Assembly: GCA_951812745.1 (NCBI GenBank)
Contig: OX638327.1
Span: forward strand, 372,001-436,000
Length of the DNA stretch: 64,000 nucleotides
Source of the DNA: an uncultured Nitrospirales bacterium
Lineage (GTDB): Bacteria; Nitrospirota; Nitrospiria; Nitrospirales; UBA8639
Reading direction: 5' to 3'
Shown piece after piece: positions 1 through 64,000 of this stretch (positions within the stretch are counted from its first letter, which is position 1; every line of letters starts with the position of its first letter). Position numbers and translations under genes: made by a program. The notes beneath the pieces were generated by a model. The model was not told the DNA's origin. It did not search any database and was given only the letters and a program-made list of their open reading frames with translations.

Positions 1-1
1 T

Positions 2-2422
2 CTCTCAAGGAAGCAGGGACTCATTCTGTATGCCTGCGTCCTGGCCGGCGTAGGATATTGGTTGTTCGACGCGGGACAGAATAACGGCGTTGATCTGCCG
101 TTCCACGCCGGTCAACGGGAAGTGACGATCTCAGGCGTTGTCACGGAACCGGTCGAGCATGCTCCTGGCCGAGTGACAATGGTTGTGGCCGTGGACTCCG
201 TCAAGCAGGACACGGCGACCCGTCAGGTCCATGGGAATCTGCGTTTGACTTGGCGTCCATGCAGATTCGGTAACGAGTGTGAGTCCGAAACGGACGTGTT
301 TCGGGGAGACAGGGTCACCGTTCGTACTCGCATTCGCCCGCCCTTCGGCACGCGCAACCCGGGCGGGTTTGATTATGGCGCCTACCTCAGAGATCACGGG
401 ATTCACGCGGTAGCGGTCGTCAGGGGGCCCGATCGGATCCAGGTTCGACATCCGGACTTTTTCGACATCAAAACACGGGTATGGTGGCAGATCGACCGCT
501 GGCGGCATCAGGTGCGCCAGGCGGTCATCGCAACACTCCGGCAGCCGGCTCGTGGTTTGTTCCTGGGCATGATCGTCGGAGAGCAGAATGATATCCCTGC
601 GAGCGTCCGTGACGATTTCATGACGACGGGGACGGTCCATATTATTTCCATATCGGGCTCGCATTTGGGGTTGTTGGCCTTTGTCTCGTTTTTGGGTGTG
701 AGAGGGATAACCCGCCGTATCCCGGCCCGGTGGCTGGAGAAACTTTCTTGCGTCCTGACGCCCATGCAACTTGCCGTGTTGGTCACCATCCCCATGGTCA
801 TGTTTTATACGCTGTTGTCGGGCTCCCACGTGGCGACTGTCCGGTCGTTGCTGATGATCCTGCTCTATCTCTTCGCGGTGTGGATCGGTCACGAGCGGCA
901 GATTCTCATTGCGTTGGGTATCGCCGCGTTGTTCACGACCCTGTCTGATCCCAAGGCGCTTTATGATCTTTCCTTTCAACTCTCGTACGTGTCCGTTTTG
1001 GCCATTGCTCTGGTGTTTCGTTGGGGCAAGAGTGACGACGCGGATGAGGAAATGCCCCAAACCGTCATGGTCAAACTGAAACAGTGGGGAAAGCAGTACG
1101 CGTTGATGACCCTTGCCGCCACCGTGGGGACCGTCCCGCTGGTGGCGTACTATTTCAACCAGGTGGCCTGGTTGGGAATGTTTGCCAATGCGGTCGTCGT
1201 GCCCCTGGTCGGCTTGTTTGTCGTGCCGTTGGGACTCGGCGCGTCGATGATCGTCCTGCTTGGCGGGCTCGACCAATTGCCTTTCGGCTGGGTTCATCAG
1301 GAAATCATGAACGGCCTGACGTCCGTCGTCAGCGCATTGGCTAAGGTTCCCGGTGCCGAGTGGCACGTGGCGTCACCGTCGATCCTGTCTATGACAGGAT
1401 TCTATCTTTGTCTCATGGTCGCGTTGTTCAGCCGGAAAACGACGCTTCGAATCGTAAGCATGAGTGTGCTGATTTGTTGCCTGTTGTGGTGGGTGTGGTC
1501 GCCACGACACGTGTTTGACGACGATGCGTTACGCGTGACGTTTCTGGACGTTGGGCAGGGTGACGCCACGGTGCTCGAATTGCCCGGCGGCGAAACGATT
1601 CTGGTGGATGGCGGGGCTGCCTACGAACGTTGGGACATGGGCCGGATGGTGGTGGGACCGTATTTGTGGGATCGAGGCATCAGGCGCCTGACTCACGTCA
1701 TTGCCACTCACCCGCAATTGGATCACGTGGGAGGACTTTCCTGGATCATCGACAACTTCGAGATTGATCATTACTGGAGTAACGGGATTCGCCGAACGAA
1801 TCTCTTTTATCAACGACTCCATGATACTCTTGAAAAACATGGATTAGCTGAACGTATTGCCCGGGGAGGAGAAGAAATGATCACGGAAGGGCCCTGTCGG
1901 CTCGTATCGCTGAATCCGCCGTTGGTGGAAAACGACTCCACGTTGCCTGAGTTTCAAGGATCGGAGTTGAACAATCTTTCCGTGGTTCTGAGTCTGACGT
2001 GCGGAAAACGCTCGATTTTGCTGACGGCCGATGCGGAGGTCGAAGCCTTGACGAGGCTGATCCATCATTCACTGGTAGAGACGGCGACCGTTGTCAAGAT
2101 TCCACATCATGGAGCGAAGAGTTCGCTGAATCGACGGTGGATTCAACAACTGAATGCGGAGACCGCGGTGGTATCCGCTGGCCGGGGAAATCGTTACGGG
2201 CATCCGGCCCAAGCCGTGTTACAGGCTTACGAACACATGAACATCTACCGAACGGATTCCGACGGTGCAATCGTGCTTTCCGCGAAGCCGGATTCAGGGG
2301 ACATTCTGATCCAGCGTACGACGGATCGTAAACCCGTTCCGCTCGAATTGAGCAACTATTCGCCGGGACGCGAATGGGAAAATGTATCTCGTTTGTGGAA
2401 GATCTGGGCAAGAAATGCGTAA
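2..2422 (+). CDS. comEC: ComEC/Rec2 DNA uptake channel (5' end outside window)
   Basis: Inner-membrane channel that carries single-stranded DNA into the cell during natural transformation. The frame is open to the left edge. A TTG at 62 could start it, but a hydrophobic segment encoded before it (about bases 20-60) argues that the true start lies outside. Counting residues from that TTG: an OB-like DUF4131 region (~15-125); the polytopic Competence domain with ISISGSHL at ~195; and a metallo-beta-lactamase domain from ~490 with FLDVGQGD, VDGG, HPQLDHVGG (~550) and PHHG (~680). All three parts of a full ComEC are present and the metal-binding motifs look intact. No other competence gene is visible nearby. 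Confidence 0.93.
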   Translation, partial: LSRKQGLILYACVLAGVGYWLFDAGQNNGVDLPFHAGQREVTISGVVTEPVEHAPGRVTMVVAVDSVKQDTATRQVHGNLRLTWRPCRFGNECESETDVFRGDRVTVRTRIRPPFGTRNPGGFDYGAYLRDHGIHAVAVVRGPDRIQVRHPDFFDIKTRVWWQIDRWRHQVRQAVIATLRQPARGLFLGMIVGEQNDIPASVRDDFMTTGTVHIISISGSHLGLLAFVSFLGVRGITRRIPARWLEKLSCVLTPMQLAVLVTIPMVMFYTLLSGSHVATVRSLLMILLYLFAVWIGHERQILIALGIAALFTTLSDPKALYDLSFQLSYVSVLAIALVFRWGKSDDADEEMPQTVMVKLKQWGKQYALMTLAATVGTVPLVAYYFNQVAWLGMFANAVVVPLVGLFVVPLGLGASMIVLLGGLDQLPFGWVHQEIMNGLTSVVSALAKVPGAEWHVASPSILSMTGFYLCLMVALFSRKTTLRIVSMSVLICCLLWWVWSPRHVFDDDALRVTFLDVGQGDATVLELPGGETILVDGGAAYERWDMGRMVVGPYLWDRGIRRLTHVIATHPQLDHVGGLSWIIDNFEIDHYWSNGIRRTNLFYQRLHDTLEKHGLAERIARGGEEMITEGPCRLVSLNPPLVENDSTLPEFQGSELNNLSVVLSLTCGKRSILLTADAEVEALTRLIHHSLVETATVVKIPHHGAKSSLNRRWIQQLNAETAVVSAGRGNRYGHPAQAVLQAYEHMNIYRTDSDGAIVLSAKPDSGDILIQRTTDRKPVPLELSNYSPGREWENVSRLWKIWARNA

Positions 2423-2765
2423 TGGATTGGGGGCAAATATCGGCGACAGACGTATGTGTTCACTCATTCGTGGCCCATTTTCACTCCCTCTTTCCGCATT
2501 CCAAGCAAGATACCACAATATGGTCATTCCGGGCGAAGCGAGTAATCTGCTTCTCTTGGGTATTCCCGTGACTCTCGATGTTTGCACCTGTCTTGATCAG
2601 GGATCTAATTGGAAATCAAGCATATTTGATAAAGCAGAGCAAAATGAACCAGACTTTTTCAGAAAATTTACAATAATTTGGTTGACATTTTAATTGTTGA
2701 AAATTATAATTTCACCAATTTTGTTGAATTTAGATAAAATCACTTACTGAACTAGGGGAACAACC
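2423..2765. other. AT-rich intergenic gap before the ATPase pair
   Basis: No gene is supported here; the short open frames lack family signatures. The last ~150 bases are strikingly AT-rich compared with the flanking genes and contain the perfect promoter annotated separately. Such a composition break beside an accessory operon fits acquired DNA. That is inference. Confidence 0.6.
2682..2710 (+). promoter_or_regulatory. Perfect sigma70 promoter for the ATPase pair
   Basis: TTGACA at 2682-2687 and TATAAT at 2705-2710 are exact consensus hexamers with the optimal 17-base spacer. Transcription should start near 2717, giving a leader of about 50 bases. A Shine-Dalgarno sequence AGGGGA (2754-2759) precedes the ATG at 2766. 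Perfect promoters are rare and imply strong, probably constitutive transcription unless a repressor or silencer acts. Confidence 0.8.
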
Positions 2766-4004
2766 ATGAGATCCTCCACCGGCCGTTGGGTAAGCGGCGG
2801 CGACTTTTTCAATCGAAAGCGCGAGTTACAGATACTGGAAACACGGGTCCGGGACCGTAACCACATCTTGCTGACCGGCCAACGGCGCATGGGAAAGACC
2901 AGCGTCCTCCAGGAACTTGGACGACGCCTTGAGGGTGATGGTTGGATCTTCCTCTTCGCTGACGTCGAAGGGGCAACCTGTGCCGAGGACGCGATCGCGG
3001 ACATCGCCCAAGCCGTGCATCCGGTTCGTTCGATCTCCTCACGGTTGGCTACCGGGATGAAGCGCTGGATCGGCGACAATATCGAGGAACTCAGCGCGAG
3101 CGAGTTTCGCGTCAAGGTCCGGGCCGGACTGGATGCAGGAAGTTGGCGGCGCCACGGGGAGCAACTGCTTCGCGATTGCGCTGCGCAAGACCAACCCGTG
3201 CTTCTGGTCATCGACGAACTGCCGATCTTCCTCAAGCGAATGCTTCGCGGTGACGACGGGGCGCAACGAGTCGATGAATTTCTGAGTTGGCTGCGCGGCG
3301 TGCTTCAGGCTCTCGGAAACGGCTCTCCGGTCCTCATCGTATCCGGCAGCATCGGGCTCGGACCGCTCGTGAAGCGGCTCGGCATACCAGATCGTATCAA
3401 CCATCTCGATCCTTTTCGCCTCGGACCGTGGGATCGTGACACCAGCATTGAGTGTTTCAATCGCCTTGTAGAGAGTCACGGATTACGGGTTGAGGATGGG
3501 GTGGCCAACGCGGTGTACGACGCACTCGGTGTTGGCATTCCCCACCATGTGCAGTCCTTTTTCGCGCGCCTGCGGGATTTCGCCATGATGCAGAGTCGGG
3601 ATCGGGTAACGGTGGAAGACGTCAGGGAAGTCTATCGCAATGCGCTCCTCGGACCTTCTGGACAGAATGATCTCGTACACTACGAGACGCGCCTCAAGGA
3701 GGGCTTGGAGGATGAAAGCTATTCCATTGCCATGGAAATTCTCGCCGAGGCAGCGATCCAAGAGGTGTTCACTTCAAACGCAAGGCGCTCCCTCGAACGG
3801 TTGTACTCGGCGTTGGTGGACGATGTGCCAGGGCGCATCGCGGACGTGCTCGAAATCCTGGTGCATGACGGATATCTCGAAGCCGGCAACGATGGTCATC
3901 ACTTCCAGTCGCGCTTGCTAAGAGACTGGTGTGCTGCACGCTTCCGTGACCATCACACACCTCTGGAAAACCGGCCGTTTGCACGAACGATAGGATTCCG
4001 ATGA
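2766..4004 (+). CDS. P-loop ATPase (ATPase_2/STAND-like), first of a coupled pair
   Basis: 412-residue nucleotide-binding protein. Walker A is GQRRMGKT (38-45) and Walker B is VLLVIDE (145-151). VSGSIGLG (~192-199) fits a sensor 1 strand. The C-terminal ~100 residues look helical and end in a winged-helix-like segment (GYLEAGNDGHHFQS). This architecture resembles the archaeal ATPase_2/MNS group of STAND NTPases, which often act as sensors or switches. I see no nuclease, protease or other effector motif. The start is set by AGGGGA six bases upstream. The stop overlaps the next start as ATGA, so the two proteins are translationally coupled and probably act together. Substrate and role are unknown. 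Confidence 0.75.
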   Translation: MRSSTGRWVSGGDFFNRKRELQILETRVRDRNHILLTGQRRMGKTSVLQELGRRLEGDGWIFLFADVEGATCAEDAIADIAQAVHPVRSISSRLATGMKRWIGDNIEELSASEFRVKVRAGLDAGSWRRHGEQLLRDCAAQDQPVLLVIDELPIFLKRMLRGDDGAQRVDEFLSWLRGVLQALGNGSPVLIVSGSIGLGPLVKRLGIPDRINHLDPFRLGPWDRDTSIECFNRLVESHGLRVEDGVANAVYDALGVGIPHHVQSFFARLRDFAMMQSRDRVTVEDVREVYRNALLGPSGQNDLVHYETRLKEGLEDESYSIAMEILAEAAIQEVFTSNARRSLERLYSALVDDVPGRIADVLEILVHDGYLEAGNDGHHFQSRLLRDWCAARFRDHHTPLENRPFARTIGFR

Positions 4005-6469
4005 ACGAATCACGTAACCGGCTCATCCGCAAGTTCAATCCGGGAACGCTCCAGTCCGATGGGGAAGTGATTGAGCAGTTCGTGGTCAGGAAGCACGAAC
4101 TCGATATCGTGCTTGACGTTCTCCGGGGGAACGTTGATTCGCCATCGTGCCAGCACGTCCTGGTTGTTGCCCCTCGCGGTCGGGGGAAGACCATGCTGCT
4201 GGCTCGTGTTGCTGCGGAGTTGCGTGCCGACGACGAACTCTCCGGACGCCTGTTGCCGGTCCGGTTCATGGAAGAGAGCCAGGAGATTTTTAACCTGGCC
4301 GACTTCTGGCTTGAAACCCTGTTCCACCTTGCCAGGGAAAGTGTCGCGCACGACCCCGAGTTCACGCGCGAGTTGCGAGAAACGCACGCGGCCCTGACTG
4401 GTCGCTGGCATGAACAGGCACTCGAAGAGCACGCCCGCGCCGCCGTCCTGGAAGCGGCAGACCGGCTGGGCAGGAAGCTCGTGCTTATGGTCGAGAACCT
4501 CCAGGCGCTGTGCAAGAACGTGGACGACGATTTTGGCTGGAAACTTCGAGGCGCGCTGCAATCGGAACCACAGATTATACTGCTCGCCACTGCCACCAGT
4601 CACTTCGAGGGGCTGGACGACGCGACGCAGCCGTTCTTCGAGTTGTTCCGACTCATCGGGTTACAACCGTTGACGACCGACGAGTGCCGTCGTCTTTGGC
4701 AAGTCATAAGCGGCGATGAGGTAAGCGAGCGTGAGATCAGGCCGCTTGAAATCCTGACCGGCGGCAACCCCCGCCTCCTGGTCATCATCTCCGGGTTCGC
4801 ACAACACCGATCCCTGCATCAGTTGATGGAAGAACTGGTAAAGCTGATCGACGAGCACACCGAGTATTTTCGTGGCCACATGGAAGCCTTGGGCAAGACC
4901 GAGCGGCGCGTTTATATCGCTGTGGTCGATCTCTGGCAAGCGTCGAGCTCCGGCGAAATCGCAGACAGGGCTCGCATGGACGTTCGGATCGTATCGACCA
5001 TGCTCGGGCGCTTGGTCGGTCGTGGTGCGGTCATCGTGGAAGGGAGCGGAAAGAAGCGGCTGTATTCCGCCGAACGTCTCTACAGCATCTACTACAAGCT
5101 GCGGCGCGAACGCGACGAGTCGACCGTGGTAGAAAACCTGATCCGATTTATGGCGGTGTTCTACAGCGAAGCCGAACTGGCTGAAATGTCCGGCATGCTG
5201 ATGGCCGAGGCGTCTCAATCAAAGGTTATTCGCGAAGGAATCGAGCGGGCACTTGCCGGACTGCCGCAAATCGGGAATCTCTTCTCTGGCATGGTACGAC
5301 CAGACATTGATGGGCCATCCAATCAGGCCGTGACAATCGACGATGGGGAGGGCGAACGGTTCTTGCAAGAGATTGCCGTGGCGTTCGACGAGGAGGCATT
5401 CGAAAAACTTATCGAGACCGTGGACCGGGCTTTTGCTTCCGACAGTGTAAATTGGTCTCAAGTGTCAGAGTCGCGGATCGCTTTCGCATCTTTTGCAAAA
5501 GCATTTGCACACGAGAACCTGGGCGATTCCGAGGCGGCGATTGTGGCCTGCGACGAAGTGGTCCAACATTTTGGCGCCAGCGACACGCCAGAGGTCCAGG
5601 TTCTGGTCGCCTGGGCGTTGGGCATAAGAGGAGATATGCAAGGCAAGCTTGGCAAGTTCGATGCGGCAATTGCGACCTACGACGAGGCAATCGAGCGTTT
5701 TGTCACCAGCGACGTGGCGGAGATCCAGGAGTGGGTCCCGGCGGTGTTGACTCGCAGGGGAATTACGCGAGCGATGCAGGACAATATCGAGGGGGCGATA
5801 GCAGACTTCGACGAGGTAATCAAACGCTTTGACACCAACGACGTGGCTGAGGTCCAGAAGTGGGTCGCGAGGGCATTGGTTTGCAAGGGTATGGCGCGAG
5901 CGCAACTTGGCGAAGACGAAGGTGCGATTGCGATCTACGACGTGTTAATTGAGCGTTTTGGCTCCAGTGATGCGCCAGATTTCGGGAGAGAGGTTGCCCG
6001 GGCGTTGGTGTACAAAGGTATGAGCCAAATGACTCTCAGCCTCGCTGAAGAAGCTCTGCATACATGCGAAGAACTCGAACGCAGGCTCGATGTCTTGACC
6101 GGCGACGAGAAAATCGAGCTCATATGGCGAGCAAGGTGGGTGCAAACGAAGGCTCTGGTGGTTCAAGAAAAATATGGGGCCGCCATGGATGCGTTCCGCT
6201 CTGCATATGCCGTGTTTGTACCAGACAACGAAACGATGATACGTGGTATACAGCGGTTTGTGCCAGACTTGATTGCGTATGGTGCCTCTGCCCATGACCT
6301 TATTGAAATCCTGTCGAGCGACAGGGCGAAATCTGACGCGTTGACGCCCATCATCATTGCCCTGCGCCAGCGTCACGGCGAGGCGGTTCGTGCGCCGGCC
6401 GAGGTACTTGAGGTCGCGGCGGACATCAGCAAGTACATTGACGCAAAAATGGCGAAGGCAACCTCGTAG
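4001..6469 (+). CDS. P-loop ATPase with winged helix and TPR-like repeats, second of the pair
   Basis: 822 residues. N-terminal ATPase: Walker A APRGRGKT (57-64); a Walker B-like strand VLMVEN (161-166) in which Glu replaces the usual Asp; a sensor-1-like LLATATS (~194-200); and GGNPRLL (~254-260), typical of Orc/ATPase_2 proteins. A winged-helix domain follows (~298-368). The C-terminal half is helical, with four 43-residue TPR-like repeats (513-684). Repeats of this kind are usual binding or sensing platforms in STAND proteins. The ATG lies within the stop of the preceding gene (4-base overlap). The unusual Walker B may mean weak hydrolysis or a switch role; that is inference. No catalytic effector domain is recognised. 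Confidence 0.75.
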   Translation: MNESRNRLIRKFNPGTLQSDGEVIEQFVVRKHELDIVLDVLRGNVDSPSCQHVLVVAPRGRGKTMLLARVAAELRADDELSGRLLPVRFMEESQEIFNLADFWLETLFHLARESVAHDPEFTRELRETHAALTGRWHEQALEEHARAAVLEAADRLGRKLVLMVENLQALCKNVDDDFGWKLRGALQSEPQIILLATATSHFEGLDDATQPFFELFRLIGLQPLTTDECRRLWQVISGDEVSEREIRPLEILTGGNPRLLVIISGFAQHRSLHQLMEELVKLIDEHTEYFRGHMEALGKTERRVYIAVVDLWQASSSGEIADRARMDVRIVSTMLGRLVGRGAVIVEGSGKKRLYSAERLYSIYYKLRRERDESTVVENLIRFMAVFYSEAELAEMSGMLMAEASQSKVIREGIERALAGLPQIGNLFSGMVRPDIDGPSNQAVTIDDGEGERFLQEIAVAFDEEAFEKLIETVDRAFASDSVNWSQVSESRIAFASFAKAFAHENLGDSEAAIVACDEVVQHFGASDTPEVQVLVAWALGIRGDMQGKLGKFDAAIATYDEAIERFVTSDVAEIQEWVPAVLTRRGITRAMQDNIEGAIADFDEVIKRFDTNDVAEVQKWVARALVCKGMARAQLGEDEGAIAIYDVLIERFGSSDAPDFGREVARALVYKGMSQMTLSLAEEALHTCEELERRLDVLTGDEKIELIWRARWVQTKALVVQEKYGAAMDAFRSAYAVFVPDNETMIRGIQRFVPDLIAYGASAHDLIEILSSDRAKSDALTPIIIALRQRHGEAVRAPAEVLEVAADISKYIDAKMAKATS
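5537..6052 (+). repeat. Four in-frame 43-residue TPR-like repeats
   Basis: Residues 513-555, 556-598, 599-641 and 642-684 of the second ATPase align without gaps at a 129-base period. Shared positions include an AI..YDE.IERF start, a central S/N-D..E, and a VARAL..KG segment. The DNA copies have diverged, so this is an old protein repeat and not a recent tandem duplication. Confidence 0.75.
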
Positions 6470-6485
6470 CTTTGCCTACTTTGCT

Positions 6486-6503
6486 TGTCCTGAGCGAAGG
6501 ACA
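6486..6503. terminator. Short hairpin between convergent genes
   Basis: TGTCCT (6486-6491) and AGGACA (6498-6503) form a six-base stem with a six-base loop between the second ATPase gene and the convergent DUF255 fusion gene. There is no clear T-run, so termination is only plausible. The CCTGAGCGAAGG core also resembles common dispersed palindromes. Confidence 0.3.
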
Positions 6504-6541
6504 GGAGGGGGTATGGGAGGAAGCAATCGGCTTGGTCGTCG

Positions 6542-9500
6542 TCAGTGGGATTGCATGCTCTCGAAGATTGATCGGGGATTTTGCAAGGGGTCCCAGCCGA
6601 GGATCGTTAAGGAATCCTCAACGTATTCCGTCGTACGCATACCGTTCAGAACACAGGTGACACCGGGAGTGCTGGTCAGACTCCACAGCGCCTTTCGTGA
6701 CAACGGTTCTTCGCGTTTCTCTTCCGGAAGGAAGTGATCAAGTGACGCGGTGATCGATTGAAGGTGTTGTTCACTCTTTTTGGCGGCCTCCTGCCGAACG
6801 ATTTTGAGTAAGAGCAGCAGCTTGGAGACGTAACGGGTCCGCCAATTTTCCCAGTCTGTGGCTTTGTCCTGGCTCAGGTGTCTGGCGGCTGCCTGAAAGG
6901 CCTGATTGATGTGCGGTGCAATCATCTGCGATTCGATCTGATCCCAGTGCTCCAGGTTATGGATTCGGGATCGAAGATCGCGAAGTTCGTCAGCCAGGGA
7001 AAAGAAGTCTTTGGGTTCCAGTCCTTTTCCCGCATAGGGGATCAGGGGAGCAAATTCCTGCCGATACGTTTCTTCCAACGTCGCGACGGCTTGATGTTGC
7101 GTCTCAAAGGGCGTTTCCACTTGTTCAAACCGGGGGTCGGCCAGTCGTATCATGCCCCGGTCTCGAGCGGGTATTGCATTGAGTGGCCTGTTGACCAGTA
7201 TGGCAACGTCATGGGCTTGGGCGAACTCCAGCACGGTGGTCGTGTGCTCCGGTCCGGTGTTAAGGGTCAGCAAGGCTCCTGATTCGAAAAGATTCATAGG
7301 GAGTTGGAGTACACGAAATCCATGGTGGGATTTGCCTGTCTGTCGTGCCGCCCGCTGGGCGGCCTCGAGCATGCGCGACAGTGAGGTTGCTTCCGGGTTG
7401 TCTGGTTGGGCCGTACACGTGTTGGACGAGACCCCGTAAAATTGGATGCGACCTGCATTGATCTGCTGCTCGAAATAGACAAACGCCTGCTCAAGGCGAC
7501 GGTAAAATTCGGTCCGCAGTTCGCCCAGGGTGGAGGCGTCAACGATGAGTTTCCTCTGTTTCGCGTCGGAGAGGAAATATTCGGGGTTGTGCAAGAGGCA
7601 GACGTCCAGCGTGGCGAGTCCAAGCCGGTCGAGGGAGCCCGTCAGTTGGTCATCGAGAAACTCGGGGTGGAGACAGTGCCAGATGTCTTCCCCATATTTG
7701 ACCATCTCGTGATAGGCACGCCCGGCCTGTTCCCTGGACTTGGCGCGTTGGAGATTTTTCCCCTGCACGTAGCCGAGTTTTGAAACGACGATGACGTTGT
7801 CGCGCGTCATCTCGTTTTGGGAAAGCAATTCCTGGATGACGCTTCCCACCAGGCGTTCACTGTCGCCGTCCGCATAGTTCGTGGAGGTGTCGATGAGGTT
7901 GCAGCCTTCCCGGATGGCTTTCATGAGTGCGGCCCGGTGTTCTTCCTGGTCGATTCCCGTTCTGTAGCCGCCGAACCCGATCCTGGAGTTGGTAAGGCCC
8001 GTGGCTCCCAGCGTGGTATAGCCGTTGGCTGTGGAGCCGGGTGAACGCGCCATGATCCGGGACACGTAGGCGGCGGTACCATGAGCGGTGGCCGCTCCCG
8101 GTATGCCCGGAGAGGCCAGCGTACGCGACGTCGAATCTTCTTGAGGCGCCTCGGTCAAGGCTTGCGCCACGTCTTTCGGATCGGTGAGAGGTGCGCGACA
8201 GGTATAGTTTCGACACACGTATAAGGCGGCTTGTTCCTCGACCAGGTATTTTCCTTTCAGAAGCGGATGTTGGGATTCGATGGCATCGGGGTTGCCGTGG
8301 GCAATGATGCGATGGGGAATAAAATGACGGGCAACTTCATCGAGCAACCCGTCGCGCCCCGGGTCGGTCGGAGATCCGACGAATGCCAATTCCAACGGGC
8401 CGTTCAACAGGAAGTTTGCCGCCATGATCGTCTTGGCGAACCCCCTGGGTATGCGACTGATCTGTTGTCCATACGCCCGAACGGCCTGCGTGGCGGCGTC
8501 TCGAAAATCCTCACGATCCTCGTGGAAGGAGAGGCGGGCGAGGGCCATGGCCGCGACGGCGTTGCCGCTTGGAGTGGCGCCGTCAGGTCCTTCACGCCCT
8601 CGCAGGATGAGGACTTCGTGATCGTTGGCCGTTGTGAAGAATCCACCGTGATTCTTGTCCAGAAAATCACGCAACAGTCGTTCGCCCAATCGAACGGCCT
8701 CCTTGAGGTAACGCTCCTCGCCGCCGGCTTCGTAGACGTCGACGAGAGCTTCCGCGAGATAGGCATAATCCTCCAGATATGCGTCGAGATGGGCTTTGCC
8801 GGAACGGTACGTGCGATACAAGCCCCCATCAGGACGGGAGAGCGCGTCGAGCAAAAAATTCGCGGCACGACAAGCGGATTCCAAATAGGGACCGTGTCTC
8901 AACACCCGTGCCGCCTCGGCCATCGCGCTGATCATCATCCCGTTCCAAGCCGTGATGATTTTGTCGTCCAACCCCGGTGGCACGCGTTTCAGCCGTGCGT
9001 CATACACGAGTGGCTTGACCCGGTCGATCGTCTGTCGAAGTTCGTCCGGGGAACAGGAAAGTCGCTCGGCCGTTTGTTCGAGCGTGTGGGGGGTGTTGGG
9101 AATACTGTGGTGTTCCCAATTGCCGTCAGCGGTAATATCGTAATACGTGCAGAAACGGATCGCGTCCTGCTCCGATGGGACGATGTCCCGGATTTGTTCG
9201 GGATCCCACACGAAAAACTTTCCTTCGATGCCCTCCGAGTCGGCGTCCGTGGCGGAATAATAGCCGCCTTCGGGTGACGTCATTTCGCGGAGGATGTAAT
9301 CCAGAACTTCACAGGTCACGCGCTTGTAATCGAGATTGCCGGTCACCTGGAACGCTTCGAGATACGTTTTCGCGAGTAACGCATTATCGTAGAGCATTTT
9401 TTCAAAGTGGGGAACCAGCCAGCGCTCATCAGTCGAATAGCGGGCAAACCCTCCGCCGATATGGTCGTACATGCCGCCGCCGGCCATGGCGTCCAACGTT

Positions 9501-10219
9501 TTACAGACCATGTGAAGGACGTGTTCCGTTCCGGTCTGTTGGTATTGCCGGAGGAGAAACGCAAGACCGGTGGCCGGCGGGAATTTGGGAGCTTGACCGA
9601 ACCCGCCATAGATCGCGTCGAAGTCCGCTGAAAATTGCTCGACCGCAGAGTCAAGCTCCTGTTGCCCGACCGTCGTGGGAGCGGGGACGCGCATGGCCGT
9701 TTGCAACCGGTCGGTAAAACGCGTGGCGCTTTCGGCAATGGCGGCACGATCGTGTTCCCAGCCTTCGGCGATCTTTTGGAGAACCGTCCCGAAGCCGGGC
9801 CGGCCCCATTTGTCGGTCGGGGGGAAGTACGTGCCCGCAAAGATCGGTTGTTGGTCCGGCGTCAGAAAAACCGTCATGGGCCAGCCGCCGTTTCCCTGAT
9901 TCATGGCGATGGTGGCTTGCATGTAGATCTCATCAAGATCCGGGCGTTCCTCACGGTCGACCTTGACGCAGACGTAATGGCGATTCATGAGCGAGGCGAT
10001 CTCGTCGTTCTCAAACGATTCCCGCTCCATGACGTGGCACCAATGACAGGCGGAATACCCGATAGACAGCAGAAGGGGTCTATCCTGTTCCTTGGCCAAC
10101 TGGAGCGCTTCCTGACCCCAGGGATACCAATCCACGGGGTTATAAGCGTGTTGCAGCAAGTAAGGGCTCGTCTCGTGAATGAGACGGTTCGGAGGCCGCG
10201 TCGAGTAAGGATCGATCAT
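6542..10219 (-). CDS. DUF255 thioredoxin-fold/glycosidase-like protein fused to an aldo/keto reductase
   Basis: 1225 residues combining two proteins that are normally separate. Residues ~1-690 are a YyaL/SPATA20-type protein: a thioredoxin-like DUF255 domain with CHWC at 58-61 ([17 protein letters not shown] at the start), followed by an (alpha/alpha)6-barrel-like region. From ~735 to the end is an aldo/keto reductase with the catalytic set visible: Asp in NLIDTS, Tyr in TNYAD, Lys in VVSKLG, His in CLLHNPEY. The frame is continuous, so this is a true fusion in this assembly. The AKR half is longer than usual (~490 residues), with a helical tail. The ATG at 10219 begins a typical DUF255 N-terminus. 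The joint function is unknown; a redox role is inferred. Confidence 0.85.
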
Positions 10220-10512
10220 GGAACCGACAGTAGCACCGGGCGAAAATAGGGGTCAACTTGAGTCGCTTGATCCTTGTTCTCAAAACCCTTTTCGCCGGCG
10301 CGATTGGATGTTGAGAATCCGAATCTGAGATTTTGAGAAGGATAATCAATGTTAAGTATGAACACCTAGTATTTTCTATTGACATAGGCAAAGAAAGGGG
10401 AGTAACCTGAAAGCAAGTCGAGAGTGGAAATTCAAGGATTTTCATGATTCCAGGATGAGAGAGTATTTCTAACCAATACAAGCCAAGCCGGACTCAAGGA
10501 AAGGAGGCCGCG

Positions 10513-10992
10513 ATGAAAGCCAAAGAGGGAGTTATTGATCTTCTCAACAAACTGTTGACCGAAGAGTTGACGGTCATCAATCAATATTTTCTGCACGCCA
10601 AAATGTGCAAGAACTGGGGCTATGACCGATTGCACCACCACGTGTTGGATCGAAGTTACGGGGAAATGAAAGATGCGAAAGAGGTAATCGACCGCATTCT
10701 GTATCTGGAGGGCCTTCCGAACATGCAGCGGCTCGGAACGGTCAAAATCGGAGAAACCGTTCCCGAACAGTTGAAAGCGGATTTGGACAAGGAAAAATCC
10801 ATGGTCAAAATGCTCACCGAAGGCATCCGGCATTGTACAAAGGTCGGGGATTTTGCGACGCGTCACATGCTCGAAGACATGGTGAAGGATGAAGAAGAGC
10901 ACATTGATTGGATCGAAACGCAATTGGAAACCATCAAGCAAGTCGGGTTGGAAAATTACCTGAGCGAACAGATCCACGAAGACGGTAGTTAA
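10513..10992 (+). CDS. bfr: Bacterioferritin
   Basis: 159-residue haem-binding ferritin that oxidises and stores iron in a 24-mer shell. It aligns without gaps to E. coli Bfr numbering. Ferroxidase ligands E18, E51, E94, E127 and H130 are present, and M52 is the expected haem ligand. The usual H54 is replaced by D54 (EMKDAKE), so one iron site has an oxygen ligand instead of nitrogen. A strong AAGGAGG precedes the ATG. The gene stands alone: a 293-base gap upstream, shared with the divergent DUF255 fusion gene, shows no convincing Fur box, and a strong terminator follows. Confidence 0.93.
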   Translation: MKAKEGVIDLLNKLLTEELTVINQYFLHAKMCKNWGYDRLHHHVLDRSYGEMKDAKEVIDRILYLEGLPNMQRLGTVKIGETVPEQLKADLDKEKSMVKMLTEGIRHCTKVGDFATRHMLEDMVKDEEEHIDWIETQLETIKQVGLENYLSEQIHEDGS

Positions 10993-11010
10993 ACCGTCGT
11001 TCGTTACGCT

Positions 11011-11064
11011 AAAGCCTTGAAGGGGAAAAGCCGGATTTTGGCTTTTCCTTTTCAAGGCTTTTTG
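11011..11064 (+). terminator. Rho-independent terminator of bfr
   Basis: A long stem pairs AAAGCCTTGAA and GGAAAAGCC with GGCTTTTCC and TTCAAGGCTTT, and a T-run follows. It lies 18 bases after the bfr stop and separates bfr from the thioredoxin-fold gene. Confidence 0.9.
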
Positions 11065-11128
11065 TTATGTAATAGGAGAACAACAATCGTTGTTCCCTGT
11101 TTTTGCCCCTAACTAAGGGAGTTGGTAC

Positions 11129-11683
11129 GTGGCATTGACTCAATCGACGATGTTGGCGTTGGGAACCATTGTTCCCGATTTCGAATTACCCGATGTCGTG
11201 TCAGGCGAAATGATCGGTCCCGGCCAATTTGCCGGGCAACAGGGGTTGCTGGTGATGTTCATTTGCCGGCATTGCCCTTACGTGGTTCACGTGCAAGAAG
11301 AGTTGGGTCGATTGGGGCGGGATTGTGCCGGGAAATCCCTTGGCGTGGTTGCGATCAGCAGTAACGACGTGGACAACTATCCGGATGACCATCCCGATCG
11401 GTTACGAGCTATGGCCCGGGAACTGGAGTTCACCTTCCCTTACTGTTACGACGAAAACCAGGCCGTGGCCAGGGCCTTCACCGCGGCTTGTACCCCGGAT
11501 TTCTTTTTATTCGACAAGACGCGGAAGTTGGTCTACCGGGGGCAGTTGGATGACAGCCGTCCGGGGAACGGGAAGCCGGTGACGGGAAAAGATTTGCGAG
11601 CAGCCATCGATGCCGTCCTGGCAGAAAAACCTGTGAGCCAGGATCAACGTCCCAGCGCCGGGTGCAACATCAAGTGGAAGTAG
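11129..11683 (+). CDS. Thioredoxin-fold redoxin (AhpC/TSA-like)
   Basis: 184-residue cytoplasmic thioredoxin-fold protein with no signal peptide. FICRHCPYV (~46-54) carries a CxxC pair where thioredoxins and redoxins keep their active site, and FDKTRKLVYRGQLDDSRPGN is typical of the small thioredoxin-family proteins often labelled peroxiredoxin-like. The GTG start at 11129 is supported by AAGGGAG seven bases upstream. The C-terminus ends in a short GCNIKWK tail. It is likely a thiol-disulfide reductase or peroxidase; the substrate is not evident. It is convergent with the reductase gene that follows. Confidence 0.8.
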   Translation: MALTQSTMLALGTIVPDFELPDVVSGEMIGPGQFAGQQGLLVMFICRHCPYVVHVQEELGRLGRDCAGKSLGVVAISSNDVDNYPDDHPDRLRAMARELEFTFPYCYDENQAVARAFTAACTPDFFLFDKTRKLVYRGQLDDSRPGNGKPVTGKDLRAAIDAVLAEKPVSQDQRPSAGCNIKWK

Positions 11684-11714
11684 GGCCAACCCCGCGGGTT
11701 GTCTTCATCGATTG

Positions 11715-13268
11715 TCAGCGCCTCCAGGCAAACAATTTCCCGAGTAATCGTTTCTTGCTCTCGGTAAAGGTAGTTTTTCTCCAGGCATTGGCCACTTTCT
11801 TGATGACTTCGGCCTGAGTGGGGTAGGGGTGAATCGTGCCGGTGATTGTTCCCAAGCCCAGTCCTCCTTTCATGGCCAACGTGAATTCGCTGATCATGTC
11901 ACCGGCGTGGGCCGCGACGATTGTCGCACCCACAATGACGTCGGTTCCTTTCTTGACGTGCACGCGAGCAAACCCTCGATCCTCGCCGTCTAATATCGCT
12001 CGATCCACTTCGTCGAGTTTGAACGTAAAGGTATCGACCTCGATCCCCTTGTTTTTCGCCTCGGCTTCATACAGCCCGACGTGTGCGATTTCCGGGTCCG
12101 TATAGGTAGCCCAGGGGATAATGAGCGAATCCGTTTTGGCGTACCCCAACCCAAGGGGATGTGGGAATAAGGCGTTTTGAATGACGATTTGGGCCATGGC
12201 GTCCGCAGTATGGGTAAATTTGAACGGGAAACACACGTCCCCGGCAGCATAGACGTTGGGATTGGTCGTTTGTAATCGATTGTTCACTTTCACGCCGGTC
12301 CGTGTATCATACTCCACTCCCGCCGTTTCGAGTCCGAGATCTTCCACGTTGGGCGCACGTCCAACCCCGACGAGTATCTCATCGACCACGACCTCGTGCT
12401 GTTCACCATGGCTGTTGTAATGCAGGACTTTCTCTTGTCCGCGTAATTCGACGGTCGTGATCCGTGAATCAAAGACAAAAACGACGCCGTCTTCAGTCAT
12501 TTGGGTTTGGACGATTTCCGCGGCATCCGCGTCTTCACGGGGAAGAATGTGTCCGGTTTGTTCGAATAGCGATACGCGGCTGCCGAATCGGGCAAACGTT
12601 TGAGCCATCTCACAGCCGATCGGTCCGGCGCCGATGACGGCCAGGCGTGGAGGGAGCTGGGTTAAGGAAAAGACGGTTTCATTCGTCAAATAGCCTGTTG
12701 CTTCCAGTCCTTGAATAGGCGGGGCTGCCGCGCGGGCACCGGTGCAGATGGCGGCTTTCGAAAATTGAAGCGTGGTGCCATCCACGTCGATCGTGTTCGC
12801 ATCGGTAAAACGGCCTGCGCCCATGAACACGTCAACGCCCAGGCTGGTAAAGCGATGAGCCGAATCCGTTCGGCTGATGCGTGCTCGAAGTTTCCGCATT
12901 CTTGCCATGGCGGTTCCGAAATCGGTTTCGACTCCATCCGGAATGGTCACGCCGAATTCCCGGACGTGTTTCATTGCGCTCCACGCACGGGATGCACGAA
13001 TGACACCTTTGGACGGGACGCATCCGACGTTCAGGCAATCCCCGCCCATCAAATGCCGTTCGATCAGGGCGGCCTTCGCGCCAAGCCCGGCGGCCACCAC
13101 CGCGGTGACCAACCCGGCGGTCCCAGCCCCGATGACGACGATATTATATCGGCCGGTGGGTGTCGGGTTCGTCCAGGCTGGAGGATGGACGTTCTGAACG
13201 AGTTGCTGATTAAACTCATCCATCGGGGCTATGGTCACGGATTCGTCTCGATGATTGTCGGTCGGCAT
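11715..13268 (-). CDS. FAD-dependent pyridine nucleotide-disulfide oxidoreductase (MerA-like, not MerA)
   Basis: 517 residues. After a ~40-residue leader come the FAD-binding GAGTAGL, the redox-active GGDCLNVGCVPSK, an NAD(P)-binding GAGPIGCE and the C-terminal HPYPTQAE pair that activates the thiolate. It lacks the N-terminal metal-binding domain and the C-terminal vicinal cysteines of mercuric reductase, so mercury reduction is not supported. The frame stays open to 13457, but the ATG at 13268 has a good AAGGAAG and avoids the upstream gene. It lies 13 bases after the TVP38 gene, a pairing seen in many bacteria, so the two are probably cotranscribed. Substrate unknown. Confidence 0.85.
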   Translation of the reverse strand: MPTDNHRDESVTIAPMDEFNQQLVQNVHPPAWTNPTPTGRYNIVVIGAGTAGLVTAVVAAGLGAKAALIERHLMGGDCLNVGCVPSKGVIRASRAWSAMKHVREFGVTIPDGVETDFGTAMARMRKLRARISRTDSAHRFTSLGVDVFMGAGRFTDANTIDVDGTTLQFSKAAICTGARAAAPPIQGLEATGYLTNETVFSLTQLPPRLAVIGAGPIGCEMAQTFARFGSRVSLFEQTGHILPREDADAAEIVQTQMTEDGVVFVFDSRITTVELRGQEKVLHYNSHGEQHEVVVDEILVGVGRAPNVEDLGLETAGVEYDTRTGVKVNNRLQTTNPNVYAAGDVCFPFKFTHTADAMAQIVIQNALFPHPLGLGYAKTDSLIIPWATYTDPEIAHVGLYEAEAKNKGIEVDTFTFKLDEVDRAILDGEDRGFARVHVKKGTDVIVGATIVAAHAGDMISEFTLAMKGGLGLGTITGTIHPYPTQAEVIKKVANAWRKTTFTESKKRLLGKLFAWRR

Positions 13269-13281
13269 GATGCTTCCTTCC

Positions 13282-13998
13282 TTACGATGAAGTTTTCCTT
13301 TCCACGAATTTACGATGCAGTATGGGAATAAGGGCCAGCAACCCCAAGAAGGTAAACGCCAGCAACACGGGCGGTGAGGCAATTTCCGCCAGTGAGTTGA
13401 TGGATCCAAGTTGTCTCCCCGCGAACGCGTAGACAAAGCTGCCCGGGATAATGCCAATGGAGGTTCCGATGACGTAGGTGCCGAGCGGCATCCGGGTCAG
13501 ACCGGACACGAGATTGACGAGAAAAAACGGAAAGGCCGGGATCAGTCGCAGGGTCAACAGATAGCTGAAGGCGTTTTGGGCGAATCCGGCTTGAATCGGT
13601 TCAATGCGCTCGCCAAATTTGCGTTCGACCCAATCGCGTAAGACGTATCGTGCAGCTAAAAACGCCAAGGTCGCACCGGTGGTGGCTCCAATGTTGACGA
13701 AGATCGTTCCGAGTATGCTTCCGAATAAAAAGCCGCCGGCCAGGGTCATGATGGCTCCGCCTGGTAACGAAAACGCGGTTTGCAGGATATAGATTGCCAC
13801 GTAGAGGACGACCGCGGCAGTAAAGTTGGCGTTGGTGTAAGCCAATAAGTCATCTCGGTTGGCTTTCAACGCTTCAAGAGAAATATACTGTCCAACGTCG
13901 AAATAGAAGAATGCCCCAAGCCCCAGTCCCAGGATGCCAAGAATAATAATCTTCCCGAGAGGTGGTGAGTAAGATTCAGAAGAAGGTGAGTCGGTCAT
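13282..13998 (-). CDS. TVP38/TMEM64 (DedA superfamily) membrane protein
   Basis: 238-residue polytopic inner-membrane protein with the VTT domain signature: LPGGAIMTLAGGFLFG, then GATTGATLAFLAARY, and a late R.IPAFPFFLVNLVSGLTRM segment. Family members are linked to lipid scrambling or undecaprenyl-phosphate recycling; a role for this member is inference. Starts further upstream are possible, but the ATG at 13998 has GGAGGT five bases before it. The disulfide reductase gene follows within 13 bases and a second one lies upstream, so the membrane protein sits inside a redox gene cluster. Confidence 0.85.
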   Translation of the reverse strand: MTDSPSSESYSPPLGKIIILGILGLGLGAFFYFDVGQYISLEALKANRDDLLAYTNANFTAAVVLYVAIYILQTAFSLPGGAIMTLAGGFLFGSILGTIFVNIGATTGATLAFLAARYVLRDWVERKFGERIEPIQAGFAQNAFSYLLTLRLIPAFPFFLVNLVSGLTRMPLGTYVIGTSIGIIPGSFVYAFAGRQLGSINSLAEIASPPVLLAFTFLGLLALIPILHRKFVERKTSS

Positions 13999-14162
13999 TG
14001 TGACCTCCATGTTGTCATCTTTACGGTGACCCTGCCTCGTGTGGGCACGTCGTGCGCTATCTGCAACATTATACAGCATGAGCGCCGAGTTGCAGTCTGT
14101 TGAGTGTGTTCGTCCTTACATAGGCATGCGTCGGTGGAAAAATCGGTCGAATTGCCTGTGCC

Positions 14163-15551
14163 TTAGACGGCAGACCGTGAGTTAATCTGCCCGGCTAATT
14201 CCTCGGCAGGATACGTGATGATCTCCGCCAGGGTCGGGTGATAATGGGGCATCCGCACAAGATCGTGAACGGTCCCATGATAATACATCACCGCAATCAG
14301 CTCGTGAATCAATTCCGCGGCGTCCGGGCCGACGATATGGGCTCCCAAAAGTTTTCCGTCTTCCGGGGAAGCCAGGAGTTTGACATGGCCGTGAGTCTCG
14401 CCCAAGGTCATGGATTTCCCATGGTCGTCAAAGGGATACGAGGCGAGATGATACGGAATCTGCTGGCGGAGACAGTCCTTTTCGCTCAATCCGACGCCGG
14501 CGATTTGCGGGTCCGTAAATACGACTTGGGTTTTGAGTCGATCATCATAGCGGCGTGATGGTGCCTGCGAATGGACGGCGTTCCACCCGGCGATTTCTCC
14601 TTGCTGAATCGCAATATGCACGATTTCATGGAGTCCGTTCACGTCGCCCACGGCATAGATGTGCGGCTGGCTGGTTCGCATCGTGTCATCGACGATCACT
14701 TTGCCCTGACGCACCTCTACCTGAGCCGCGTCTAAGTGCAACCCGTCGATATTGGGCCGTCGGCCGAGTGCTTGGAGAATCGCCTCCGCGGAAATGGTTG
14801 TCTCCTCTCCGTTGTGGGTCAAGTGGGCCACTTTTTGCGCACCGTCTTTGGCAAACCGATGCAGCCGGGTATTGGTCAACACGGTCATGCCTTCTTCCCG
14901 GAATCGTGCTTCCACCGGTCGGGCCAAGTCTTCATCACCTTGCGACATGACGTGATCGCTCCGTTGAATCAGCGTGACAAGGGTCCCGATACGCTGGAAG
15001 AATTGCGCCAATTCCAGGGCCACGGGCCCGCCGCCGAGCACGATCATGGATGGCGGGAGGTCGTGGAGTTCCAAGGCGTCGTCGCTGGTGAGATAGCCGA
15101 CCTCTTCGAGTTCGGCTATCGGGACGCGGGAAACCACGGACCCCGTGGAAATGATAAACGCCTTGGCTGTCAGTTTGTGCGTGCCCGCCTGGACTTCGTA
15201 AGGAGAAAGAAACGCGGCGCGTTCCTCGTATAAGGTGAAACGGGGATCTTGTAATGCGTGAATGCGGTCATCGGCAAACTCACCGATGAGGCGAGCCTTG
15301 CGATTGATGATGGCGGAGAGATCGGCTTTTGCGGGAACCGGCTTTAATCCGAATTCTTCCGCGCGTTTCATGAGCGACATGACGTCGGAGGAGCGCAGGA
15401 TCGTCTTGGTCGGCATGCATCCGCGTAAAATGCAGAGTCCCCCTAACGGCCCATGATCGATAATGCCGACGTCGGCGCCTTCATCACGCGCCGTACGTGC
15501 CGCGGCATACCCTGCGGACCCTCCTCCGATGATGACGACGTCATGCGTCAC
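14163..15551 (-). CDS. Dihydrolipoyl dehydrogenase-like FAD disulfide reductase
   Basis: 462-residue flavoprotein disulfide reductase. It shows an N-terminal FAD Rossmann motif GGGSAGYAA, the redox pair GGLCILRGCMPTK, an NAD(P) motif GGGPVALELA, the FAD ribityl-binding TSQPHIYAVGDV, and the C-terminal HYHPTLAE His-Glu couple. The starting codon is GTG at 15551, with AAAGGTG upstream. No 2-oxoacid dehydrogenase genes are nearby, so a standard Lpd role is not indicated. It is the second such enzyme in the cluster and is divergent from the glycosyltransferase operon across a 100-base gap. Confidence 0.85.
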   Translation of the reverse strand: MTHDVVIIGGGSAGYAAARTARDEGADVGIIDHGPLGGLCILRGCMPTKTILRSSDVMSLMKRAEEFGLKPVPAKADLSAIINRKARLIGEFADDRIHALQDPRFTLYEERAAFLSPYEVQAGTHKLTAKAFIISTGSVVSRVPIAELEEVGYLTSDDALELHDLPPSMIVLGGGPVALELAQFFQRIGTLVTLIQRSDHVMSQGDEDLARPVEARFREEGMTVLTNTRLHRFAKDGAQKVAHLTHNGEETTISAEAILQALGRRPNIDGLHLDAAQVEVRQGKVIVDDTMRTSQPHIYAVGDVNGLHEIVHIAIQQGEIAGWNAVHSQAPSRRYDDRLKTQVVFTDPQIAGVGLSEKDCLRQQIPYHLASYPFDDHGKSMTLGETHGHVKLLASPEDGKLLGAHIVGPDAAELIHELIAVMYYHGTVHDLVRMPHYHPTLAEIITYPAEELAGQINSRSAV

Positions 15552-15651
15552 GGCATTGCACCTTTCGATTCGTCCTCCTGAAGAGGCATGGTAGCGGAAG
15601 CGCCTTCCGTGTACAATGCCGTATCTTCCCCAAGAGATTGGTTGATGATCG

Positions 15652-16974
15652 ATGACACCGATTGCAAACGGGCGCGCGTGCCGGTACGTGGACGTGGTCG
15701 GTCTGTGGTGCGTGTTGGGGTACGTTGCCCTCGCCTTTCTGTCGCGGCGACCCGGCGAACCCGACCTCCTGGCGTTCTTCCTCCTCGTTGCGTGGACCGG
15801 CCTGCCGGTCTTCAGCCTCTACCTGTACTTCCACCGGTGTGACGAACCGTTCCCACTCGGCCGCTTGATCTTCTGGGCGGTAATCTTTCGGATCTGTGGC
15901 TTGGTCGGCGGACCGTTTTTCGAGGACGACTTCTATCGTTACCTGTGGGACGGCTACCGTTTTGCGACGATCGGCACACCCTACGGCGCCGCCCCGGAAG
16001 CGTTCTTCACCGACCCAGGCGTTCCGGCGGTGTTTCACAGAATCCTGGACAATATCAACAATCCCGAATTACCCACTATCTACGCCCCGGTCACGCAGGT
16101 CGTCTTCCTGCTCGGCTACTGGTTGAACCCGGGCAGCGTCACAGTCTTGCAGTCGATCCTGATCGCCGTTGATCTCGCGACCATTGCGCTGCTGTTGCGC
16201 GTGGCCCCGGCAGGGAACGTCATGCTCTACGCGTGGTGTCCGCTGGTCGTCAAGGAGATCGCCTTTACCGCGCACCCGGACGGCATCGGTGTCGGCCTGT
16301 TGCTGGCGGCGATTGTGCTGGCCCGGGGTCATCGCTGGTGGGGTGCCGCCGTCTGCCTGGGGATGGCCGTGGGGAGTAAGATATTCGCACTGGTGCTGGT
16401 ACCGTTGGTGCTGATCGGCGCGAGCTTCGGGCATTGGGTGCTGTTCGTCGTCACGCTGGCGGCGTTGTATGCACCGTTCATCCTGTACGGCGGCACGGAC
16501 TTCGAGTCGCTGCTGGTCTTTGCGCGCGAGTGGGAGTTCAACTCGGCGGCATTCGGTTTGCTCACCACCGTCTTGCGGCCGTTCGAGGCCAAGCTCGTGC
16601 TGGGCCTGTTGTGCGCCGTCTTCTGGGGACGCTACTATTTCCGATATTCCCGGAGTAATGCACGTGAGGTCCCGCGAGGCGACTGGCTCTATGGCGTGTT
16701 GCTCATGGCCTCGCCGGTGATCAATCCATGGTACCTGCTCTGGCTGCTGCCGTTCGCGGCGGTCGCGCCGAGCGTCTCCGCGTGGACGGCCTCCGTCGCG
16801 GTCTTTCTCGGCTACGTGATCGGGCTCAACCTGAATGACGGCGATCTGCAACCGTACCAGCAGCCGGTGTGGGTCCGGCCCCTGGAGTTCGGTCTGATCC
16901 TGCTGGCGCTGGCTTATGACCTGTTCCGGCGGCGGGCGACCGGTCTCGGCGCAGGACACAAATTGATGGGGTGA
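15652..16974 (+). CDS. Polytopic GT-C-type glycosyltransferase
   Basis: 440-residue membrane protein with about ten hydrophobic segments. After the second or third segment comes an acidic loop GPFFEDDFYRYLWDG, the kind of motif that binds the lipid-phosphate sugar donor in GT-C mannosyltransferases (PIG-M/DUF2029-like). It probably moves a sugar from a polyprenyl-phosphate carrier on the outer face of the inner membrane; that is inference from fold. The gene begins a three-gene run with a GT2 enzyme (9-base gap) that could make such a donor. By eye, GC in third positions is clearly higher than in neighbouring housekeeping genes, which hints at transfer. Confidence 0.75.
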   Translation: MTPIANGRACRYVDVVGLWCVLGYVALAFLSRRPGEPDLLAFFLLVAWTGLPVFSLYLYFHRCDEPFPLGRLIFWAVIFRICGLVGGPFFEDDFYRYLWDGYRFATIGTPYGAAPEAFFTDPGVPAVFHRILDNINNPELPTIYAPVTQVVFLLGYWLNPGSVTVLQSILIAVDLATIALLLRVAPAGNVMLYAWCPLVVKEIAFTAHPDGIGVGLLLAAIVLARGHRWWGAAVCLGMAVGSKIFALVLVPLVLIGASFGHWVLFVVTLAALYAPFILYGGTDFESLLVFAREWEFNSAAFGLLTTVLRPFEAKLVLGLLCAVFWGRYYFRYSRSNAREVPRGDWLYGVLLMASPVINPWYLLWLLPFAAVAPSVSAWTASVAVFLGYVIGLNLNDGDLQPYQQPVWVRPLEFGLILLALAYDLFRRRATGLGAGHKLMG

Positions 16975-16983
16975 CCGGATGCG

Positions 16984-17742
16984 ATGTATAAAAACCTGAG
17001 CGTCGGGGCCGTGATACCGGCATGCGACGAAGAAGACAACGTGGGCCCAGTGGTCACCGCGCTGTTGGATCTTCGTACGGATGCCGGACACCGCGTCCTC
17101 GACGACCTCGTGGTGTGCGACAATGGATCGACGGATGCCACGGCGGCGCGCGCGCAAGCGGCGGGCGCCCGCGTAGTCGCCGAGGAGACGCCCGGCTACG
17201 GCATGGCGTGCTTGACGGCGATCGCCGCCCTCCATCCGGTGGACGTTGTCTTGTTTGTCGACGGCGACCAGTCGTTTGAGATCCGGCAGGCGCTCGATCT
17301 ACTGGCCGCCATTGCGAACGGCGCCGACCTGGCCATCGGTTCCCGCGCGCTGGGACGGAGAGAACCGGGCGCCCTGTCGGTGCCGCAAATCGTCGGCAAC
17401 CGGGTGGCGGGCTTGCTGATCCGGCTGCTGTGGGGGCGGGTGGTCACCGACCTGGGTCCCTTTCGGGCCATTCGTGCGGATGCCCTGCGACGGCTTAATA
17501 TGCGCGATACTGCCTACGGTTGGACGGTGGAAATGCAGGTCAAGGCGATCCAATTGAACATGCGAGTCGTCGAAACGCCGGTGAATACCCTGCGGCGGCG
17601 TTTCGGCATATCGAAGGTTGGGGGAACATTGAAGGGCGTTATCGGCGCCAGTATCGGAATTCTCGGGATGATCGCACGGTTGCGATGCCGGCGCGCCGAT
17701 TCCGGTAAAACATGTGACAACAAGGAGGAAAAAGGGCCATGA
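16984..17742 (+). CDS. Family 2 glycosyltransferase (DPM1-like)
   Basis: 252 residues with a GT-A fold: AVIPACDEEDNV at the start, VVCDNGSTD, a metal-binding DGDQS and the acceptor region GSRALGRREPGALS. It resembles dolichyl/polyprenyl-phosphate mannose or glucose synthases without a C-terminal membrane anchor pair. A natural reading is that it charges a lipid carrier used by the GT-C enzyme encoded just upstream. Its stop overlaps the DUF547 start by four bases (ATGA), so all three genes are probably one transcript. The sugar specificity cannot be read from sequence. Confidence 0.8.
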   Translation: MYKNLSVGAVIPACDEEDNVGPVVTALLDLRTDAGHRVLDDLVVCDNGSTDATAARAQAAGARVVAEETPGYGMACLTAIAALHPVDVVLFVDGDQSFEIRQALDLLAAIANGADLAIGSRALGRREPGALSVPQIVGNRVAGLLIRLLWGRVVTDLGPFRAIRADALRRLNMRDTAYGWTVEMQVKAIQLNMRVVETPVNTLRRRFGISKVGGTLKGVIGASIGILGMIARLRCRRADSGKTCDNKEEKGP

Positions 17743-18632
17743 AGCCAATCCTGATTACAGGGCGAACACACAGGTTCGCCCCTACACGCGCGAGACGCTG
17801 CCTGCTGATTGCCGTAAGCCTGCTCGTGGCGACGCTGCTTGCCGTCGCCGCGCACGCCCAGTCCGCAAAACTGATTCCGGCGTGGGACGCGAGCAACGAA
17901 AACAGCGTTACGCGCATCGATCACACCGCCTGGCAGGAGATCCTGAACGACTATCTGCGTATGCACGACTCGGGCGTGAATCGCTTCGATTACGGAGCGC
18001 TCAAGGCCAATGCAGGGGATTTCGCCAAGCTGGCCTCGTATCTGGCGTCTTTGCAGTCGCTCGATCCGCGAGACTATTCCCTGGTGGAACAGAAAGCGTA
18101 CTGGATCAATTTCTACAACGCCCTGACGGTGAAGGTCGTGGCGGACGCGTATCCCGTGAAATCCATCAAAGACATCAGCGAGAGCCTGCTGGGTAAGTTG
18201 GGAGGTATCTTCGGCGGGCCCTGGGACGACGTGCACGCCAACGTCGCCGGCCGGGACCTGACGCTGAACAACATCGAACACGGCATCCTGCGACCCATCT
18301 GGCGGGACAACCGAATCCACTACGCGGTCAACTGTGCCAGTTACGGCTGTCCGAACCTGTGCCCGACGGCCTTCACCGCGGACAATACCGAGGAATTGCT
18401 CGATGCCGGCGCGCGCGCCTACGTGAACCATCCGCGGGGCGTTGATTTCGTGGATGACGACTTCATCATCATTTCAAGCATCTATAAATGGTACGCGGCC
18501 GACTTCGGGGGCACCGAGAAGTCGGTGATCAAACACCTCGTCGAGTACGCGGACAAGGCGCTCGCGGCGCGCCTGAGGAAGTTCGCCGGCTCGGTGGACT
18601 ACGAATACGACTGGAGCCTGAACCAGCCCTGA
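17739..18632 (+). CDS. DUF547 exported protein
   Basis: 297 residues. A signal peptide follows an unusual basic N-terminal stretch (LLIAVSLLVATLLAVAAHAQS, cleavage likely after AHA). The DUF547 domain spans ~60-290, with EQKAYWINFYNALTVKVV, LNNIEHGILRP and the cysteine motif NCASYGCPNL. DUF547 is of unknown biochemical role and resembles papain-like or transglutaminase folds in some predictions. AAGGAGG lies ten bases before the ATG. Residues ~7-16 are encoded by a dispersed palindrome (see repeat). The gene is coupled to the GT2 gene. In other genomes DUF547 proteins occur beside TVP38, flavin reductases and glycosyltransferases, as here. Confidence 0.8.
   Translation: MKPILITGRTHRFAPTRARRCLLIAVSLLVATLLAVAAHAQSAKLIPAWDASNENSVTRIDHTAWQEILNDYLRMHDSGVNRFDYGALKANAGDFAKLASYLASLQSLDPRDYSLVEQKAYWINFYNALTVKVVADAYPVKSIKDISESLLGKLGGIFGGPWDDVHANVAGRDLTLNNIEHGILRPIWRDNRIHYAVNCASYGCPNLCPTAFTADNTEELLDAGARAYVNHPRGVDFVDDDFIIISSIYKWYAADFGGTEKSVIKHLVEYADKALAARLRKFAGSVDYEYDWSLNQP
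17760..17785 (+). repeat. Dispersed palindrome inside the DUF547 reading frame
   Basis: GGGCGAAC (17760-17767) and GTTCGCCC (17774-17781) pair across ACACAG, followed by CTAC. This is the widely dispersed GTAGGGGCGAAC-type palindrome normally found between genes. Here it encodes residues just before the signal peptide core of the DUF547 protein. Confidence 0.7.
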
Positions 18633-18643
18633 GGCTGGTTCAG
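18618..18643. terminator. Perfect 11-bp hairpin spanning the DUF547 stop
   Basis: CTGAACCAGCC (18618-18628) pairs perfectly with GGCTGGTTCAG (18633-18643) around a four-base loop that contains part of the TGA stop. It lies between convergent genes. No T-run follows on either strand, so it may block readthrough or protect mRNA ends rather than act as a classic terminator. Confidence 0.45.
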
Positions 18644-18663
18644 GACATAGGGATCAGACAGGA

Positions 18664-19536
18664 TCAGAAGGTGTCGAATAGGTAGCCTATCGTCACGCTG
18701 AACACTTTGGACTTGGCCGTATTGCGGCCGTCGATGACCTCGCCGTACGTAATGCCAATGTTCGTTTGGTCGGATACGTTGAGGCTCACTGTCCCGCTGA
18801 GGAACTGGATATCTTCCTCTACCTCGGGGAAACGGGGTGCCGAAAATTCGGGACCGCCGATTTGGAGGCCGGACTGTGCGTCAACCAGCTTGTAGTTGAC
18901 ACTCAATCCGATGTTGTCTAACAGCACGCCGCCCGACAAATTCAGGAAGAGGTCCTCCGGGACGTTCTCGTCGCGGACGCGGTATCCGACCTCGCCGGAT
19001 ACGGCCAACCAATCAGCCAAATATTTGCCGGCCAGGGCCGACACTTCCAGGCCGCTTGCTCCGTCGCCGATGGCATTAATGGCGCCCGTTGTGTAGGATC
19101 CGGCGATGATCGCCCCGGCGCGCAGGGCGACGGTCGGCAGGGAGGGATTCACCAGTTCATCGGCGATGCGCCACGTGACGCCGATATTGGTGTCCGTCAC
19201 GCCCGAGTATTTATCCCTCCCTCACGTTGCTGCCGTCCCGGGCCCTGCCGTGGCGTAGCTCCTGGCAGCACCTACGCGGACGTCGATTGCGACTGCATCA
19301 GACCAGCCGTACATGCCGTTCAGCCATACGGTATGCTGACCGAGGTTTGCGCCATTGCCTGGAGTTGGTCTCTTTGTCGCCCTGAAGTATTCGGTTGCGT
19401 TCTGGGAGACGTAGGAAAAGTTGACGAATCCGGCGCCCGGCGCGGGAAGCCAGGGCGACACCCCGTCGGCGAAGGCGGATGATCCCATGGCCGTCATGAC
19501 TATAACCATGACGGCCATCACTGTTGCTCTGTACAT
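18664..19536 (-). pseudogene. Outer-membrane beta-barrel gene interrupted by an in-frame TGA
   Basis: Two open segments lie in the same frame: 19225-19536 (signal peptide YRATVMAVMVIVMTAMGSSAFA, then GFVNFSYVSQNATEYF) and 18664-19221 (amphipathic barrel strands ending in VFSVTIGYLFDTF, with the terminal Phe typical of BAM substrates). They are separated only by TGA at 19222-19224. The codons around the stop (ATAGPGTAAT, then GRDKYSGVTDTNIGV) read as one continuous loop, so the ancestral protein was ~290 residues. The start at 19536 has GGAGG nine bases upstream. A nonsense mutation or a sequencing error is the simple explanation. The substrate is unknown. Confidence 0.75.
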
Positions 19537-19586
19537 GGTGACGTTCCTCCGTTTGTATACGTCCATGATGCAACCGACCTCCGGTC

Positions 19587-19612
19587 GTCATTCCCGCGAA
19601 GCGGGAATCCAG
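19587..19612. repeat. GTCATTCCCGC-type palindrome
   Basis: ATTCCCGC (19590-19597) and GCGGGAAT (19601-19608) form a perfect eight-base stem with loop GAA, followed by CCAGG. This is a very common dispersed palindrome in many bacterial genomes. It lies just upstream of the broken barrel gene. Confidence 0.7.
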
Positions 19613-19640
19613 GAGGGTCTGAGGCCAGGGGCAGGCGTTG

Positions 19641-20015
19641 TTACATTTTGAAGCGGCGCTTCAAATAATAGTGGACGAGTTCCTGTTCATCCGGCTTCCC
19701 GTCGCACCCGGCGGCACGGCTGCCCGGGCAGAGCACGGCGATGTGCTCGTCGTCCGGGGTGCCCGGCTTGTTCACCGCGTCACGGGCTTCGAGGCTGTTT
19801 TTCAAACTCATGGCGCGCTCCTCGGTCAAATCAGCCGCTTGGAGGGGACAGGACGGGCACACGAGCTTCTGGAAGGTGAGGGCCTTGCCCATGGCGTAGG
19901 CGCTCCTGGCGCTGATCCCCTGGCCGGTCGAAAGGGAACCGGATGCGTAGGCCGATGCCTGCAAGAGGCCACCGGCGATGATCATCAACGTGAGAAAACC
20001 GATCGTTCGTTTCAT
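19641..20015 (-). CDS. Small secreted cysteine-containing protein
   Basis: 124 residues with a signal peptide (KRTIGFLTLMIIAGGLLQASAYA). The mature part has VCPSCPL (CxxC), LCPGSRAAGC and a basic C-terminal YYLKRRFKM. I do not recognise a family. Two cysteine pairs in an exported protein suggest disulfides or metal binding. The ATG at 20015 is chosen because AGGAGGAG precedes it; the longer frame to 20111 has no signal peptide at its start. It lies upstream of the broken barrel gene on the same strand, with a palindrome between. Confidence 0.65.
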   Translation of the reverse strand: MKRTIGFLTLMIIAGGLLQASAYASGSLSTGQGISARSAYAMGKALTFQKLVCPSCPLQAADLTEERAMSLKNSLEARDAVNKPGTPDDEHIAVLCPGSRAAGCDGKPDEQELVHYYLKRRFKM

Positions 20016-20235
20016 CTGGTGACTCCTCCTATGAGAGTAAAAGAGCGTCGTGAGATTCAGAATCAAACGTTCTGGGATAATAGTATATGCACGAAATACT
20101 GACAAGCCCACGTTTCAGTTCAAATTCAAACGGACGAGTGGCAGCTCGTCATCATATTGCTATCTGTCCGTGCATGGTGACACAATTCAGGGAAAGGCGG
20201 GAAGAGTTGCAAGAAAAACCATCGGAGGGAAACGC

Positions 20236-20643
20236 ATGCATCGAAGAATAAGAATGGGCTTTCTCGTCTTGGGATGCTTCTTGGCGATGGTGACGGGATG
20301 TGCCACGCCGTCCGGTCCGCTCGCCGTCCTGCCGATGACGAGTCCGGCCGCGGCTCACCATAACCTGGAAGGGATTCAGCAGTATGATGCCGGGAAGTGG
20401 CAAGCGGCGAAAAGTCGTTTTGAATCTGCGATTCAGGCAGATCCCGATTTGGCGGAAGCCCATTTCAACCTAGCCCTGACGTTTCACAAGCTGGGCAGTC
20501 ACCGCGAAGCCACCATCCATTTCAAAAAAGCGAGTGAATTGGCTCCGGCGAATAAAGAAATCGTGGGATCCCCAGCCTATCGCAACCATCTCGGTCTGTC
20601 CTCGACCCTGGAGAAGCACCTGAGCGGAGGCTACCGGTATTGA
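20236..20643 (+). CDS. TPR lipoprotein
   Basis: 135 residues. A lipoprotein signal (RMGFLVLGCFLAMVTGC) places the likely lipidated cysteine at residue ~21. Two TPR units follow, the second carrying the canonical DPDLAEAHFNLALTFHKLG and HREATIHFKKASELAP. It probably serves as a periplasmic protein-protein scaffold anchored in a membrane. The ATG at 20236 is supported by GGAGGGA; longer frames upstream would bury the lipobox. The methyltransferase gene follows 31 bases later on the same strand. Confidence 0.75.
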   Translation: MHRRIRMGFLVLGCFLAMVTGCATPSGPLAVLPMTSPAAAHHNLEGIQQYDAGKWQAAKSRFESAIQADPDLAEAHFNLALTFHKLGSHREATIHFKKASELAPANKEIVGSPAYRNHLGLSSTLEKHLSGGYRY

Positions 20644-20674
20644 GAATCAGGCGATTTCAGGCCGCGCCTTGATC

Positions 20675-21118
20675 ATGAAGCACACATCCGTCCGGTCCTA
20701 TGTTCTCGTGGGTGTTCAATTCGCCTGTATTGTGGCGATCCTGGTGTCCGGCCCATGGATCGCCCGGCATGGATGGTTCTTCACGTTGGAATTGTTGGGC
20801 ATCCTGTTGATGACGTGGGCGGTACTCAGCATGAAGTTGACGTATGTCAACGTGTTCCCGGAGGTCAGGGCCGGAAGTCACCTGGTGACCACTGGCCCGT
20901 ATCGATGGATCAGGCATCCCATGTACACGGCGTTGCTGTTGATCACGCTGGCGTTGGTGTGCGAGTCGTTTTCATACTGGCGAGGGGTTTGGTGGTTGCT
21001 TTTGAGTGCAGATTTGATGGTGAAGCTCTCCTATGAAGAGAGGTTTTTAGGGGAAGTCTTTAACGATTATGAGGCCTACAGGTTGCGGACGTGGCGACTT
21101 GTCCCCTGGATTTTCTGA
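20675..21118 (+). CDS. Integral-membrane methyltransferase (ICMT/PEMT family)
   Basis: 147 residues with four or five hydrophobic segments and the family hallmark GPYRWIRHPMYTA (~79-91), then a C-terminal Y.ERFLGEVFNDYEAYR segment in which the Glu pair and Tyr complete the cofactor site. Proteins of this family methylate isoprenylcysteines, phospholipids or other lipophilic acceptors using S-adenosylmethionine. The bacterial substrate is not known. A TTG two codons upstream is possible, but the ATG at 20675 is preferred. Confidence 0.8.
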   Translation: MKHTSVRSYVLVGVQFACIVAILVSGPWIARHGWFFTLELLGILLMTWAVLSMKLTYVNVFPEVRAGSHLVTTGPYRWIRHPMYTALLLITLALVCESFSYWRGVWWLLLSADLMVKLSYEERFLGEVFNDYEAYRLRTWRLVPWIF

Positions 21119-21196
21119 AAGCCTCGTTTCCGAACACATGCTTCTACGATTCCTTGTTGGTCGGGATTTCTGTATGAAAGCGAAAAGATCGTCGCG

Positions 21197-21790
21197 ATGA
21201 TTTGTTTTCAAACCAAACCCGACGCGGTGTTTGAGGCTATTTTGAAAGAAGCCTTCATCAGCGAAGCATCAGAAATCCAGTTGCTGTCGGACGACGGGGC
21301 CATCGATTCCTGGGAAGGGCTCTATCCGGAAACCTCACAACGGCTCTGTCCTTATGAGGCGGTGCGCGTGCTGGTCCAACTGTCGGTCGCGGTGAATGAT
21401 TCACAAATCTTTCGTTTAACCGATCTGCACTGGCTTGTGCTGTACGAAACGTTGAAGAATTTTTGTGCGACTCACAACGATCTGCTCGATGATTTCGACC
21501 AGCGGACCAGGCCCGTTGGAGATTACAACCTTGGGGAAGTGGATGGAGAGGCGTTGGTCAACATTTATTTTTGGGATACGGACTTTCTCTTGTGCAATAG
21601 AGAAGGGACGTGGGGCGACCGGCAAGCAAACGACCCCCTTCAGCGTGATGGTATGGAGGAGGACCCGGGAGAGCAGGTTGCGGCCATCCCGGCCCTGGAA
21701 CCCGTCAGTGAGCCCGGGTGGCTTGTGAAGGAACCTCAAGAATACTTCCGGGCAGGTTCCGTACGGTATCCGGATTATGGCGATAGGTAA
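21197..21790 (+). CDS. Hypothetical protein
   Basis: 197 residues, no signal peptide or membrane segment, acidic overall. The middle (DLHWLVLYETLKNFCATHNDLL) looks helical and the tail is rich in Pro, Glu and Asp (~150-197). I recognise no family. Third-position composition is like that of its neighbours, which supports real coding. The ribosome site is weak. The stop is ten bases from the convergent DUF1015 stop. Confidence 0.55.
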   Translation: MICFQTKPDAVFEAILKEAFISEASEIQLLSDDGAIDSWEGLYPETSQRLCPYEAVRVLVQLSVAVNDSQIFRLTDLHWLVLYETLKNFCATHNDLLDDFDQRTRPVGDYNLGEVDGEALVNIYFWDTDFLLCNREGTWGDRQANDPLQRDGMEEDPGEQVAAIPALEPVSEPGWLVKEPQEYFRAGSVRYPDYGDR

Positions 21791-21800
21791 GGCGGGCTAA

Positions 21801-23045
21801 TCACTCGTCCCGCAGGAGATGCACGAATAAGCCGTCTCGGAGCTTGGGTTCGAACCACGTGCTCTTGGGCGGCATCAGGCCTTGGGCATCGGAAACTGCC
21901 ATGAGTTCGTCGACGGTCGTGGGGTACAACCAGAACGCGACGGCCCACTCTCCTGCATCCACCTTCGAGGCCAGGACTTTAGGCGGGTGGATGCCCCCGA
22001 CGAAATCGATCCTCGGATCGGACCGCTGATCCGTGATTCCCAGCCGTGGAATTAACACTCGGTCAGTCAACACCGAAACAGCCAAGGCGTTCACCGGATT
22101 CTGCTCCATTCCTGACCGTTGTTCTGGCGTCAATTTGGGAAACGCACGATGCCAACGGCCTCCCAGGTACATGTCAAACCCGGCTTCCGGAGCCTGTCCC
22201 GGTTGGGTGGTGGGTTGTAATTCATAGTCCAAGGCCAGAGCCTCGAGAAATCTCCGTGGGATGTATCCATTCAGATCGCGTACGACGCGGTTATAGGGCA
22301 GGATTTGCAATTCGTCGTGTGGAAAGATGACACACAAGAATCCCTCTTGGTGCGACCGTGACGCACTTTGGGCTTGTGAAGCTCGTACCCGGCTGGCGGC
22401 GGCAGAGCGGTGGTGTCCGTCGGCAATGTACAACGCGTCAACGTTCTTGAAATCTTTGACCATTTTTTCGATGGCCACGTGGTCGCGCAGGCTCCAGACG
22501 GTGTGCTCCACGCCGTCCTCGGCGGTGAATTGAGAATCCGGCGCTGTGGTCGTGATGCCCGTGAGCCAATTTTCGAATTGGACCGTCCGGCGGAAACACA
22601 AAAGGACAGGCCCGGATTGCGATTCGTGCGTTTCGATCACTCGCACGCGGTCGTTTTCCTTGACCGGCTTGGTCAGTTCGTGTTTCTTGATGATTCCACG
22701 GTCGTATTCGTCGATCGAGGCGAGTGCGACGAGACCGGTCTGTTCATGGTTCTCCCACCGTTGGCGGTACACCCCGAACATGGGGTGGGGTTCCCGGGCC
22801 AGGATGCCGTCTTCGAGAAATTGCCGAAGGTTGGCGGCTCCTCTTTCGTAGACTGCCGTGGAATAAGGATCAATGCCGTCAGCCAATTCCAATTCGGCTC
22901 GCCCAATCCGGAGAAAACAGTAAGGATTGTCGCCGGCAATGTTCCGTGCCTCGTCCAGGGAGACGACGTCATAGGGAGGTGCAGCCACTCGGGCGGCGTA
23001 TTCGGGTTTGGGCCTGACGGCACGAAAAGGCATGATAGTTGCCAC
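21801..23045 (-). CDS. DUF1015 family protein
   Basis: 414 residues covering a full-length DUF1015 protein. The start IMPFRAVRPKP with APPYDVVS, the NPYCFLRI segment, the central VLLCFRR, the YIADGHHRSAAA motif and the late PKSTWFEPKLRDGLFVH region are characteristic. Family members are soluble and of unknown biochemical function; the conserved DGHHR suggests a catalytic or metal-binding site. The GTG at 23045 has AAAGGAG six bases upstream, so it is the likely start. Confidence 0.85.
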   Translation of the reverse strand: MATIMPFRAVRPKPEYAARVAAPPYDVVSLDEARNIAGDNPYCFLRIGRAELELADGIDPYSTAVYERGAANLRQFLEDGILAREPHPMFGVYRQRWENHEQTGLVALASIDEYDRGIIKKHELTKPVKENDRVRVIETHESQSGPVLLCFRRTVQFENWLTGITTTAPDSQFTAEDGVEHTVWSLRDHVAIEKMVKDFKNVDALYIADGHHRSAAASRVRASQAQSASRSHQEGFLCVIFPHDELQILPYNRVVRDLNGYIPRRFLEALALDYELQPTTQPGQAPEAGFDMYLGGRWHRAFPKLTPEQRSGMEQNPVNALAVSVLTDRVLIPRLGITDQRSDPRIDFVGGIHPPKVLASKVDAGEWAVAFWLYPTTVDELMAVSDAQGLMPPKSTWFEPKLRDGLFVHLLRDE

Positions 23046-23080
23046 GGGTTCTCCTTTCTGCGTTGATACAAAGACGGGCC

Positions 23081-23112
23081 GTAGGTCTGATTTGCGTAGC
23101 GTAACCCGACAA
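23081..23112. repeat. Degenerate GTAGGTCGG palindrome
   Basis: GTAGGTCTGATTTGCG followed by GTAGCGTAACCCGACAA is a decayed copy of the repeat seen intact at 35642, 46633, 46696, 48206, 48307 and 60580. Confidence 0.6.
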
Positions 23113-23126
23113 TCCCATCTGCGAGG

Positions 23127-23936
23127 CTACTTCATAAATGCAAAATCAACCGGGAGTCGACCATTTGGCGTAATGGTTACGCGCTGTTCTTTCATGCCGA
23201 GGACGGGGTGCCATGCCACCAGGTTGTAGTCGCCTGGCGGGACTTGGCCGATCTCGAAATTCCCGGACTGATCCGAAATGGCGTAATAGGGGTTCTTGAC
23301 CACGTACAGCCAATTTTCCATAAAGTCGTGACGGTCACAGGTCAGGCCCACGGCAACGGCGCGACGCAGTTTTTTGGCGGGAAAGATTTTTTCCGTCTGC
23401 CCCTGGGCTCGGAGACTCTGCGTGTGCAGCGTTCTCATGATTTTGGCTTTGCGGCCCTTTAACGCATACGTATGAAGCGTGTGTTTGATGGCATCGTGAT
23501 TGACGAACTGGACGGCCTCATCCGCCATGATCACGCCGGTGAATGGGCCGAAGCTGCATTTTTCGAGTCGAACGCCAAGGTTCAACGCGTTTCCGCCGGC
23601 ATACTGAAATTCTCCGCGACCCTGTCCGGTGGCCGTGTCGTCATGCGAAGAAAAAGGCTTGCCGCTTTCCACGTCTTCTAGTGCGATGACCACGCCTTTC
23701 ACCATACCGTCGTGTGCTTCGAGTTTGGTCAGCACGCGCTCTGCTCCACAAATCTCAGGCCCGTTCCTGACTTCAAAACGTCTTGGGGCATGGGAGAGGG
23801 TGCCCGTGAAGGCCACCTTCCCCGTGATGGTCGCCCCGTTTTCGACCTCAACCACGTCGTAGGCAAATCCCACACTAGCGAATACTGACAATACAACAAG
23901 AGAGAGCCAGCTGATTTTACGGATGCGGGGCCACAT
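23127..23936 (-). CDS. Periplasmic cupredoxin-like protein with carboxypeptidase-regulatory-like domain
   Basis: 269 residues with a signal peptide (ISWLSLVVLSVFASVGFA). An N-terminal beta domain has GATITGKVAFTGT. A cupredoxin-like core follows, with VQFVNHDAIKHTLHTY and GLTCDRHDFMENW supplying His, Cys, His and Met in the order used by blue copper sites. A C-terminal regulatory-like beta domain reads GNFEIGQVPPGDYNLVAWHP. Copper binding is inferred from residue pattern only. The ATG at 23936 has AAAAGGAG upstream. It is followed upstream on the same strand by a Met/His-rich barrel and a small His-rich membrane protein, suggesting an envelope metal module. Confidence 0.7.
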   Translation of the reverse strand: MWPRIRKISWLSLVVLSVFASVGFAYDVVEVENGATITGKVAFTGTLSHAPRRFEVRNGPEICGAERVLTKLEAHDGMVKGVVIALEDVESGKPFSSHDDTATGQGRGEFQYAGGNALNLGVRLEKCSFGPFTGVIMADEAVQFVNHDAIKHTLHTYALKGRKAKIMRTLHTQSLRAQGQTEKIFPAKKLRRAVAVGLTCDRHDFMENWLYVVKNPYYAISDQSGNFEIGQVPPGDYNLVAWHPVLGMKEQRVTITPNGRLPVDFAFMK

Positions 23937-23994
23937 GTGGTATCTCCTTTTCAAGTATATTGTACTCATCTTTCTCATCGGCAAGTGGCTGGAA

Positions 23995-25164
23995 TCAATA
24001 GACCGCCTGCCATCCGAACGTCACGACCGAATCGGTCTCAAGCTGCCCGTCCAGGTACTGGTAGAGCGGGAATCCGCCTTCCACGGCCAGCCGGTTTTCC
24101 AGACCCATAAAATCAGGGAACAGGACATTGAGGCCGAACAGGACATCCAGGCGTTGGCCGCCCAACAGGTCGGGAAATGCCGTTTGAACGATCCTCATTT
24201 GATTCATCGGGTGATTCGTACGAATTTTCGGGTCCATCCCATCATAGGCTTCCCAATGGTTCCAACTCAGCCGGACCGAACTGCTCAGCGTATCGGGGAT
24301 CACTTCATAGGCACCATGGACGTTGATGGTATAGGCGTCACCTTTGGAGAAGTCATTGGAATTGTTGCCTGCCCGCAAGGTGCCGATGGCTTGAATCCCC
24401 CAGGTGGCGCGACCCATCTCCCCTCCGTACGTGATCCCGGGGTAAAAATCGAAGGTTCCTGAACCAAGATGCATGGGATAGGGCAATCGGATGTTTCCCA
24501 TTGGTGTCTGGTCCGTTGGCTCAATACTTCCCGTCGGTACACTCATCGACAGGTTGAAGTGAAACCGATGGGCCCCGAGGCTCGGGGCTTCGACCGCCCA
24601 GAGCCGCCAAAGCGATCCGAACCGGATATCGCCGAACCCTTCGGAACGGGTCGTAAATTTGCCTCCCATACGCGTCACGTGATCCATGCTGTTGTTCAGG
24701 TACGGCACCATGAGCGTCAGGGTCACGGTGTCGTTCCATCCATACATGAACCCGAACATGTGCATCCACATGCTCATGGATTCGGGCGCCACCAGATATC
24801 CGCCTGGAACGGGTCGCCCCATCATTGTCACTTCATCAGTGGTCAGTCTGTCGGTTCCGTATCGGTTTCCTTCCATGAACATGTGCATCAAGCGATAGGA
24901 GAACATCACTTCCCCCGCTTCATGCGTGTGATCACCCATCATGCCGATCGGCGCATGGGCATTCGGCTTGTCGTCGGTATAAAAGTTCCCTGTGGTCAGT
25001 TTTTCTCCTTTGTTCGCCAACCCCTCGGCCAGTGATTCCTCGACGTCATCGAGCAGGCCGTCCAATAAAGCCGCGTGGACCCCTTGAGTGCCGGCCCACG
25101 CGGTGCAGCATAAAAAAAGCAAACATATGATTCCCGGTTTCACCGGGTCCAGCACTCCGTCCAT
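23995..25164 (-). CDS. Met/His-rich outer-membrane beta-barrel (transporter-type)
   Basis: 389 residues: signal peptide (GIICLLFLCCTAWAGTQGVHA), then a barrel of alternating hydrophobic strands. The region ~70-160 is dense in Met and His (APIGMMGDHTHEAGEVMFSYR, LMHMFMEGN, SMSMWMHMFGFMYGW), a composition typical of copper-handling proteins and of the Phenol_MetA_deg-like barrels found beside copper genes. It probably moves or binds metal or a small solute at the outer membrane; that is inference. The ATG at 25164 with AGAGG upstream is preferred over a TTG two codons earlier. Confidence 0.7.
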   Translation of the reverse strand: MDGVLDPVKPGIICLLFLCCTAWAGTQGVHAALLDGLLDDVEESLAEGLANKGEKLTTGNFYTDDKPNAHAPIGMMGDHTHEAGEVMFSYRLMHMFMEGNRYGTDRLTTDEVTMMGRPVPGGYLVAPESMSMWMHMFGFMYGWNDTVTLTLMVPYLNNSMDHVTRMGGKFTTRSEGFGDIRFGSLWRLWAVEAPSLGAHRFHFNLSMSVPTGSIEPTDQTPMGNIRLPYPMHLGSGTFDFYPGITYGGEMGRATWGIQAIGTLRAGNNSNDFSKGDAYTINVHGAYEVIPDTLSSSVRLSWNHWEAYDGMDPKIRTNHPMNQMRIVQTAFPDLLGGQRLDVLFGLNVLFPDFMGLENRLAVEGGFPLYQYLDGQLETDSVVTFGWQAVY

Positions 25165-25325
25165 TTGCAAACCTCTTCTCGCAAAACATGAATGAAACTG
25201 ATGGTGTCAATCCCTCAGAGCGAGTCATCAAGTCCTCCGTTAGAAATGGTAGCGAACGGCATTTCCGTTGAAGGTTCATCCTTCGACGGAAAAACGTTGC
25301 AATGAATTAAAGGGAAGACTTGAGA

Positions 25326-25625
25326 CTAGAAACGGGGAGGACCGCGAGAAAAGCGAAGCGTTGGAACGGTCAGTGTGACAGGATGAACGTTGGAAACTTC
25401 TAAGACGTGTAAAACGGTCAGCGGGGCGTCAAACACGGGCTCGGCAACGCTGACCACCTGGCCCGCCGCGCACATGAGTGAACAGAGGATAGTCGAATGG
25501 GTGGCCGCATTATGGTGAACGTGGTGCAGGGAATGGGCGGCAGCCTGACTGGAAACCACCCCGCTCATGATCAGGAAACAGGCTAGAACTCCGAGAATCA
25601 GCCATGTGCGGGATGGACGAGTCAT
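25326..25625 (-). CDS. Small His-rich DUF2946-like membrane or secreted protein
   Basis: 99 residues. One hydrophobic segment (WLILGVLACFLIMSGVVSSQAAA) is followed by HSLHHVHHNAATHS and CSLMCAAGQVV, a His- and Cys-rich segment like those of small copper-associated proteins (DUF2946-like). The C-terminus is basic and proline-containing. The ATG at 25625 is chosen because the longer frame to 25694 delays the hydrophobic segment. A 160-base gap with a stem-loop (25263-25291) separates it from the barrel gene downstream. Confidence 0.55.
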   Translation of the reverse strand: MTRPSRTWLILGVLACFLIMSGVVSSQAAAHSLHHVHHNAATHSTILCSLMCAAGQVVSVAEPVFDAPLTVLHVLEVSNVHPVTLTVPTLRFSRGPPRF

Positions 25626-25761
25626 GACGGCAGTCACCTTGGTTTCAGCATAGGCAAGATCCGGCCAAGTGTCAAGAGAGTCGTAGGTCTTCAAGCCGTC
25701 CCTTATTTGTTGTATTCTCTAGAATCAAAGGGAGGATTTTAGGGGGTCATTGCACGTCGCC

Positions 25762-26331
25762 ATGGGCATTTCGATCTCTGAAAGTACGAACGTTTTTCAT
25801 GTGCCTTTTTCGTCACCCAATAATGACGGCACCCCCGAAGCAGGTTTTGTCGATGTCAAAGCGCACCCCGAGTGGATTCCGGTGCTTCCTTCCTGTATCG
25901 GGTGGCCTGAAACCCAATCCCTCTTGAAGCTGATCAATGCCCCGGAATCACCATTGATGAGCCTTGCTGCTGCCCAGCATTTCGTCGCCGGCAGTCCAGC
26001 CAACCGTCAACTGGCGTCCTTTGTCGTGCTGTGTTTTGCTGACCCATCTGATCGCGACAAATCAGCCATCAGGAATATGGCCGATTTTTTGCGGGCCAGA
26101 ATAGACGAACTGATGCACGTGGCAAGTGACAGGCTAGAGCAGCGGCTGGACGTAGAAATCCGGTTGGAACTGCAACCAACCCGTTTTCATCTTCATGGCG
26201 TAGATGGATGGAGCCTAGCGGTGATGACGTCTGTCTGCGCAGACGAGACTCACGAGGCGCGAAAAATTTGGGGGATTGTCTTGCGGGTGCTGGAAACAGC
26301 CTTGCAGGCCTACTATGAGGAGGGTGAATAG
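25762..26331 (+). CDS. Hypothetical protein
   Basis: About 189 residues, soluble, no signal peptide. Pieces such as FVDVKAHPEWIPVLPSCIGWPETQSLL and a long helical stretch (NMADFLRARIDELMHVASDRLEQRL) are visible, but I recognise no family. The start is uncertain: a TTG at 25750 lies only three bases after AGGGGG, while the ATG at 25762 lies 15 bases after it. It is convergent with the RNA-binding protein gene. Confidence 0.5.
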   Translation: MGISISESTNVFHVPFSSPNNDGTPEAGFVDVKAHPEWIPVLPSCIGWPETQSLLKLINAPESPLMSLAAAQHFVAGSPANRQLASFVVLCFADPSDRDKSAIRNMADFLRARIDELMHVASDRLEQRLDVEIRLELQPTRFHLHGVDGWSLAVMTSVCADETHEARKIWGIVLRVLETALQAYYEEGE

Positions 26332-26372
26332 GGGAGAAGGCTCAAGCCTTGTCCCCTATCTCCCTGATAGCG

Positions 26373-26690
26373 TTAGCGATCGTGTCGTCCGCCACGGCCA
26401 CCACCAAAACCACCGCCGCCACCGCGTCCTCCTGGCCTGGATTCTTGCGGCCTGGCTTGATTCACGGTTAACGTACGGCCGTCCAATTGGGTGCCGTTCA
26501 ACGCTGTAATGGCTGCCTTGCCTTCCTCTTCCGAGGGCATTTCGACAAAACCAAAACCCCGGGATCGTCCCGTGTATTTGTCGGTGATGATTTTTGCCGA
26601 ATCCACGTTGCCATGTTGGACAAACAGATCCGTTAATTCCGTTTCGGTTGTCGGATATGGCAATCCGCCCACATAAATTTTAAACGGCAT
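26373..26690 (-). CDS. RRM RNA-binding protein with Gly/Arg-rich tail
   Basis: 105 residues. A single RRM (1-~80) shows RNP2 IYVGGLPY (5-12) and RNP1 RGFGFVEM (~44-51), followed by a Gly/Arg-rich tail ending in GGRHDR. It is like the cyanobacterial Rbp and other bacterial glycine-rich RNA-binding proteins, which respond to cold and bind single-stranded RNA. AAAGGAG precedes the ATG. A candidate promoter lies ~180 bases upstream, leaving a long untranslated leader, as is common for cold-regulated mRNAs. The cold role is inference. Confidence 0.9.
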   Translation of the reverse strand: MPFKIYVGGLPYPTTETELTDLFVQHGNVDSAKIITDKYTGRSRGFGFVEMPSEEEGKAAITALNGTQLDGRTLTVNQARPQESRPGGRGGGGGFGGGRGGRHDR

Positions 26691-26868
26691 AGAACAACTC
26701 CTTTGAAAGTATTGGGGATTTACACTCGAAAAACAGGAAAGGAGGGCCGAAGACGCGACTGAAGAAAGGCGGCTTGGTCAGCTTTCGATCAGATTTCCGA
26801 TTGCAACCTCGATTAATAAATGGCCACGTTTTTGCAATGCAACGCAGACCACTATCTGTAGAAAAAAC

Positions 26869-26897
26869 ACGATAGCACATTTTTTCCAAGAAGACAA
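26869..26897 (-). promoter_or_regulatory. Candidate promoter of the RRM gene
   Basis: On the minus strand TTGTCT (26897-26892) and TATCGT (26874-26869) are separated by 17 bases. Transcription would begin near 26862, giving a leader of about 170 bases before the ATG at 26690. Both hexamers are imperfect, so confidence is moderate. Confidence 0.4.
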
Positions 26898-26980
26898 TAG
26901 AGCCACAAGAAGGCTTCTTGTCCGAAAAGGCTTCCGATCCGGATTGATCCGTCGAACGTGATGTGTAACCGGCGCTGCCT

Positions 26981-28633
26981 TTATGACTTGGCCTGATTGC
27001 CGAGTCGGACCAGCGGGCGTTGGGCGTCGAGGTCGGCGTAAAAGTCCTGGCCCTCGTGATTGATGACGATGAAAGCCGGGAAGTCTTCGACTTCGATTTT
27101 CCGCACCGCCTCCATACCAAGATCCTCGAATGCGAGGACTTCGACTTTTTTGATGCTGTGTTCGGCTAGCCGTGCGGCAGGTCCACCGATGGAGCCCAGA
27201 TAGAACCCTCCATGCTTCCGGCAGGCCTCGCGCACTTGTTGGGAGCGGTTGCCTTTCGCCAGCATGACCATGCTGGCCCCTTCGGCCTGAAATTGATCCA
27301 CGTAGGAGTCCATGCGCCCGGCGGTCGTGGGGCCGAAGGACCCTGAGGCATAGCCTTCGGGTTTCTTGGCGGGGCCGGCGTAATACACGACGTGGTTTTT
27401 AAAATATTCGGGAAGGCCTTTTCCGGCATCCAGTTGTTCCTTCAGCCGGGCGTGGGCGATGTCTCGCGCGACGACAATGGGACCGGTCAGCGATAACCGG
27501 GTAGCTACCGGATGTTCGCGCAACTCCGAGAGGATAGCCGTCATCGGCCGGTTCAGGTCGATCTTAACGACCGTCTCGTCCAGGTCCTTTTCACTGACGT
27601 CCGGGAGGTAGTGCGCGGGATTCGTTTCGAGCTGTTCGAGAAAGATCCCGTCTTTGGTGATTTTGCCCAGGATTTGGCGGTCGGCCGAGCAGGAGACGCC
27701 CAGGCCCACGGGGCAGGATGCGCCGTGACGAGGGAGGCGAATGACCCGCACGTCGTGCGCGAAATATTTGCCGCCGAATTGGGCGCCGATACCGGTCTCA
27801 GCGCAGAGTCGAAAAATTTCCTTTTCGAAGTCGCGGTCCCGAAACGCACGACCCAAATGGTTCCCGGTGGTCGGGAGATCATCGAGATAATGGCAGCTCG
27901 CGAGTTTGACGGTCTTCAAGGTGAACTCCGCGGACAGGCCCCCGATCACGATGGCCAGGTGATAGGGCGGGCAGGCCGAGGTGCCGATCGTGCGGATTTT
28001 TTCCGCGACAAAGGCGAGCAGGGATTTCGGATTCAACAGGGCTTTCGTCTCTTGATAGAGAAAGGTTTTGTTCGCCGACCCGCCCCCTTTGGCGATAAAC
28101 AGGAAGCGGTATTCCGCCCCGGATTCGGCATAGAGTTCGATCTGAGCCGGGAGGTTCGTGCCGGTATTTTTCTCGGTATACATATCGAGGGGCGCCATCT
28201 GCGAATAGCGCAGGTGGCGTTGCGCGTAGGCGTCATAGATGCCGCGCGACAGCGCCTCGGCGGCGTCACCCGTGGTGAATACCTGCTGTCCCTTATACCC
28301 GACGACGATCGCCGTGCCGGTGTCCTGACAACCCGGCAACACCCGCCCGGCGGCAATGTTGGCATTCTTCAGCAGTTCCAACGCAACGAAGCGATCGTTC
28401 TCCGAGGCTTCGGGGTCGTCCAGAATGTTGCTCAATTGTTTGAGGTGACTCGCTCGCAGTAAATGTGCGACGTCATCCATGGCTTCACGCGCCAGGAGCG
28501 TGAGCGCTTCGGGCTGAACGGTGAGGATCTCCTGTCCGTCCAAAATAGTGGTGGCGACGTGGTCCGACGTCAACTTGCGATACGTCGTTTCATCCAGCCC
28601 GTGTTCGAAGATCTCCTGATACTGAAATTCCAT
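26981..28633 (-). CDS. Class I fumarate hydratase (4Fe-4S)
   Basis: 550 residues, the usual length for a single-chain class I fumarase (FumA/FumB type) that interconverts fumarate and malate in the citric acid cycle. Candidate cluster cysteines are C102 ([10 protein letters not shown]), C221 (GTSACPPYH) and C307 (GASCPVG). The C-terminal beta domain contains [26 protein letters not shown], matching family motifs. The oxygen-sensitive cluster suggests low-oxygen or well-protected metabolism. AGGAG lies ten bases before the ATG. No citric acid cycle partner is adjacent. Confidence 0.93.
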
Positions 28634-28895
28634 CCAGCGTAGCTCCTGTTCTCGTCACAAGGGGGTATTTTGCTTCCTGCAATTCCTCACCGGAGAACGT
28701 TGTCGGCCATCGTTTCTCCAAGGACTCAATTTTGCCACACTTGAGCGTACGAATGCACCTCAGGACAGGCTTCGGCAAGCGCAATATTTAGGATGACTAC
28801 GCTGGTGTTTTGTGCAGGAAACCGGATTCCCGCCCCCGATCGCAGTCGAGGGCATGCTTCCACGGGAAGGGCAGAGGGGGATGGCGACTCAACTT

Positions 28896-29459
28896 TTATC
28901 CAACGGGAGGAGCCCAATCTTCGTCACGTCGCTCCTTTTGTGCTTCTTTGTACGCTTTCTCGTCTTCTTCCAATTTGTTGGCTGCCTGGATGTCCAAGAT
29001 TTCTTGCGGTGAGAGATACTTGAGGGCCGTCCCGACCAGGATTTTTTGCTGAATCGTTCCCTTGATTTGAATGTCGATAATGGCATTGGCGCCGATCTGT
29101 TGAGCCCGTTCCAGCAATTCAGCATGTAGCACATCCCAATTCATCGATGATGTTTCAGGTGGTTGTTCCACTTCCAATTCCCCTAATTCCTTGTAGGGAA
29201 TGACGGGTAATTCATCGAGAACCTCGACTTTCTGATTGGAAGGTCCGTTCACGCCGGTTTCCGTGATCGGCACGGTTTCAGAGTCTTTTGATTGAGGGGC
29301 CCGTGCAGCATTGACGTCAAAAGCTTTGAGTCGTGCGCTGGCCACGGCCGCTTCGTGAGGGTTGCTGCTCGCAGCCATCCGTTTGAGTTTTTCAACCCGT
29401 TCGAGCGCTTCCTTGAGGCTCATCTTGGCCCCTGGTTTCCGTAGTGCGTTGATTGGCAT
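28896..29459 (-). CDS. DUF2786-type protein with YbjQ-like C-terminal segment
   Basis: 187 residues, soluble. The N-terminus (SLKEALERVEKLKRMAASSNPHEAAVASARLKAF) matches the short DUF2786 helical domain. After an acidic linker, a C-terminal segment (ERAQQIGANAIIDIQIKGTIQQKILVGTALKYL) resembles the oligomerising YbjQ/heavy-metal-binding fold. The end is charged and helical. The ATG at 29459 has GGAG nine bases before it. Function unknown. The 260 bases downstream, before fumarase, contain no gene I can support. Confidence 0.6.
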   Translation of the reverse strand: MPINALRKPGAKMSLKEALERVEKLKRMAASSNPHEAAVASARLKAFDVNAARAPQSKDSETVPITETGVNGPSNQKVEVLDELPVIPYKELGELEVEQPPETSSMNWDVLHAELLERAQQIGANAIIDIQIKGTIQQKILVGTALKYLSPQEILDIQAANKLEEDEKAYKEAQKERRDEDWAPPVG

Positions 29460-29637
29460 GAACAAGACTCCGTGAAGAGCGAGAAAAGAAGAGGATGTCA
29501 GATCAAGGAAATTTCAAGGTGCCTGATATGCAATGAACGTGCGGGAAGAAGAAATGATCTTCCTTATGCGAAACTGAATTTCTACCGACCGGCAAAACCA
29601 AATGTCAACCGGCGAGTGTCAGGAAGAGCCCTCCTCT

Positions 29638-30603
29638 TTAGGCGCTGTCCATGCTGAGCGCGATAGCATAAATCCCGAACTGGGCGACCCAATGTCCATA
29701 CTTCTTGTAGTCGTCACGCCAATATTCTGGATGGTTCATCTGTGTCACAAGGTGTCGAACGTACTGGTCGCGGTACCTGGACTGTCCCGTGTATTGAAAC
29801 AGATCCCACAATCCCCAGCACCGGCTGAAATTGAGGCCGGCGGAATGCGGGACGGTCGGACGGTGGACGGGTTCCAACTGCAAGTCTTGTGCAAGGTACG
29901 CGCGTAACCAAGGGGCAGTCTCGTTGCCAGGAAGAATGGCGAGAATCGCTCGTATGCGTTGCAGGGCGGCCGGGAAAAATTCATCGGTCAGGTCGTCGCA
30001 GGAGGAGGGGAGAGCCTGGTCGAGGGGTAGCAATCGCTCCCGTGTAAACACGGATAAGGCTTCAGCCAAGCCGATGTCATTGTTCCATTGAGCCCACTCC
30101 CATACATTCAATACGGCCCAGGAGACGTTGCCATAGGCGCGGTGTCGGGCATGAATCACTATTTCGTTGTCGGACAGGGAAAAGAGCCACTGTTCAAGCC
30201 GCCGTGCCAGTTCCGCGGCGATTGCCCGCAAATCGTCTTGCTGAAAAAAACGCTGGCGATCTTGAGCCAGTTTCAGGAACCACGCGTATCCATAGGGAAG
30301 TTCCCGGTTCAATTCACCGTTCCGAATACAGACGAGTTCCCGGTCCAGTTTATCAGGGATGAGCAAGGATTCAGCCAAGTGCCTCCACTGGGGCTCTCCC
30401 GTTAGCCGGGATACGGTCAATAAGGCATAGAGTCCATGGACACAGGAATGCCAGTCAATGCAACCACGAAACGCAGGATGAGTGGTATCCTGGCGCGTGA
30501 TGCCCTCGGCAATAGGGATGGCCAAGGCCGACAGGTAGTCAAATCGGGATGCGGAGAACGATTCCCAGGAGGTGGGTGAATGGTTTGTATGGCTGAACGT
30601 CAT
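29638..30603 (-). CDS. DUF2891 family protein
   Basis: 321 residues with the family opening HPAFRGCIDWHSCVHGLYALL (~42-62) and helical-barrel-like repeats such as LPYGYAWFLKLAQD and YGNVSWAVLNVWEWAQW. The DUF2891 domain resembles (alpha/alpha)6-barrel proteins; activity is unknown. The conserved Asp, His and His near residue 50 are plausible active-site residues. It starts one base after the stop of the small gene upstream, so the two are likely cotranscribed. Confidence 0.75.
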   Translation of the reverse strand: MTFSHTNHSPTSWESFSASRFDYLSALAIPIAEGITRQDTTHPAFRGCIDWHSCVHGLYALLTVSRLTGEPQWRHLAESLLIPDKLDRELVCIRNGELNRELPYGYAWFLKLAQDRQRFFQQDDLRAIAAELARRLEQWLFSLSDNEIVIHARHRAYGNVSWAVLNVWEWAQWNNDIGLAEALSVFTRERLLPLDQALPSSCDDLTDEFFPAALQRIRAILAILPGNETAPWLRAYLAQDLQLEPVHRPTVPHSAGLNFSRCWGLWDLFQYTGQSRYRDQYVRHLVTQMNHPEYWRDDYKKYGHWVAQFGIYAIALSMDSA

Positions 30604-30604
30604 C

Positions 30605-30919
30605 TTACCTGGGCGGAAGCAGAGGGCCTGCCCAAAGCCCTTTCACGCGTTGAACATCCACTAAATTGTTCGGGGGACCCAAATCGGCCATGAGTTTGGT
30701 GTCGATACGGCCATGTTCCACAAGGAGAAGCTGTGGTTCAGCGACGCCTTGTGGCTTAAACCAGTACCATCCCGGACAGTCCGGAGTCTTGTCGGTCCAG
30801 TTGGGGATCATGTGTCCGAGCTCTCGCTCGATCTTTGCCTGCACCTGGTTGGGATTATGGTTGCCCAACAGCGATTTCAGCGAATCGTAGAGGGCTTCGG
30901 CGTGGATACGTAAAGACAT
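30605..30919 (-). CDS. Small hypothetical protein
   Basis: 104 residues. A helical N-terminus (RIHAEALYDSLKSLLGNHNPNQVQAKIERELGHMIPNW) precedes a beta-rich part with DCPGWYWFKPQGVAEPQLLLVEHGR. I recognise no family. AAGGAGGTCGT directly before the ATG is an excellent ribosome site, so it is a real gene. It sits immediately upstream of the DUF2891 gene. Confidence 0.65.
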   Translation of the reverse strand: MSLRIHAEALYDSLKSLLGNHNPNQVQAKIERELGHMIPNWTDKTPDCPGWYWFKPQGVAEPQLLLVEHGRIDTKLMADLGPPNNLVDVQRVKGLWAGPLLPPR

Positions 30920-31065
30920 ACGACCTCCTTGGTCTCTGTTCTTCTTATGCCATCCCCGTCACGAGGAGTAAAGAGCAAAACAGAAGGTCATGGGTAGAAA
31001 TTTGGAGTATACTGGAGAAAACGGAACGGATAGCCTGGGATCACAGCCACGAGGAGCCAACGACG

Positions 31066-31671
31066 ATGAAGAACTTGCCCTGCTGGAAAACATTCGCGCT
31101 CACCATTGCGTGGGTGCTGATCAGTGGTCCTTTGTCCTGGGCGGATTTTCGCCTTGGCGAAGATGCCTATCTGGCGCAGGATTACGAAACCGCGATGCGG
31201 GAATGGGCCCCGCTTGCTGCCCAAGGGAATGCCGAGGCCCAAAACATGGTGGGGTACATGTATCGGTGGGGGCAGGGCGTCGCACAGGATTTCGAGACGG
31301 CCCGATACTGGTATCGGTTGGCGGCTGATCAAGGTCATCAGAGCGCGCAAAATAATCTGGGATTACTCTACCGTTATGGCCTGGGTGTGCCGAAAGATTA
31401 CGCTAAAGCGTTTCGATGGTTTCTGAGGGCGGCGGAGCAGGGTAACGCGGCAGGACAAAATCACGTAGGGCTGATGTTCTACAAGGGCGAAGGCGTCAAG
31501 CAGGATTACATCCAGGCCTATCAATGGGCCTTTCTGGCAGCGGAGCAGGGGATGGACCCGGCGCTGGAAGCCTTGTCCATGCTGGAACAGGAGATGACGC
31601 CCGCGCAGATTGAAAAAGCCGAAGCTTTAGCCAGGGCCTGGAGACCGAAGGGGCCGGAGACGGTGTTGTAG
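31066..31671 (+). CDS. Sel1-repeat exported protein
   Basis: 201 residues with a signal peptide (TFALTIAWVLISGPLSWA) and four to five Sel1-like repeats, e.g. AEAQNMVGYMYRWGQGVAQDFETARYWY and SAQNNLGLLYRYGLGVPKDYAKAFRWF. Sel1 repeats form a TPR-like solenoid for protein binding; the mature protein should be periplasmic. The ATG at 31066 has GAGGAG nine bases upstream. A longer open frame from 30835 has no signal peptide at its start and overlaps the divergent gene, so it is rejected. Confidence 0.85.
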   Translation: MKNLPCWKTFALTIAWVLISGPLSWADFRLGEDAYLAQDYETAMREWAPLAAQGNAEAQNMVGYMYRWGQGVAQDFETARYWYRLAADQGHQSAQNNLGLLYRYGLGVPKDYAKAFRWFLRAAEQGNAAGQNHVGLMFYKGEGVKQDYIQAYQWAFLAAEQGMDPALEALSMLEQEMTPAQIEKAEALARAWRPKGPETVL

Positions 31672-31723
31672 TGGGAGAAACTTTCCGTTTCAAGCAGGCC
31701 GTCTGCTCTTCAAAACGTTCCTG

Positions 31724-32380
31724 TCAGTACCCTTCCCGTTTGATGCAGGAATGAGCGATCTCGATCTGTTGTCTTCCACAAGATTGTGTGAACAGCCGAT
31801 GATACGAGGCCGAATCCGTCACGGCCGCTACGTGCAGTTGGTGACAAAGTTGAATGGTATAGGTCAACGCTGCGCTGGTTTTGACCAGTGCCCATCCGTA
31901 CTCAAAAGCCGGGTCGTCTTCGTGATGGATGGATTGGCGACTCAGGGCTTTGACCGACTCCACCGAAAAAGGTTTTTCTTGCCAATCCGGTGTCCCGAAT
32001 GCGGGCAAAGACGAGCTTTCTAGGGAGTCCCCTCGCTTTTGAATGTCTGATTCATCAAACAACGTACGCTGAAAACGATAGTCATCCGACAAGGCTTCAT
32101 GAAAAATGGAGCGCCACGTTGGATCGGCTAAATCCTGATCCACTGCCGCCATCGCATCCGGATGTAACGTGCCGCTGACATTGTGGCCTTGGATGATTCG
32201 ACCTGCTTCCAGAAGTTGAGGATAGTAGTCGCCCATGCGATCGGGAAAGGCCGTCGTTCCCATGAATGACGTCAGGCGCAGGGCCATGAAATCGCGAAAA
32301 TGCACAATCGCATATTCTTTTAAGAGAAGCTCCAGGGTACGCTCATGGCACAAGTGGAAGGGATAATACAGTGCGTCCAT
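31724..32380 (-). CDS. Hypothetical protein
   Basis: 218 residues, soluble. It begins MDALYYPFHLCHERTLELLLKEYAIVHF and has a helical middle; the last third includes YTIQLCHQLHVAAVTDS and a Cys/His-containing tail. I recognise no family. It ends seven bases before the ychF gene's stop side boundary on the same strand, so it is transcribed from upstream of or together with ychF. Composition matches its neighbours. Confidence 0.6.
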   Translation of the reverse strand: MDALYYPFHLCHERTLELLLKEYAIVHFRDFMALRLTSFMGTTAFPDRMGDYYPQLLEAGRIIQGHNVSGTLHPDAMAAVDQDLADPTWRSIFHEALSDDYRFQRTLFDESDIQKRGDSLESSSLPAFGTPDWQEKPFSVESVKALSRQSIHHEDDPAFEYGWALVKTSAALTYTIQLCHQLHVAAVTDSASYHRLFTQSCGRQQIEIAHSCIKREGY

Positions 32381-32386
32381 AGGTGT

Positions 32387-33457
32387 TTAGACGTTGAACT
32401 TGAAATGACACACGTCACCGTCCTTCATCACGTAGTCTCTGCCCTCGGAGCGGATGAGACCTTTCTCTCGCAACGCTTGCTCCGACTGGTATCGATCCAG
32501 ATCCGTGAAGCCGTACACGTCGGCTTTGATAAATCCCTTTTCGAAGTCCGAGTGGATCACGCCGGCGGCTTGGGGTGCTTTGGCTCCTACGGGGATCGTC
32601 CACGCCCGGACTTCCTTGGGGCCCCCGGTAAAATATGAGCAGAGTCCCAGCGTGTTGTACGCAGCCACGATGACCCGTTCCAGGCCGCTGTGTTGCATGC
32701 CCAGGTCAGCCATGAACAGGTTGCGGTCCTCGTCGGACAGCTCGGCTAATTCACTTTCCAGTTTGCCGCAGAGTACGACCGATTCCGCCTCGCGTTGCTG
32801 GACGAACGTTTGAAAATCATCCACAACGGCCGGGTCCGTGTTCTCGTCGGCATTGCCGACGTACAGGACGGGTTTTGCGGTCAGCAGGAAGAAACCCTTG
32901 AGACTTTCGGGGGCAAGTCCTAGTGTCCGTGCTGGTTTGCCCTCTTCGAGTGCCGTCTTCACGATATTGAGTAATTCCAAGGTCTCTTTCGATGCCGTGT
33001 CTCCGGTTCTGGCCTTCCCCTCGACCTTGTCGAATTGTTTCGAGACACTTTCGAGATCGGCCAGCATCAATTCGGTCTCGATCACGTCGATGTCCCGCTT
33101 CGGGTCGATGCCGTCTAACGTGTGTTCGACATTGGGATTCTGAAAGAGACGGACCATGTGCAGGATTGCGTCGACTTCCCGGATGTGGGCCAGGAATTTG
33201 TTGCCGAGTCCCTCGCCTTGCGCAGCGCCTTTGCCCAGGCCGGCGATGTCGACAAACCGGCAGAAGGCGGGAGTCGTTTTTTGCGGTTTGAAGACGTCCG
33301 TGAGGCGGGTCAGCCTGGAGTCGGGAACGGGAACGACGCCGAGGTTTGCTTCGATGGTGGTAAAGGGATAGCTCGACGCGGCCGCGCCTCCTGACGTCAG
33401 TGCGTTAAAGATCGTCGATTTGCCGATGTTGGGGAGCCCGACAATGCCAATTTCCAT
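32387..33457 (-). CDS. ychF: Redox-regulated ATPase YchF (OLA1 family)
   Basis: 356-residue Obg-related P-loop protein that prefers ATP. G1 GLPNIGKST (7-15), the DxxG-type G3 DIAGLGKGAAQGEG, G4-region YVGNADE and the C-terminal TGS domain (CSYFTGGPKEVRAWTIPVGAKAPQAAGVIHSDFEKGFIKA) are present. Length and order match the family. It binds ribosomes and is linked to oxidative stress responses elsewhere. Its upstream gap holds a palindromic element. Confidence 0.96.
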   Translation of the reverse strand: MEIGIVGLPNIGKSTIFNALTSGGAAASSYPFTTIEANLGVVPVPDSRLTRLTDVFKPQKTTPAFCRFVDIAGLGKGAAQGEGLGNKFLAHIREVDAILHMVRLFQNPNVEHTLDGIDPKRDIDVIETELMLADLESVSKQFDKVEGKARTGDTASKETLELLNIVKTALEEGKPARTLGLAPESLKGFFLLTAKPVLYVGNADENTDPAVVDDFQTFVQQREAESVVLCGKLESELAELSDEDRNLFMADLGMQHSGLERVIVAAYNTLGLCSYFTGGPKEVRAWTIPVGAKAPQAAGVIHSDFEKGFIKADVYGFTDLDRYQSEQALREKGLIRSEGRDYVMKDGDVCHFKFNV

Positions 33458-33851
33458 GGGAGACGCATCCTAGCAAACCGGTTCCGGCCACGGCTAGTGG
33501 GGATTGTAACTGTTCACCTCGCAGGTCTCTACCCCACCTGACCTTCCCTTACAAAGGGGAGGGACAAGATGGGCATGCCTTTCTGACGCCCCTCCTTTGT
33601 AAGGAGGGGTAAGGGGAGGTAGAAGATTAGGTCTGCCAGTTTCCCTTTATTATCAAACGGTTATGTTATGAAAGGACAAGGTGTCATACGGAGGAAACCT
33701 GAAATTTTTCGGTTGTTTTTAGAGCCATGCCCTTGATTTGCCGCAAGAATTGGTTATGAAAAAGAACATAAACACGCGGCACGTTGCGGAACAATCCATT
33801 TAGGCCCGTTCCTGGATACTCCGGAACAGTCGCGAACAAGGGGGATACCAT
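33458..33851. other. Intergenic gap with a palindromic element
   Basis: 394 bases between divergent ychF and the zinc-ribbon gene. It contains the 94-base palindromic element at 33529-33622. The rest is moderately AT-rich with no supported gene. Promoters for both flanking genes should lie here, but no clear hexamer pair is seen. Confidence 0.6.
33529..33622. repeat. MITE-like 94-bp palindromic element
   Basis: Terminal CTACC and GGTAG, with inner blocks CTTCCCTTACAAAGGGGAGG and CCCCTCCTTTGTAAGGAGGGG, give an imperfect inverted repeat over the full length. Half-elements recur at 46567-46622, 46759-46794 and 52919-52968. There is no coding capacity. It is a non-autonomous repeat of unknown mobilising enzyme. 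Confidence 0.65.
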
Positions 33852-34031
33852 ATGAAATGTCCACGTTGTGAGGGTTTTATGATCAGGGATCATTTTTATG
33901 ATCCGGATGGTCCTTTTCTTCGTATTGAGACCTTACGGTGTCTGAATTGCGGGGAAACGGTCTATCCGAAAACAGCAAGACAATCGGTACCGGACCGAGG
34001 CAACAGAAAGCCCGCCTCTCAAGCTGCGTAA
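33852..34031 (+). CDS. Zinc-ribbon microprotein
   Basis: 59 residues. Two CxxC knuckles, CPRC (3-6) and CLNC (30-33), form a zinc ribbon, followed by a basic disordered tail. AAGGGGG lies about seven bases before the ATG. It ends 42 bases before the sigma factor gene on the same strand, so the two are probably cotranscribed. Small zinc ribbons often bind nucleic acid or protein; an accessory role for the sigma factor is only a suggestion from position. Confidence 0.7.
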   Translation: MKCPRCEGFMIRDHFYDPDGPFLRIETLRCLNCGETVYPKTARQSVPDRGNRKPASQAA

Positions 34032-34073
34032 CCGTCGTGGGCATCGGTCATCAGAAACCCGTAGAGGTGCATC

Positions 34074-35555
34074 ATGCGTCAAGCCCCGTTACCCAGTGTT
34101 ACAGAACCTGAAATTGATCAACTATCGTCGGTGATGGCGGCCGAGGATGTCCCGGTTCGTCTTCCGCAGGCTCCCTCACGGCGGGAGGGCGCGATTGCTC
34201 CTCAGAAGGAAGAGGGAGCACGTGGACCGACCCAAGTGTTTTTGAAGGAGATGGGTCAGGTTGCATTATTGACGCGTGAAGAGGAAGTGCGGCTTGCCAG
34301 ACAGATCGAAGCAGGTAGTGCTGAAATGGCGCGAGCCGTCTACGGACTCCCCCTGGTTCTCGATCGCTTGGAGTCACTCCGTGTGTCTTTGCAGCGGCGT
34401 GAGATTCCCGTGTCTGCGGTCGTGACCCTCGACCGCGGGTCCGGTGAGCAGAACGTTGAATCTGCGGGTGCGGAACAGGAGGACGTGCGCAATCGAACCA
34501 TGAGTGGACTATCGGCCATCCGGCGCGCCTCGAAACCTCTGCAAACGTATTACCGCGACAAATGTGCCCGTCCGGCGGCAAGAGATGCTTCTCATACGTT
34601 GAAACACGTGGAGTCCACTCGACAACGCATTGCCGCTCGGGTCAAGTCATTGCATTTTACGGATGAATATCAGGGCCGGCTGCTGTCCCGGGTCAAGACC
34701 CTGGCGAACGAACTTCGTTCAGATCGGCAAGAAAGTTTGAAGAACGTTGAGCAGAACGTCCTGTTTATGCCCGTCGGCCTGTTCCTGGAACATGTGGACA
34801 GGATTGAACAGGCTGAGCGAAACATCGCAGACGGGAAAAACAGGCTCATTCAGGCCAACTTGCGATTGGTGGTGAGTATTGCCAAACAGTATCTGGGACG
34901 CGGCCTTCAATTTTTGGATCTCGTTCAAGAAGGAAACATCGGGTTGATGAAGGCCGTCGACAAGTTTGAATATCAACGCGGGTACAAGTTCAGCACCTAT
35001 GCGACGTGGTGGATCCGGCAACGAATGTCGCGTGCCATTGCCGATCAGGCCAATACGATCCGGGTTCCGGTTCATATGCACGAATCGATTCAAAAATTGA
35101 ACAAGGCGTCGGCACGATTGGTGCAACGCTACGGGCGTCGACCCACCGTTGACGAATTGGCCGAACACGTGGAGTTGTCCGAGGAGAAGACCCGGGAAAT
35201 GATGAGCTACCACAAGGAGCCTGTGTCGTTGGAAACCCCGGTGGGTGATCAAGAAGAGACCCGGTTAGGTGACCTTCTCGAGGATCGGACCGTCTCTCCC
35301 CCTTATGCGGCTGCCCTACGGTATGACACGCGGCGCACAGTGGATAAGGCCTTGGGTGTGTTGACGCCGAAGGAAGAGTACATCATTAAAAAACGATTCG
35401 GGATCGGGTTTGCCAAAGGTCATACCTTGGAAGAAATCAGCGAAGATTTTGGCGTGACGCGGGAACGCATCCGTCAAATTGAAGCATCCGCCCTCAGGAA
35501 ATTGCGCCAACCGCAATGTCTGGAATTGTTGCAAGATCTCGCGGAAATGAATTAA
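34074..35555 (+). CDS. Sigma-70 family factor (RpoD/RpoS-like)
   Basis: 493 residues. Region 1.2 (GPTQVFLKEMGQVALLTREEE, ~51-71), a non-conserved insert of about 130 residues, region 2 with NLRLVVSIAKQY, DLVQEGNIGLMKAVDKFEY and the -10-reading TYATWWIRQRMSRAIADQ, region 3, and region 4.2 with HTLEEISEDFGVTRERIRQIE. The acidic region 1.1 of a full primary sigma appears short or absent, so this may be the housekeeping factor or a group 2 paralogue. AGAGGTG lies six bases before the ATG. It is preceded by the zinc-ribbon gene. Confidence 0.9.
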   Translation: MRQAPLPSVTEPEIDQLSSVMAAEDVPVRLPQAPSRREGAIAPQKEEGARGPTQVFLKEMGQVALLTREEEVRLARQIEAGSAEMARAVYGLPLVLDRLESLRVSLQRREIPVSAVVTLDRGSGEQNVESAGAEQEDVRNRTMSGLSAIRRASKPLQTYYRDKCARPAARDASHTLKHVESTRQRIAARVKSLHFTDEYQGRLLSRVKTLANELRSDRQESLKNVEQNVLFMPVGLFLEHVDRIEQAERNIADGKNRLIQANLRLVVSIAKQYLGRGLQFLDLVQEGNIGLMKAVDKFEYQRGYKFSTYATWWIRQRMSRAIADQANTIRVPVHMHESIQKLNKASARLVQRYGRRPTVDELAEHVELSEEKTREMMSYHKEPVSLETPVGDQEETRLGDLLEDRTVSPPYAAALRYDTRRTVDKALGVLTPKEEYIIKKRFGIGFAKGHTLEEISEDFGVTRERIRQIEASALRKLRQPQCLELLQDLAEMN

Positions 35556-35641
35556 GCGTTGGCATGTGCATGGCCGACGCCATCTGGATTTTTGATTGCG
35601 GATTGCGGATTTTGGATTGGCGTCATCTGTGTGCAGTCGGA

Positions 35642-35673
35642 GTAGGTCGGATTAGCGGAGCGTAATCCGACAG
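35642..35673. repeat. GTAGGTCGG palindrome
   Basis: GTAGGTCGGATTAGCG pairs with CGTAATCCGACAG. An intact member of the dispersed family present at least seven times in this window. Confidence 0.75.
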
Positions 35674-35705
35674 CGTGGCTGATTCGTTGAGAATTGTCAC
35701 CGCTT

Positions 35706-35756
35706 CCCCGTCTTTGTCAGACAACCCCCTCAATCCCCCTTATCAGGGGGACGGCA
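35706..35756. repeat. CCCCCTTAT-type half element
   Basis: About 50 bases beginning CCCCGTCTTTGTCAGACAA and containing ATCCCCCTTATCAGGGGGAC. Nearly the same sequence occurs at 50944-50994, where a second arm completes a longer palindrome. Confidence 0.6.
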
Positions 35757-35859
35757 AGCAGACAATTCCCTCTGAATTTCGAGCCATTCCCTTCCTATTT
35801 GTGTTAGAGTTCCGGTATTCCTTGTCCTCGTTCAGACAGGCCGAAAGGAGGGGATTCTC

Positions 35860-36837
35860 ATGGGCGCAGAAATGCAGGTCTTCGGCACCCTCGCCGCTTT
35901 GCTGGTCGTCAGCATTGCCTTAGTGGGGTTCTTGTACCTCATCCCCATTCCATTATGGATTGCGGCCTGGGCCTCGAATGCGTACGTGGGGCTCCTGACG
36001 TTGGTCGGCATGCGGTTGCGCCGGGTGCCGCCCGGCACCGTGGTCACGGCGCGGATCAGTGCGGTCAAGGCCGGCCTGGAGATTCCCACCAATGATCTCG
36101 AAGCCCATTTTCTTGCCGGCGGCGACGTCGTGAAAGTGGTGAATGCCATGATTTCCGCGGACAAGGCGAACATCCCCATGCCCTTCAAACGTGCCGCGGC
36201 CATTGATCTTGCCGGTCGCGACGTGTTGGAAGCCGTGCAGATGTCCGTGTTGCCGAAGGTGATTGAAACGCCGAGGATTACGGCGGTGGCGAAAGACGGC
36301 ATTCAGCTGATTGCCGTGTCACGGGTCACTGTTCGAGCGAACATCGATCGGCTTGTCGGTGGCGCCGGGGAAGAGACGGTCATTGCCAGGGTGGGTGAGG
36401 GCATGGTGAGCACCATAGGCTCGTCGGGCACGCACAAGGACGTGTTGGAAAACCCCGATGAGATCTCGAAACACATTCTCCAAAAAGGGTTGGACGCCGG
36501 GACCGCATTTGAAATTCTATCGATTGATATCGCAGACGTGGACGTGGGTGAAAATATCGGTGCGAAGCTGCAGATCGATCAAGCCAATGCCGATAAGCAA
36601 ATTGCGCAGGCCAAGGCCGAAGAACGGCGGGCCATGGCCGTGGCGTTGGAACAGGAGATGCGGGCCCGTGTGATCGAAGCTGAAGCGGAAGTGCCGCGTG
36701 CCATGGCCGAGGCGTTTCGGAAAGGCAACATCGGGATCATGGATTATTACCGAATGAAGAACGTGCAGGCCGATACTGCCATGAGAGAGGCCATTGGGCA
36801 TGAGGAAGATGAACCGGAGCAAGGCAAATCCACATGA
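35860..36837 (+). CDS. floA: Flotillin-like protein FloA
   Basis: 325 residues. An N-terminal membrane hairpin ([27 protein letters not shown]) is followed by an SPFH-like domain ([40 protein letters not shown]) and a coiled-coil Ala/Glu-rich region ([31 protein letters not shown]). This matches the YqfA/FloA family, which organises membrane microdomains. AGGAGG lies about eight bases before the ATG. The NfeD protease-like partner often found beside floA is not seen; instead a small membrane protein gene follows. Confidence 0.9.
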
Positions 36838-36846
36838 GGCGATAGG

Positions 36847-37188
36847 ATGAATGTTGAAGCATTTGTCTTTCTTGCAATCGTGTTGTTGGTTTGGTTTTTT
36901 GCCTCCATCGGGAGTTGGTTGCGTGAACAGATCGAGCGATATTCACGATATCAAGAGGAATTTGAAGCCCGCGAGGCGTTTTCTCCTTCTCCGGATTCCG
37001 AGAGCGTCCAGTTCGAAGAGGTGGCGACTGAGCCGCCGAAGATTACCCCCCCACGCGATGTTGCCCGGGCGGGGCTGCAACGTCCCGCCCGTTTACGGTA
37101 TCGCAGCCGAAAAGCCGCACGTCAGGGTGTCATCCTGATGACGGTGTTCGGGGCGTGCAAGGCGCTCGAACTCAGGGATGAATCCTGA
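36847..37188 (+). CDS. Small single-pass membrane protein after floA
   Basis: 113 residues. One N-terminal transmembrane segment (VEAFVFLAIVLLVWFFASIGSWL), an acidic middle, then a basic C-terminal region (RPARLRYRSRKAARQGVILMTVFGACKALE). It starts nine bases after floA on the same strand and so is likely cotranscribed. No family recognised; it may be a FloA partner, judged from position only. Confidence 0.6.
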   Translation: MNVEAFVFLAIVLLVWFFASIGSWLREQIERYSRYQEEFEAREAFSPSPDSESVQFEEVATEPPKITPPRDVARAGLQRPARLRYRSRKAARQGVILMTVFGACKALELRDES

Positions 37189-37212
37189 CGGACGTTGGGT
37201 CGATCATTTGGC

Positions 37213-38556
37213 ATGGATATTCGATCCAGTGTGTTAGTGACGGATTTCTATCAGCTCACCATGCTTCAAGGCTATCTTGAACAAGGCATGGAAGAAACCG
37301 CAGTCTTCGAATGTTTCGTGAGAACGATGCCCCCGGAACGGGGGTTTTTTATTGCCGCGGGCTTGGCACAGCTTCTGGAATTCTTGGAGAATGTTCGTTT
37401 TACTCCTGACGAGTTGGAATGGGTGGCGAACAGTGGCCGATTCAGCCGGTCCTTTGTTGAATATCTGGAACGGTTTCGGTTTGCGGGGGATCTTCATGCC
37501 ATGCCTGAGGGCACCGTCTTTTTCGCGAATGAACCGATTGTCCGGGTCACGGCCCCGTTACCTCAAGCACAGTTGATCGAGACCCGGTTGATCACCTTGC
37601 TTCACTATCAGACGTTGATTGCATCTAAAGCCGCGCGGTGCGTCCTCGCTGCTGCCGGCAAACCCGTGATCGATTTCGGCTTGCGACGATCCCATGGAGC
37701 CGAGGCCGGGTTGCTGGCTGCCCGGGCCAGTTACCTGGCCGGATTTGCCGGCTCGGCCACGGTCCTGGCCGAGCCTTTTTTTGAGGTGCCGGTGTTCGGA
37801 ACCATGGGGCATAGTTTCGTGCAGGCCCACCGAGCCGAACGTCACGCCTTTGAGCATTTTGCCGATGCGCAACCTGACAACGTTGTTTTGTTGCTCGATA
37901 CCTATGACACACAAAAAGGAGCCCAAACCGTGGTAGGGCTGGCCCCGCGTCTGCGGGAAAAAGGCATTACGATCAAAGGGGTACGTCTCGATAGCGGAGA
38001 CCTGGTGGATCAGGCGCGCCGGGTACGACGCATTTTAGACGACGGTGGGTTGGAAGATGTGCAGATTACGGCAAGCGGCAACCTGGATGAAGACGCCATT
38101 CAACACCTTGTCGCGGCGCAGGCTCCTGTGGATCTGTTCGCCGTCGGGACCAGACTGGCGACTTCGGCGGATGTGCCGTATTTGGACTGCGTCTATAAGC
38201 TGCAGGAATATTCCGGGAAACCGTCACGAAAGAAGTCAGAGGGCAAGGAGACGTGGCCGGGTGCCAAACAAGTTTACCGCCACTACGATCAACGAGGACG
38301 TATCGAGCATGACGTGGTGACGATGGCTGCCGATACGCAAGAGGGGAAAGCGCTGCTCCGGCCGGTCATGGACTCCGGCAAGCGCAGTGAGAAGTCCCCC
38401 TCACTCAATCAAATCCGTGAACATGCAATGGTCGAACTCGCCACGTTGTCTGACGAGATACGCCGATGCCGCCAGGGGGCCACCATCCCCGTGCAGATAT
38501 CTTTTGCCTTGCGGGATCTCGCTCGCGTCGTGGACGCTCGGGACGAAGTCGGGTAG
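37213..38556 (+). CDS. pncB: Nicotinate phosphoribosyltransferase
   Basis: 447 residues. It converts nicotinate and PRPP to nicotinate mononucleotide in NAD salvage. Family motifs: TDFYQLTMLQGYLEQGMEETA at the N-terminus, the FECFVRTMPPERGF segment, VIDFGLRRSHGAEAG, GTMGHSFVQAH with the autophosphorylated His region, GVRLDSGDL, and VDLFAVGTRLATS. Length suits the bacterial long form. A TTG at 37195 is also open, but the ATG at 37213 begins the conserved part; the ribosome site is weak. Confidence 0.93.
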   Translation: MDIRSSVLVTDFYQLTMLQGYLEQGMEETAVFECFVRTMPPERGFFIAAGLAQLLEFLENVRFTPDELEWVANSGRFSRSFVEYLERFRFAGDLHAMPEGTVFFANEPIVRVTAPLPQAQLIETRLITLLHYQTLIASKAARCVLAAAGKPVIDFGLRRSHGAEAGLLAARASYLAGFAGSATVLAEPFFEVPVFGTMGHSFVQAHRAERHAFEHFADAQPDNVVLLLDTYDTQKGAQTVVGLAPRLREKGITIKGVRLDSGDLVDQARRVRRILDDGGLEDVQITASGNLDEDAIQHLVAAQAPVDLFAVGTRLATSADVPYLDCVYKLQEYSGKPSRKKSEGKETWPGAKQVYRHYDQRGRIEHDVVTMAADTQEGKALLRPVMDSGKRSEKSPSLNQIREHAMVELATLSDEIRRCRQGATIPVQISFALRDLARVVDARDEVG

Positions 38557-38592
38557 GGGTGAAGAACGTACGCTTTCTGCTGTGGAGACGGG

Positions 38593-39279
38593 CTAGGTCC
38601 CGACCTTGACGGGAATGACTTTGACGCGGACCCGGGTTAAGCCTTTCTTGTGGAATCCCAGTTTTTTGGCGGCCCCGTAACTCAAGTCGATAATGCGTTT
38701 CCCGGAGTTCGGGTTGTTGACGCTGGGGAACGGACCACGATCGTTGACCCGGACGACGATTGATCGACCGTTGTCCAAGTTCGTCACTCGGACGTTGATC
38801 GGCAACGGCAGGTACTTGTGCGCGGCGGTCAAGGCCATGGGATTAAACGCTTCGCCGTTCGCGGTCATGTGTCCCCCGCTTTTCCGCCGGGTTTCTTCTC
38901 CATACCATGACGCGATCCCCGTCTCTTCATAGCGTTGGGCCTGCCGGACGCTCATGGGCACGTAGCGTCTGCCGTGCACTACATAGGGAGCCCATTTGAC
39001 GCGACCTTGGCGAATGGCTTCCTTAACCGGCAACCCGTCGATCGTTTCGATTTCATCATGCATCAGGGGCCAGTCGAATGGCGCCTGTACGACCTCGAAC
39101 GTAAATTTTCCAACCTGGTAGACGGTCTTGACGGTTCCGGTCGTCAGGTAATAAACCCCTTTAACCGTGCCAGCCACGACATCGTAAGTCGTTTCCACGA
39201 CCGCACAGCCGGGCAGGAGCAGGGCGAAGACGAGAAGAGCGCTCAGGAGGATCAGCCGCGTCTGTAAGGAAACCAGCAT
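38593..39279 (-). CDS. rlpA: RlpA-family lipoprotein (double-psi barrel)
   Basis: 228 residues. The lipoprotein signal LILLSALLVFALLLPGC places the lipidated Cys near residue 25. The C-terminal double-psi beta-barrel contains GIASWYGEE, ANGEAFNPMALTAAHKYLPLP and VVRVNDRGPF, with the Asp of the catalytic site in NDRGP. RlpA proteins cleave denuded peptidoglycan strands or bind them at the septum. There is no C-terminal SPOR domain. Instead an N-terminal region with repeated VAGTVKGVYYLTTGTVKTVY precedes the barrel. A TTG at 39327 is possible, but the lipobox fits the ATG at 39279. Confidence 0.85.
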   Translation of the reverse strand: MLVSLQTRLILLSALLVFALLLPGCAVVETTYDVVAGTVKGVYYLTTGTVKTVYQVGKFTFEVVQAPFDWPLMHDEIETIDGLPVKEAIRQGRVKWAPYVVHGRRYVPMSVRQAQRYEETGIASWYGEETRRKSGGHMTANGEAFNPMALTAAHKYLPLPINVRVTNLDNGRSIVVRVNDRGPFPSVNNPNSGKRIIDLSYGAAKKLGFHKKGLTRVRVKVIPVKVGT

Positions 39280-39542
39280 CTTAGTTATGGTGATGAGATG
39301 TTTCCGGTGGTTCGGGGAAAGGTGCAACGGAATTGTACGGGCCTTCTGTACTTGACGTTACCTTCATGACCACAACCTGTAGTTGTTCAGCGCAGAAAAT
39401 AGTGAAGTCCGCCTACAAGATATAGAATAAAACCTAATTGTACACTTTTTCGTAACGGTTTCAACCCCCACGTGCTGCCTGACCGGTCGAGGAGAATGAT
39501 GCGCGGTCGGCTAACCGGACGCCTTATCTGGAAAAAGATAGG

Positions 39543-40754
39543 CTAGGTGGTATAGGAGGCGTTGATTTTCACGTAATCGTAGGAAAGGTCCGTGGTCCAG
39601 AGTCTGGCGGAACCCCGTTTATTCCCCACTGAGAGCGTCATGACGTATCGTTTTTTCCGCATGATCCGTTGCGCCTGTCGGTCCCCCGGTCCTCCGACCG
39701 CTTGGCCGTTCTCTACGACTCGAGTCCTGTTGAATGCCAACCAAAGCTTGGAAGGGTTGAAGGTCACGCCGGCCCGGCCGGCGGCAGCCACGATTCGACC
39801 CCAGTTGGGGTCCTCTCCGAAGACGGCGGTCTTCACCAACAACGAAGTCGCAATGGTTTGAGCAATCTTCTTCGCTTCGTGATTGGTCTTTGTTCCGCGC
39901 ACGACAATCTCGACGATTTTGGTAGCCCCTTCCCCGTCCTGGCAGATTTGAAGCGAAAGCGACAGGCAGACGTCGTACAGAAGGGTGTAAAATTGTTCCC
40001 ATTGGGGGGTGCCCATCTGAATCGCCGGATTCCCGGCGCGTCCATTGGCAAGACATAAGACCGTGTCGTTCGTGCTCGAGTCCCCGTCGACGGAAATACA
40101 GTTGAAGGTGTCGTTGACGGCTCGCGTCAATGCGGCTTGCAGGGCCCGCGGGGCAATCGCGGCGTCGGTGGTGAGATAGGCCAACATGGTCGCCATATTG
40201 GGATGAATCATGCCGGAGCCTTTGGCCATCCCTCCGATCGTAAGCATCCGCTTCCCGATCTTTGCCTGCAGGGCGACTTCTTTATGTATGGTGTCCGTCG
40301 TCATGATAGCCTGGGCAGCCGGTTTATGACCGGACCGGCTCAGGATGCGGCTGAGAGGCGGGACGGCTTCACGGATCGCGGACATCGGCAAAGGGCGGCC
40401 GATCACTCCCGTCGATCCCACAAACACCGAAGAGACGGGCAGGCGTAAGGCCGTGGATACGAGCCGGCGCATTTCCATGGCATCCGATAGCCCTTGTGAA
40501 CCGGTCAATGAATTGGCGTTTCCACTATTCACGAGAATGGCTTGCCCCGTGTGCTGTTTGAGTTGCCGGCGACCCAAAAGGACGGGCGCTGCCACGATTC
40601 GATTTTGCGCGAACACTCCCGCCATGACCCCGGGGTGGGTGGACGCCAAAAGGGCGAGGTCCAGCACAGGCGCCGGTTTGATACCGGCGTGAATCCCCGC
40701 GGCAAGAAAGCCGGCCGGGGCCGTGACGCCGCCTTTAGTCTTTTGTACGTTCAC
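39543..40754 (-). CDS. argJ: Bifunctional ornithine acetyltransferase/N-acetylglutamate synthase
   Basis: 403 residues. It recycles the acetyl group in arginine synthesis. The autoproteolytic site lies in GSGMIHPNMATML, where cleavage before the Thr gives the two subunits. GFLAAGIHAGIK at the start and PNWGRIVAAAGRAGV are typical. The start is GTG at 40754, with a poor ribosome site. It follows argC on the same strand after 43 bases, so the two form an arginine unit. Confidence 0.95.
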   Translation of the reverse strand: MNVQKTKGGVTAPAGFLAAGIHAGIKPAPVLDLALLASTHPGVMAGVFAQNRIVAAPVLLGRRQLKQHTGQAILVNSGNANSLTGSQGLSDAMEMRRLVSTALRLPVSSVFVGSTGVIGRPLPMSAIREAVPPLSRILSRSGHKPAAQAIMTTDTIHKEVALQAKIGKRMLTIGGMAKGSGMIHPNMATMLAYLTTDAAIAPRALQAALTRAVNDTFNCISVDGDSSTNDTVLCLANGRAGNPAIQMGTPQWEQFYTLLYDVCLSLSLQICQDGEGATKIVEIVVRGTKTNHEAKKIAQTIATSLLVKTAVFGEDPNWGRIVAAAGRAGVTFNPSKLWLAFNRTRVVENGQAVGGPGDRQAQRIMRKKRYVMTLSVGNKRGSARLWTTDLSYDYVKINASYTT

Positions 40755-40797
40755 AAGGAATACGGATTGTGAGTGAGGAACATCGGTCCGGTTGAGT

Positions 40798-41862
40798 CTA
40801 TGGAAAAATCCCTGGTGACGTCAGAGCCGTCTCTTCGGGAAAGCCCATCATCAGGTTCATGGATTGGATGGCCTGCCCAGCCGCACCTTTGACCAGGTTG
40901 TCCAAGGCCGATACGGTGATGACGTGGTTGGTGCGTTGATCCACAAAAACTCCGATGTCGCAAAAATTCGATCCTCGAACGTGGGTTGGACTGACTGCCG
41001 TTGACTCTTCCCGGATTCGGATGAATCGTTCGTTTGCAAAAAAGTCCTTGTACAACGCCGTTGCCTTGGCGTTCGTGAGCGGTTTCCGGAGTTTGGCATA
41101 GGCCGTGCTGAGAAGCCCGCGGTTCATCGGGATCAGATGCGGAGTGAATACGATATTCACGTTCGCCTCTTTCCGTCCGTGAATGATGCGGTTCAGTTCC
41201 TGTTCAATTTCAGGGGTGTGCCGGTGTCGGGCAATATTGTAGGCCGTCATGGAGTCATGCGCTTCCGGAAAATGGTAGGGCAGGGCCGGGCTTCGTCCCG
41301 CCCCTGAAATGCCGGATTTCGAATCAACGACAATGGTATCCGTTTGGATCATCCGATGGGCCAGCAATGGAGCCAACTGCAGAATAGCCGCGGTCGGGTA
41401 GCAGCCCGGCACGGCAACCAGCTGAGCCTGCCGGATTCGTGCCCGGTGAAGTTCCGGAAGCCCGTACACCGCCTTCTTCAGCAGCGCGGGCGACGCATGC
41501 GGTGTACCGTACCACTGTTCATAGATTTCCCGCTCCATCAGCCGAAAGTCGGCGCTCAGGTCAATCACAGGTTTTTTGGCTTTGACGCATTCGGTCACCG
41601 GCTCCATGGATTTCGTATGGGGAAGTGCTGAAAATACCAGATCGACCTTTTTCAGGATGGGTTCGACGTGCAGCGGCGCAAAACGAAACCCGTGAAACGT
41701 TTCGAGGTGTGGGAACAGGGACGTCACCGGAAGGCCGGCGGATTTGTCCGCCGTCACGTTGGTGACCGTGACGTTAGGGTGACCGCCCAATAGACGTAGG
41801 AGTTCCCCGCCAGTATACCCACTGGCTCCCAGTACGGCTACTTTTAATCGAGATCGACGCAT
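40798..41862 (-). CDS. argC: N-acetyl-gamma-glutamyl-phosphate reductase
   Basis: 354 residues. NADPH-dependent third step of arginine synthesis. GASGYTGGELLRLL is the nucleotide-binding motif, VPGCYPTAAIL carries the catalytic Cys, and HTPEIEQEL the active-site His. Longer starts are open, but the ATG at 41862 begins the conserved RLKVAVLG strand. It lies just after the terminator of the ribosomal protein operon, so its own promoter must be short and close to or within that terminator. Confidence 0.95.
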   Translation of the reverse strand: MRRSRLKVAVLGASGYTGGELLRLLGGHPNVTVTNVTADKSAGLPVTSLFPHLETFHGFRFAPLHVEPILKKVDLVFSALPHTKSMEPVTECVKAKKPVIDLSADFRLMEREIYEQWYGTPHASPALLKKAVYGLPELHRARIRQAQLVAVPGCYPTAAILQLAPLLAHRMIQTDTIVVDSKSGISGAGRSPALPYHFPEAHDSMTAYNIARHRHTPEIEQELNRIIHGRKEANVNIVFTPHLIPMNRGLLSTAYAKLRKPLTNAKATALYKDFFANERFIRIREESTAVSPTHVRGSNFCDIGVFVDQRTNHVITVSALDNLVKGAAGQAIQSMNLMMGFPEETALTSPGIFP

Positions 41863-41901
41863 TGATGATGACTGTCGCCTTGCCATACATGAATAAGACG
41901 A

Positions 41902-41933
41902 AAAAAGGGAAGGCAACGAAGCCTTCCCTTTTT
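41902..41933 (-). terminator. Bidirectional terminator after rpsI
   Basis: AAAAAGGGAAGGC pairs perfectly with GCCTTCCCTTTTT around AACGAA. On the minus strand the stem ends in a run of six T residues. It separates the rplM-rpsI operon from argC-argJ. Confidence 0.9.
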
Positions 41934-41959
41934 CGCAACCATTGTCAGAATCCGCGCGG

Positions 41960-42352
41960 TTAACGCTTGGAATATTGGAATCGGCTTCGAGCGCCTTTTT
42001 GTCCGTATTTTTTCCTTTCTTTCACACGGGGGTCACGTGTCAGCAAGCCGTCCTTTTTGAGGATCCCGCGAAAGTCCGGGTTCACTTGGACCAAGGCTTT
42101 GGCAATCGCGTGGCGGAGGGCTCCGGCCTGTCCGGTTCCGCCTCCACCGCAGACCGAGGCTTTAATGCGAAATTGTCCTCGTGTGTTCGTCACTTCAAGC
42201 GGCGCTTCCACCTGCATGCGATGTGAAAGAAGGGTGAAATAATGGTCAAGCGTGCGGCCATTGACCGTAATGTCCGGAGGACCCGGTTCAATCCAGGCGC
42301 GTGCGATCGCATATTTGCGTTTTCCCGTAGCATAATGACGTTGACTAACCAT
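41960..42352 (-). CDS. rpsI: 30S ribosomal protein S9
   Basis: 130 residues, full length. YATGKRKYAIARAWIEPG at the start, GGGGTGQAGALRHAIAKAL in the core, and the conserved tail ARSRFQYSKR that reaches the P-site tRNA. It follows rplM by 38 bases, the usual L13-S9 operon. Confidence 0.98.
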   Translation of the reverse strand: MVSQRHYATGKRKYAIARAWIEPGPPDITVNGRTLDHYFTLLSHRMQVEAPLEVTNTRGQFRIKASVCGGGGTGQAGALRHAIAKALVQVNPDFRGILKKDGLLTRDPRVKERKKYGQKGARSRFQYSKR

Positions 42353-42390
42353 TGGTAAGGCCTTTCCTCTATACGTTTAGCAAGATACTG

Positions 42391-42816
42391 TTATGACCAG
42401 GGCTCCGGACGTTGTGCGACATGTGGGTGATCCGTCCCAACGTAGACGCGCAACTTTTTAGCCATTTTTTTCCCTAACGGACTGTGTGGAAGCATGCCCC
42501 GAACGGCTTTGGACACGATTTCCGTGGGGGCTTTTTTCAAGAGATGTTCGGCGGTAATGGATTTGATCCCCCCGGGATATCCGGTATGGTGATAATACGT
42601 TTTCTCCTTCAATTTTTTCCCGGTCAGTCGAATCGCTTCGGCATTGATCACAATCACGTGGTCGCCCGTATCGACGTTGGGCGTGAACGTCGGTTTGTGC
42701 TTGCCGCGGAGAAGCGTGGCGGCTTGAGTCGCCAAACGACCGAGCGGAATCCCTTTGGCGTCGAGAATATACCATTTCCGGTCGATTTCATCGGGTTTTG
42801 CTTGAAAGCTACGCAT
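42391..42816 (-). CDS. rplM: 50S ribosomal protein L13
   Basis: 141 residues, full length. KWYILDAKGIPLGRLATQAATLLRGK, GDHVIVINAEAIRLTGKK, YYHHTGYPGGIK and AVRGMLPHSPLGKKMAKKLRVY are the family motifs. It sits between a BFN-family gene and rpsI on the same strand. Confidence 0.98.
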   Translation of the reverse strand: MRSFQAKPDEIDRKWYILDAKGIPLGRLATQAATLLRGKHKPTFTPNVDTGDHVIVINAEAIRLTGKKLKEKTYYHHTGYPGGIKSITAEHLLKKAPTEIVSKAVRGMLPHSPLGKKMAKKLRVYVGTDHPHVAQRPEPWS

Positions 42817-42844
42817 CAGAAATTCTCCATGTTTCAGTCTACGA

Positions 42845-43321
42845 TCATGTTTCGGACGTCCCTGATTCTTTGGGATCGAGTTTAGCCAGCCAAGCCTCCA
42901 AATTATCGCCAGCTCTTCTTTTGAGGACGTCCTGTGTCACGTAAATCGGACATTTGGCCCTCAGGGCCACGGCGATGGCATCGCTTGGCCGGGCATCCAC
43001 TGTGCGTTCGAGTCCATTCAAAGATACGTGCACCGTCGCATAGTACGTGTTGTTTTGGACGTCCGTCACCACGACTTGAGAGATTTTCATGCCCAGGTGC
43101 GTCGAGAGACTCGCAATCAAATCGTGACTCATCGGTCTGGGGGGAACCACGTCCTCCAATGCCAAGCGGATGGAGGTCCCCTCGGCCGTGCCCACCCAAA
43201 TGGGAAGGACGTCGGCATTGTTTTCGTCCCGAAGGATCACGATCTGGGTCTCCGTATTGGGGTCAACCAGCACTCCGTGAACTTTTAACGGGACGAGGTC
43301 GGTATTTTGTTCCACGCTCAT
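42845..43321 (-). CDS. Bifunctional nuclease family protein (DUF151), copy 1
   Basis: 158 residues containing one BFN domain: VLVDPNTETQIVILRDENNADVLPIWVGTAEG, then an acidic-Arg core VDARPSDAIAVALRAKCPIYV. Family members in plants and bacteria have been reported to act on RNA and DNA; the bacterial role is uncertain. It lies 48 bases downstream of a second BFN gene and 28 bases upstream of rplM, so it is cotranscribed with ribosomal proteins. Confidence 0.85.
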   Translation of the reverse strand: MSVEQNTDLVPLKVHGVLVDPNTETQIVILRDENNADVLPIWVGTAEGTSIRLALEDVVPPRPMSHDLIASLSTHLGMKISQVVVTDVQNNTYYATVHVSLNGLERTVDARPSDAIAVALRAKCPIYVTQDVLKRRAGDNLEAWLAKLDPKESGTSET

Positions 43322-43369
43322 GGACGTTGCGAAAACGGGTTCGGTTCAACGAAAAAACGATAGCAAACG

Positions 43370-43834
43370 TTAGGTTTCGAATTTGCCGAAATCTTCAGGT
43401 TTTAAGTTTTCGAGCCAGCGCTCCAATTCCTCGGAACTCTGTTTTTGTAGGACTTCCTCTCTGGTAAAGATCGGGGCTTCGGCGCGCAAAGCCAAGGCAA
43501 TCGCATCGCTGGGCCGTGAATCAATCGAGTATTCCGAATCGCCGTACCAGAGATGGATTTTGGCATAATACGTATTATCTTTTAAGTCAGTGACCACGGC
43601 GCTCAAGACTTTGGCGTCAACGTTGTCCAAAATCGATTTCATGAAATCGTGTGTCAGAGGACGGGGCGGGGCAATGTTCTCCAACGCAAAACTGATGGCA
43701 CTCGCTTCGGATTTCCCGACCCAAATCGGAAGCATATCGGAATTCTGTTCGTCCCGAAGGATGACGATATAGGCGTTATTATAGGGGTCAAACAACAGCC
43801 CCCGCACGTTCATTTGCGTAATCATACCTACCAT
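43370..43834 (-). CDS. Bifunctional nuclease family protein (DUF151), copy 2
   Basis: 154 residues, clearly paralogous to its downstream neighbour: LLFDPYNNAYIVILRDEQNSDMLPIWVGKSEA and IDSRPSDAIALALRAEAPIFT. The shared RPSDAIA motif marks the domain. An ATG at 43825 is an alternative start. Together with copy 1 it opens the bfn-bfn-rplM-rpsI transcription unit. Confidence 0.85.
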   Translation of the reverse strand: MVGMITQMNVRGLLFDPYNNAYIVILRDEQNSDMLPIWVGKSEASAISFALENIAPPRPLTHDFMKSILDNVDAKVLSAVVTDLKDNTYYAKIHLWYGDSEYSIDSRPSDAIALALRAEAPIFTREEVLQKQSSEELERWLENLKPEDFGKFET

Positions 43835-43970
43835 CCATTGATTGCAGCAATGATGGGCGCAATCCGAGTTAACGTATCATTCAGTTCTTTCTCATGTCAA
43901 TTCAAATGCGGAAATAGCGATTTCCTGGGAGAGGGCAGGGTGAGGCGGGCATCAGAGCGGACCGGCCGGC

Positions 43971-44408
43971 TTATGTTCGCAATGGATCAATCACCGTGAG
44001 AAAAGAGAACCGGTGAAAATCGGTGTCGCGAGTGCAGATTCGGCTGATCCCGTGTTCGCGCATGAGCGCGGCCGTGTGAAGGTCGTGCATAAAGTTACCC
44101 CGAGCATCGGGCAGTTCACGCACGACGAGACTCAAAACGTCCGCATGTCGTGCCGTCGGCACAAGCACGTCAATCCCTGGTGACGTCAGCAGGAGTTCAA
44201 GGAATCGCCAAGCATCCTTGGCATTCCACGGTGACCGAAAGACCCGGGGATGGGTGCTGACGCGAAGGAATTCATAACAAATATTCCAGGTCAGAAAGTC
44301 AGGCGCCGGATCATCCAGGCACTGCTCGACCAGGGCACGACACGGCCGATGGAATTCGGATTGTCGGTCGGCGGCGTACAAGAGGATGTTGGTGTCGAGG
44401 ACCAGCAA
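43971..44408 (-). CDS. vapC: PIN-domain toxin (VapC type)
   Basis: 145-residue PIN ribonuclease. The acidic active-site set is present: D5 (LVLDTN), E46 (CYEFLR), D109 (FMHDLH) and D128 (CTRDTD). VapC toxins cleave tRNA or rRNA when released from VapB. The likely start is TTG at 44408, directly abutting the antitoxin stop (TGA-TTG) in the same frame, so translation probably depends on reinitiation after vapB. This would keep toxin below antitoxin. Confidence 0.87.
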   Translation of the reverse strand: MLVLDTNILLYAADRQSEFHRPCRALVEQCLDDPAPDFLTWNICYEFLRVSTHPRVFRSPWNAKDAWRFLELLLTSPGIDVLVPTARHADVLSLVVRELPDARGNFMHDLHTAALMREHGISRICTRDTDFHRFSFLTVIDPLRT

Positions 44409-44648
44409 TCAGGGTTCATCCATCGCCGAATACAACTCGGCACGATTCGACACGTCCACGAGTGCCCCACCACTGCGCCAAGTCGGGAGCACCGGGCGGG
44501 CGTGTCCCCTGTCCTCGACGTGAGTAGTCTCGGCCAGAATGCGTCGCAGCGCCGCTTCCACGAGTGCGGAAATAGTCGTTCGCCGCCGGGCCGCCTCTTC
44601 ACGCAATCGGCGCATCACGTGGTCGTCTATGTTGAGCGTTGTCTTCAT
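44409..44648 (-). CDS. vapB: Ribbon-helix-helix antitoxin (VapB type)
   Basis: 79 residues. KTTLNIDDHVMRRLREEAARRRTTISALVEAALRRIL is a ribbon-helix-helix DNA-binding domain. The C-terminal part (LPTWRSGGALVDVSNRAELYSAMDEP) would wrap the PIN toxin. The ATG at 44648 lies within one copy of a repeated operator-like sequence and about seven bases after the promoter -10, so its mRNA is probably leaderless. No Shine-Dalgarno is possible in such a transcript. Confidence 0.85.
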   Translation of the reverse strand: MKTTLNIDDHVMRRLREEAARRRTTISALVEAALRRILAETTHVEDRGHARPVLPTWRSGGALVDVSNRAELYSAMDEP

Positions 44649-44684
44649 ATGGATAACCATACGCAAGATATGGATAACCGTCAA
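44647..44684 (-). promoter_or_regulatory. vapBC promoter with direct-repeat operator
   Basis: On the minus strand TTGACG (44684-44679) and TATGGT (44661-44656) have a 17-base spacer, with the vapB ATG seven bases on. Two identical 12-base copies of GGTTATCCATAT (44679-44668 and 44658-44647) are 21 bases apart, exactly two helical turns. They cover the region beside the -35 and the -10 to start codon. This is the layout expected for VapB autorepression. Confidence 0.7.
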
Positions 44685-44702
44685 GCTCGGGTAAGTCTTT
44701 GG

Positions 44703-44723
44703 ATCCCCGATCAAGCCGGGGAT
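44703..44723. repeat. ATCCCCG palindrome
   Basis: ATCCCCG (44703-44709) and CGGGGAT (44717-44723) pair across a seven-base loop, followed by GACAGG. It belongs with the GTCATTCCCGC and 48257 copies as a family of REP-like stems. Confidence 0.6.
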
Positions 44724-44746
44724 GACAGGAGGGACGACGAGGCCGG

Positions 44747-46468
44747 TTATACGGCCGGAAGGTCGTAAGAGGAAAGCAATTCCTGGACATGGGGAAGCAC
44801 GTCGGCCGGTTGGAGTGGCACCACTTCCCCGGTATCGCGCCGTTTCAGTTCGACCACGCCTTGTGCCAGGCCTCGGTCGCCGATGGTGAGATGAAACGGG
44901 GCCCCGATCAAGTCGGCGTCGTTAAATTTCACTCCGGCACGTTCATCGCGATCGTCCCACAAGACTTCCAGGCCTGCTTCGGTGCACGAATCGTACAGCA
45001 TGCCGGCGGTTTTCACGACCTGCTCCGAGGCCGTGACCGGCAACAAATGGAGGTGAAAGGGCGCAATGGGCACGGGCCACACCATGCCTTTGTCATCATG
45101 GTTCTGTTCAATGGCTGCGGCGGCGGTCCGGCTGACGCCAATGCCGTAACACCCCATGATGGCCAACGTTTCTTGTCCGTCCGCATCCAGAAACGTCGCG
45201 TTCATGGCTTGGCTGTACTTCGTCCCCAGCAAGAAGACGTGGCCGACTTCAATCCCTTTCGCTTCTTGTAAGCGGTCGGCGCTCCTGGGTGACTGGTCGC
45301 CGGCTCGGGCTTGGCGCAGGTCGAGAAACGCCTCCACGGTAAAGTCCCGATCCCAGTTGACATTGATCAGGTGGGTGTCGTTCTTGTTCCCGCCGACGAC
45401 GAAGTTCCGCATGGCCTTGACCGCGTGGTCCGCGATGATTCGGATACCCTTGAGCCCGACGGGACCGGCGAAGCCGACCGGCGCGGACGATACCTTGCTC
45501 ACGGTTTCTGCATTTGCCAGCGTGAGCACCGTCGTTCCCAGGAAACGATTGATTTTGATTTCATTCGCCTCGTGGTCTCCACGAATCAGGACCGCAATGA
45601 CGTCACCAGTCGGTGTTTGGTAGAGCAGGGTCTTGACGAGTCGATTGGGTGAAACCTTCAAAAAGGCACAGACCTCCTGGACGGTTTTGGTCCCGGGGGT
45701 CTGCACGGCTTCGAGGGCGAGCGGAGCCGCCTTGTCCTCTTCCGGCGGAGGCGGCACTTCCGCTAACTCGACGTTGGCGGCATAGGACCCGCGTTCGTCG
45801 TACACGATCGTTTCTTCTCCGGTCTCGGCCAAGACCATGAATTCATGCGACATGCTGCCGCCGATCAGTCCGGTGTCCGCCTCGACCGCGCGGAACGTGA
45901 GCCCGCACCGTGTAAAAATTCGCTCGTACGCGTCGTACATTTTTTGATAGCTGAGACGCGCGCTCTCTTCATCGGCATCGAAACTGTAGGCGTCCTTCAT
46001 GATGAATTCGCGCCCGCGCATCAAGCCGAAACGGGGTCGGATTTCATCGCGGAATTTGGTTTGGATCTGGTAACAGTTCATGGGAAGTTGCCGGTAGGAG
46101 CGTATCTCACGGCGAAAGAGGTCGGTGATGACTTCTTCATGTGTGGGGCCGAAACAAAAATCGCGGTCATGCCGATCCTGGCATCGCAGCAATTCCTTCC
46201 CGTAAAAATCCCACCGTCCGGTTTCACGCCACAATTCGGCCGGAGAAAGGATCGGCATCAGCAGTTCCTGCGCCCCGGCACGATTCATTTCCTGGCGAAT
46301 GATACATTCGATTTTCTTGAGGACGCGCAGGCCCAGCGGGAGATAGGTGTAGATACCGGCCGCAACTTTTCGAATCATGCCGGCGCGCAGCATGAGCCGG
46401 TGGCTGATGACTTCAGCCTCACCCGGGGTTTGACGAAGGGTTGGAATGAACAGTCGGGTCGTTCGCAT
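44747..46468 (-). CDS. proS: Prolyl-tRNA synthetase, bacterial type
   Basis: 573 residues. Class II synthetase with the YbaK-like editing insertion. Motif 2 region FRDEIRPRFGLMRGREFIMKDAYSF, editing domain ~225-400 (VCAFLKVSPNRLVKTLLYQ and GDHEANEIK), motif 3 CYGIGVSRTAAAAIEQ, and a C-terminal anticodon-binding domain (DDRDERAGVKFNDADLIGAP). Full length. In many bacteria proS follows rseP directly; here nhaA and repeats lie between them. Confidence 0.96.
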   Translation of the reverse strand: MRTTRLFIPTLRQTPGEAEVISHRLMLRAGMIRKVAAGIYTYLPLGLRVLKKIECIIRQEMNRAGAQELLMPILSPAELWRETGRWDFYGKELLRCQDRHDRDFCFGPTHEEVITDLFRREIRSYRQLPMNCYQIQTKFRDEIRPRFGLMRGREFIMKDAYSFDADEESARLSYQKMYDAYERIFTRCGLTFRAVEADTGLIGGSMSHEFMVLAETGEETIVYDERGSYAANVELAEVPPPPEEDKAAPLALEAVQTPGTKTVQEVCAFLKVSPNRLVKTLLYQTPTGDVIAVLIRGDHEANEIKINRFLGTTVLTLANAETVSKVSSAPVGFAGPVGLKGIRIIADHAVKAMRNFVVGGNKNDTHLINVNWDRDFTVEAFLDLRQARAGDQSPRSADRLQEAKGIEVGHVFLLGTKYSQAMNATFLDADGQETLAIMGCYGIGVSRTAAAAIEQNHDDKGMVWPVPIAPFHLHLLPVTASEQVVKTAGMLYDSCTEAGLEVLWDDRDERAGVKFNDADLIGAPFHLTIGDRGLAQGVVELKRRDTGEVVPLQPADVLPHVQELLSSYDLPAV

Positions 46469-46566
46469 ACAAGAGGTACTCCTTATCGTCCGTGTGTACT
46501 CACTCGTTCATAGTTTTGCCCTCACCCCAGCTTTCTCCGGCGTTGGGGAGAGGGGGGCTCTTCCGT

Positions 46567-46622
46567 TCCCCTCCTTTGTAAGGACGGGGACTTTTTCTGA
46601 AGAGGGAAAAGTCGGGAGGTAG
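46567..46622. repeat. MITE-like half element
   Basis: CCCCTCCTTTGTAAGGACGGGG through GGGAGGTAG matches the right half of the 94-bp element at 33529-33622. Confidence 0.55.
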
Positions 46623-46632
46623 AGTAGCCTTC

Positions 46633-46665
46633 GTAGGTCGGGTTAGCCGCAGGCGTAACCCGACA
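46633..46665. repeat. GTAGGTCGG palindrome
   Basis: GTAGGTCGGGTTAGCCG pairs with GGCGTAACCCGACA. Intact family member. Confidence 0.7.
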
Positions 46666-46695
46666 ATTCCCACCGTTGAACGATTCCGTTACTGC

Positions 46696-46726
46696 TGTCG
46701 GATTACGCTCCGCTAATCCGACCTAC
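46696..46726. repeat. GTAGGTCGG palindrome, inverted copy
   Basis: TGTCGGATTACGC and GCTAATCCGACCTAC: the same family as 46633 in the opposite orientation. Confidence 0.7.
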
Positions 46727-46758
46727 AAGGACTGGCGCCTTCTGGGTATGCGACGATT

Positions 46759-46794
46759 CTACCCCACCTGACCTCCCCTTACAAAGGGGAAGGA
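46759..46794. repeat. MITE-like half element
   Basis: CTACCCCACCTGACCTCC and CTTACAAAGGGGAAGG match the left half of the element at 33529-33622 almost base for base. Confidence 0.6.
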
Positions 46795-46829
46795 ACGGTG
46801 GCTATATATAAATGGTACCGTTCCAGGAT

Positions 46830-48167
46830 TCAAGCGTCTTCCGCTCCGGGGCGTGTCGCCAGCAACAGGATGAGCGATCCTGTCAGGGTTGCCAGCAGGG
46901 ACCCGGCGAGGACCGCGGTCTTGGCGGCTTCGACCAGCGCCGCGTCGTCGAAGGCGAGGGTGGCAATGAACAGGGACATGGTGAACCCGATCCCGGCCAG
47001 GCAGCCCACCGACGCGACGTGCCAGAGACCGATCCCCCTGGGGAGTTCCGCAATGCGCAGCATCACGCCCGCCCAGGCGAACAGCCAGATGCCCAGCGGC
47101 TTGCCGATGACGAGACCCAGGATGATGCCCAGGCTCATCGGCTCGGCCAGCAGGTAAAGCGCCTCGCGTTCCAGGCTCACGCCGGCGTTCGTCAGGGCGA
47201 ACAGGGGAAGGATGGCGAACGTCACGAACGGCATGAGCATATGTTCGAGTTTCTGCAGGGGGGCGGTGGCGTGTTCCGTCAACTGCTCCATCGAGTGCAC
47301 GATATGGTGCTGCCGGTCGGTCAGCAGGGTCCTGTCCGCGGGCAGTCCGGTGTTCCGCAGTTGTTCCAGCAGGTCCCGCGTCCAGTCGTGCAGTTGCCGG
47401 GCGTTGATGACGGTACGTGCCGGAATGGTGAACGCCATCAGAACGCCGGCGAGGGTCGCGTGCACGCCCGACTTGTAGAACGCCACCCAGATAGCGAGCC
47501 CGATGAGGAAGTAGAAGATCGGGTTGCGCACGCCGATGACGTTGGCGCCGATGGACATCCCCAGCAACAGGCCGCCGACGAGCAGGCTTCCCGGCGCGAT
47601 GGCGTCCGTATAGAAAATCGCGACCATGACAATGGCCCCGATGTCGTCCACGATAGCCAGCGCGGTAAGGAAGATCTTGAGTGAAAGCGGCACCGGAAAA
47701 ACCGCCAGAATGCCCAGGGCGAACGCGATGTCCGTGGCCATCGGAATACCCCAGCCGCGGGCGAACGCCCCGTTGCCATTGAAGGCGAAATACACGAGGG
47801 CCGGCACGGCCATGCCGCCGGCCGCGGCGAGGACAGGCAGGGCCGCCTTCCGGGGATTGGCCAATTCGCCGGCCAGCAATTCGCGCTTGATCTCCAGACC
47901 GACCACGAAAAAGAAGAGGCCCATCAGGCCGTCGTTGATCCAGTGGCTGAGGGATTTGTTCAGGCCGAACGGTCCGACGGAGAGGGCGAGTTTCGTCTGC
48001 AGCCAGTGGTGATAGAATCCGGCCCAGGGCGAGTTGGCCCAGGCGACGGCCACGACCGTGGCCGCCAGCAGCAGGAGGGCGCCTGACAGTTTGTGAGCGG
48101 CGAAAATCTGGAAGGGCCGCGCAAGACGGTCGGCCAGACTCTCTTCGATGTTCCAGGACGGTTTCAT
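46830..48167 (-). CDS. nhaA: Na+/H+ antiporter NhaA
   Basis: 445 residues with about twelve membrane segments. IKRELLAGELANPRKAALPVLAAAGGMAVPALVYFAFN, TDIAFALGILAVF and the two-aspartate transport site in LAIVDDIGAIVMVAIFY are the hallmark motifs. It exports sodium in exchange for protons at high pH. The central periplasmic loop and C-terminal half are longer than in E. coli NhaA. Third positions are visibly richer in G and C than in proS or rseP, and repeats lie on both sides, so it may be an insertion into the rseP-proS region. Confidence 0.95.
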   Translation of the reverse strand: MKPSWNIEESLADRLARPFQIFAAHKLSGALLLLAATVVAVAWANSPWAGFYHHWLQTKLALSVGPFGLNKSLSHWINDGLMGLFFFVVGLEIKRELLAGELANPRKAALPVLAAAGGMAVPALVYFAFNGNGAFARGWGIPMATDIAFALGILAVFPVPLSLKIFLTALAIVDDIGAIVMVAIFYTDAIAPGSLLVGGLLLGMSIGANVIGVRNPIFYFLIGLAIWVAFYKSGVHATLAGVLMAFTIPARTVINARQLHDWTRDLLEQLRNTGLPADRTLLTDRQHHIVHSMEQLTEHATAPLQKLEHMLMPFVTFAILPLFALTNAGVSLEREALYLLAEPMSLGIILGLVIGKPLGIWLFAWAGVMLRIAELPRGIGLWHVASVGCLAGIGFTMSLFIATLAFDDAALVEAAKTAVLAGSLLATLTGSLILLLATRPGAEDA

Positions 48168-48205
48168 GAATTGGAAGCGAACGCGCGCGCGGGCATTGAA
48201 CGGAT

Positions 48206-48238
48206 TGTCGGGTTACGCCTTCGGCTAACCCGACCTAC
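48206..48238. repeat. GTAGGTCGG palindrome, inverted copy
   Basis: TGTCGGGTTACGCC and GGCTAACCCGACCTAC, just upstream of nhaA. Confidence 0.7.
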
Positions 48239-48256
48239 GGGACCGTTCTCCTTCTG

Positions 48257-48285
48257 TCATCCTCGACCCGATCGGGGATCCAGGG
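48257..48285. repeat. GTCATCCTCGACCCG-type REP stem
   Basis: GTCATCC, CGACCCGATCGGGG and ATCCAGG: a member of the GTCATTCCCGC-like family seen at 19587 and 44703. Confidence 0.55.
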
Positions 48286-48306
48286 TCTTTGTCTTTTGTA
48301 TTCGTA

Positions 48307-48337
48307 GTAGGTCGGATTAGCGTAGCGTCATCCGACA
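48307..48337. repeat. GTAGGTCGG palindrome
   Basis: GTAGGTCGGATTAGCG and CGTCATCCGACA, in opposite orientation to the copy at 48206. The pair brackets the REP stem at 48257. Confidence 0.7.
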
Positions 48338-48348
48338 AATCGGCTGAA

Positions 48349-49713
48349 TTATTGAAGCAAGCGTTGGATGTCATTGAAAAACGCGAAAATCATAATTCCG
48401 AACAGCAGCACGATTCCCACCTGTTGGGTGAATTCCCGTTGGCGTTCGGCAAGCGGACGGCCCAGGATCGCTTCGCAGGCAAAGAAGAACAGATGGCCGC
48501 CGTCCAGGACGGGAATAGGCAGGAGGTTCAGAATGCCAAGGTTGATGCTCAGGATGGCCACGAAGAACATGACGTCGGGGAGGCCGCGTTCGGCAGCCGT
48601 GCCTGAGGCACTGGCGATCATGATGGGTCCCCCGATGTTTTTCGAGGAGATTTCGCCGGTCAACATTTTGTAGATGCCGACGACGGTGAGTTCGCACCAT
48701 CCCCACGTGGCTTTCACGCCCTGGACCACGGCCGTGAGAGGGGAGGACGCGCGGATCACCGATCGTCCCGACCCCATAATGCCGATTTTTCCGATCGTGG
48801 TGCGTGTGCCGTTGTCCGTGACTTCATGGGGTGCGGGAATGATCGTCAGCGTGACAATCGCGCCTTCACGATCAACCTGCATGGTGAGAGAATCGTTCGG
48901 GTGAGCCTTGATGATGCGGGTCATCTGCGACCAGGTCTGAATCGTTTCTCCCTGAATCTCGAGGATGCGGTCACCTTCCTTGAGCCCGGCTTCGGCGGCC
49001 GGCATATCCGGCATGACGGCCGTCACGATGGGAGCCGCCTCCTCAATGCCGATGACGTACAGGGGGTGCTCGATGTTCTCCGGATCGTAGAGTTCGGGCG
49101 TGATGAGGAAGGCTTTCAGGGCGTCGCCCCGGCGAACCTCGACGGTGAGCGAACGTCCGTTGCTTTCGGCAACCGCGGCATAGACCTCATTTTTCGTGGT
49201 GATTTCCTGTTCATCGATTTTTGTGATCCGGTCGCCGACGTGAAGGCCGGCTTGGCCGGCCGGCGAGTCTGCCCTGATCGCGTCGATCGTGGGGATGAGT
49301 TCGTCGAACGTCGGGATGGGCAGGGGAGCGCCCACGGCCAGCCAAGCTGAAAAAATCAGGTAGCTCAGGAAAAAATTGAATCCCGGCCCGGCCGCCACGA
49401 TGAGGGTCCGTTTCCACAAGGGTTTGTGGGAAAACGACCGGTCCCGCTCCTCTGCCGGGACGGGTTCGCCGGCGTCTTCCCCGAACATTTTGACGTAGCC
49501 GCCAAGGGGAATGGCCGAAACGAGATATTCGGTATCCCCGATTTGACGGCTCAGCACTTTCGGTCCGAAGCCCAGGGAAAATTTCAGGACTCTGACCCCT
49601 GCCCAACGGGCCACGATAAAATGTCCAAACTCGTGAAAGGTCACGAGGACACCCAACACCACCAAAAACCACCAGATCTTTTGAACGACGACGTAAATGA
49701 TATCAGGAGACAT
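48349..49713 (-). CDS. rseP: Site-2 zinc metalloprotease RseP
   Basis: 454-residue intramembrane protease. The zinc site HEFGH (27-31) lies in the first membrane segment. Two PDZ domains (~110-195 and ~210-290) include DSPAGQAGLHVGDRITKI and DMPAAEAGLKEGDRILEI. The last part has NLGILNLLPIPVLDGGHLFFF with the third zinc ligand Asp. It cleaves membrane anti-sigma factors or signal-peptide remnants. It follows dxr on the same strand, as in the common uppS-cdsA-dxr-rseP order. Confidence 0.95.
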   Translation of the reverse strand: MSPDIIYVVVQKIWWFLVVLGVLVTFHEFGHFIVARWAGVRVLKFSLGFGPKVLSRQIGDTEYLVSAIPLGGYVKMFGEDAGEPVPAEERDRSFSHKPLWKRTLIVAAGPGFNFFLSYLIFSAWLAVGAPLPIPTFDELIPTIDAIRADSPAGQAGLHVGDRITKIDEQEITTKNEVYAAVAESNGRSLTVEVRRGDALKAFLITPELYDPENIEHPLYVIGIEEAAPIVTAVMPDMPAAEAGLKEGDRILEIQGETIQTWSQMTRIIKAHPNDSLTMQVDREGAIVTLTIIPAPHEVTDNGTRTTIGKIGIMGSGRSVIRASSPLTAVVQGVKATWGWCELTVVGIYKMLTGEISSKNIGGPIMIASASGTAAERGLPDVMFFVAILSINLGILNLLPIPVLDGGHLFFFACEAILGRPLAERQREFTQQVGIVLLFGIMIFAFFNDIQRLLQ

Positions 49714-49752
49714 GGCGTAACTCGTGACGATGCAAAGAAGCGAATGTTTGTA

Positions 49753-50910
49753 TCAGGCTAAACTGAGGATGAACGCCGAGGCTTTTTCCCTGGCCCAACG
49801 ATCGGCCTCCAAGGCATCCTCCAATGACGTGAGCGGTTGCACGTCGGCACATTGTACGGTTCGCTCAATGACGTTGGCAATGTGCCCGAAGGGGAGCCCA
49901 TGATACAGAAACGCATCGACGGCGGCTTCATTCGCGGCATTGAGAATCGCCGGACAGGTGCCGCCACGGTCCAACGCCTCATAGGCCAACCGCAGACAGG
50001 GAAACCTGACGGGATCGGGTTGATAAAACGTCAATTTGCCGAATTTCCATAAATCCAAAGAAGGCGGATCCAGGGGCACGCGTCGAGGGTAATCCATGGC
50101 GTAACTGATCGGGGTTCGCATATCGGGCAATCCCAATTGGGCGATCACCGACCCATCGCGATATTCTACCAGGGAATGGATGATACTTTCCCGGTGAATG
50201 ACCACGTCGAGTTGCGCGGGTGGGCAATCGAATAGCCACCGGGCTTCGATGACCTCCAGCCCTTTATTCATCAGCGTCGCCGAATCCACGGTAATTTTCG
50301 CGCCCATGTCCCAATTCGGGTGTTGGAGCGCCTGCTCGGGCGTGGCGGTCTCCATGTCTTCCTTCGTGCAGTCCCAGAACGGGCCGCCGGAAGCCGTCAG
50401 GATGATGCGGCGGACGTCCTCGCGCCGATGGCCGGCGAGCGACTGAAAAATCGCACTGTGTTCACTGTCAACGGGGAAAATAGGCACGCCTTGGCGGCGG
50501 GCTTCCTCCTGCATCAGTTGCCCGGCCATCACCATGGGCTCCTTGTTGGCCAAGGCCACCCGGCGGCCCGTGCGAATGGCGGCCATGGTCGGGACCAGGC
50601 CGGCTCCCCCCACGATGGCCGAGATGACCAGATCACTCTCCGGCAGGGAAGCCACTTCCCTTACGCCGTCGGGACCGTCGAGGACCTGAACGGCCGGATC
50701 GTCCACGCGGGAACGGAGGCGTTGCGCCGCCGCGGGATCGGCGAGGGCCACGAATTTCGGACGAAACGACCGGATCTGCTGTTCCAGCTTTTCGTCACTG
50801 TGTCGGGCAGCCAGTCCCAGGATCGAAAATTGATCCGGAAATTTGGTGACGATGTCGAGGGTACTGTCTCCGATGGAGCCCGTTGAGCCGAGTAGCACGA
50901 TCTGTTTCAT
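49753..50910 (-). CDS. dxr: 1-deoxy-D-xylulose 5-phosphate reductoisomerase
   Basis: 385 residues. Second step of the MEP isoprenoid pathway. NADPH motif GSTGSIGDSTLDI at the start, then ALANKEPMVMAG, DSEHSAIFQSL with metal and substrate residues, and ASGGPFWDC. It lies between rseP and cdsA and supplies isoprenoid units for the undecaprenyl carrier made by the uppS product encoded upstream. Confidence 0.97.
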   Translation of the reverse strand: MKQIVLLGSTGSIGDSTLDIVTKFPDQFSILGLAARHSDEKLEQQIRSFRPKFVALADPAAAQRLRSRVDDPAVQVLDGPDGVREVASLPESDLVISAIVGGAGLVPTMAAIRTGRRVALANKEPMVMAGQLMQEEARRQGVPIFPVDSEHSAIFQSLAGHRREDVRRIILTASGGPFWDCTKEDMETATPEQALQHPNWDMGAKITVDSATLMNKGLEVIEARWLFDCPPAQLDVVIHRESIIHSLVEYRDGSVIAQLGLPDMRTPISYAMDYPRRVPLDPPSLDLWKFGKLTFYQPDPVRFPCLRLAYEALDRGGTCPAILNAANEAAVDAFLYHGLPFGHIANVIERTVQCADVQPLTSLEDALEADRWAREKASAFILSLA

Positions 50911-50943
50911 TCGACGGAGTCTTTCATGCAGTCCCTTTTCCTT

Positions 50944-51033
50944 CCCCGTTTTTGTCAGACAACCCCCTCAATCCCCCTTATTAGGGGTACGGCAGAGTTC
51001 CTTACCCCCCTGATAAGGGGGGCCAGGGGGGTT
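50944..51033. repeat. CCCCCTTAT-type palindromic element
   Basis: The left part (50944-50994) matches 35706-35756. AACCCCCTCAATCCCCCTTAT pairs with CTGATAAGGGGG and AGGGGGGTT, giving a palindrome over 50961-51033. It lies between dxr and cdsA. Confidence 0.6.
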
Positions 51034-51039
51034 CAGAAC

Positions 51040-51082
51040 GTAACCCGACGATCCGTTAATCTGTCGGCTAATCCGACCTACT
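51040..51082. repeat. Degenerate GTAGGTCGG palindrome
   Basis: GTAACCCGACGATCC, then CTGTCGGCTAATCCGACCTAC: a rearranged or partial copy. Its right edge touches the cdsA stop. Confidence 0.45.
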
Positions 51083-51962
51083 GCACAAACGCCATATAAT
51101 AATAAAAAACCGGCGCGTTGAGAAGCAGGCTGTCCACGCGGTCCAACATGCCTCCGTGCCCGGGAATCAAGGAGCCGGAATCCTTGACGCCCGCGTATCG
51201 TTTCAGAGCCGACTCGGAGAGATCTCCCAGGAGGCCCAGCACGGTGAACAGTAAACCCAGTATCAGACAATCGACCGGCGTGACGGTCGGGAGAAACCAG
51301 ACGTGCCCGAGCCAGGCGATAAGAGGAGCCACAACCAGGCCCCCAAGAAACCCTTCGACGGTTTTCTTCGGGCTTAATCGGGGCGCCAGGGGCCGTGATC
51401 CCCACGTTCTCCCGACGTAGTACGCGGCGGTGTCACCTGTCCACGTCACCAACAGTACGAACAGAACCAATAACGCCCCGTCGTTCTGGTTTCTCAGCCA
51501 GAGAAAGTGTCCGAGGGTATATCCGATGTAGAGAATCCCGAACAGGAGAATGAACATGGAAAGATGGCGGGACCCCGAAGGAGCCAAGCTGATCTGGTAA
51601 CAGAGAAGGCCCACGAGGGTAAGTAAGAGAGCCAGAGAAAAACTGAGAACCGTCGGCCACTGCATGGCAATCAGCAGAAGCAACGCTCCCGGAAAACCAA
51701 CGAGGGCGTGCCGAGCCAGGTGCCGCTTCTCAAAGAAGAGTCCCAGGAATTCCCATTGCGCGAGCAGGACGGTGGCGGTGATGAAAACAAAGAACGCCGC
51801 CGGCGGAAGATACCGGGTGAGAACGTACAAGAGAGGAAGGAAGACCAGAGCGGAATAGGCGCGCTTGGAGTCAAACCTCAACGTGGACAAGCGAACGATA
51901 TGGCGATCCGGGTTCTTCGACGGGCTCCTGGAGGCGGGCTCAACCACATTATTCGTGCTCAC
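51078..51962 (-). CDS. cdsA: Phosphatidate cytidylyltransferase
   Basis: 294-residue polytopic membrane enzyme that makes CDP-diacylglycerol. The signature SPKKTVEGFLGGLVVAPLIAW and the terminal SGSLIPGHGGMLDRVDSLLLNAPVFYYY are intact. A longer frame to 52112 runs inside uppS and is rejected. The GTG at 51962 overlaps the uppS stop (GTGA), the usual coupling in this operon. Confidence 0.93.
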   Translation of the reverse strand: MSTNNVVEPASRSPSKNPDRHIVRLSTLRFDSKRAYSALVFLPLLYVLTRYLPPAAFFVFITATVLLAQWEFLGLFFEKRHLARHALVGFPGALLLLIAMQWPTVLSFSLALLLTLVGLLCYQISLAPSGSRHLSMFILLFGILYIGYTLGHFLWLRNQNDGALLVLFVLLVTWTGDTAAYYVGRTWGSRPLAPRLSPKKTVEGFLGGLVVAPLIAWLGHVWFLPTVTPVDCLILGLLFTVLGLLGDLSESALKRYAGVKDSGSLIPGHGGMLDRVDSLLLNAPVFYYYMAFVQ

Positions 51963-52753
51963 AGCCTGTTTTGAGGAGAGACGCCATGCGGAAGACGACC
52001 GAAACGACGATCCCGTTTTTGGTAATCGAGCAGCGCCAGCAACACGTCGCGTCGTCGGAAGTCTGGCCAAAGGGTATTCGTAAAATAGAGCTCCGTATAC
52101 GCGATTTGCCACAGCAGGAAATTGCTGATTCTCGCTTCCCCGCTCGTCCGAATGAGGAGGTCCGGATCCGGAAGACCGGCCGTGGACAGGTACTGCTCGA
52201 ATTGGACTTCATCAACGCGTTTCGAAGCTCTCCCTCCTTGAATATCGTCGATCAGACGATTCGTGGCGTCGACAATCTCGGAGCGTCCTCCATAACTGAG
52301 GGCGATCATGACGGTGCGCTCGGTGAAATGCGCGGTCTCTTGGGCGACGGCGTGCACCAGGTCTTGCGTGGAAGCAGGAAGCTCGTGCAGCAGGCCAATG
52401 GGGAAAAATCGTGTTTTGCGTTCGTGAAAGGTCTGCCGCTCCTGAAGAAGAAATTCTTGAAGGAGCGTCATGAGCAAAGCGATCTCGGCTTGAGGCCGCT
52501 TCCAGTTCTCCTGCGAGAACGCGTACACCGTGACAATGGGAATCCCCAGCAGGTAATAGGTATTGAGCACTTCCCGGACGGCAATCAGCCCTTCCCGGTG
52601 TCCGGCTATACGGGGCAGCCCCCGCTGCGACGCCCAGCGGCCGTTCCCGTCCATAATCATCGCCACGTGACGGGGCAATGTTTCTTGATCCAACTGGGAG
52701 AAGAGATCGTCTTCCGTGAATTCCGCAAAAGACTGGGTTGAATGGAGCGGCAT
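51959..52753 (-). CDS. uppS: Undecaprenyl diphosphate synthase
   Basis: 264 residues. Cis-prenyltransferase that makes the lipid carrier for cell wall synthesis. MIMDGNGRWASQRGLPRIAGH carries the catalytic Asp and pyrophosphate residues. VYAFSQENWKRP, ALSYGGRSEIVDA and DLLIRTSGEARISNFLLWQIAYTELYFT are the conserved regions. It heads the uppS-cdsA-dxr-rseP run. Confidence 0.96.
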   Translation of the reverse strand: MPLHSTQSFAEFTEDDLFSQLDQETLPRHVAMIMDGNGRWASQRGLPRIAGHREGLIAVREVLNTYYLLGIPIVTVYAFSQENWKRPQAEIALLMTLLQEFLLQERQTFHERKTRFFPIGLLHELPASTQDLVHAVAQETAHFTERTVMIALSYGGRSEIVDATNRLIDDIQGGRASKRVDEVQFEQYLSTAGLPDPDLLIRTSGEARISNFLLWQIAYTELYFTNTLWPDFRRRDVLLALLDYQKRDRRFGRLPHGVSPQNRL

Positions 52754-52932
52754 CGGTATTGGTGAAGGAGTTCGTCGTGCGATGAGACAATGGGAAATAG
52801 TCTAATCGTGAGACATGGCCTTGTCAAATCAGAATGTGTGAAAACAGCCAACGTCACCTCGAATCCGTTATTCTGGGGAGACCGTAGATCGGGGTGGCGT
52901 AGCGTCAGTGTAATTTGTTCCCCGTCTTTGTA

Positions 52933-52960
52933 AGGAGAGGAGAGGAGAGGAGAGGAGAGG
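52933..52960. repeat. AGGAG microsatellite
   Basis: Five perfect AGGAG units (52933-52957) plus AGG, 53 bases before the tldD start. It sits inside a remnant of the MITE-like right half (CTTTGTAAGG before, GGGGAGGTAG after). Five-base units can change number by slippage. Confidence 0.8.
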
Positions 52961-53013
52961 GGAGGTAGAGGCTTTCTTGCGCAAATTTCAGCGGGCATGT
53001 TAAGTGTAGGACC

Positions 53014-54447
53014 ATGTCTCAGCAGGTTGTGAAACTCGAACAGTTCGCCCTTGAGGAACGTGAGGTCGAGCAGGCCCTGGCCCGGGTAAACGTGCGTGCC
53101 GTGGATTACGCGGACATCTACTTTGAATCCACGATTTCCGAATCCGTGTCCATGGAAGAAGGTATCGTCAAACGCGCCGTCAAAAGCATTTCCCAGGGAG
53201 CCGGGGTCCGGGCAACCTCCGGGGAAAAAACCGGGTTTGCCTATTCCGACGAATTGTCGCAACGGGACCTGGAACTTGCCGCGGATACCGCACGATATAT
53301 CGCCGACTCGCCGAAAGGCGAGGCCCCGGTCCCCGTCACGCATCGTCCAGCGGGACTGCACAATCTCTATCCCATTGAGCAGCCCTTGACCGACGTCGAC
53401 ACACAGGAGCGCGTGGACCTGCTGAACCTGATCGATCAAGAAGCGCGTCGCTATGATCCTCGTATTACGAAGGTGATGGCGTCCTTCAATACCGACCATA
53501 AAATGATGCTGGTGGCGACCACCGAAGGGTTACGGGCCGGCGACGTGCAGCCTCTATCCCGGCTTCAGGTGACGTGTATTGCCGAAGAGGGGACCAATCG
53601 GCAGGTGGGCACCTTTGGCGGAGGCGGGCGCGTGGGCTTTTCCTTCTACCACGAGCAGGACCGGGCGCGATCGTATGCTCGGGAAGCCGCCCGGCAGGCC
53701 ATCCTGAATCTTGGTGCCGTGGACGCGCCGGCGGGCGTTCTGCCGGTGGTGTTGGGCAGCGGCTGGCCTGGAATTTTGTTGCACGAGGCCGTGGGGCACG
53801 GCCTGGAGGCGGATTTCAATCGCAAGAAGACGTCGGCGTTCAGCAACCTGATCGGTCAGCGCGTGGCGTCCGACGTGTGTACGATCGTGGATGACGGGAC
53901 GTTGCCCTTCAGGCGGGGGTCGCTCAACATCGACGATGAAGGCACGCCCACGACCAGGACCGTCCTCATCGAAGAAGGAATCCTGTGCGGGTACATCACG
54001 GATCGTCTCAATGCCCGGCTGATGGGCATTCCCCTCACCGGCAACGGCAGGCGCGAAGATTTTCGAAGCCTGGTGCTCCCGAGGATGACCAATACCTTCA
54101 TGTTGGCCGGCACATCCGAACCCGAGGATATTCTCCGATCCGTCAAGAAGGGCTTGTATGCTGTTTCGTTCGGAGGCGGCCAGGTGGATATCACGAACGG
54201 CAAGTTCGTCTTTTCGGCGAGTGAAGCTTATCTCATCGAGGACGGGAAGGTGACAAAACCAGTCAAAGGGGCGACGCTCATCGGGAGCGGGCCCGACGTC
54301 CTCAAGCAAGTGTCCATGGTGGGTCACGATTTGCAATTGGATTCGGGTATCGGGACCTGCGGGAAAGAAGGCCAATCCGTTCCAGTCGGCGTCGGGCTGC
54401 CCACGATTCGAATCGACGAGATTACGGTGGGAGGAACCTCCACGTAA
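53014..54447 (+). CDS. tldD: Metalloprotease TldD
   Basis: 477 residues, full length. HEAVGHGLEADFN carries the HExxxH zinc site, in a typical TldD context (GSGWPGILLHEAVGH). The C-terminal GATLIGSGPDVLKQVSMVG and GTCGKEGQSVPVGVGLPTIRI are conserved. TldD and TldE form a heterodimer that trims unfolded peptides such as antitoxins and microcin precursors. The tldE gene follows after 60 bases. Confidence 0.95.
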   Translation: MSQQVVKLEQFALEEREVEQALARVNVRAVDYADIYFESTISESVSMEEGIVKRAVKSISQGAGVRATSGEKTGFAYSDELSQRDLELAADTARYIADSPKGEAPVPVTHRPAGLHNLYPIEQPLTDVDTQERVDLLNLIDQEARRYDPRITKVMASFNTDHKMMLVATTEGLRAGDVQPLSRLQVTCIAEEGTNRQVGTFGGGGRVGFSFYHEQDRARSYAREAARQAILNLGAVDAPAGVLPVVLGSGWPGILLHEAVGHGLEADFNRKKTSAFSNLIGQRVASDVCTIVDDGTLPFRRGSLNIDDEGTPTTRTVLIEEGILCGYITDRLNARLMGIPLTGNGRREDFRSLVLPRMTNTFMLAGTSEPEDILRSVKKGLYAVSFGGGQVDITNGKFVFSASEAYLIEDGKVTKPVKGATLIGSGPDVLKQVSMVGHDLQLDSGIGTCGKEGQSVPVGVGLPTIRIDEITVGGTST

Positions 54448-54507
54448 CACCGTCGCGTAGAAACCTTCAAAACGCTATCCTCAAGTTTAATCTCAGCTGC
54501 CTTCATC

Positions 54508-55866
54508 ATGCATGAATCTCCGGAAGTCCTGAAGACGCTTGCCGCCGAGTTGATCGACCGGGTCAAAGCTCATGGGGCCACGGAAGCTGACGTGCTGGTG
54601 GCGGAAGGGGATTCCGTGTCGGTGCAGGTCCGGTTATCGGCCGTCGATCGTTTGAGCAAGGCACGTGAAAAGAGTCTGGGGATTCGGGCTTTTTTCGGGA
54701 AACGGTCCGCCAGTGCGTCCACCTCGGATTTTTCCGACACGTCGCTCGAGCAGTTGGTTGCCGATACCTGTGCCCTTGCAAAGGCTGTGGCTGAGGATGA
54801 AACGTCGGGACTTCCCGAACAAGCGGCTTTGGCGACTGACGTTCCGGATTTGGATCTCTATGATCCCACCACGATGCCCGTGGAAGAAACCATTCACATG
54901 GCGCAACGCGCGGAACAGGCTTCCATGGATGCCGATCCCCGCGTCACCAATTCGGAGGGGGCCGAGTGTGGTTCGGCCTCTGGTGCGGTGGTGCTGGCCA
55001 ACACGCATGGGTTTCTGGGGTACCACCGGAGTTCCCGGTTTTCCCTGTCCGTGGCACCCGTGGCCGAAGGTCCTGACGACCAGGGCATGCAACGGGACTA
55101 CTGGTATACGGTCTCGCGGAAACGGCATGAATTGGAGGACCCGGAGACGGTCGGACGAATCGCGGCGGAAAGGACGCTCCGGCGCCTGGGGGCGCGAAAG
55201 GTGGGGACCCAACGGGTTCCCGTGATTTTCGATCCCGAAACGGCGTGCAGTTTGTTGGGGCACCTCGCGAGTGCGGTCTCCGGGTATGCCCTGTATAAAG
55301 GCGCTTCGTTTTTACTGGGGCAGTTGGGAAAGCCCATTGCCCCGAAACACGTGAACGTCGAAGACAACGGTCGTCTGCCCGGCAAGATCGGGTCCCGCCC
55401 GTTCGACGGGGAAGGGCTGCCGACCCGCAAGACGTTGATCCTCAACCGGGGCGTGCTGTCCAGCTATCTGTTGGATACGTATTCCGGAAGAAAGTTGGGC
55501 ATGGCATCCACCGGCAACGCGTCCCGAAGTATCGGTGACAACCCGAACGTATCTCCGACGAATTTGTTTTTCCATCCCGGTGACGCGTCGCCCGAGGAGA
55601 TCATTCGATCCGTCACCCAAGGGTTGTACGTCACCGAGTTGATCGGGTTCGGCGTGAACATGGTGACGGGAGACTATTCTCGCGGCGCCTCCGGCTTTTG
55701 GATTGAAAACGGCGAATTGGCCTATCCGGTCGAGGAAGTGACGATCGCCGGCAATTTGAAACAGATATACCAGGATATCGAGTCGATCGGTAATGATTTG
55801 GTGTTTCGAGGGAAGCTGGCGAGTCCCACCATACGCATACGCGAGATGATGGTGGGAGGCCATTGA
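54508..55866 (+). CDS. pmbA: Metalloprotease subunit TldE (PmbA)
   Basis: 452 residues. TldE lacks the zinc motif, as expected, and shares the C-terminal half with TldD (RGASGFWIENGELAYPVEEVTIAGNLKQI). The region RVPVIFDPETACSLLGHLASAVSG stands where TldD has its zinc helix. It closes over the TldD active site as partner. An ATG start at 54508, on the same strand as tldD. Confidence 0.93.
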   Translation: MHESPEVLKTLAAELIDRVKAHGATEADVLVAEGDSVSVQVRLSAVDRLSKAREKSLGIRAFFGKRSASASTSDFSDTSLEQLVADTCALAKAVAEDETSGLPEQAALATDVPDLDLYDPTTMPVEETIHMAQRAEQASMDADPRVTNSEGAECGSASGAVVLANTHGFLGYHRSSRFSLSVAPVAEGPDDQGMQRDYWYTVSRKRHELEDPETVGRIAAERTLRRLGARKVGTQRVPVIFDPETACSLLGHLASAVSGYALYKGASFLLGQLGKPIAPKHVNVEDNGRLPGKIGSRPFDGEGLPTRKTLILNRGVLSSYLLDTYSGRKLGMASTGNASRSIGDNPNVSPTNLFFHPGDASPEEIIRSVTQGLYVTELIGFGVNMVTGDYSRGASGFWIENGELAYPVEEVTIAGNLKQIYQDIESIGNDLVFRGKLASPTIRIREMMVGGH

Positions 55867-55893
55867 ATGCACGAGTAAATCGAAGGAGTCGGT

Positions 55894-56397
55894 ATGCCAC
55901 TTGACGTTGAAGATGGAGCCAAAGCCTTGCAGTTGGTCACCTCGCGTTATGATCAGCGGGAATGGCGAAAAAAAATTGAAAAAATCCTGAGCCTCCCGCC
56001 CAGCGGGTTCGAGGATGCCGCGCAGCGGAAAATTTTCGTCTATTTCAAGCTGCAACTCCAGGCCTATAAATCCCGGCGCGCCGACCCGCCGTCCTGGATC
56101 GTCGGCGGATACGCGACCAAGGAAGTGATCGAACGCGCGCGGTTTCGGCCAACGGATATTGATCCGGACGTGACCGAGGCCGACGTGTCTTTGTTGGGAG
56201 TCGATCCGGGTGCGGAAGTCGATGAAGTGTGGTGGGAAGACATGCTGGTCAAGTGGTTCGAGACGCCGGAAGAAGATCTCGAAGAACCAGGGGAACCAGG
56301 GGAACCAGGGGAACCAGGGGAACCAGGGGAACCAGGGGAACCAGGGGAACCAGGGGAACCAGGGGAACCAGGGGAACCAGGGGAACCGGTGCGCTAG
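55894..56397 (+). CDS. Small acidic protein with a (Gly-Glu-Pro)11 tail
   Basis: 167 residues. The first ~125 residues are soluble and mixed helical (REWRKKIEKILSLPPSGFEDAAQRKIFVYFKLQLQ), with no family recognised. The C-terminus is eleven Gly-Glu-Pro triplets followed by Val-Arg. Gly-x-Pro triplets resemble collagen, but eleven may be too few for a stable triple helix; a flexible acidic tether is as likely. GAAGGAG is close to the ATG. It lies 27 bases after tldE on the same strand. Confidence 0.75.
   Translation: MPLDVEDGAKALQLVTSRYDQREWRKKIEKILSLPPSGFEDAAQRKIFVYFKLQLQAYKSRRADPPSWIVGGYATKEVIERARFRPTDIDPDVTEADVSLLGVDPGAEVDEVWWEDMLVKWFETPEEDLEEPGEPGEPGEPGEPGEPGEPGEPGEPGEPGEPGEPVR
56290..56388 (+). 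repeat. Eleven in-frame 9-bp tandem repeats
   Basis: GGGGAACCA is repeated ten times without a mismatch; the eleventh unit ends in CCG, a silent change. Copy-number change by whole units keeps the frame. The lack of silent drift implies recent expansion or ongoing homogenisation. Confidence 0.95.
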
Positions 56398-56608
56398 GTG
56401 CTGACTGGCTCCCCGATGACGAACGTCGAAGACGAGACGAAAGCCTGCGGAGACAAGCGTCGAGGGCAGGTTCGGCTTCGGGTTCTCATCGAGTAGTCGT
56501 AGATCCCTAAGGGAGGTTGCTCAACAACCCCGAATCTGCTATGAGTCGGATTGCCACCAAATATCAACGTATCGAATAAGCCAGAATGTGCTGGGTTCTA
56601 ATCCTCTG

Positions 56609-57865
56609 ATGAGCGAGAAGGCGTTACAGGGCAAGCGGATCGTTCTCTGTGTGACGGGCAGCATCGCGGCTTATAAAGCCGTGTCGCTGCTTCGGACCCT
56701 TGTCGAGGAAGGTGCGGAGGTGTCCGTGGCCATGACGTCGTCTGCCACGCAGTTCGTGGCACCGTTGACTTTCGAAGTGTTGTCCGGCCGACCGGTGCTT
56801 CAACGGCTCTTTGCCGATTCCCCACCCCTGCCGCACCTGAGGGCGACTGAAGAGGCGGACCTGATCCTCGTCGCACCGGCGACGGCGAACTGCCTCGCCA
56901 AATGTGCGCTGGGTTTGGCGGATGATCTGGTGAGTACGTTGTTCGTGGCCACCCGCTGTCCGATCGTGATGGCTCCGGCCATGGACGGCGACATGTGGGA
57001 TCAGCCTGCGCTGGCGGCGCATACGCAGACGTTGCGCGAGCGTGGGATCATGGTGTTGGAGCCAGAGGAAGGCCCGTTGGCGTCCGGCCTGGTCGGAAAA
57101 GGCCGGTTGCCGGCTGAACACGTGATTATGGAGGCGGTGCGTTCCCGTCTCGCTCTTCGGCGGGACTGGTCCGGGCAGCGGGTCCTCGTCTCGGCCGGCC
57201 CCACGCGGGAACCGATCGATGCGGTTCGCTTTATCACGAATGCTTCTTCGGGAAAGATGGGATACGCGATAGCAGACGCCGCGGCCCAACGGGGAGCGGA
57301 CGTGTGGCTTGTCAGCGGGCCAACGGCATTGCCGCCTCCTGCCAACGTGACGCGCGTGTCGGTACTCACGGCCGACGAGATGGCCCACGCGTTGGATGCC
57401 CGGTTTGCGTGGGCCACCGTTCTCGTGATGACGGCCGCGGTCGGGGACTTTCGGCCCCGGTATCCCTCGTCCGCAAAGGTCAAAAAACACGAGTGGACAG
57501 GCGAGCCCTTGGCTCTCGAGCGGACCCCGGATATTCTGCAATCGTTGTCAGGGAAACGAACGCACCAAGTGTTAGTCGGCTTCGCGGCAGAGTCCGAGGA
57601 TTTGCTCGCCAACGGCCGCAAAAAACTCCAGCAAAAAAACCTCGATGTACTGGTGATAAACAAGATTACGGGGGCGCAGTCGGCATTTGGCAACGAGAGC
57701 AATGAGGCCATCCTCTTCCCTCGTCACGGAACACCCATGCCGCTCGAACGTATGCCGAAACGTCTCCTCGCCGATCGCATTCTGGATACAATTAAGGAGC
57801 ATTGCCTCAGTTCTCCACCCTCTCGTGTTCAGCAACCGCCTGAAGGCATCCGCCGGATTCGGTGA
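56609..57865 (+). CDS. coaBC: Phosphopantothenoylcysteine decarboxylase/phosphopantothenate-cysteine ligase
   Basis: 418 residues. Bifunctional coenzyme A enzyme. CoaC half: GKRIVLCVTGSIAAYKA, ATANCLAKCALGLADDL, and PAMDGDMWDQPA with the catalytic region. CoaB half from ~185: VLVSAGPTREPIDAVRFITNASSGKMGYAIA and the later KIKK-like AKVKKHEW. A GTG at 56588 is also open, but the ATG at 56609 begins nearer the conserved part. The 211-base gap before it contains no supported gene, only a small GGTTG/CAACC stem near 56516-56530. Confidence 0.94.
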   Translation: MSEKALQGKRIVLCVTGSIAAYKAVSLLRTLVEEGAEVSVAMTSSATQFVAPLTFEVLSGRPVLQRLFADSPPLPHLRATEEADLILVAPATANCLAKCALGLADDLVSTLFVATRCPIVMAPAMDGDMWDQPALAAHTQTLRERGIMVLEPEEGPLASGLVGKGRLPAEHVIMEAVRSRLALRRDWSGQRVLVSAGPTREPIDAVRFITNASSGKMGYAIADAAAQRGADVWLVSGPTALPPPANVTRVSVLTADEMAHALDARFAWATVLVMTAAVGDFRPRYPSSAKVKKHEWTGEPLALERTPDILQSLSGKRTHQVLVGFAAESEDLLANGRKKLQQKNLDVLVINKITGAQSAFGNESNEAILFPRHGTPMPLERMPKRLLADRILDTIKEHCLSSPPSRVQQPPEGIRRIR

Positions 57866-58000
57866 TGCCGGGGTCCCCGCCTTGACGCGCAAAAGGCCGG
57901 GTTCAGGAAAGAGCCCCACTCCTCCGCTTGCTACCCTTTAATGAGTCGGCGAAGCTGCCGAAGCCTTGGCGGGCCGTCGTGGTGAAAGCTTGTCGTGTGC

Positions 58001-58405
58001 TCAGTCCTCGGATGGAGCTTTGAATTGTAGGGAAAGGGAATTGATGCAGAATCGTTGGCCCGTTGGCGCGGGGCCATCGTCAAAGACGTGTCCCAGATGG
58101 GCATCGCAGCGGTTGCAGGTCACTTCTTCCCGCGTCATCCCATAGCTGTGGTCGGCTGTGGTATGTAGGGCCTCTTCATTGGCGGGTTGCGTGAAACTCG
58201 GCCATCCCGTACCGGATTCAAACTTATCGTTCGACAGGAACAGAGGCGCCTTACAGCAAATGCAATGATACGTTCCTTGGGCCTTATGGTGGGAGTAAGT
58301 GCCGCTAAAGGCCGGCTCGGTTCCTCGTTGGCGGGTTACGTAATATTGTTCCGGGGTGAGTTGTTGTTTCCATTCGTCCTCGGATTTGTGAATTTTCTCA
58401 GTCAT
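58001..58405 (-). CDS. msrB: Peptide methionine-R-sulfoxide reductase MsrB
   Basis: 134 residues. It repairs the R-sulfoxide of methionine. The zinc-binding CxxC pairs are in [10 protein letters not shown] and [17 protein letters not shown], and the catalytic Cys is in [22 protein letters not shown] is the substrate-binding loop. No signal peptide, so it is cytoplasmic. It lies seven bases after the DUF5069 gene on the same strand. Confidence 0.95.
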
Positions 58406-58411
58406 GTTCCT

Positions 58412-59050
58412 TCACTCCGGCCCCCGGATCGAGTCCGGGGCAGGCTCTCTCCCGGAAGGAGAGGGAGACGTTGATGACATAAGGGCCTTTTTCTGCACGG
58501 CGTCCAGGATCAACCGATCATCCGTGCCGGCGTTCCAGACGACGTTCAGGAATTCGGCCGGCTCCATATTCACACTCCGCAGAAACGGGCGGTCGGCCCC
58601 GCAGCCGAACATGATATCCGGTGAGAGTTCCCCGCGAAGCTTGGCACGGGCCTTGGCGATGATGCGGGGGAGCCATCGGTACCCTCCCAACGCGGCATAA
58701 CCGGACGGAAGGGTCGCCGAAGGAATCGCCTTGTCAGAGGGCTTTCCCTCTTGTGCCGTCAGAAAGTACGCGCGGCGGACTTCGGTGATGGCCGCTACGG
58801 TGTCGAAACTCGGCTCGCCGTCTTCAACCCAGTCCTCAACGAAATCATACAGTTCTTGGGCCGAGGTGCCGATCGAATCGAGAAAGGCCAAGGCTTCACG
58901 GCCGATGACCCGTTCAGGGCCTCGATCCCCCTCTTCAAACCGATGCAGGGCCTGGTCGTACATGGCGCGTAATTGGGAACGCCAGTCTTGCGCACCGTGG
59001 TCTTCAGGCATCGCGGTCACGTCTTCATTGTGCGGGCAAAACGGAGGCAT
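58412..59050 (-). CDS. DUF5069-domain protein
   Basis: About 212 residues. The DUF5069 part (~100-190) shows GYAALGGYRWLPRIIAKARAKLRGEL, FGCGADRPFLRSV and EFLNVVWNAGTDD. An N-terminal helical stretch precedes it. The last ~20 residues (SSTSPSPSGREPAPDSIRGPE) are encoded by palindromic repeat DNA and look non-native. The start is unclear: ATG at 59050 or 59011, neither with a good ribosome site. Function unknown. Confidence 0.7.
   Translation of the reverse strand: MPPFCPHNEDVTAMPEDHGAQDWRSQLRAMYDQALHRFEEGDRGPERVIGREALAFLDSIGTSAQELYDFVEDWVEDGEPSFDTVAAITEVRRAYFLTAQEGKPSDKAIPSATLPSGYAALGGYRWLPRIIAKARAKLRGELSPDIMFGCGADRPFLRSVNMEPAEFLNVVWNAGTDDRLILDAVQKKALMSSTSPSPSGREPAPDSIRGPE
58422..58467. repeat. 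Two adjacent stem-loops forming the DUF5069 C-terminus
   Basis: CCCCGGA and TCCGGGG (58422-58440) form one stem. CTCTCTCC and GGAGAGGGAG (58445-58467) form another. Both are typical of dispersed intergenic repeats; here the DUF5069 frame runs through them to its stop at 58412. Confidence 0.6.
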
Positions 59051-59093
59051 CGTCAAGCCCGTGGTGTTGTGCGGGGCTCTTGCCGAAGAACGG

Positions 59094-60476
59094 TTAGTCG
59101 GTCTCTAACGAGAGCGATACGGCTAGAGGATCAGTCGCGTTGGCGATCCGATGAAAGGTCAGGTACGCCATGGCCTCCTGACGCACGGTGACTCCTCTGG
59201 CCAGGAGTTCGTGGTAGGCGCGTGGCGTGAGCTTGCCTGCAATCCACAATTCGATGTTCTCAATGTGCCGGGCGGATTTCCAGTTCGTGACGTTTTCTAT
59301 GGCTTCGGCGAGTTCGGCTCTCCAGGAAAGGTATCCGATAGGAAGCATGCCGACCAACGTGTGATCGCGTGTCAAGCCCATCAGCAGCCTGTCTTCAATC
59401 ACCACGATTTCGTGAAGCGGCTTCACGTTTCGATGGTACGAGAGCAGCATTTCGGCCATCCGTTGGAAAAACAGAGCGTCCTCTTCAAACTCTGCCGACA
59501 GGGCGACTTCTAAAAAAGCTTTTCGATTGTTCACGGTCTCCATCTCGGAGAGCGCTTGGACCAAAACGGTTTCATGACGAGGAGAGTACCAGGGGTGATT
59601 GAGAAATATTTCGATGAGCGATTCGTCGATGTTCATGGTCTCGAGTTTTTCCCGGTTCAGTCGTCGAAGTTCTTCGGGCGTAGAATCGCGTAGCAGCTCG
59701 CCGACGGCGGTACTTAACGAGGTTCCGGTCAGCACGGCGCCAGCCGGCCCTGCAATGGGAATGGTTGCCAGTCGAACGGCCGTGTCTCCGGCATACCCTG
59801 CCAAACTCAGGCTATCGAGCTTTCTCTGCAAGACCGGGTTGGAGGAATACACGTCCACGTCAAAGAGATCGGCGACTTGTCGTTTGACGGTTGAAAGCCC
59901 GATCAGCTCTTCGTTCTCGGTGTCTTCGAATCGTCCTCGTTCGCCGGTTGTCATTTCTCCGATTCGTGTGGCCATATGCCATATGCCTTTGGGGACGGCC
60001 AAAATGGTTTCGGTGGGTTTCGTGAACAGGCCCAGCACAAAGTTAAAAGGGCTCAGGACCGCATGTTTCACTCCCGCGGCCAGGCTCTGGAGGTGATGTA
60101 CTTCTGCTTCCATGGTTGCGATGGCCTGAATCTCCTGAATACGGGTGCGTAGCATTTCCGCCCCGTAGGCCTCGAATTGGCCATACGGTGAGGTGATTCT
60201 GAAACGGTGCGTGTAGCGAAAGGGAACCACTTCATCCAAGACGGTATGGTGCTCCCCTTGACGCACTTCAGGAGCGAGTAGATCTCTCGCGTCAAGGATG
60301 GACGGGGTTTCATATTCGGTGGTCGTGCTGGTCGGAGAATGGGGAAGCGGGGAAATGGCTGTGGCAAAATTTGCACACAGAAGTGTGAAAAAGACGATGA
60401 GTACCAGGGTAGGGGCTCCTAGAGACCCCATAGGTATCCGTAGGGTAGAGAAAGTGTTTTGTCCGTGTTTTCGCAT
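59094..60476 (-). CDS. Exported protein of unknown function
   Basis: 460 residues. A signal peptide (PTLVLIVFFTLLCANFATA, after ~20 residues) is followed by a long soluble or peripheral region. Two hydrophobic stretches occur in the middle (AVLSPFNFVLGLF and LATIPIAGPAGAVLTGTSL), which may contact membrane. The C-terminal half is helical with many charged residues. No family recognised. GAGG lies about eight bases before the ATG. It is a single gene between the DUF5069 and DsrE-like genes. Confidence 0.65.
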   Translation of the reverse strand: MRKHGQNTFSTLRIPMGSLGAPTLVLIVFFTLLCANFATAISPLPHSPTSTTTEYETPSILDARDLLAPEVRQGEHHTVLDEVVPFRYTHRFRITSPYGQFEAYGAEMLRTRIQEIQAIATMEAEVHHLQSLAAGVKHAVLSPFNFVLGLFTKPTETILAVPKGIWHMATRIGEMTTGERGRFEDTENEELIGLSTVKRQVADLFDVDVYSSNPVLQRKLDSLSLAGYAGDTAVRLATIPIAGPAGAVLTGTSLSTAVGELLRDSTPEELRRLNREKLETMNIDESLIEIFLNHPWYSPRHETVLVQALSEMETVNNRKAFLEVALSAEFEEDALFFQRMAEMLLSYHRNVKPLHEIVVIEDRLLMGLTRDHTLVGMLPIGYLSWRAELAEAIENVTNWKSARHIENIELWIAGKLTPRAYHELLARGVTVRQEAMAYLTFHRIANATDPLAVSLSLETD

Positions 60477-60579
60477 GGTTTGGCCTCGAAGTTGGACCCG
60501 TTGTTTTGTTTACTATGGCTATGTACTGCAAACTTCGTTCCAAAAGGTCGGCATCGGAACAAAAAAGAGGAAATCGGGC

Positions 60580-60608
60580 AGGTCGGGTTAGAGAAGCGTA
60601 ACCCGACA
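60580..60608. repeat. GTAGGTCGG-family palindrome
   Basis: AGGTCGGGTTAG and AAGCGTAACCCGACA: a near-intact copy between the exported protein and the DsrE-like gene. Confidence 0.65.
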
Positions 60609-60670
60609 GTCAGGAGGGGCGACGGGGCATGAGGCGTCCCCCGGCTTGGCCGGGGGCGAGCCTGCCGGCA

Positions 60671-61135
60671 TTACGGCTTGATATAGATATAGCCTTGTTG
60701 TTGAAGATCGGCAATACGTTTCACGGCCACGGGATGTTCGGTAGGCTGAAACCCCGCTACGAGTTTTTCAAGCGGCGTCCCGAACAGTTTCATCGACACT
60801 TGGCACATTTCGGCGTCGATCCCTTTGTCCAGGGCGGCCTTGAGTTTGGCCTTGAGTTTCGGGTCAACACTGTCCGCCTTGAACAGTTCGAGGGCCGGAC
60901 CATGGACCACGAGCTTCACGTCGATATTCTCCGGTCCCCCTTCGGCTTCGATGTGTTTGTTGATGAGTGCCATCGCATAGGTGGCCGTCGCCAGGTCCTT
61001 TCCGTCGACGTGATACAGCACCTTTATTTTTTCTTTGGCCATGACCAGGGCAGGGCCAAAGGCAACTCCGATGCCGACGGCTAATGCCAAACTAACAACA
61101 ACCGAGCAGATCAGCGATGGTTTTTGAGAGGACAT
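60671..61135 (-). CDS. Periplasmic DsrE-family protein
   Basis: 154 residues with a signal peptide (ICSVVVSLALAVGIGVAFGPALVMA) and a DsrE/DsrF-like fold: KIKVLYHVDGKDLATATYAMALINKHI, then VKLVVHGPALELF. One Cys (AEMCQVSMKLFG) lies where sulfur-carrying members have their active Cys. Exported DsrE-like proteins are common but poorly understood; a sulfur-related role is inference. AAAGGAGGG precedes the ATG. Confidence 0.8.
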   Translation of the reverse strand: MSSQKPSLICSVVVSLALAVGIGVAFGPALVMAKEKIKVLYHVDGKDLATATYAMALINKHIEAEGGPENIDVKLVVHGPALELFKADSVDPKLKAKLKAALDKGIDAEMCQVSMKLFGTPLEKLVAGFQPTEHPVAVKRIADLQQQGYIYIKP

Positions 61136-61369
61136 GGTTCCCTCCTTTAGAAGAAATGGTCAGACGGGACGAACGCTTACTTCCATAGAAGCATTATCAC
61201 AGCTTATTCCGGAAACAAGCAAGGCAACGACACGGACACGCACAATGGCGTCAACGGGTTCCGTCGATCCATCGAGGCAATTGGAATAAGGTGTTCCATT
61301 AGGTAATTCCCGCCTCTTGTCCCCTGCCAGGGTACCCGCTAAGCTTGCCGGGTTATCCGGAAACGCTTC

Positions 61370-62656
61370 ATGTCATTCATCGCCGATCTCCACATCCATT
61401 CCCGCTATTCCCGTGCCGTCAGCAAAAACATGGTCCCGGAGAGTCTCTACCGGTGGGCGCAGCTCAAGGGGATTACCGTCGTCGGAACCGGAGATTTCAC
61501 GCATCCCGGCTGGTTCGCCGAACTCCAGGAGAAACTCGAACCGGCCGAACCGGGCCTCTATCGCCTGAATCCGGAACTTGCGGCTCCGGTGGATGCCGAG
61601 ATCCCCGAGTCGTGCCGGGCCGACGTCCGGTTCATGCTGACTTCCGAGATCAGCAGTATTTACAAGCGCCACGAACGCACGCGCAAAGTGCATAATTTGA
61701 TCTTTGCGCCGAGTTTCAGCGCCGTGGCGAACATGACGGACAAGCTGGCGCGCATCGGCAACCTCCATTCGGACGGACGGCCTATCCTGGGATTGGACAG
61801 TGAGGAGTTGCTGCGCATCATGCTGGAGCGCGCTCCAGACGCCCTGTTTGTCCCCGCTCATGCCTGGACCCCGCACTTTTCGGTTTTCGGGGCCAACTCG
61901 GGCTTTGATTCGTTGGAAGAATGTTTTGGGGAATTGAGTCCCCATATCCAGGTCATAGAAACCGGACTGTCCTCGGACCCGCCCATGAATTGGCGACTGA
62001 CCCAGCTCGACGGCATTACCCTGATCTCGAACTCCGATGCCCATTCACCCAGCAAGCTTGGCCGTGAAGCCAACGTGTTGAACGGCGACTTGTCGTTCAA
62101 CGGCATCAAGACGGCCTTTACGAGTGGCGACCCCGCGCTGTTTCTGGGGACGATCGAGTTTTTCCCGGAAGAAGGCAAGTACCATTACGACGGGCACCGA
62201 ACCTGTCACGTCCGCCTGTCCCCGGAAGAAGCCAGAACCCATGACAACGTCTGTCCGGAATGCGGGAAGCCCGTGACGCGTGGGGTCATGCATCGCGTCG
62301 AAATGCTGGCCGATCATCCCACCGGCCACCGCTCCCGCAGGGCGTTGCCCTACTGGAGCCTGGTTCCGCTCGTCGAGTTGATTGCCGAGGTACGCGGAGC
62401 CGGAGTGAACACCAAGGGGGTGACCGAGGCCTACAGGCAGCTGCTGGCGAATTTGGGCAATGAATTCGAGATTTTGATGAACGTGCCCATTGCGGATATC
62501 GAAGAACATGGGGGAAGGCTCCTGGCCCTCGCGATCCAGCGCATGCGCGCGGGCAACGTGACGATTGCTCCGGGCTACGACGGGGAGTACGGAACCGTCT
62601 GCTTGCTGTCTCAAGAGGATCGGCACTCCCATTCCTCTCAAACATCGTTGTTCTGA
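61370..62656 (+). CDS. Endonuclease Q-type PHP-domain protein
   Basis: 428 residues. PHP domain with IADLHIHSRYS (metal ligands), VVGTGDFTHPGW, PAHAWTPHFSVFG and LISNSDAHSPSKLGREAN. A zinc ribbon follows (CHVRLSPEEA, CPECGKPV) and a helical C-terminal region. This matches endonuclease Q, which nicks DNA at deaminated bases. Genes of this family often lie beside or are fused to UvrD-type helicases, and a ruined helicase gene does follow here after 44 bases. Whether the nuclease still works without it is unknown. Confidence 0.88.
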   Translation: MSFIADLHIHSRYSRAVSKNMVPESLYRWAQLKGITVVGTGDFTHPGWFAELQEKLEPAEPGLYRLNPELAAPVDAEIPESCRADVRFMLTSEISSIYKRHERTRKVHNLIFAPSFSAVANMTDKLARIGNLHSDGRPILGLDSEELLRIMLERAPDALFVPAHAWTPHFSVFGANSGFDSLEECFGELSPHIQVIETGLSSDPPMNWRLTQLDGITLISNSDAHSPSKLGREANVLNGDLSFNGIKTAFTSGDPALFLGTIEFFPEEGKYHYDGHRTCHVRLSPEEARTHDNVCPECGKPVTRGVMHRVEMLADHPTGHRSRRALPYWSLVPLVELIAEVRGAGVNTKGVTEAYRQLLANLGNEFEILMNVPIADIEEHGGRLLALAIQRMRAGNVTIAPGYDGEYGTVCLLSQEDRHSHSSQTSLF

Positions 62657-62700
62657 CGGGTTCCGTTGTTGCTGTAGTCCGTTTGAAGAGTGAGGCGTGT

Positions 62701-62940
62701 ATGAACGTCGAGATCACCCGGTTGATCGAGAGCCTCAACGACCGGCAGCGGGAAGCCGCGCTGGCCGGTGACGGTTCGTCTCGCGTACCTGCTGGCCGAG
62801 CGGCGCGTGGCGCTAGAGGCGTTTCTGGTCGTGACGTTTACCACGCGGGCGGCGCGAGAAATGCGTGAACGGTTGGAACGGCTCGTCGGGTCTCACGTGG
62901 ATCGGGTGTTCCTAGGAACCTTTCACAGCTTGCGTGTCCA
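62701..62940 (+). pseudogene. UvrD-like helicase remnant, P-loop deleted and 3' truncated
   Basis: An ATG with GAGG upstream begins NVEITRLIESLNDRQREAALAGDG, a clear helicase N-terminus. The next expected block, the Walker A loop, is missing. Reading resumes in another frame at ~62769 with TVRLAYLLAERRV, FLVVTFTTRAAREMRERLERLVG and [11 protein letters not shown] (motifs Ia/Ib). After ~62940 helicase similarity stops and the sequence is that of the opposite-strand DUF1348 gene. The retained ~80 residues are about a tenth of a full helicase. The sequence ACGGT at the junction suggests deletion between short repeats. Confidence 0.8.
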
Positions 62941-63234
62941 ATTGCCGCTGTCGTCGTGGTATTCGTAGGCGAAGCGAACGGCGATACGATTTTCACCAAA
63001 CGTCCAGAGTTCCTTGATCAGTCGATAATCGAGTTCCCTGTTCCATTTCCTGGTCAGGAAGGCCTCGATCTCGGCACGCCCGTCCAGAAACTCGGCGCGG
63101 TTTCGCCATTTGCTGTCCGGGGTGTACACAAGGGCGACCTTATCGGGATCGCGGCTGTTCCACGCATCCTTGGCTATGCGACCCTTTTGCGTGGCTGTCT
63201 CTTCGATAAATGGAGGGAATGGCGGACGTGGCAT
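62923..63234 (-). pseudogene. DUF1348 (NTF2-like) protein, C-terminally truncated
   Basis: 103 residues remain. [61 protein letters not shown] and [15 protein letters not shown] are strongly conserved in DUF1348. The family normally continues for ~50 more residues, but here the frame stops after TRKL in DNA that belongs to the helicase remnant. The ATG at 63234 begins the conserved part. A truncated cone fold is unlikely to be stable. Confidence 0.75.
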
Positions 63235-63351
63235 CAGGTGTTCTCCTTGGGTTTCGTGGCGCACCCGATATTCTTCTTTAGGTCTGCTCAAATACACCGG
63301 CCTACAGTCCCGTAACGTGGACAATCCGGAAACGGTTTGCAACGACCGATG

Positions 63352-64000
63352 CTAGAACTTCCAGACGATCAACGTCTGCACAACGCTCTCATCAGTGGCT
63401 CCGTCGCCAAGCTTGTTCATCCAAAACTGATATTCAATGCCGAGGGAAAACCGGTCGTGCGCATTCCAACGCAATTGGGGTTGCGCAAGAATCCATGACT
63501 CGACTGTGCCGCCGAACTCGTTCTGACGCCCGCCGATATATTCCGCGTGACCTTCGATGCTGAAATTGACTCCGCCAATCTCGAAGGGTCGCATAAAATT
63601 GAAGTCAATCATGAATGAGTTGCTTTCGCTCGGCGCCCCTCCGGAGGATACGCCGTCGCTGTCGTCAATATATGCCGTGAAGTCGAGATTGGCGAACGCG
63701 AATCCGGCAAGGTCCAAGGACAGCCGCAGGCCGGGGAGATACTTCTTGATCCCGGGTTTGCGAGCCCAGTTGAAGCCGAGAATCACGCCGACGTCTGAAA
63801 CAAGCCCGGCGCCAACCTTCCGGCCCGTGATCTTGCCAAGACTGAAGTTCGCGTACCACTCGCCATAGACGTCGAAATCCTGAAAATCCGAATCCTGGGC
63901 ATCGAGCACGTCGACGAAAAAATAGTTGTCCCCGTATTGCCAGCCGCTGGCATGTTGCAGCGTATAGATAAAATGTTCCGCATCGCCGCCGCCGGCAAAA
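63352..64000 (-). CDS. Tsx-like outer-membrane channel (5' end outside window)
   Basis: At least 215 residues; the frame is open to the right edge. Alternating strands and phrases such as GDNYFFVDVLDAQDSDFQDFDVYGEWYANFSLGKITG, GLRLSLDLAGFAFANLDF and a C-terminal LIVWKF (terminal Phe) fit the Channel_Tsx nucleoside-channel family. The substrate is not shown by sequence. The stop is 117 bases from the DUF1348 start on the same strand. Confidence 0.7.
   Translation of the reverse strand, partial: FAGGGDAEHFIYTLQHASGWQYGDNYFFVDVLDAQDSDFQDFDVYGEWYANFSLGKITGRKVGAGLVSDVGVILGFNWARKPGIKKYLPGLRLSLDLAGFAFANLDFTAYIDDSDGVSSGGAPSESNSFMIDFNFMRPFEIGGVNFSIEGHAEYIGGRQNEFGGTVESWILAQPQLRWNAHDRFSLGIEYQFWMNKLGDGATDESVVQTLIVWKF

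Follow-up and report, generated by a model that had tools for sequence, protein, structure and literature searches.

In haloalkalitolerant Ca. N. alkalitolerans, the antiporter NhaA has been linked by the authors to salt and pH homeostasis, according to the part of the paper drawn on here (PMC7784846). A comparison of Nitrospirales genomes names the Mnh antiporter and BetT for marine adaptation, and the term 'nhaA' is absent from its main text (PMC12342949). The GTDB genus bin75 (Ca. Nitrosymbion) is described as predominantly sponge-associated, with genomes averaging 2.36 Mb (PMC11812461), and bin75 itself is MPMZ00000000, from work on the sponge Aplysina aerophoba (PMC5649159). These portions of the genus literature (PMC5649159, PMC11812461) suggest that the organism analysed here is sponge-dwelling. 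For GTAG-type repetitive extragenic palindromes (REP) and REPINs, the main text of PMC3733652 contains neither 'Nitrospira' nor the motif GTAGGTCGG that marks the repeats of the present locus. Searches of the literature on nhaA, sponges and Nitrospira, and on REP and Nitrospira, yielded no publication title on this locus.

The window, which is the whole stretch of 64,000 nucleotides analysed here (G000:C1:372001-436000), belongs to a genome of one contig with 2,346,994 bases (G000). ORF and Pfam analysis revealed an intact nhaA between rseP and proS, as the earlier note had read it (Table 1), in a neighbourhood that presumably also includes uppS, cdsA and dxr, which we named by sequence features. 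The PF06965 match spans residues 22-434 of the product, i.e. the whole domain, far above the cut-off of 23.5 bits, and E. coli NhaA structures match it at an E value of 1e-95. Residues D146, D174/D175 and K356 are the aligned counterparts of D133, D163/D164 and K300 of 4au5, which we take to be functionally important, comprising the ion-binding aspartate pair and a conserved lysine. The SGVHATLAGV motif is preserved as well, and about 45 additional residues (about 252-297) are absent from E. coli NhaA. Judged from its sequence, nhaA would encode a single-copy Na+/H+ antiporter, with a probable role in Na+ export and in pH homeostasis under marine conditions. Its dN/dS lies between 0.17 and 0.28 in all six pairs of G000 with relatives, compared to 0.07-0.16 for rseP and proS in the same pairs, which points to purifying selection somewhat weaker than that on the two neighbours.

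Table 1. Features at and around the rseP-proS junction (window positions)
Feature	Position	Strand	Evidence
proS, downstream neighbour of nhaA	44747-46468	-	PF00587, PF04073, PF03129
MITE-like element, second half, separated by REP doublet	46563-46631	-	alignment with G006
REP unit, GTTA type, inward-facing doublet, proS side	46633-46667	+	motif count; nhmmer 42.3 bits
REP unit, ATTA type, proS-side doublet	46694-46726	-	motif count; nhmmer 36.1 bits
MITE-like element (CCACC...CCTTTGTAAGGGGAGG...AGGTGG), first half	46727-46801	-	alignment with unsplit G006 element
Promoter-like TTGAAT-17 nt-TATATA facing proS	46805-46833	-	conservation in 8/8 loci
nhaA, Na+/H+ antiporter, 445 aa	46830-48167	-	PF06965 Na_H_antiport_1 profile, 465 bits
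REP unit, GTTA type, rseP side	48204-48238	-	motif count; nhmmer 43.1 bits
REP unit, ATTA type, rseP side	48307-48338	+	motif count; nhmmer 35.3 bits
rseP, M50 site-2 protease with PDZ domains, upstream neighbour of nhaA	48349-49713	-	PF02163 and PDZ families

Comparison with relatives indicated that nhaA is a gained gene at this junction. It lies intact between rseP and proS in seven of the 14 genus genomes (G000, G001, G003-G007), and as a remnant, which retains residues 177-245 together with the C-terminal end, at the same place in G013. The remaining genus genomes have rseP directly adjoining proS without nhaA (five: G002, G008-G011), apart from G012, whose assembly contains neither nhaA nor an rseP or proS orthologue and was left out of the comparison as its junction was not found. 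Outside the genus, rseP and proS adjoin without nhaA in all eight genomes examined, drawn from 32 genomes in which rseP matched over its full length; the claim that the two genes normally form a direct junction, to which nhaA is an extra, is supported. Among 295 Nitrospirota genomes, only eight passed an E value of 1e-120, five from the genus and three at 48-50% identity, and no relative above 50% was found outside the genus. In the G013 remnant (L072), the front of nhaA is replaced by repeat sequence and the gene is in decay.

In the tree of rseP and proS from 21 genomes, ten genomes form one clade (support 100/99), nine of which are drafts of 20-160 contigs. The clade divides into two halves, {G000, G006, G007} and {G001, G003, G004, G005, G009, G011, G013}, with supports of 96/91 and 98/97, respectively. 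As nhaA occurs in both halves and is absent from G010, G002 and G008, which lie outside them, a single gain at the base of the clade is the shortest account. We consider it quite probable that one gain of nhaA was followed by vertical inheritance and by loss or decay, and that REP and MITE-like elements arrived separately. We propose that horizontal transfer brought nhaA into the junction once, in the ancestor of the ten-genome clade, which lies in GTDB genus bin75 (Ca. Nitrosymbion), and that the gene was then inherited mainly vertically under purifying selection. It would have been lost in the G009/G011 lineage, in one or two events given the weak pairing of these genomes (60/88), and would be decaying in G013. 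The REP doublets and MITE-like elements, by this proposal, would be frequent occupants of intergenic DNA that entered the spacers at varied times and places, and not the vehicle of nhaA.

The phylogeny of nhaA within the clade leaves some room for exchange. In the protein tree of nhaA, G001 groups with G000 (88), and the G001 nhaA and its rseP-side spacer resemble those of G000 and G006, whereas its rseP and proS belong with G003, G009 and G011; both reject G001 with the group of G000 (p-AU of 0.027 and 0.0005, respectively, for a group named after the trees had been seen). This conflict makes some exchange of nhaA between species possible, in that the gene, once gained, might have spread through homologous recombination within the flanking rseP and proS, with some copies such as that of G001 being secondary. 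We regard such spread as rather unlikely, and it would add to a single gain followed by vertical inheritance rather than replace it. At the DNA level, the nhaA tree has little resolution within the clade, and a grouping of G001 with G003-G005 is not rejected (p-AU of 0.515); windowed identity showed no clear recombination breakpoint around G001. The agreement between nhaA and species phylogenies, which the earlier note had named as evidence against capture of the gene, is thus compatible with the data inside the clade only, and breaks down beyond the genus.

Searches beyond the genus found the closest relative of nhaA, among the best 80 matches, in OY282354.1, the record of a 3.57 Mb chromosome from an 'uncultured Gammaproteobacteria bacterium', with 80% identity over residues 1-444. 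Its neighbours there are genes that we read as hemA, prfA and prmC. The next outside match among the same 80 is a Sandaracinaceae draft at 56%, and among 77 genomes comprising OY282354.1 itself and its relatives the next best copy reaches 49%. Filtering 102 NhaA loci for length and absence of stop codons left 87, which together with the seven genus copies gave 94 proteins, 44 of which were used for the protein tree. In this tree, the genus and gammaproteobacterial copies form one clade (100), with the gammaproteobacterial copy branching outside the genus copies (93) and two Myxococcota copies adjoining (99); other NhaA of Nitrospiraceae fall away from them. Neither a phage nor a plasmid emerged as a vehicle: one viral contig matched at 41%, and all of the 1005 plasmid records with a match stayed below 60%.

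Losses within the clade (G009, G011, G013) are also what one would expect if nhaA had been ancestral at the junction in Nitrospiraceae and lost many times. We hold this to be very improbable, as the junction lacks nhaA in every outside genome examined and in G002, G008 and G010, and as other Nitrospirota NhaA reach at most 50% identity, with those of the family itself placed elsewhere in the tree.

The composition of nhaA differs from that of its surroundings. With a GC3 of 0.852, it ranks first among the 47 window ORFs that reach 150 aa (mean 0.655, sd 0.084), which agrees with the GC-rich codons ascribed to it at first sight, and by codon-usage distance it ranks third among the 28 that reach 300 aa. 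In all seven genus loci its GC3 exceeds that of rseP and proS by 0.06 to 0.15. The gammaproteobacterial copy shows a GC3 of 0.772, compared to 0.606 and 0.618 in its neighbour genes, and the two Myxococcota copies reach 0.961 and 0.984. A GC-rich donor may have supplied nhaA to both the genus and the gammaproteobacterium. A second unusual ORF of the window, 15652-16974(+) with 440 aa, has a GC3 of 0.823 and ranks second of 28 in codon distance.

The repeats around nhaA belong to a family of GTAG-tagged palindromic units with many dispersed copies in G000, which fits the description of REP. The window contains six copies of the motif GTAGGTCGG where 0.33 would be expected, and the entire 2.35 Mb genome contains 107, compared to 33 for the reversed-pattern control. 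Inverted palindrome pairs were rightly noted in both flanks of nhaA: the proS-side pair (GTAGGTCGG at 46633+ and 46718-) points inward and measures 94 bp in total, and the rseP-side pair (48230- and 48307+) points outward with a gap of 68 nt. Across the gene, the units form a 36-nt inverted repeat with arms at 46632-46667 and 48204-48239 that are 97% complementary. The core of the MITE-like element has four matches in the window with at most two mismatches, against 0.02 expected. The 'MITE halves' described on one side are a single element interrupted by the REP doublet, being whole in G006 and split in G000; G006 has some unrelated bases at the split, so the exact REP insertion point is not clean.

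Sampling of 20 places in G000 showed that inward REP doublets, of 75-122 bp, are organized as REPINs, with ATTA and GTTA units paired in 12 of 13. Of the 44 sampled REP matches, 40 belong to the ATTA or GTTA class and were used to build the REP profile (20 loci), the four fitting neither class being left out. Clustering of the 100 listed sites among the 107 gave 76 clusters, with nine neighbouring pairs no more than 2 kb apart compared to 4.7 at random, so that bracketing of a gene by REP is by itself unremarkable. The Y1 transposase profile (PF01797, RAYT) has no match in G000, and the same search was positive in five of 14 controls including E. coli; with all matches in the genus weak (5 of 14 genomes), a resident RAYT/Y1 transposase was rejected as the mover.

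The spacers of the relatives were searched with the REP profile. Units occur on both sides of nhaA in only two of the seven carriers, G000 and G001, the rseP-side matches of G001 being weak half-units of 11-13 bits. They are confined to the rseP side in G004, G005 and G006 (weak in the last) and, partially, to the proS side in G003, while G007 has nhaA with spacers of 61 and 64 bp and no REP match on either side. Conversely, the junction of G009 holds two REP units without nhaA, and one unit lies next to the remnant in G013; no unit was found in the empty spacers of G011, G010, G008, G002 and five outside-genus genomes. Position and orientation vary between genomes, so the carriers do not share the identical repeats that a composite mobile unit would leave, and by eye the empty-site spacers show no match to those around nhaA. 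The rseP-side spacers of G003 and G007, which belong to different halves of the clade, can be aligned with each other and are free of REP, suggesting that the REP-free form came first. On the other hand, G000, G001 and G006 carry a REP fragment at a common rseP-side position, and this fragment could itself be old. Genome-wide, GTAGGTCGG counts are 18-107 in the ten-genome clade and 5-16 in the other four genus genomes, the low counts being uninformative given a reversed control of 24-51, and they do not follow nhaA, as G009 without the gene has 106.

The earlier note had proposed that nhaA reached the junction by means of the repeats flanking it, REP doublets or MITEs, which either carried it or inserted it by recombination. 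Although the two-sided REP and 36-nt inverted repeat of the REP-rich G000 and the fragment common to G000, G001 and G006 would suit such repeat-mediated capture, we judge it very improbable, mostly refuted by the REP-free G007 and further opposed by the two-sided repeats in two of seven carriers, the shifting positions and orientations, the Y1 results, the REP-bearing but nhaA-free junction of G009 and the absence of GTAGGTCGG from 11.3 kb around the closest outside copy. The expectation named beforehand as evidence against capture, nhaA in relatives without repeats, is largely borne out by G007 and, for the rseP side, by G003; the other carriers do have REP. Most likely, the short repeats around nhaA arrived later and did not bring the gene in; the order of gene gain before repeat arrival rests on parsimony.

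The 3' end of nhaA carries a promoter-like sequence facing proS, the -35-like hexamer of which overlaps the nhaA stop codon. The pattern TTGAA(T/A)-17 nt-TATATA is kept in all eight loci, i.e. the seven intact genes and the G013 remnant, in which TTTATATATAGC (46801-46812) is invariant, and it has no match in G009 and G011, where nhaA is gone. Among fourfold sites of nhaA, 77 of 183 (42%) are invariant in the seven copies; 12 unchanged positions running would then be expected about 3 times in 100,000 (0.42 to the 12th power, assuming independence and for a stretch picked post hoc). A 9-of-12 consensus scan did not list the TATATA site, which has 8 of 12 matches and falls below the limit. The sole minus-strand match of the scan, 46784-46756, lies in a MITE-like half and also faces proS, making it a second candidate promoter for this gene. 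Terminator-like sites are near the shuffled level (3 versus a mean of 1.9). From these sequence patterns, the candidate promoter straddling the stop codon probably drives proS and may keep it transcribed. We tentatively entertain, while doubting it, that a GC-rich third party, perhaps myxobacterium-like, gave this NhaA branch to both the sponge-associated nitrite oxidizers of the genus and the gammaproteobacterium, and that the insert became locked in because its 3' end served as the proS promoter; this sequence is retained even in G013, where nhaA is dying.

Variation also occurs on the other side of proS. The proS-BFN interval, measured in 11 genus genomes, has lengths between 116 and 3012 bp, and three of these genomes (G000, G004, G010) hold differing genes of toxin-antitoxin type there. 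The window has a PIN and RHH pair at 43971-44714(-), which did not turn up in any of 20 other loci, whereas G004 (L064) has a HigB-like and an HTH gene, and G010 (L070) a BrnT and an REase-ARP protein. In addition, G010 has the first 33-36 rseP codons a second time, in inverted orientation, at G010:C1:2083944-2084051 (L070), about 3 kb downstream of rseP and beyond proS.

Altogether, the gain of a gene and the accumulation of repeats, which look like one event within a single genome, could be told apart as separate events, and one junction displays gain, loss and decay of nhaA. REP and MITE brackets should not be taken as capture without checking relatives. The gain places a salt and pH gene in a genus described, in the part of PMC11812461 drawn on, as predominantly sponge-associated. 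Compared to E. coli NhaA (PF06965, 4au5), the product shares a whole-length family match and keeps the aspartates, the lysine and SGVHATLAG, but differs in the roughly 45 extra residues between two aligned parts; within the family, its branch is nearest to Myxococcota and one gammaproteobacterial record. The dispersed palindromic units starting with GTAG, often in inverted doublets, resemble the GTAG REP and REPIN sequences, and the ATTA/GTTA pairing (12 of 13 inward doublets) the heterodimers, as presented in PMC3733652, whereas G000 has no Y1/RAYT match. Similar to Ca. N. alkalitolerans, as portrayed in part of PMC7784846, the present genome represents a single-gene NhaA in a Nitrospira lineage.
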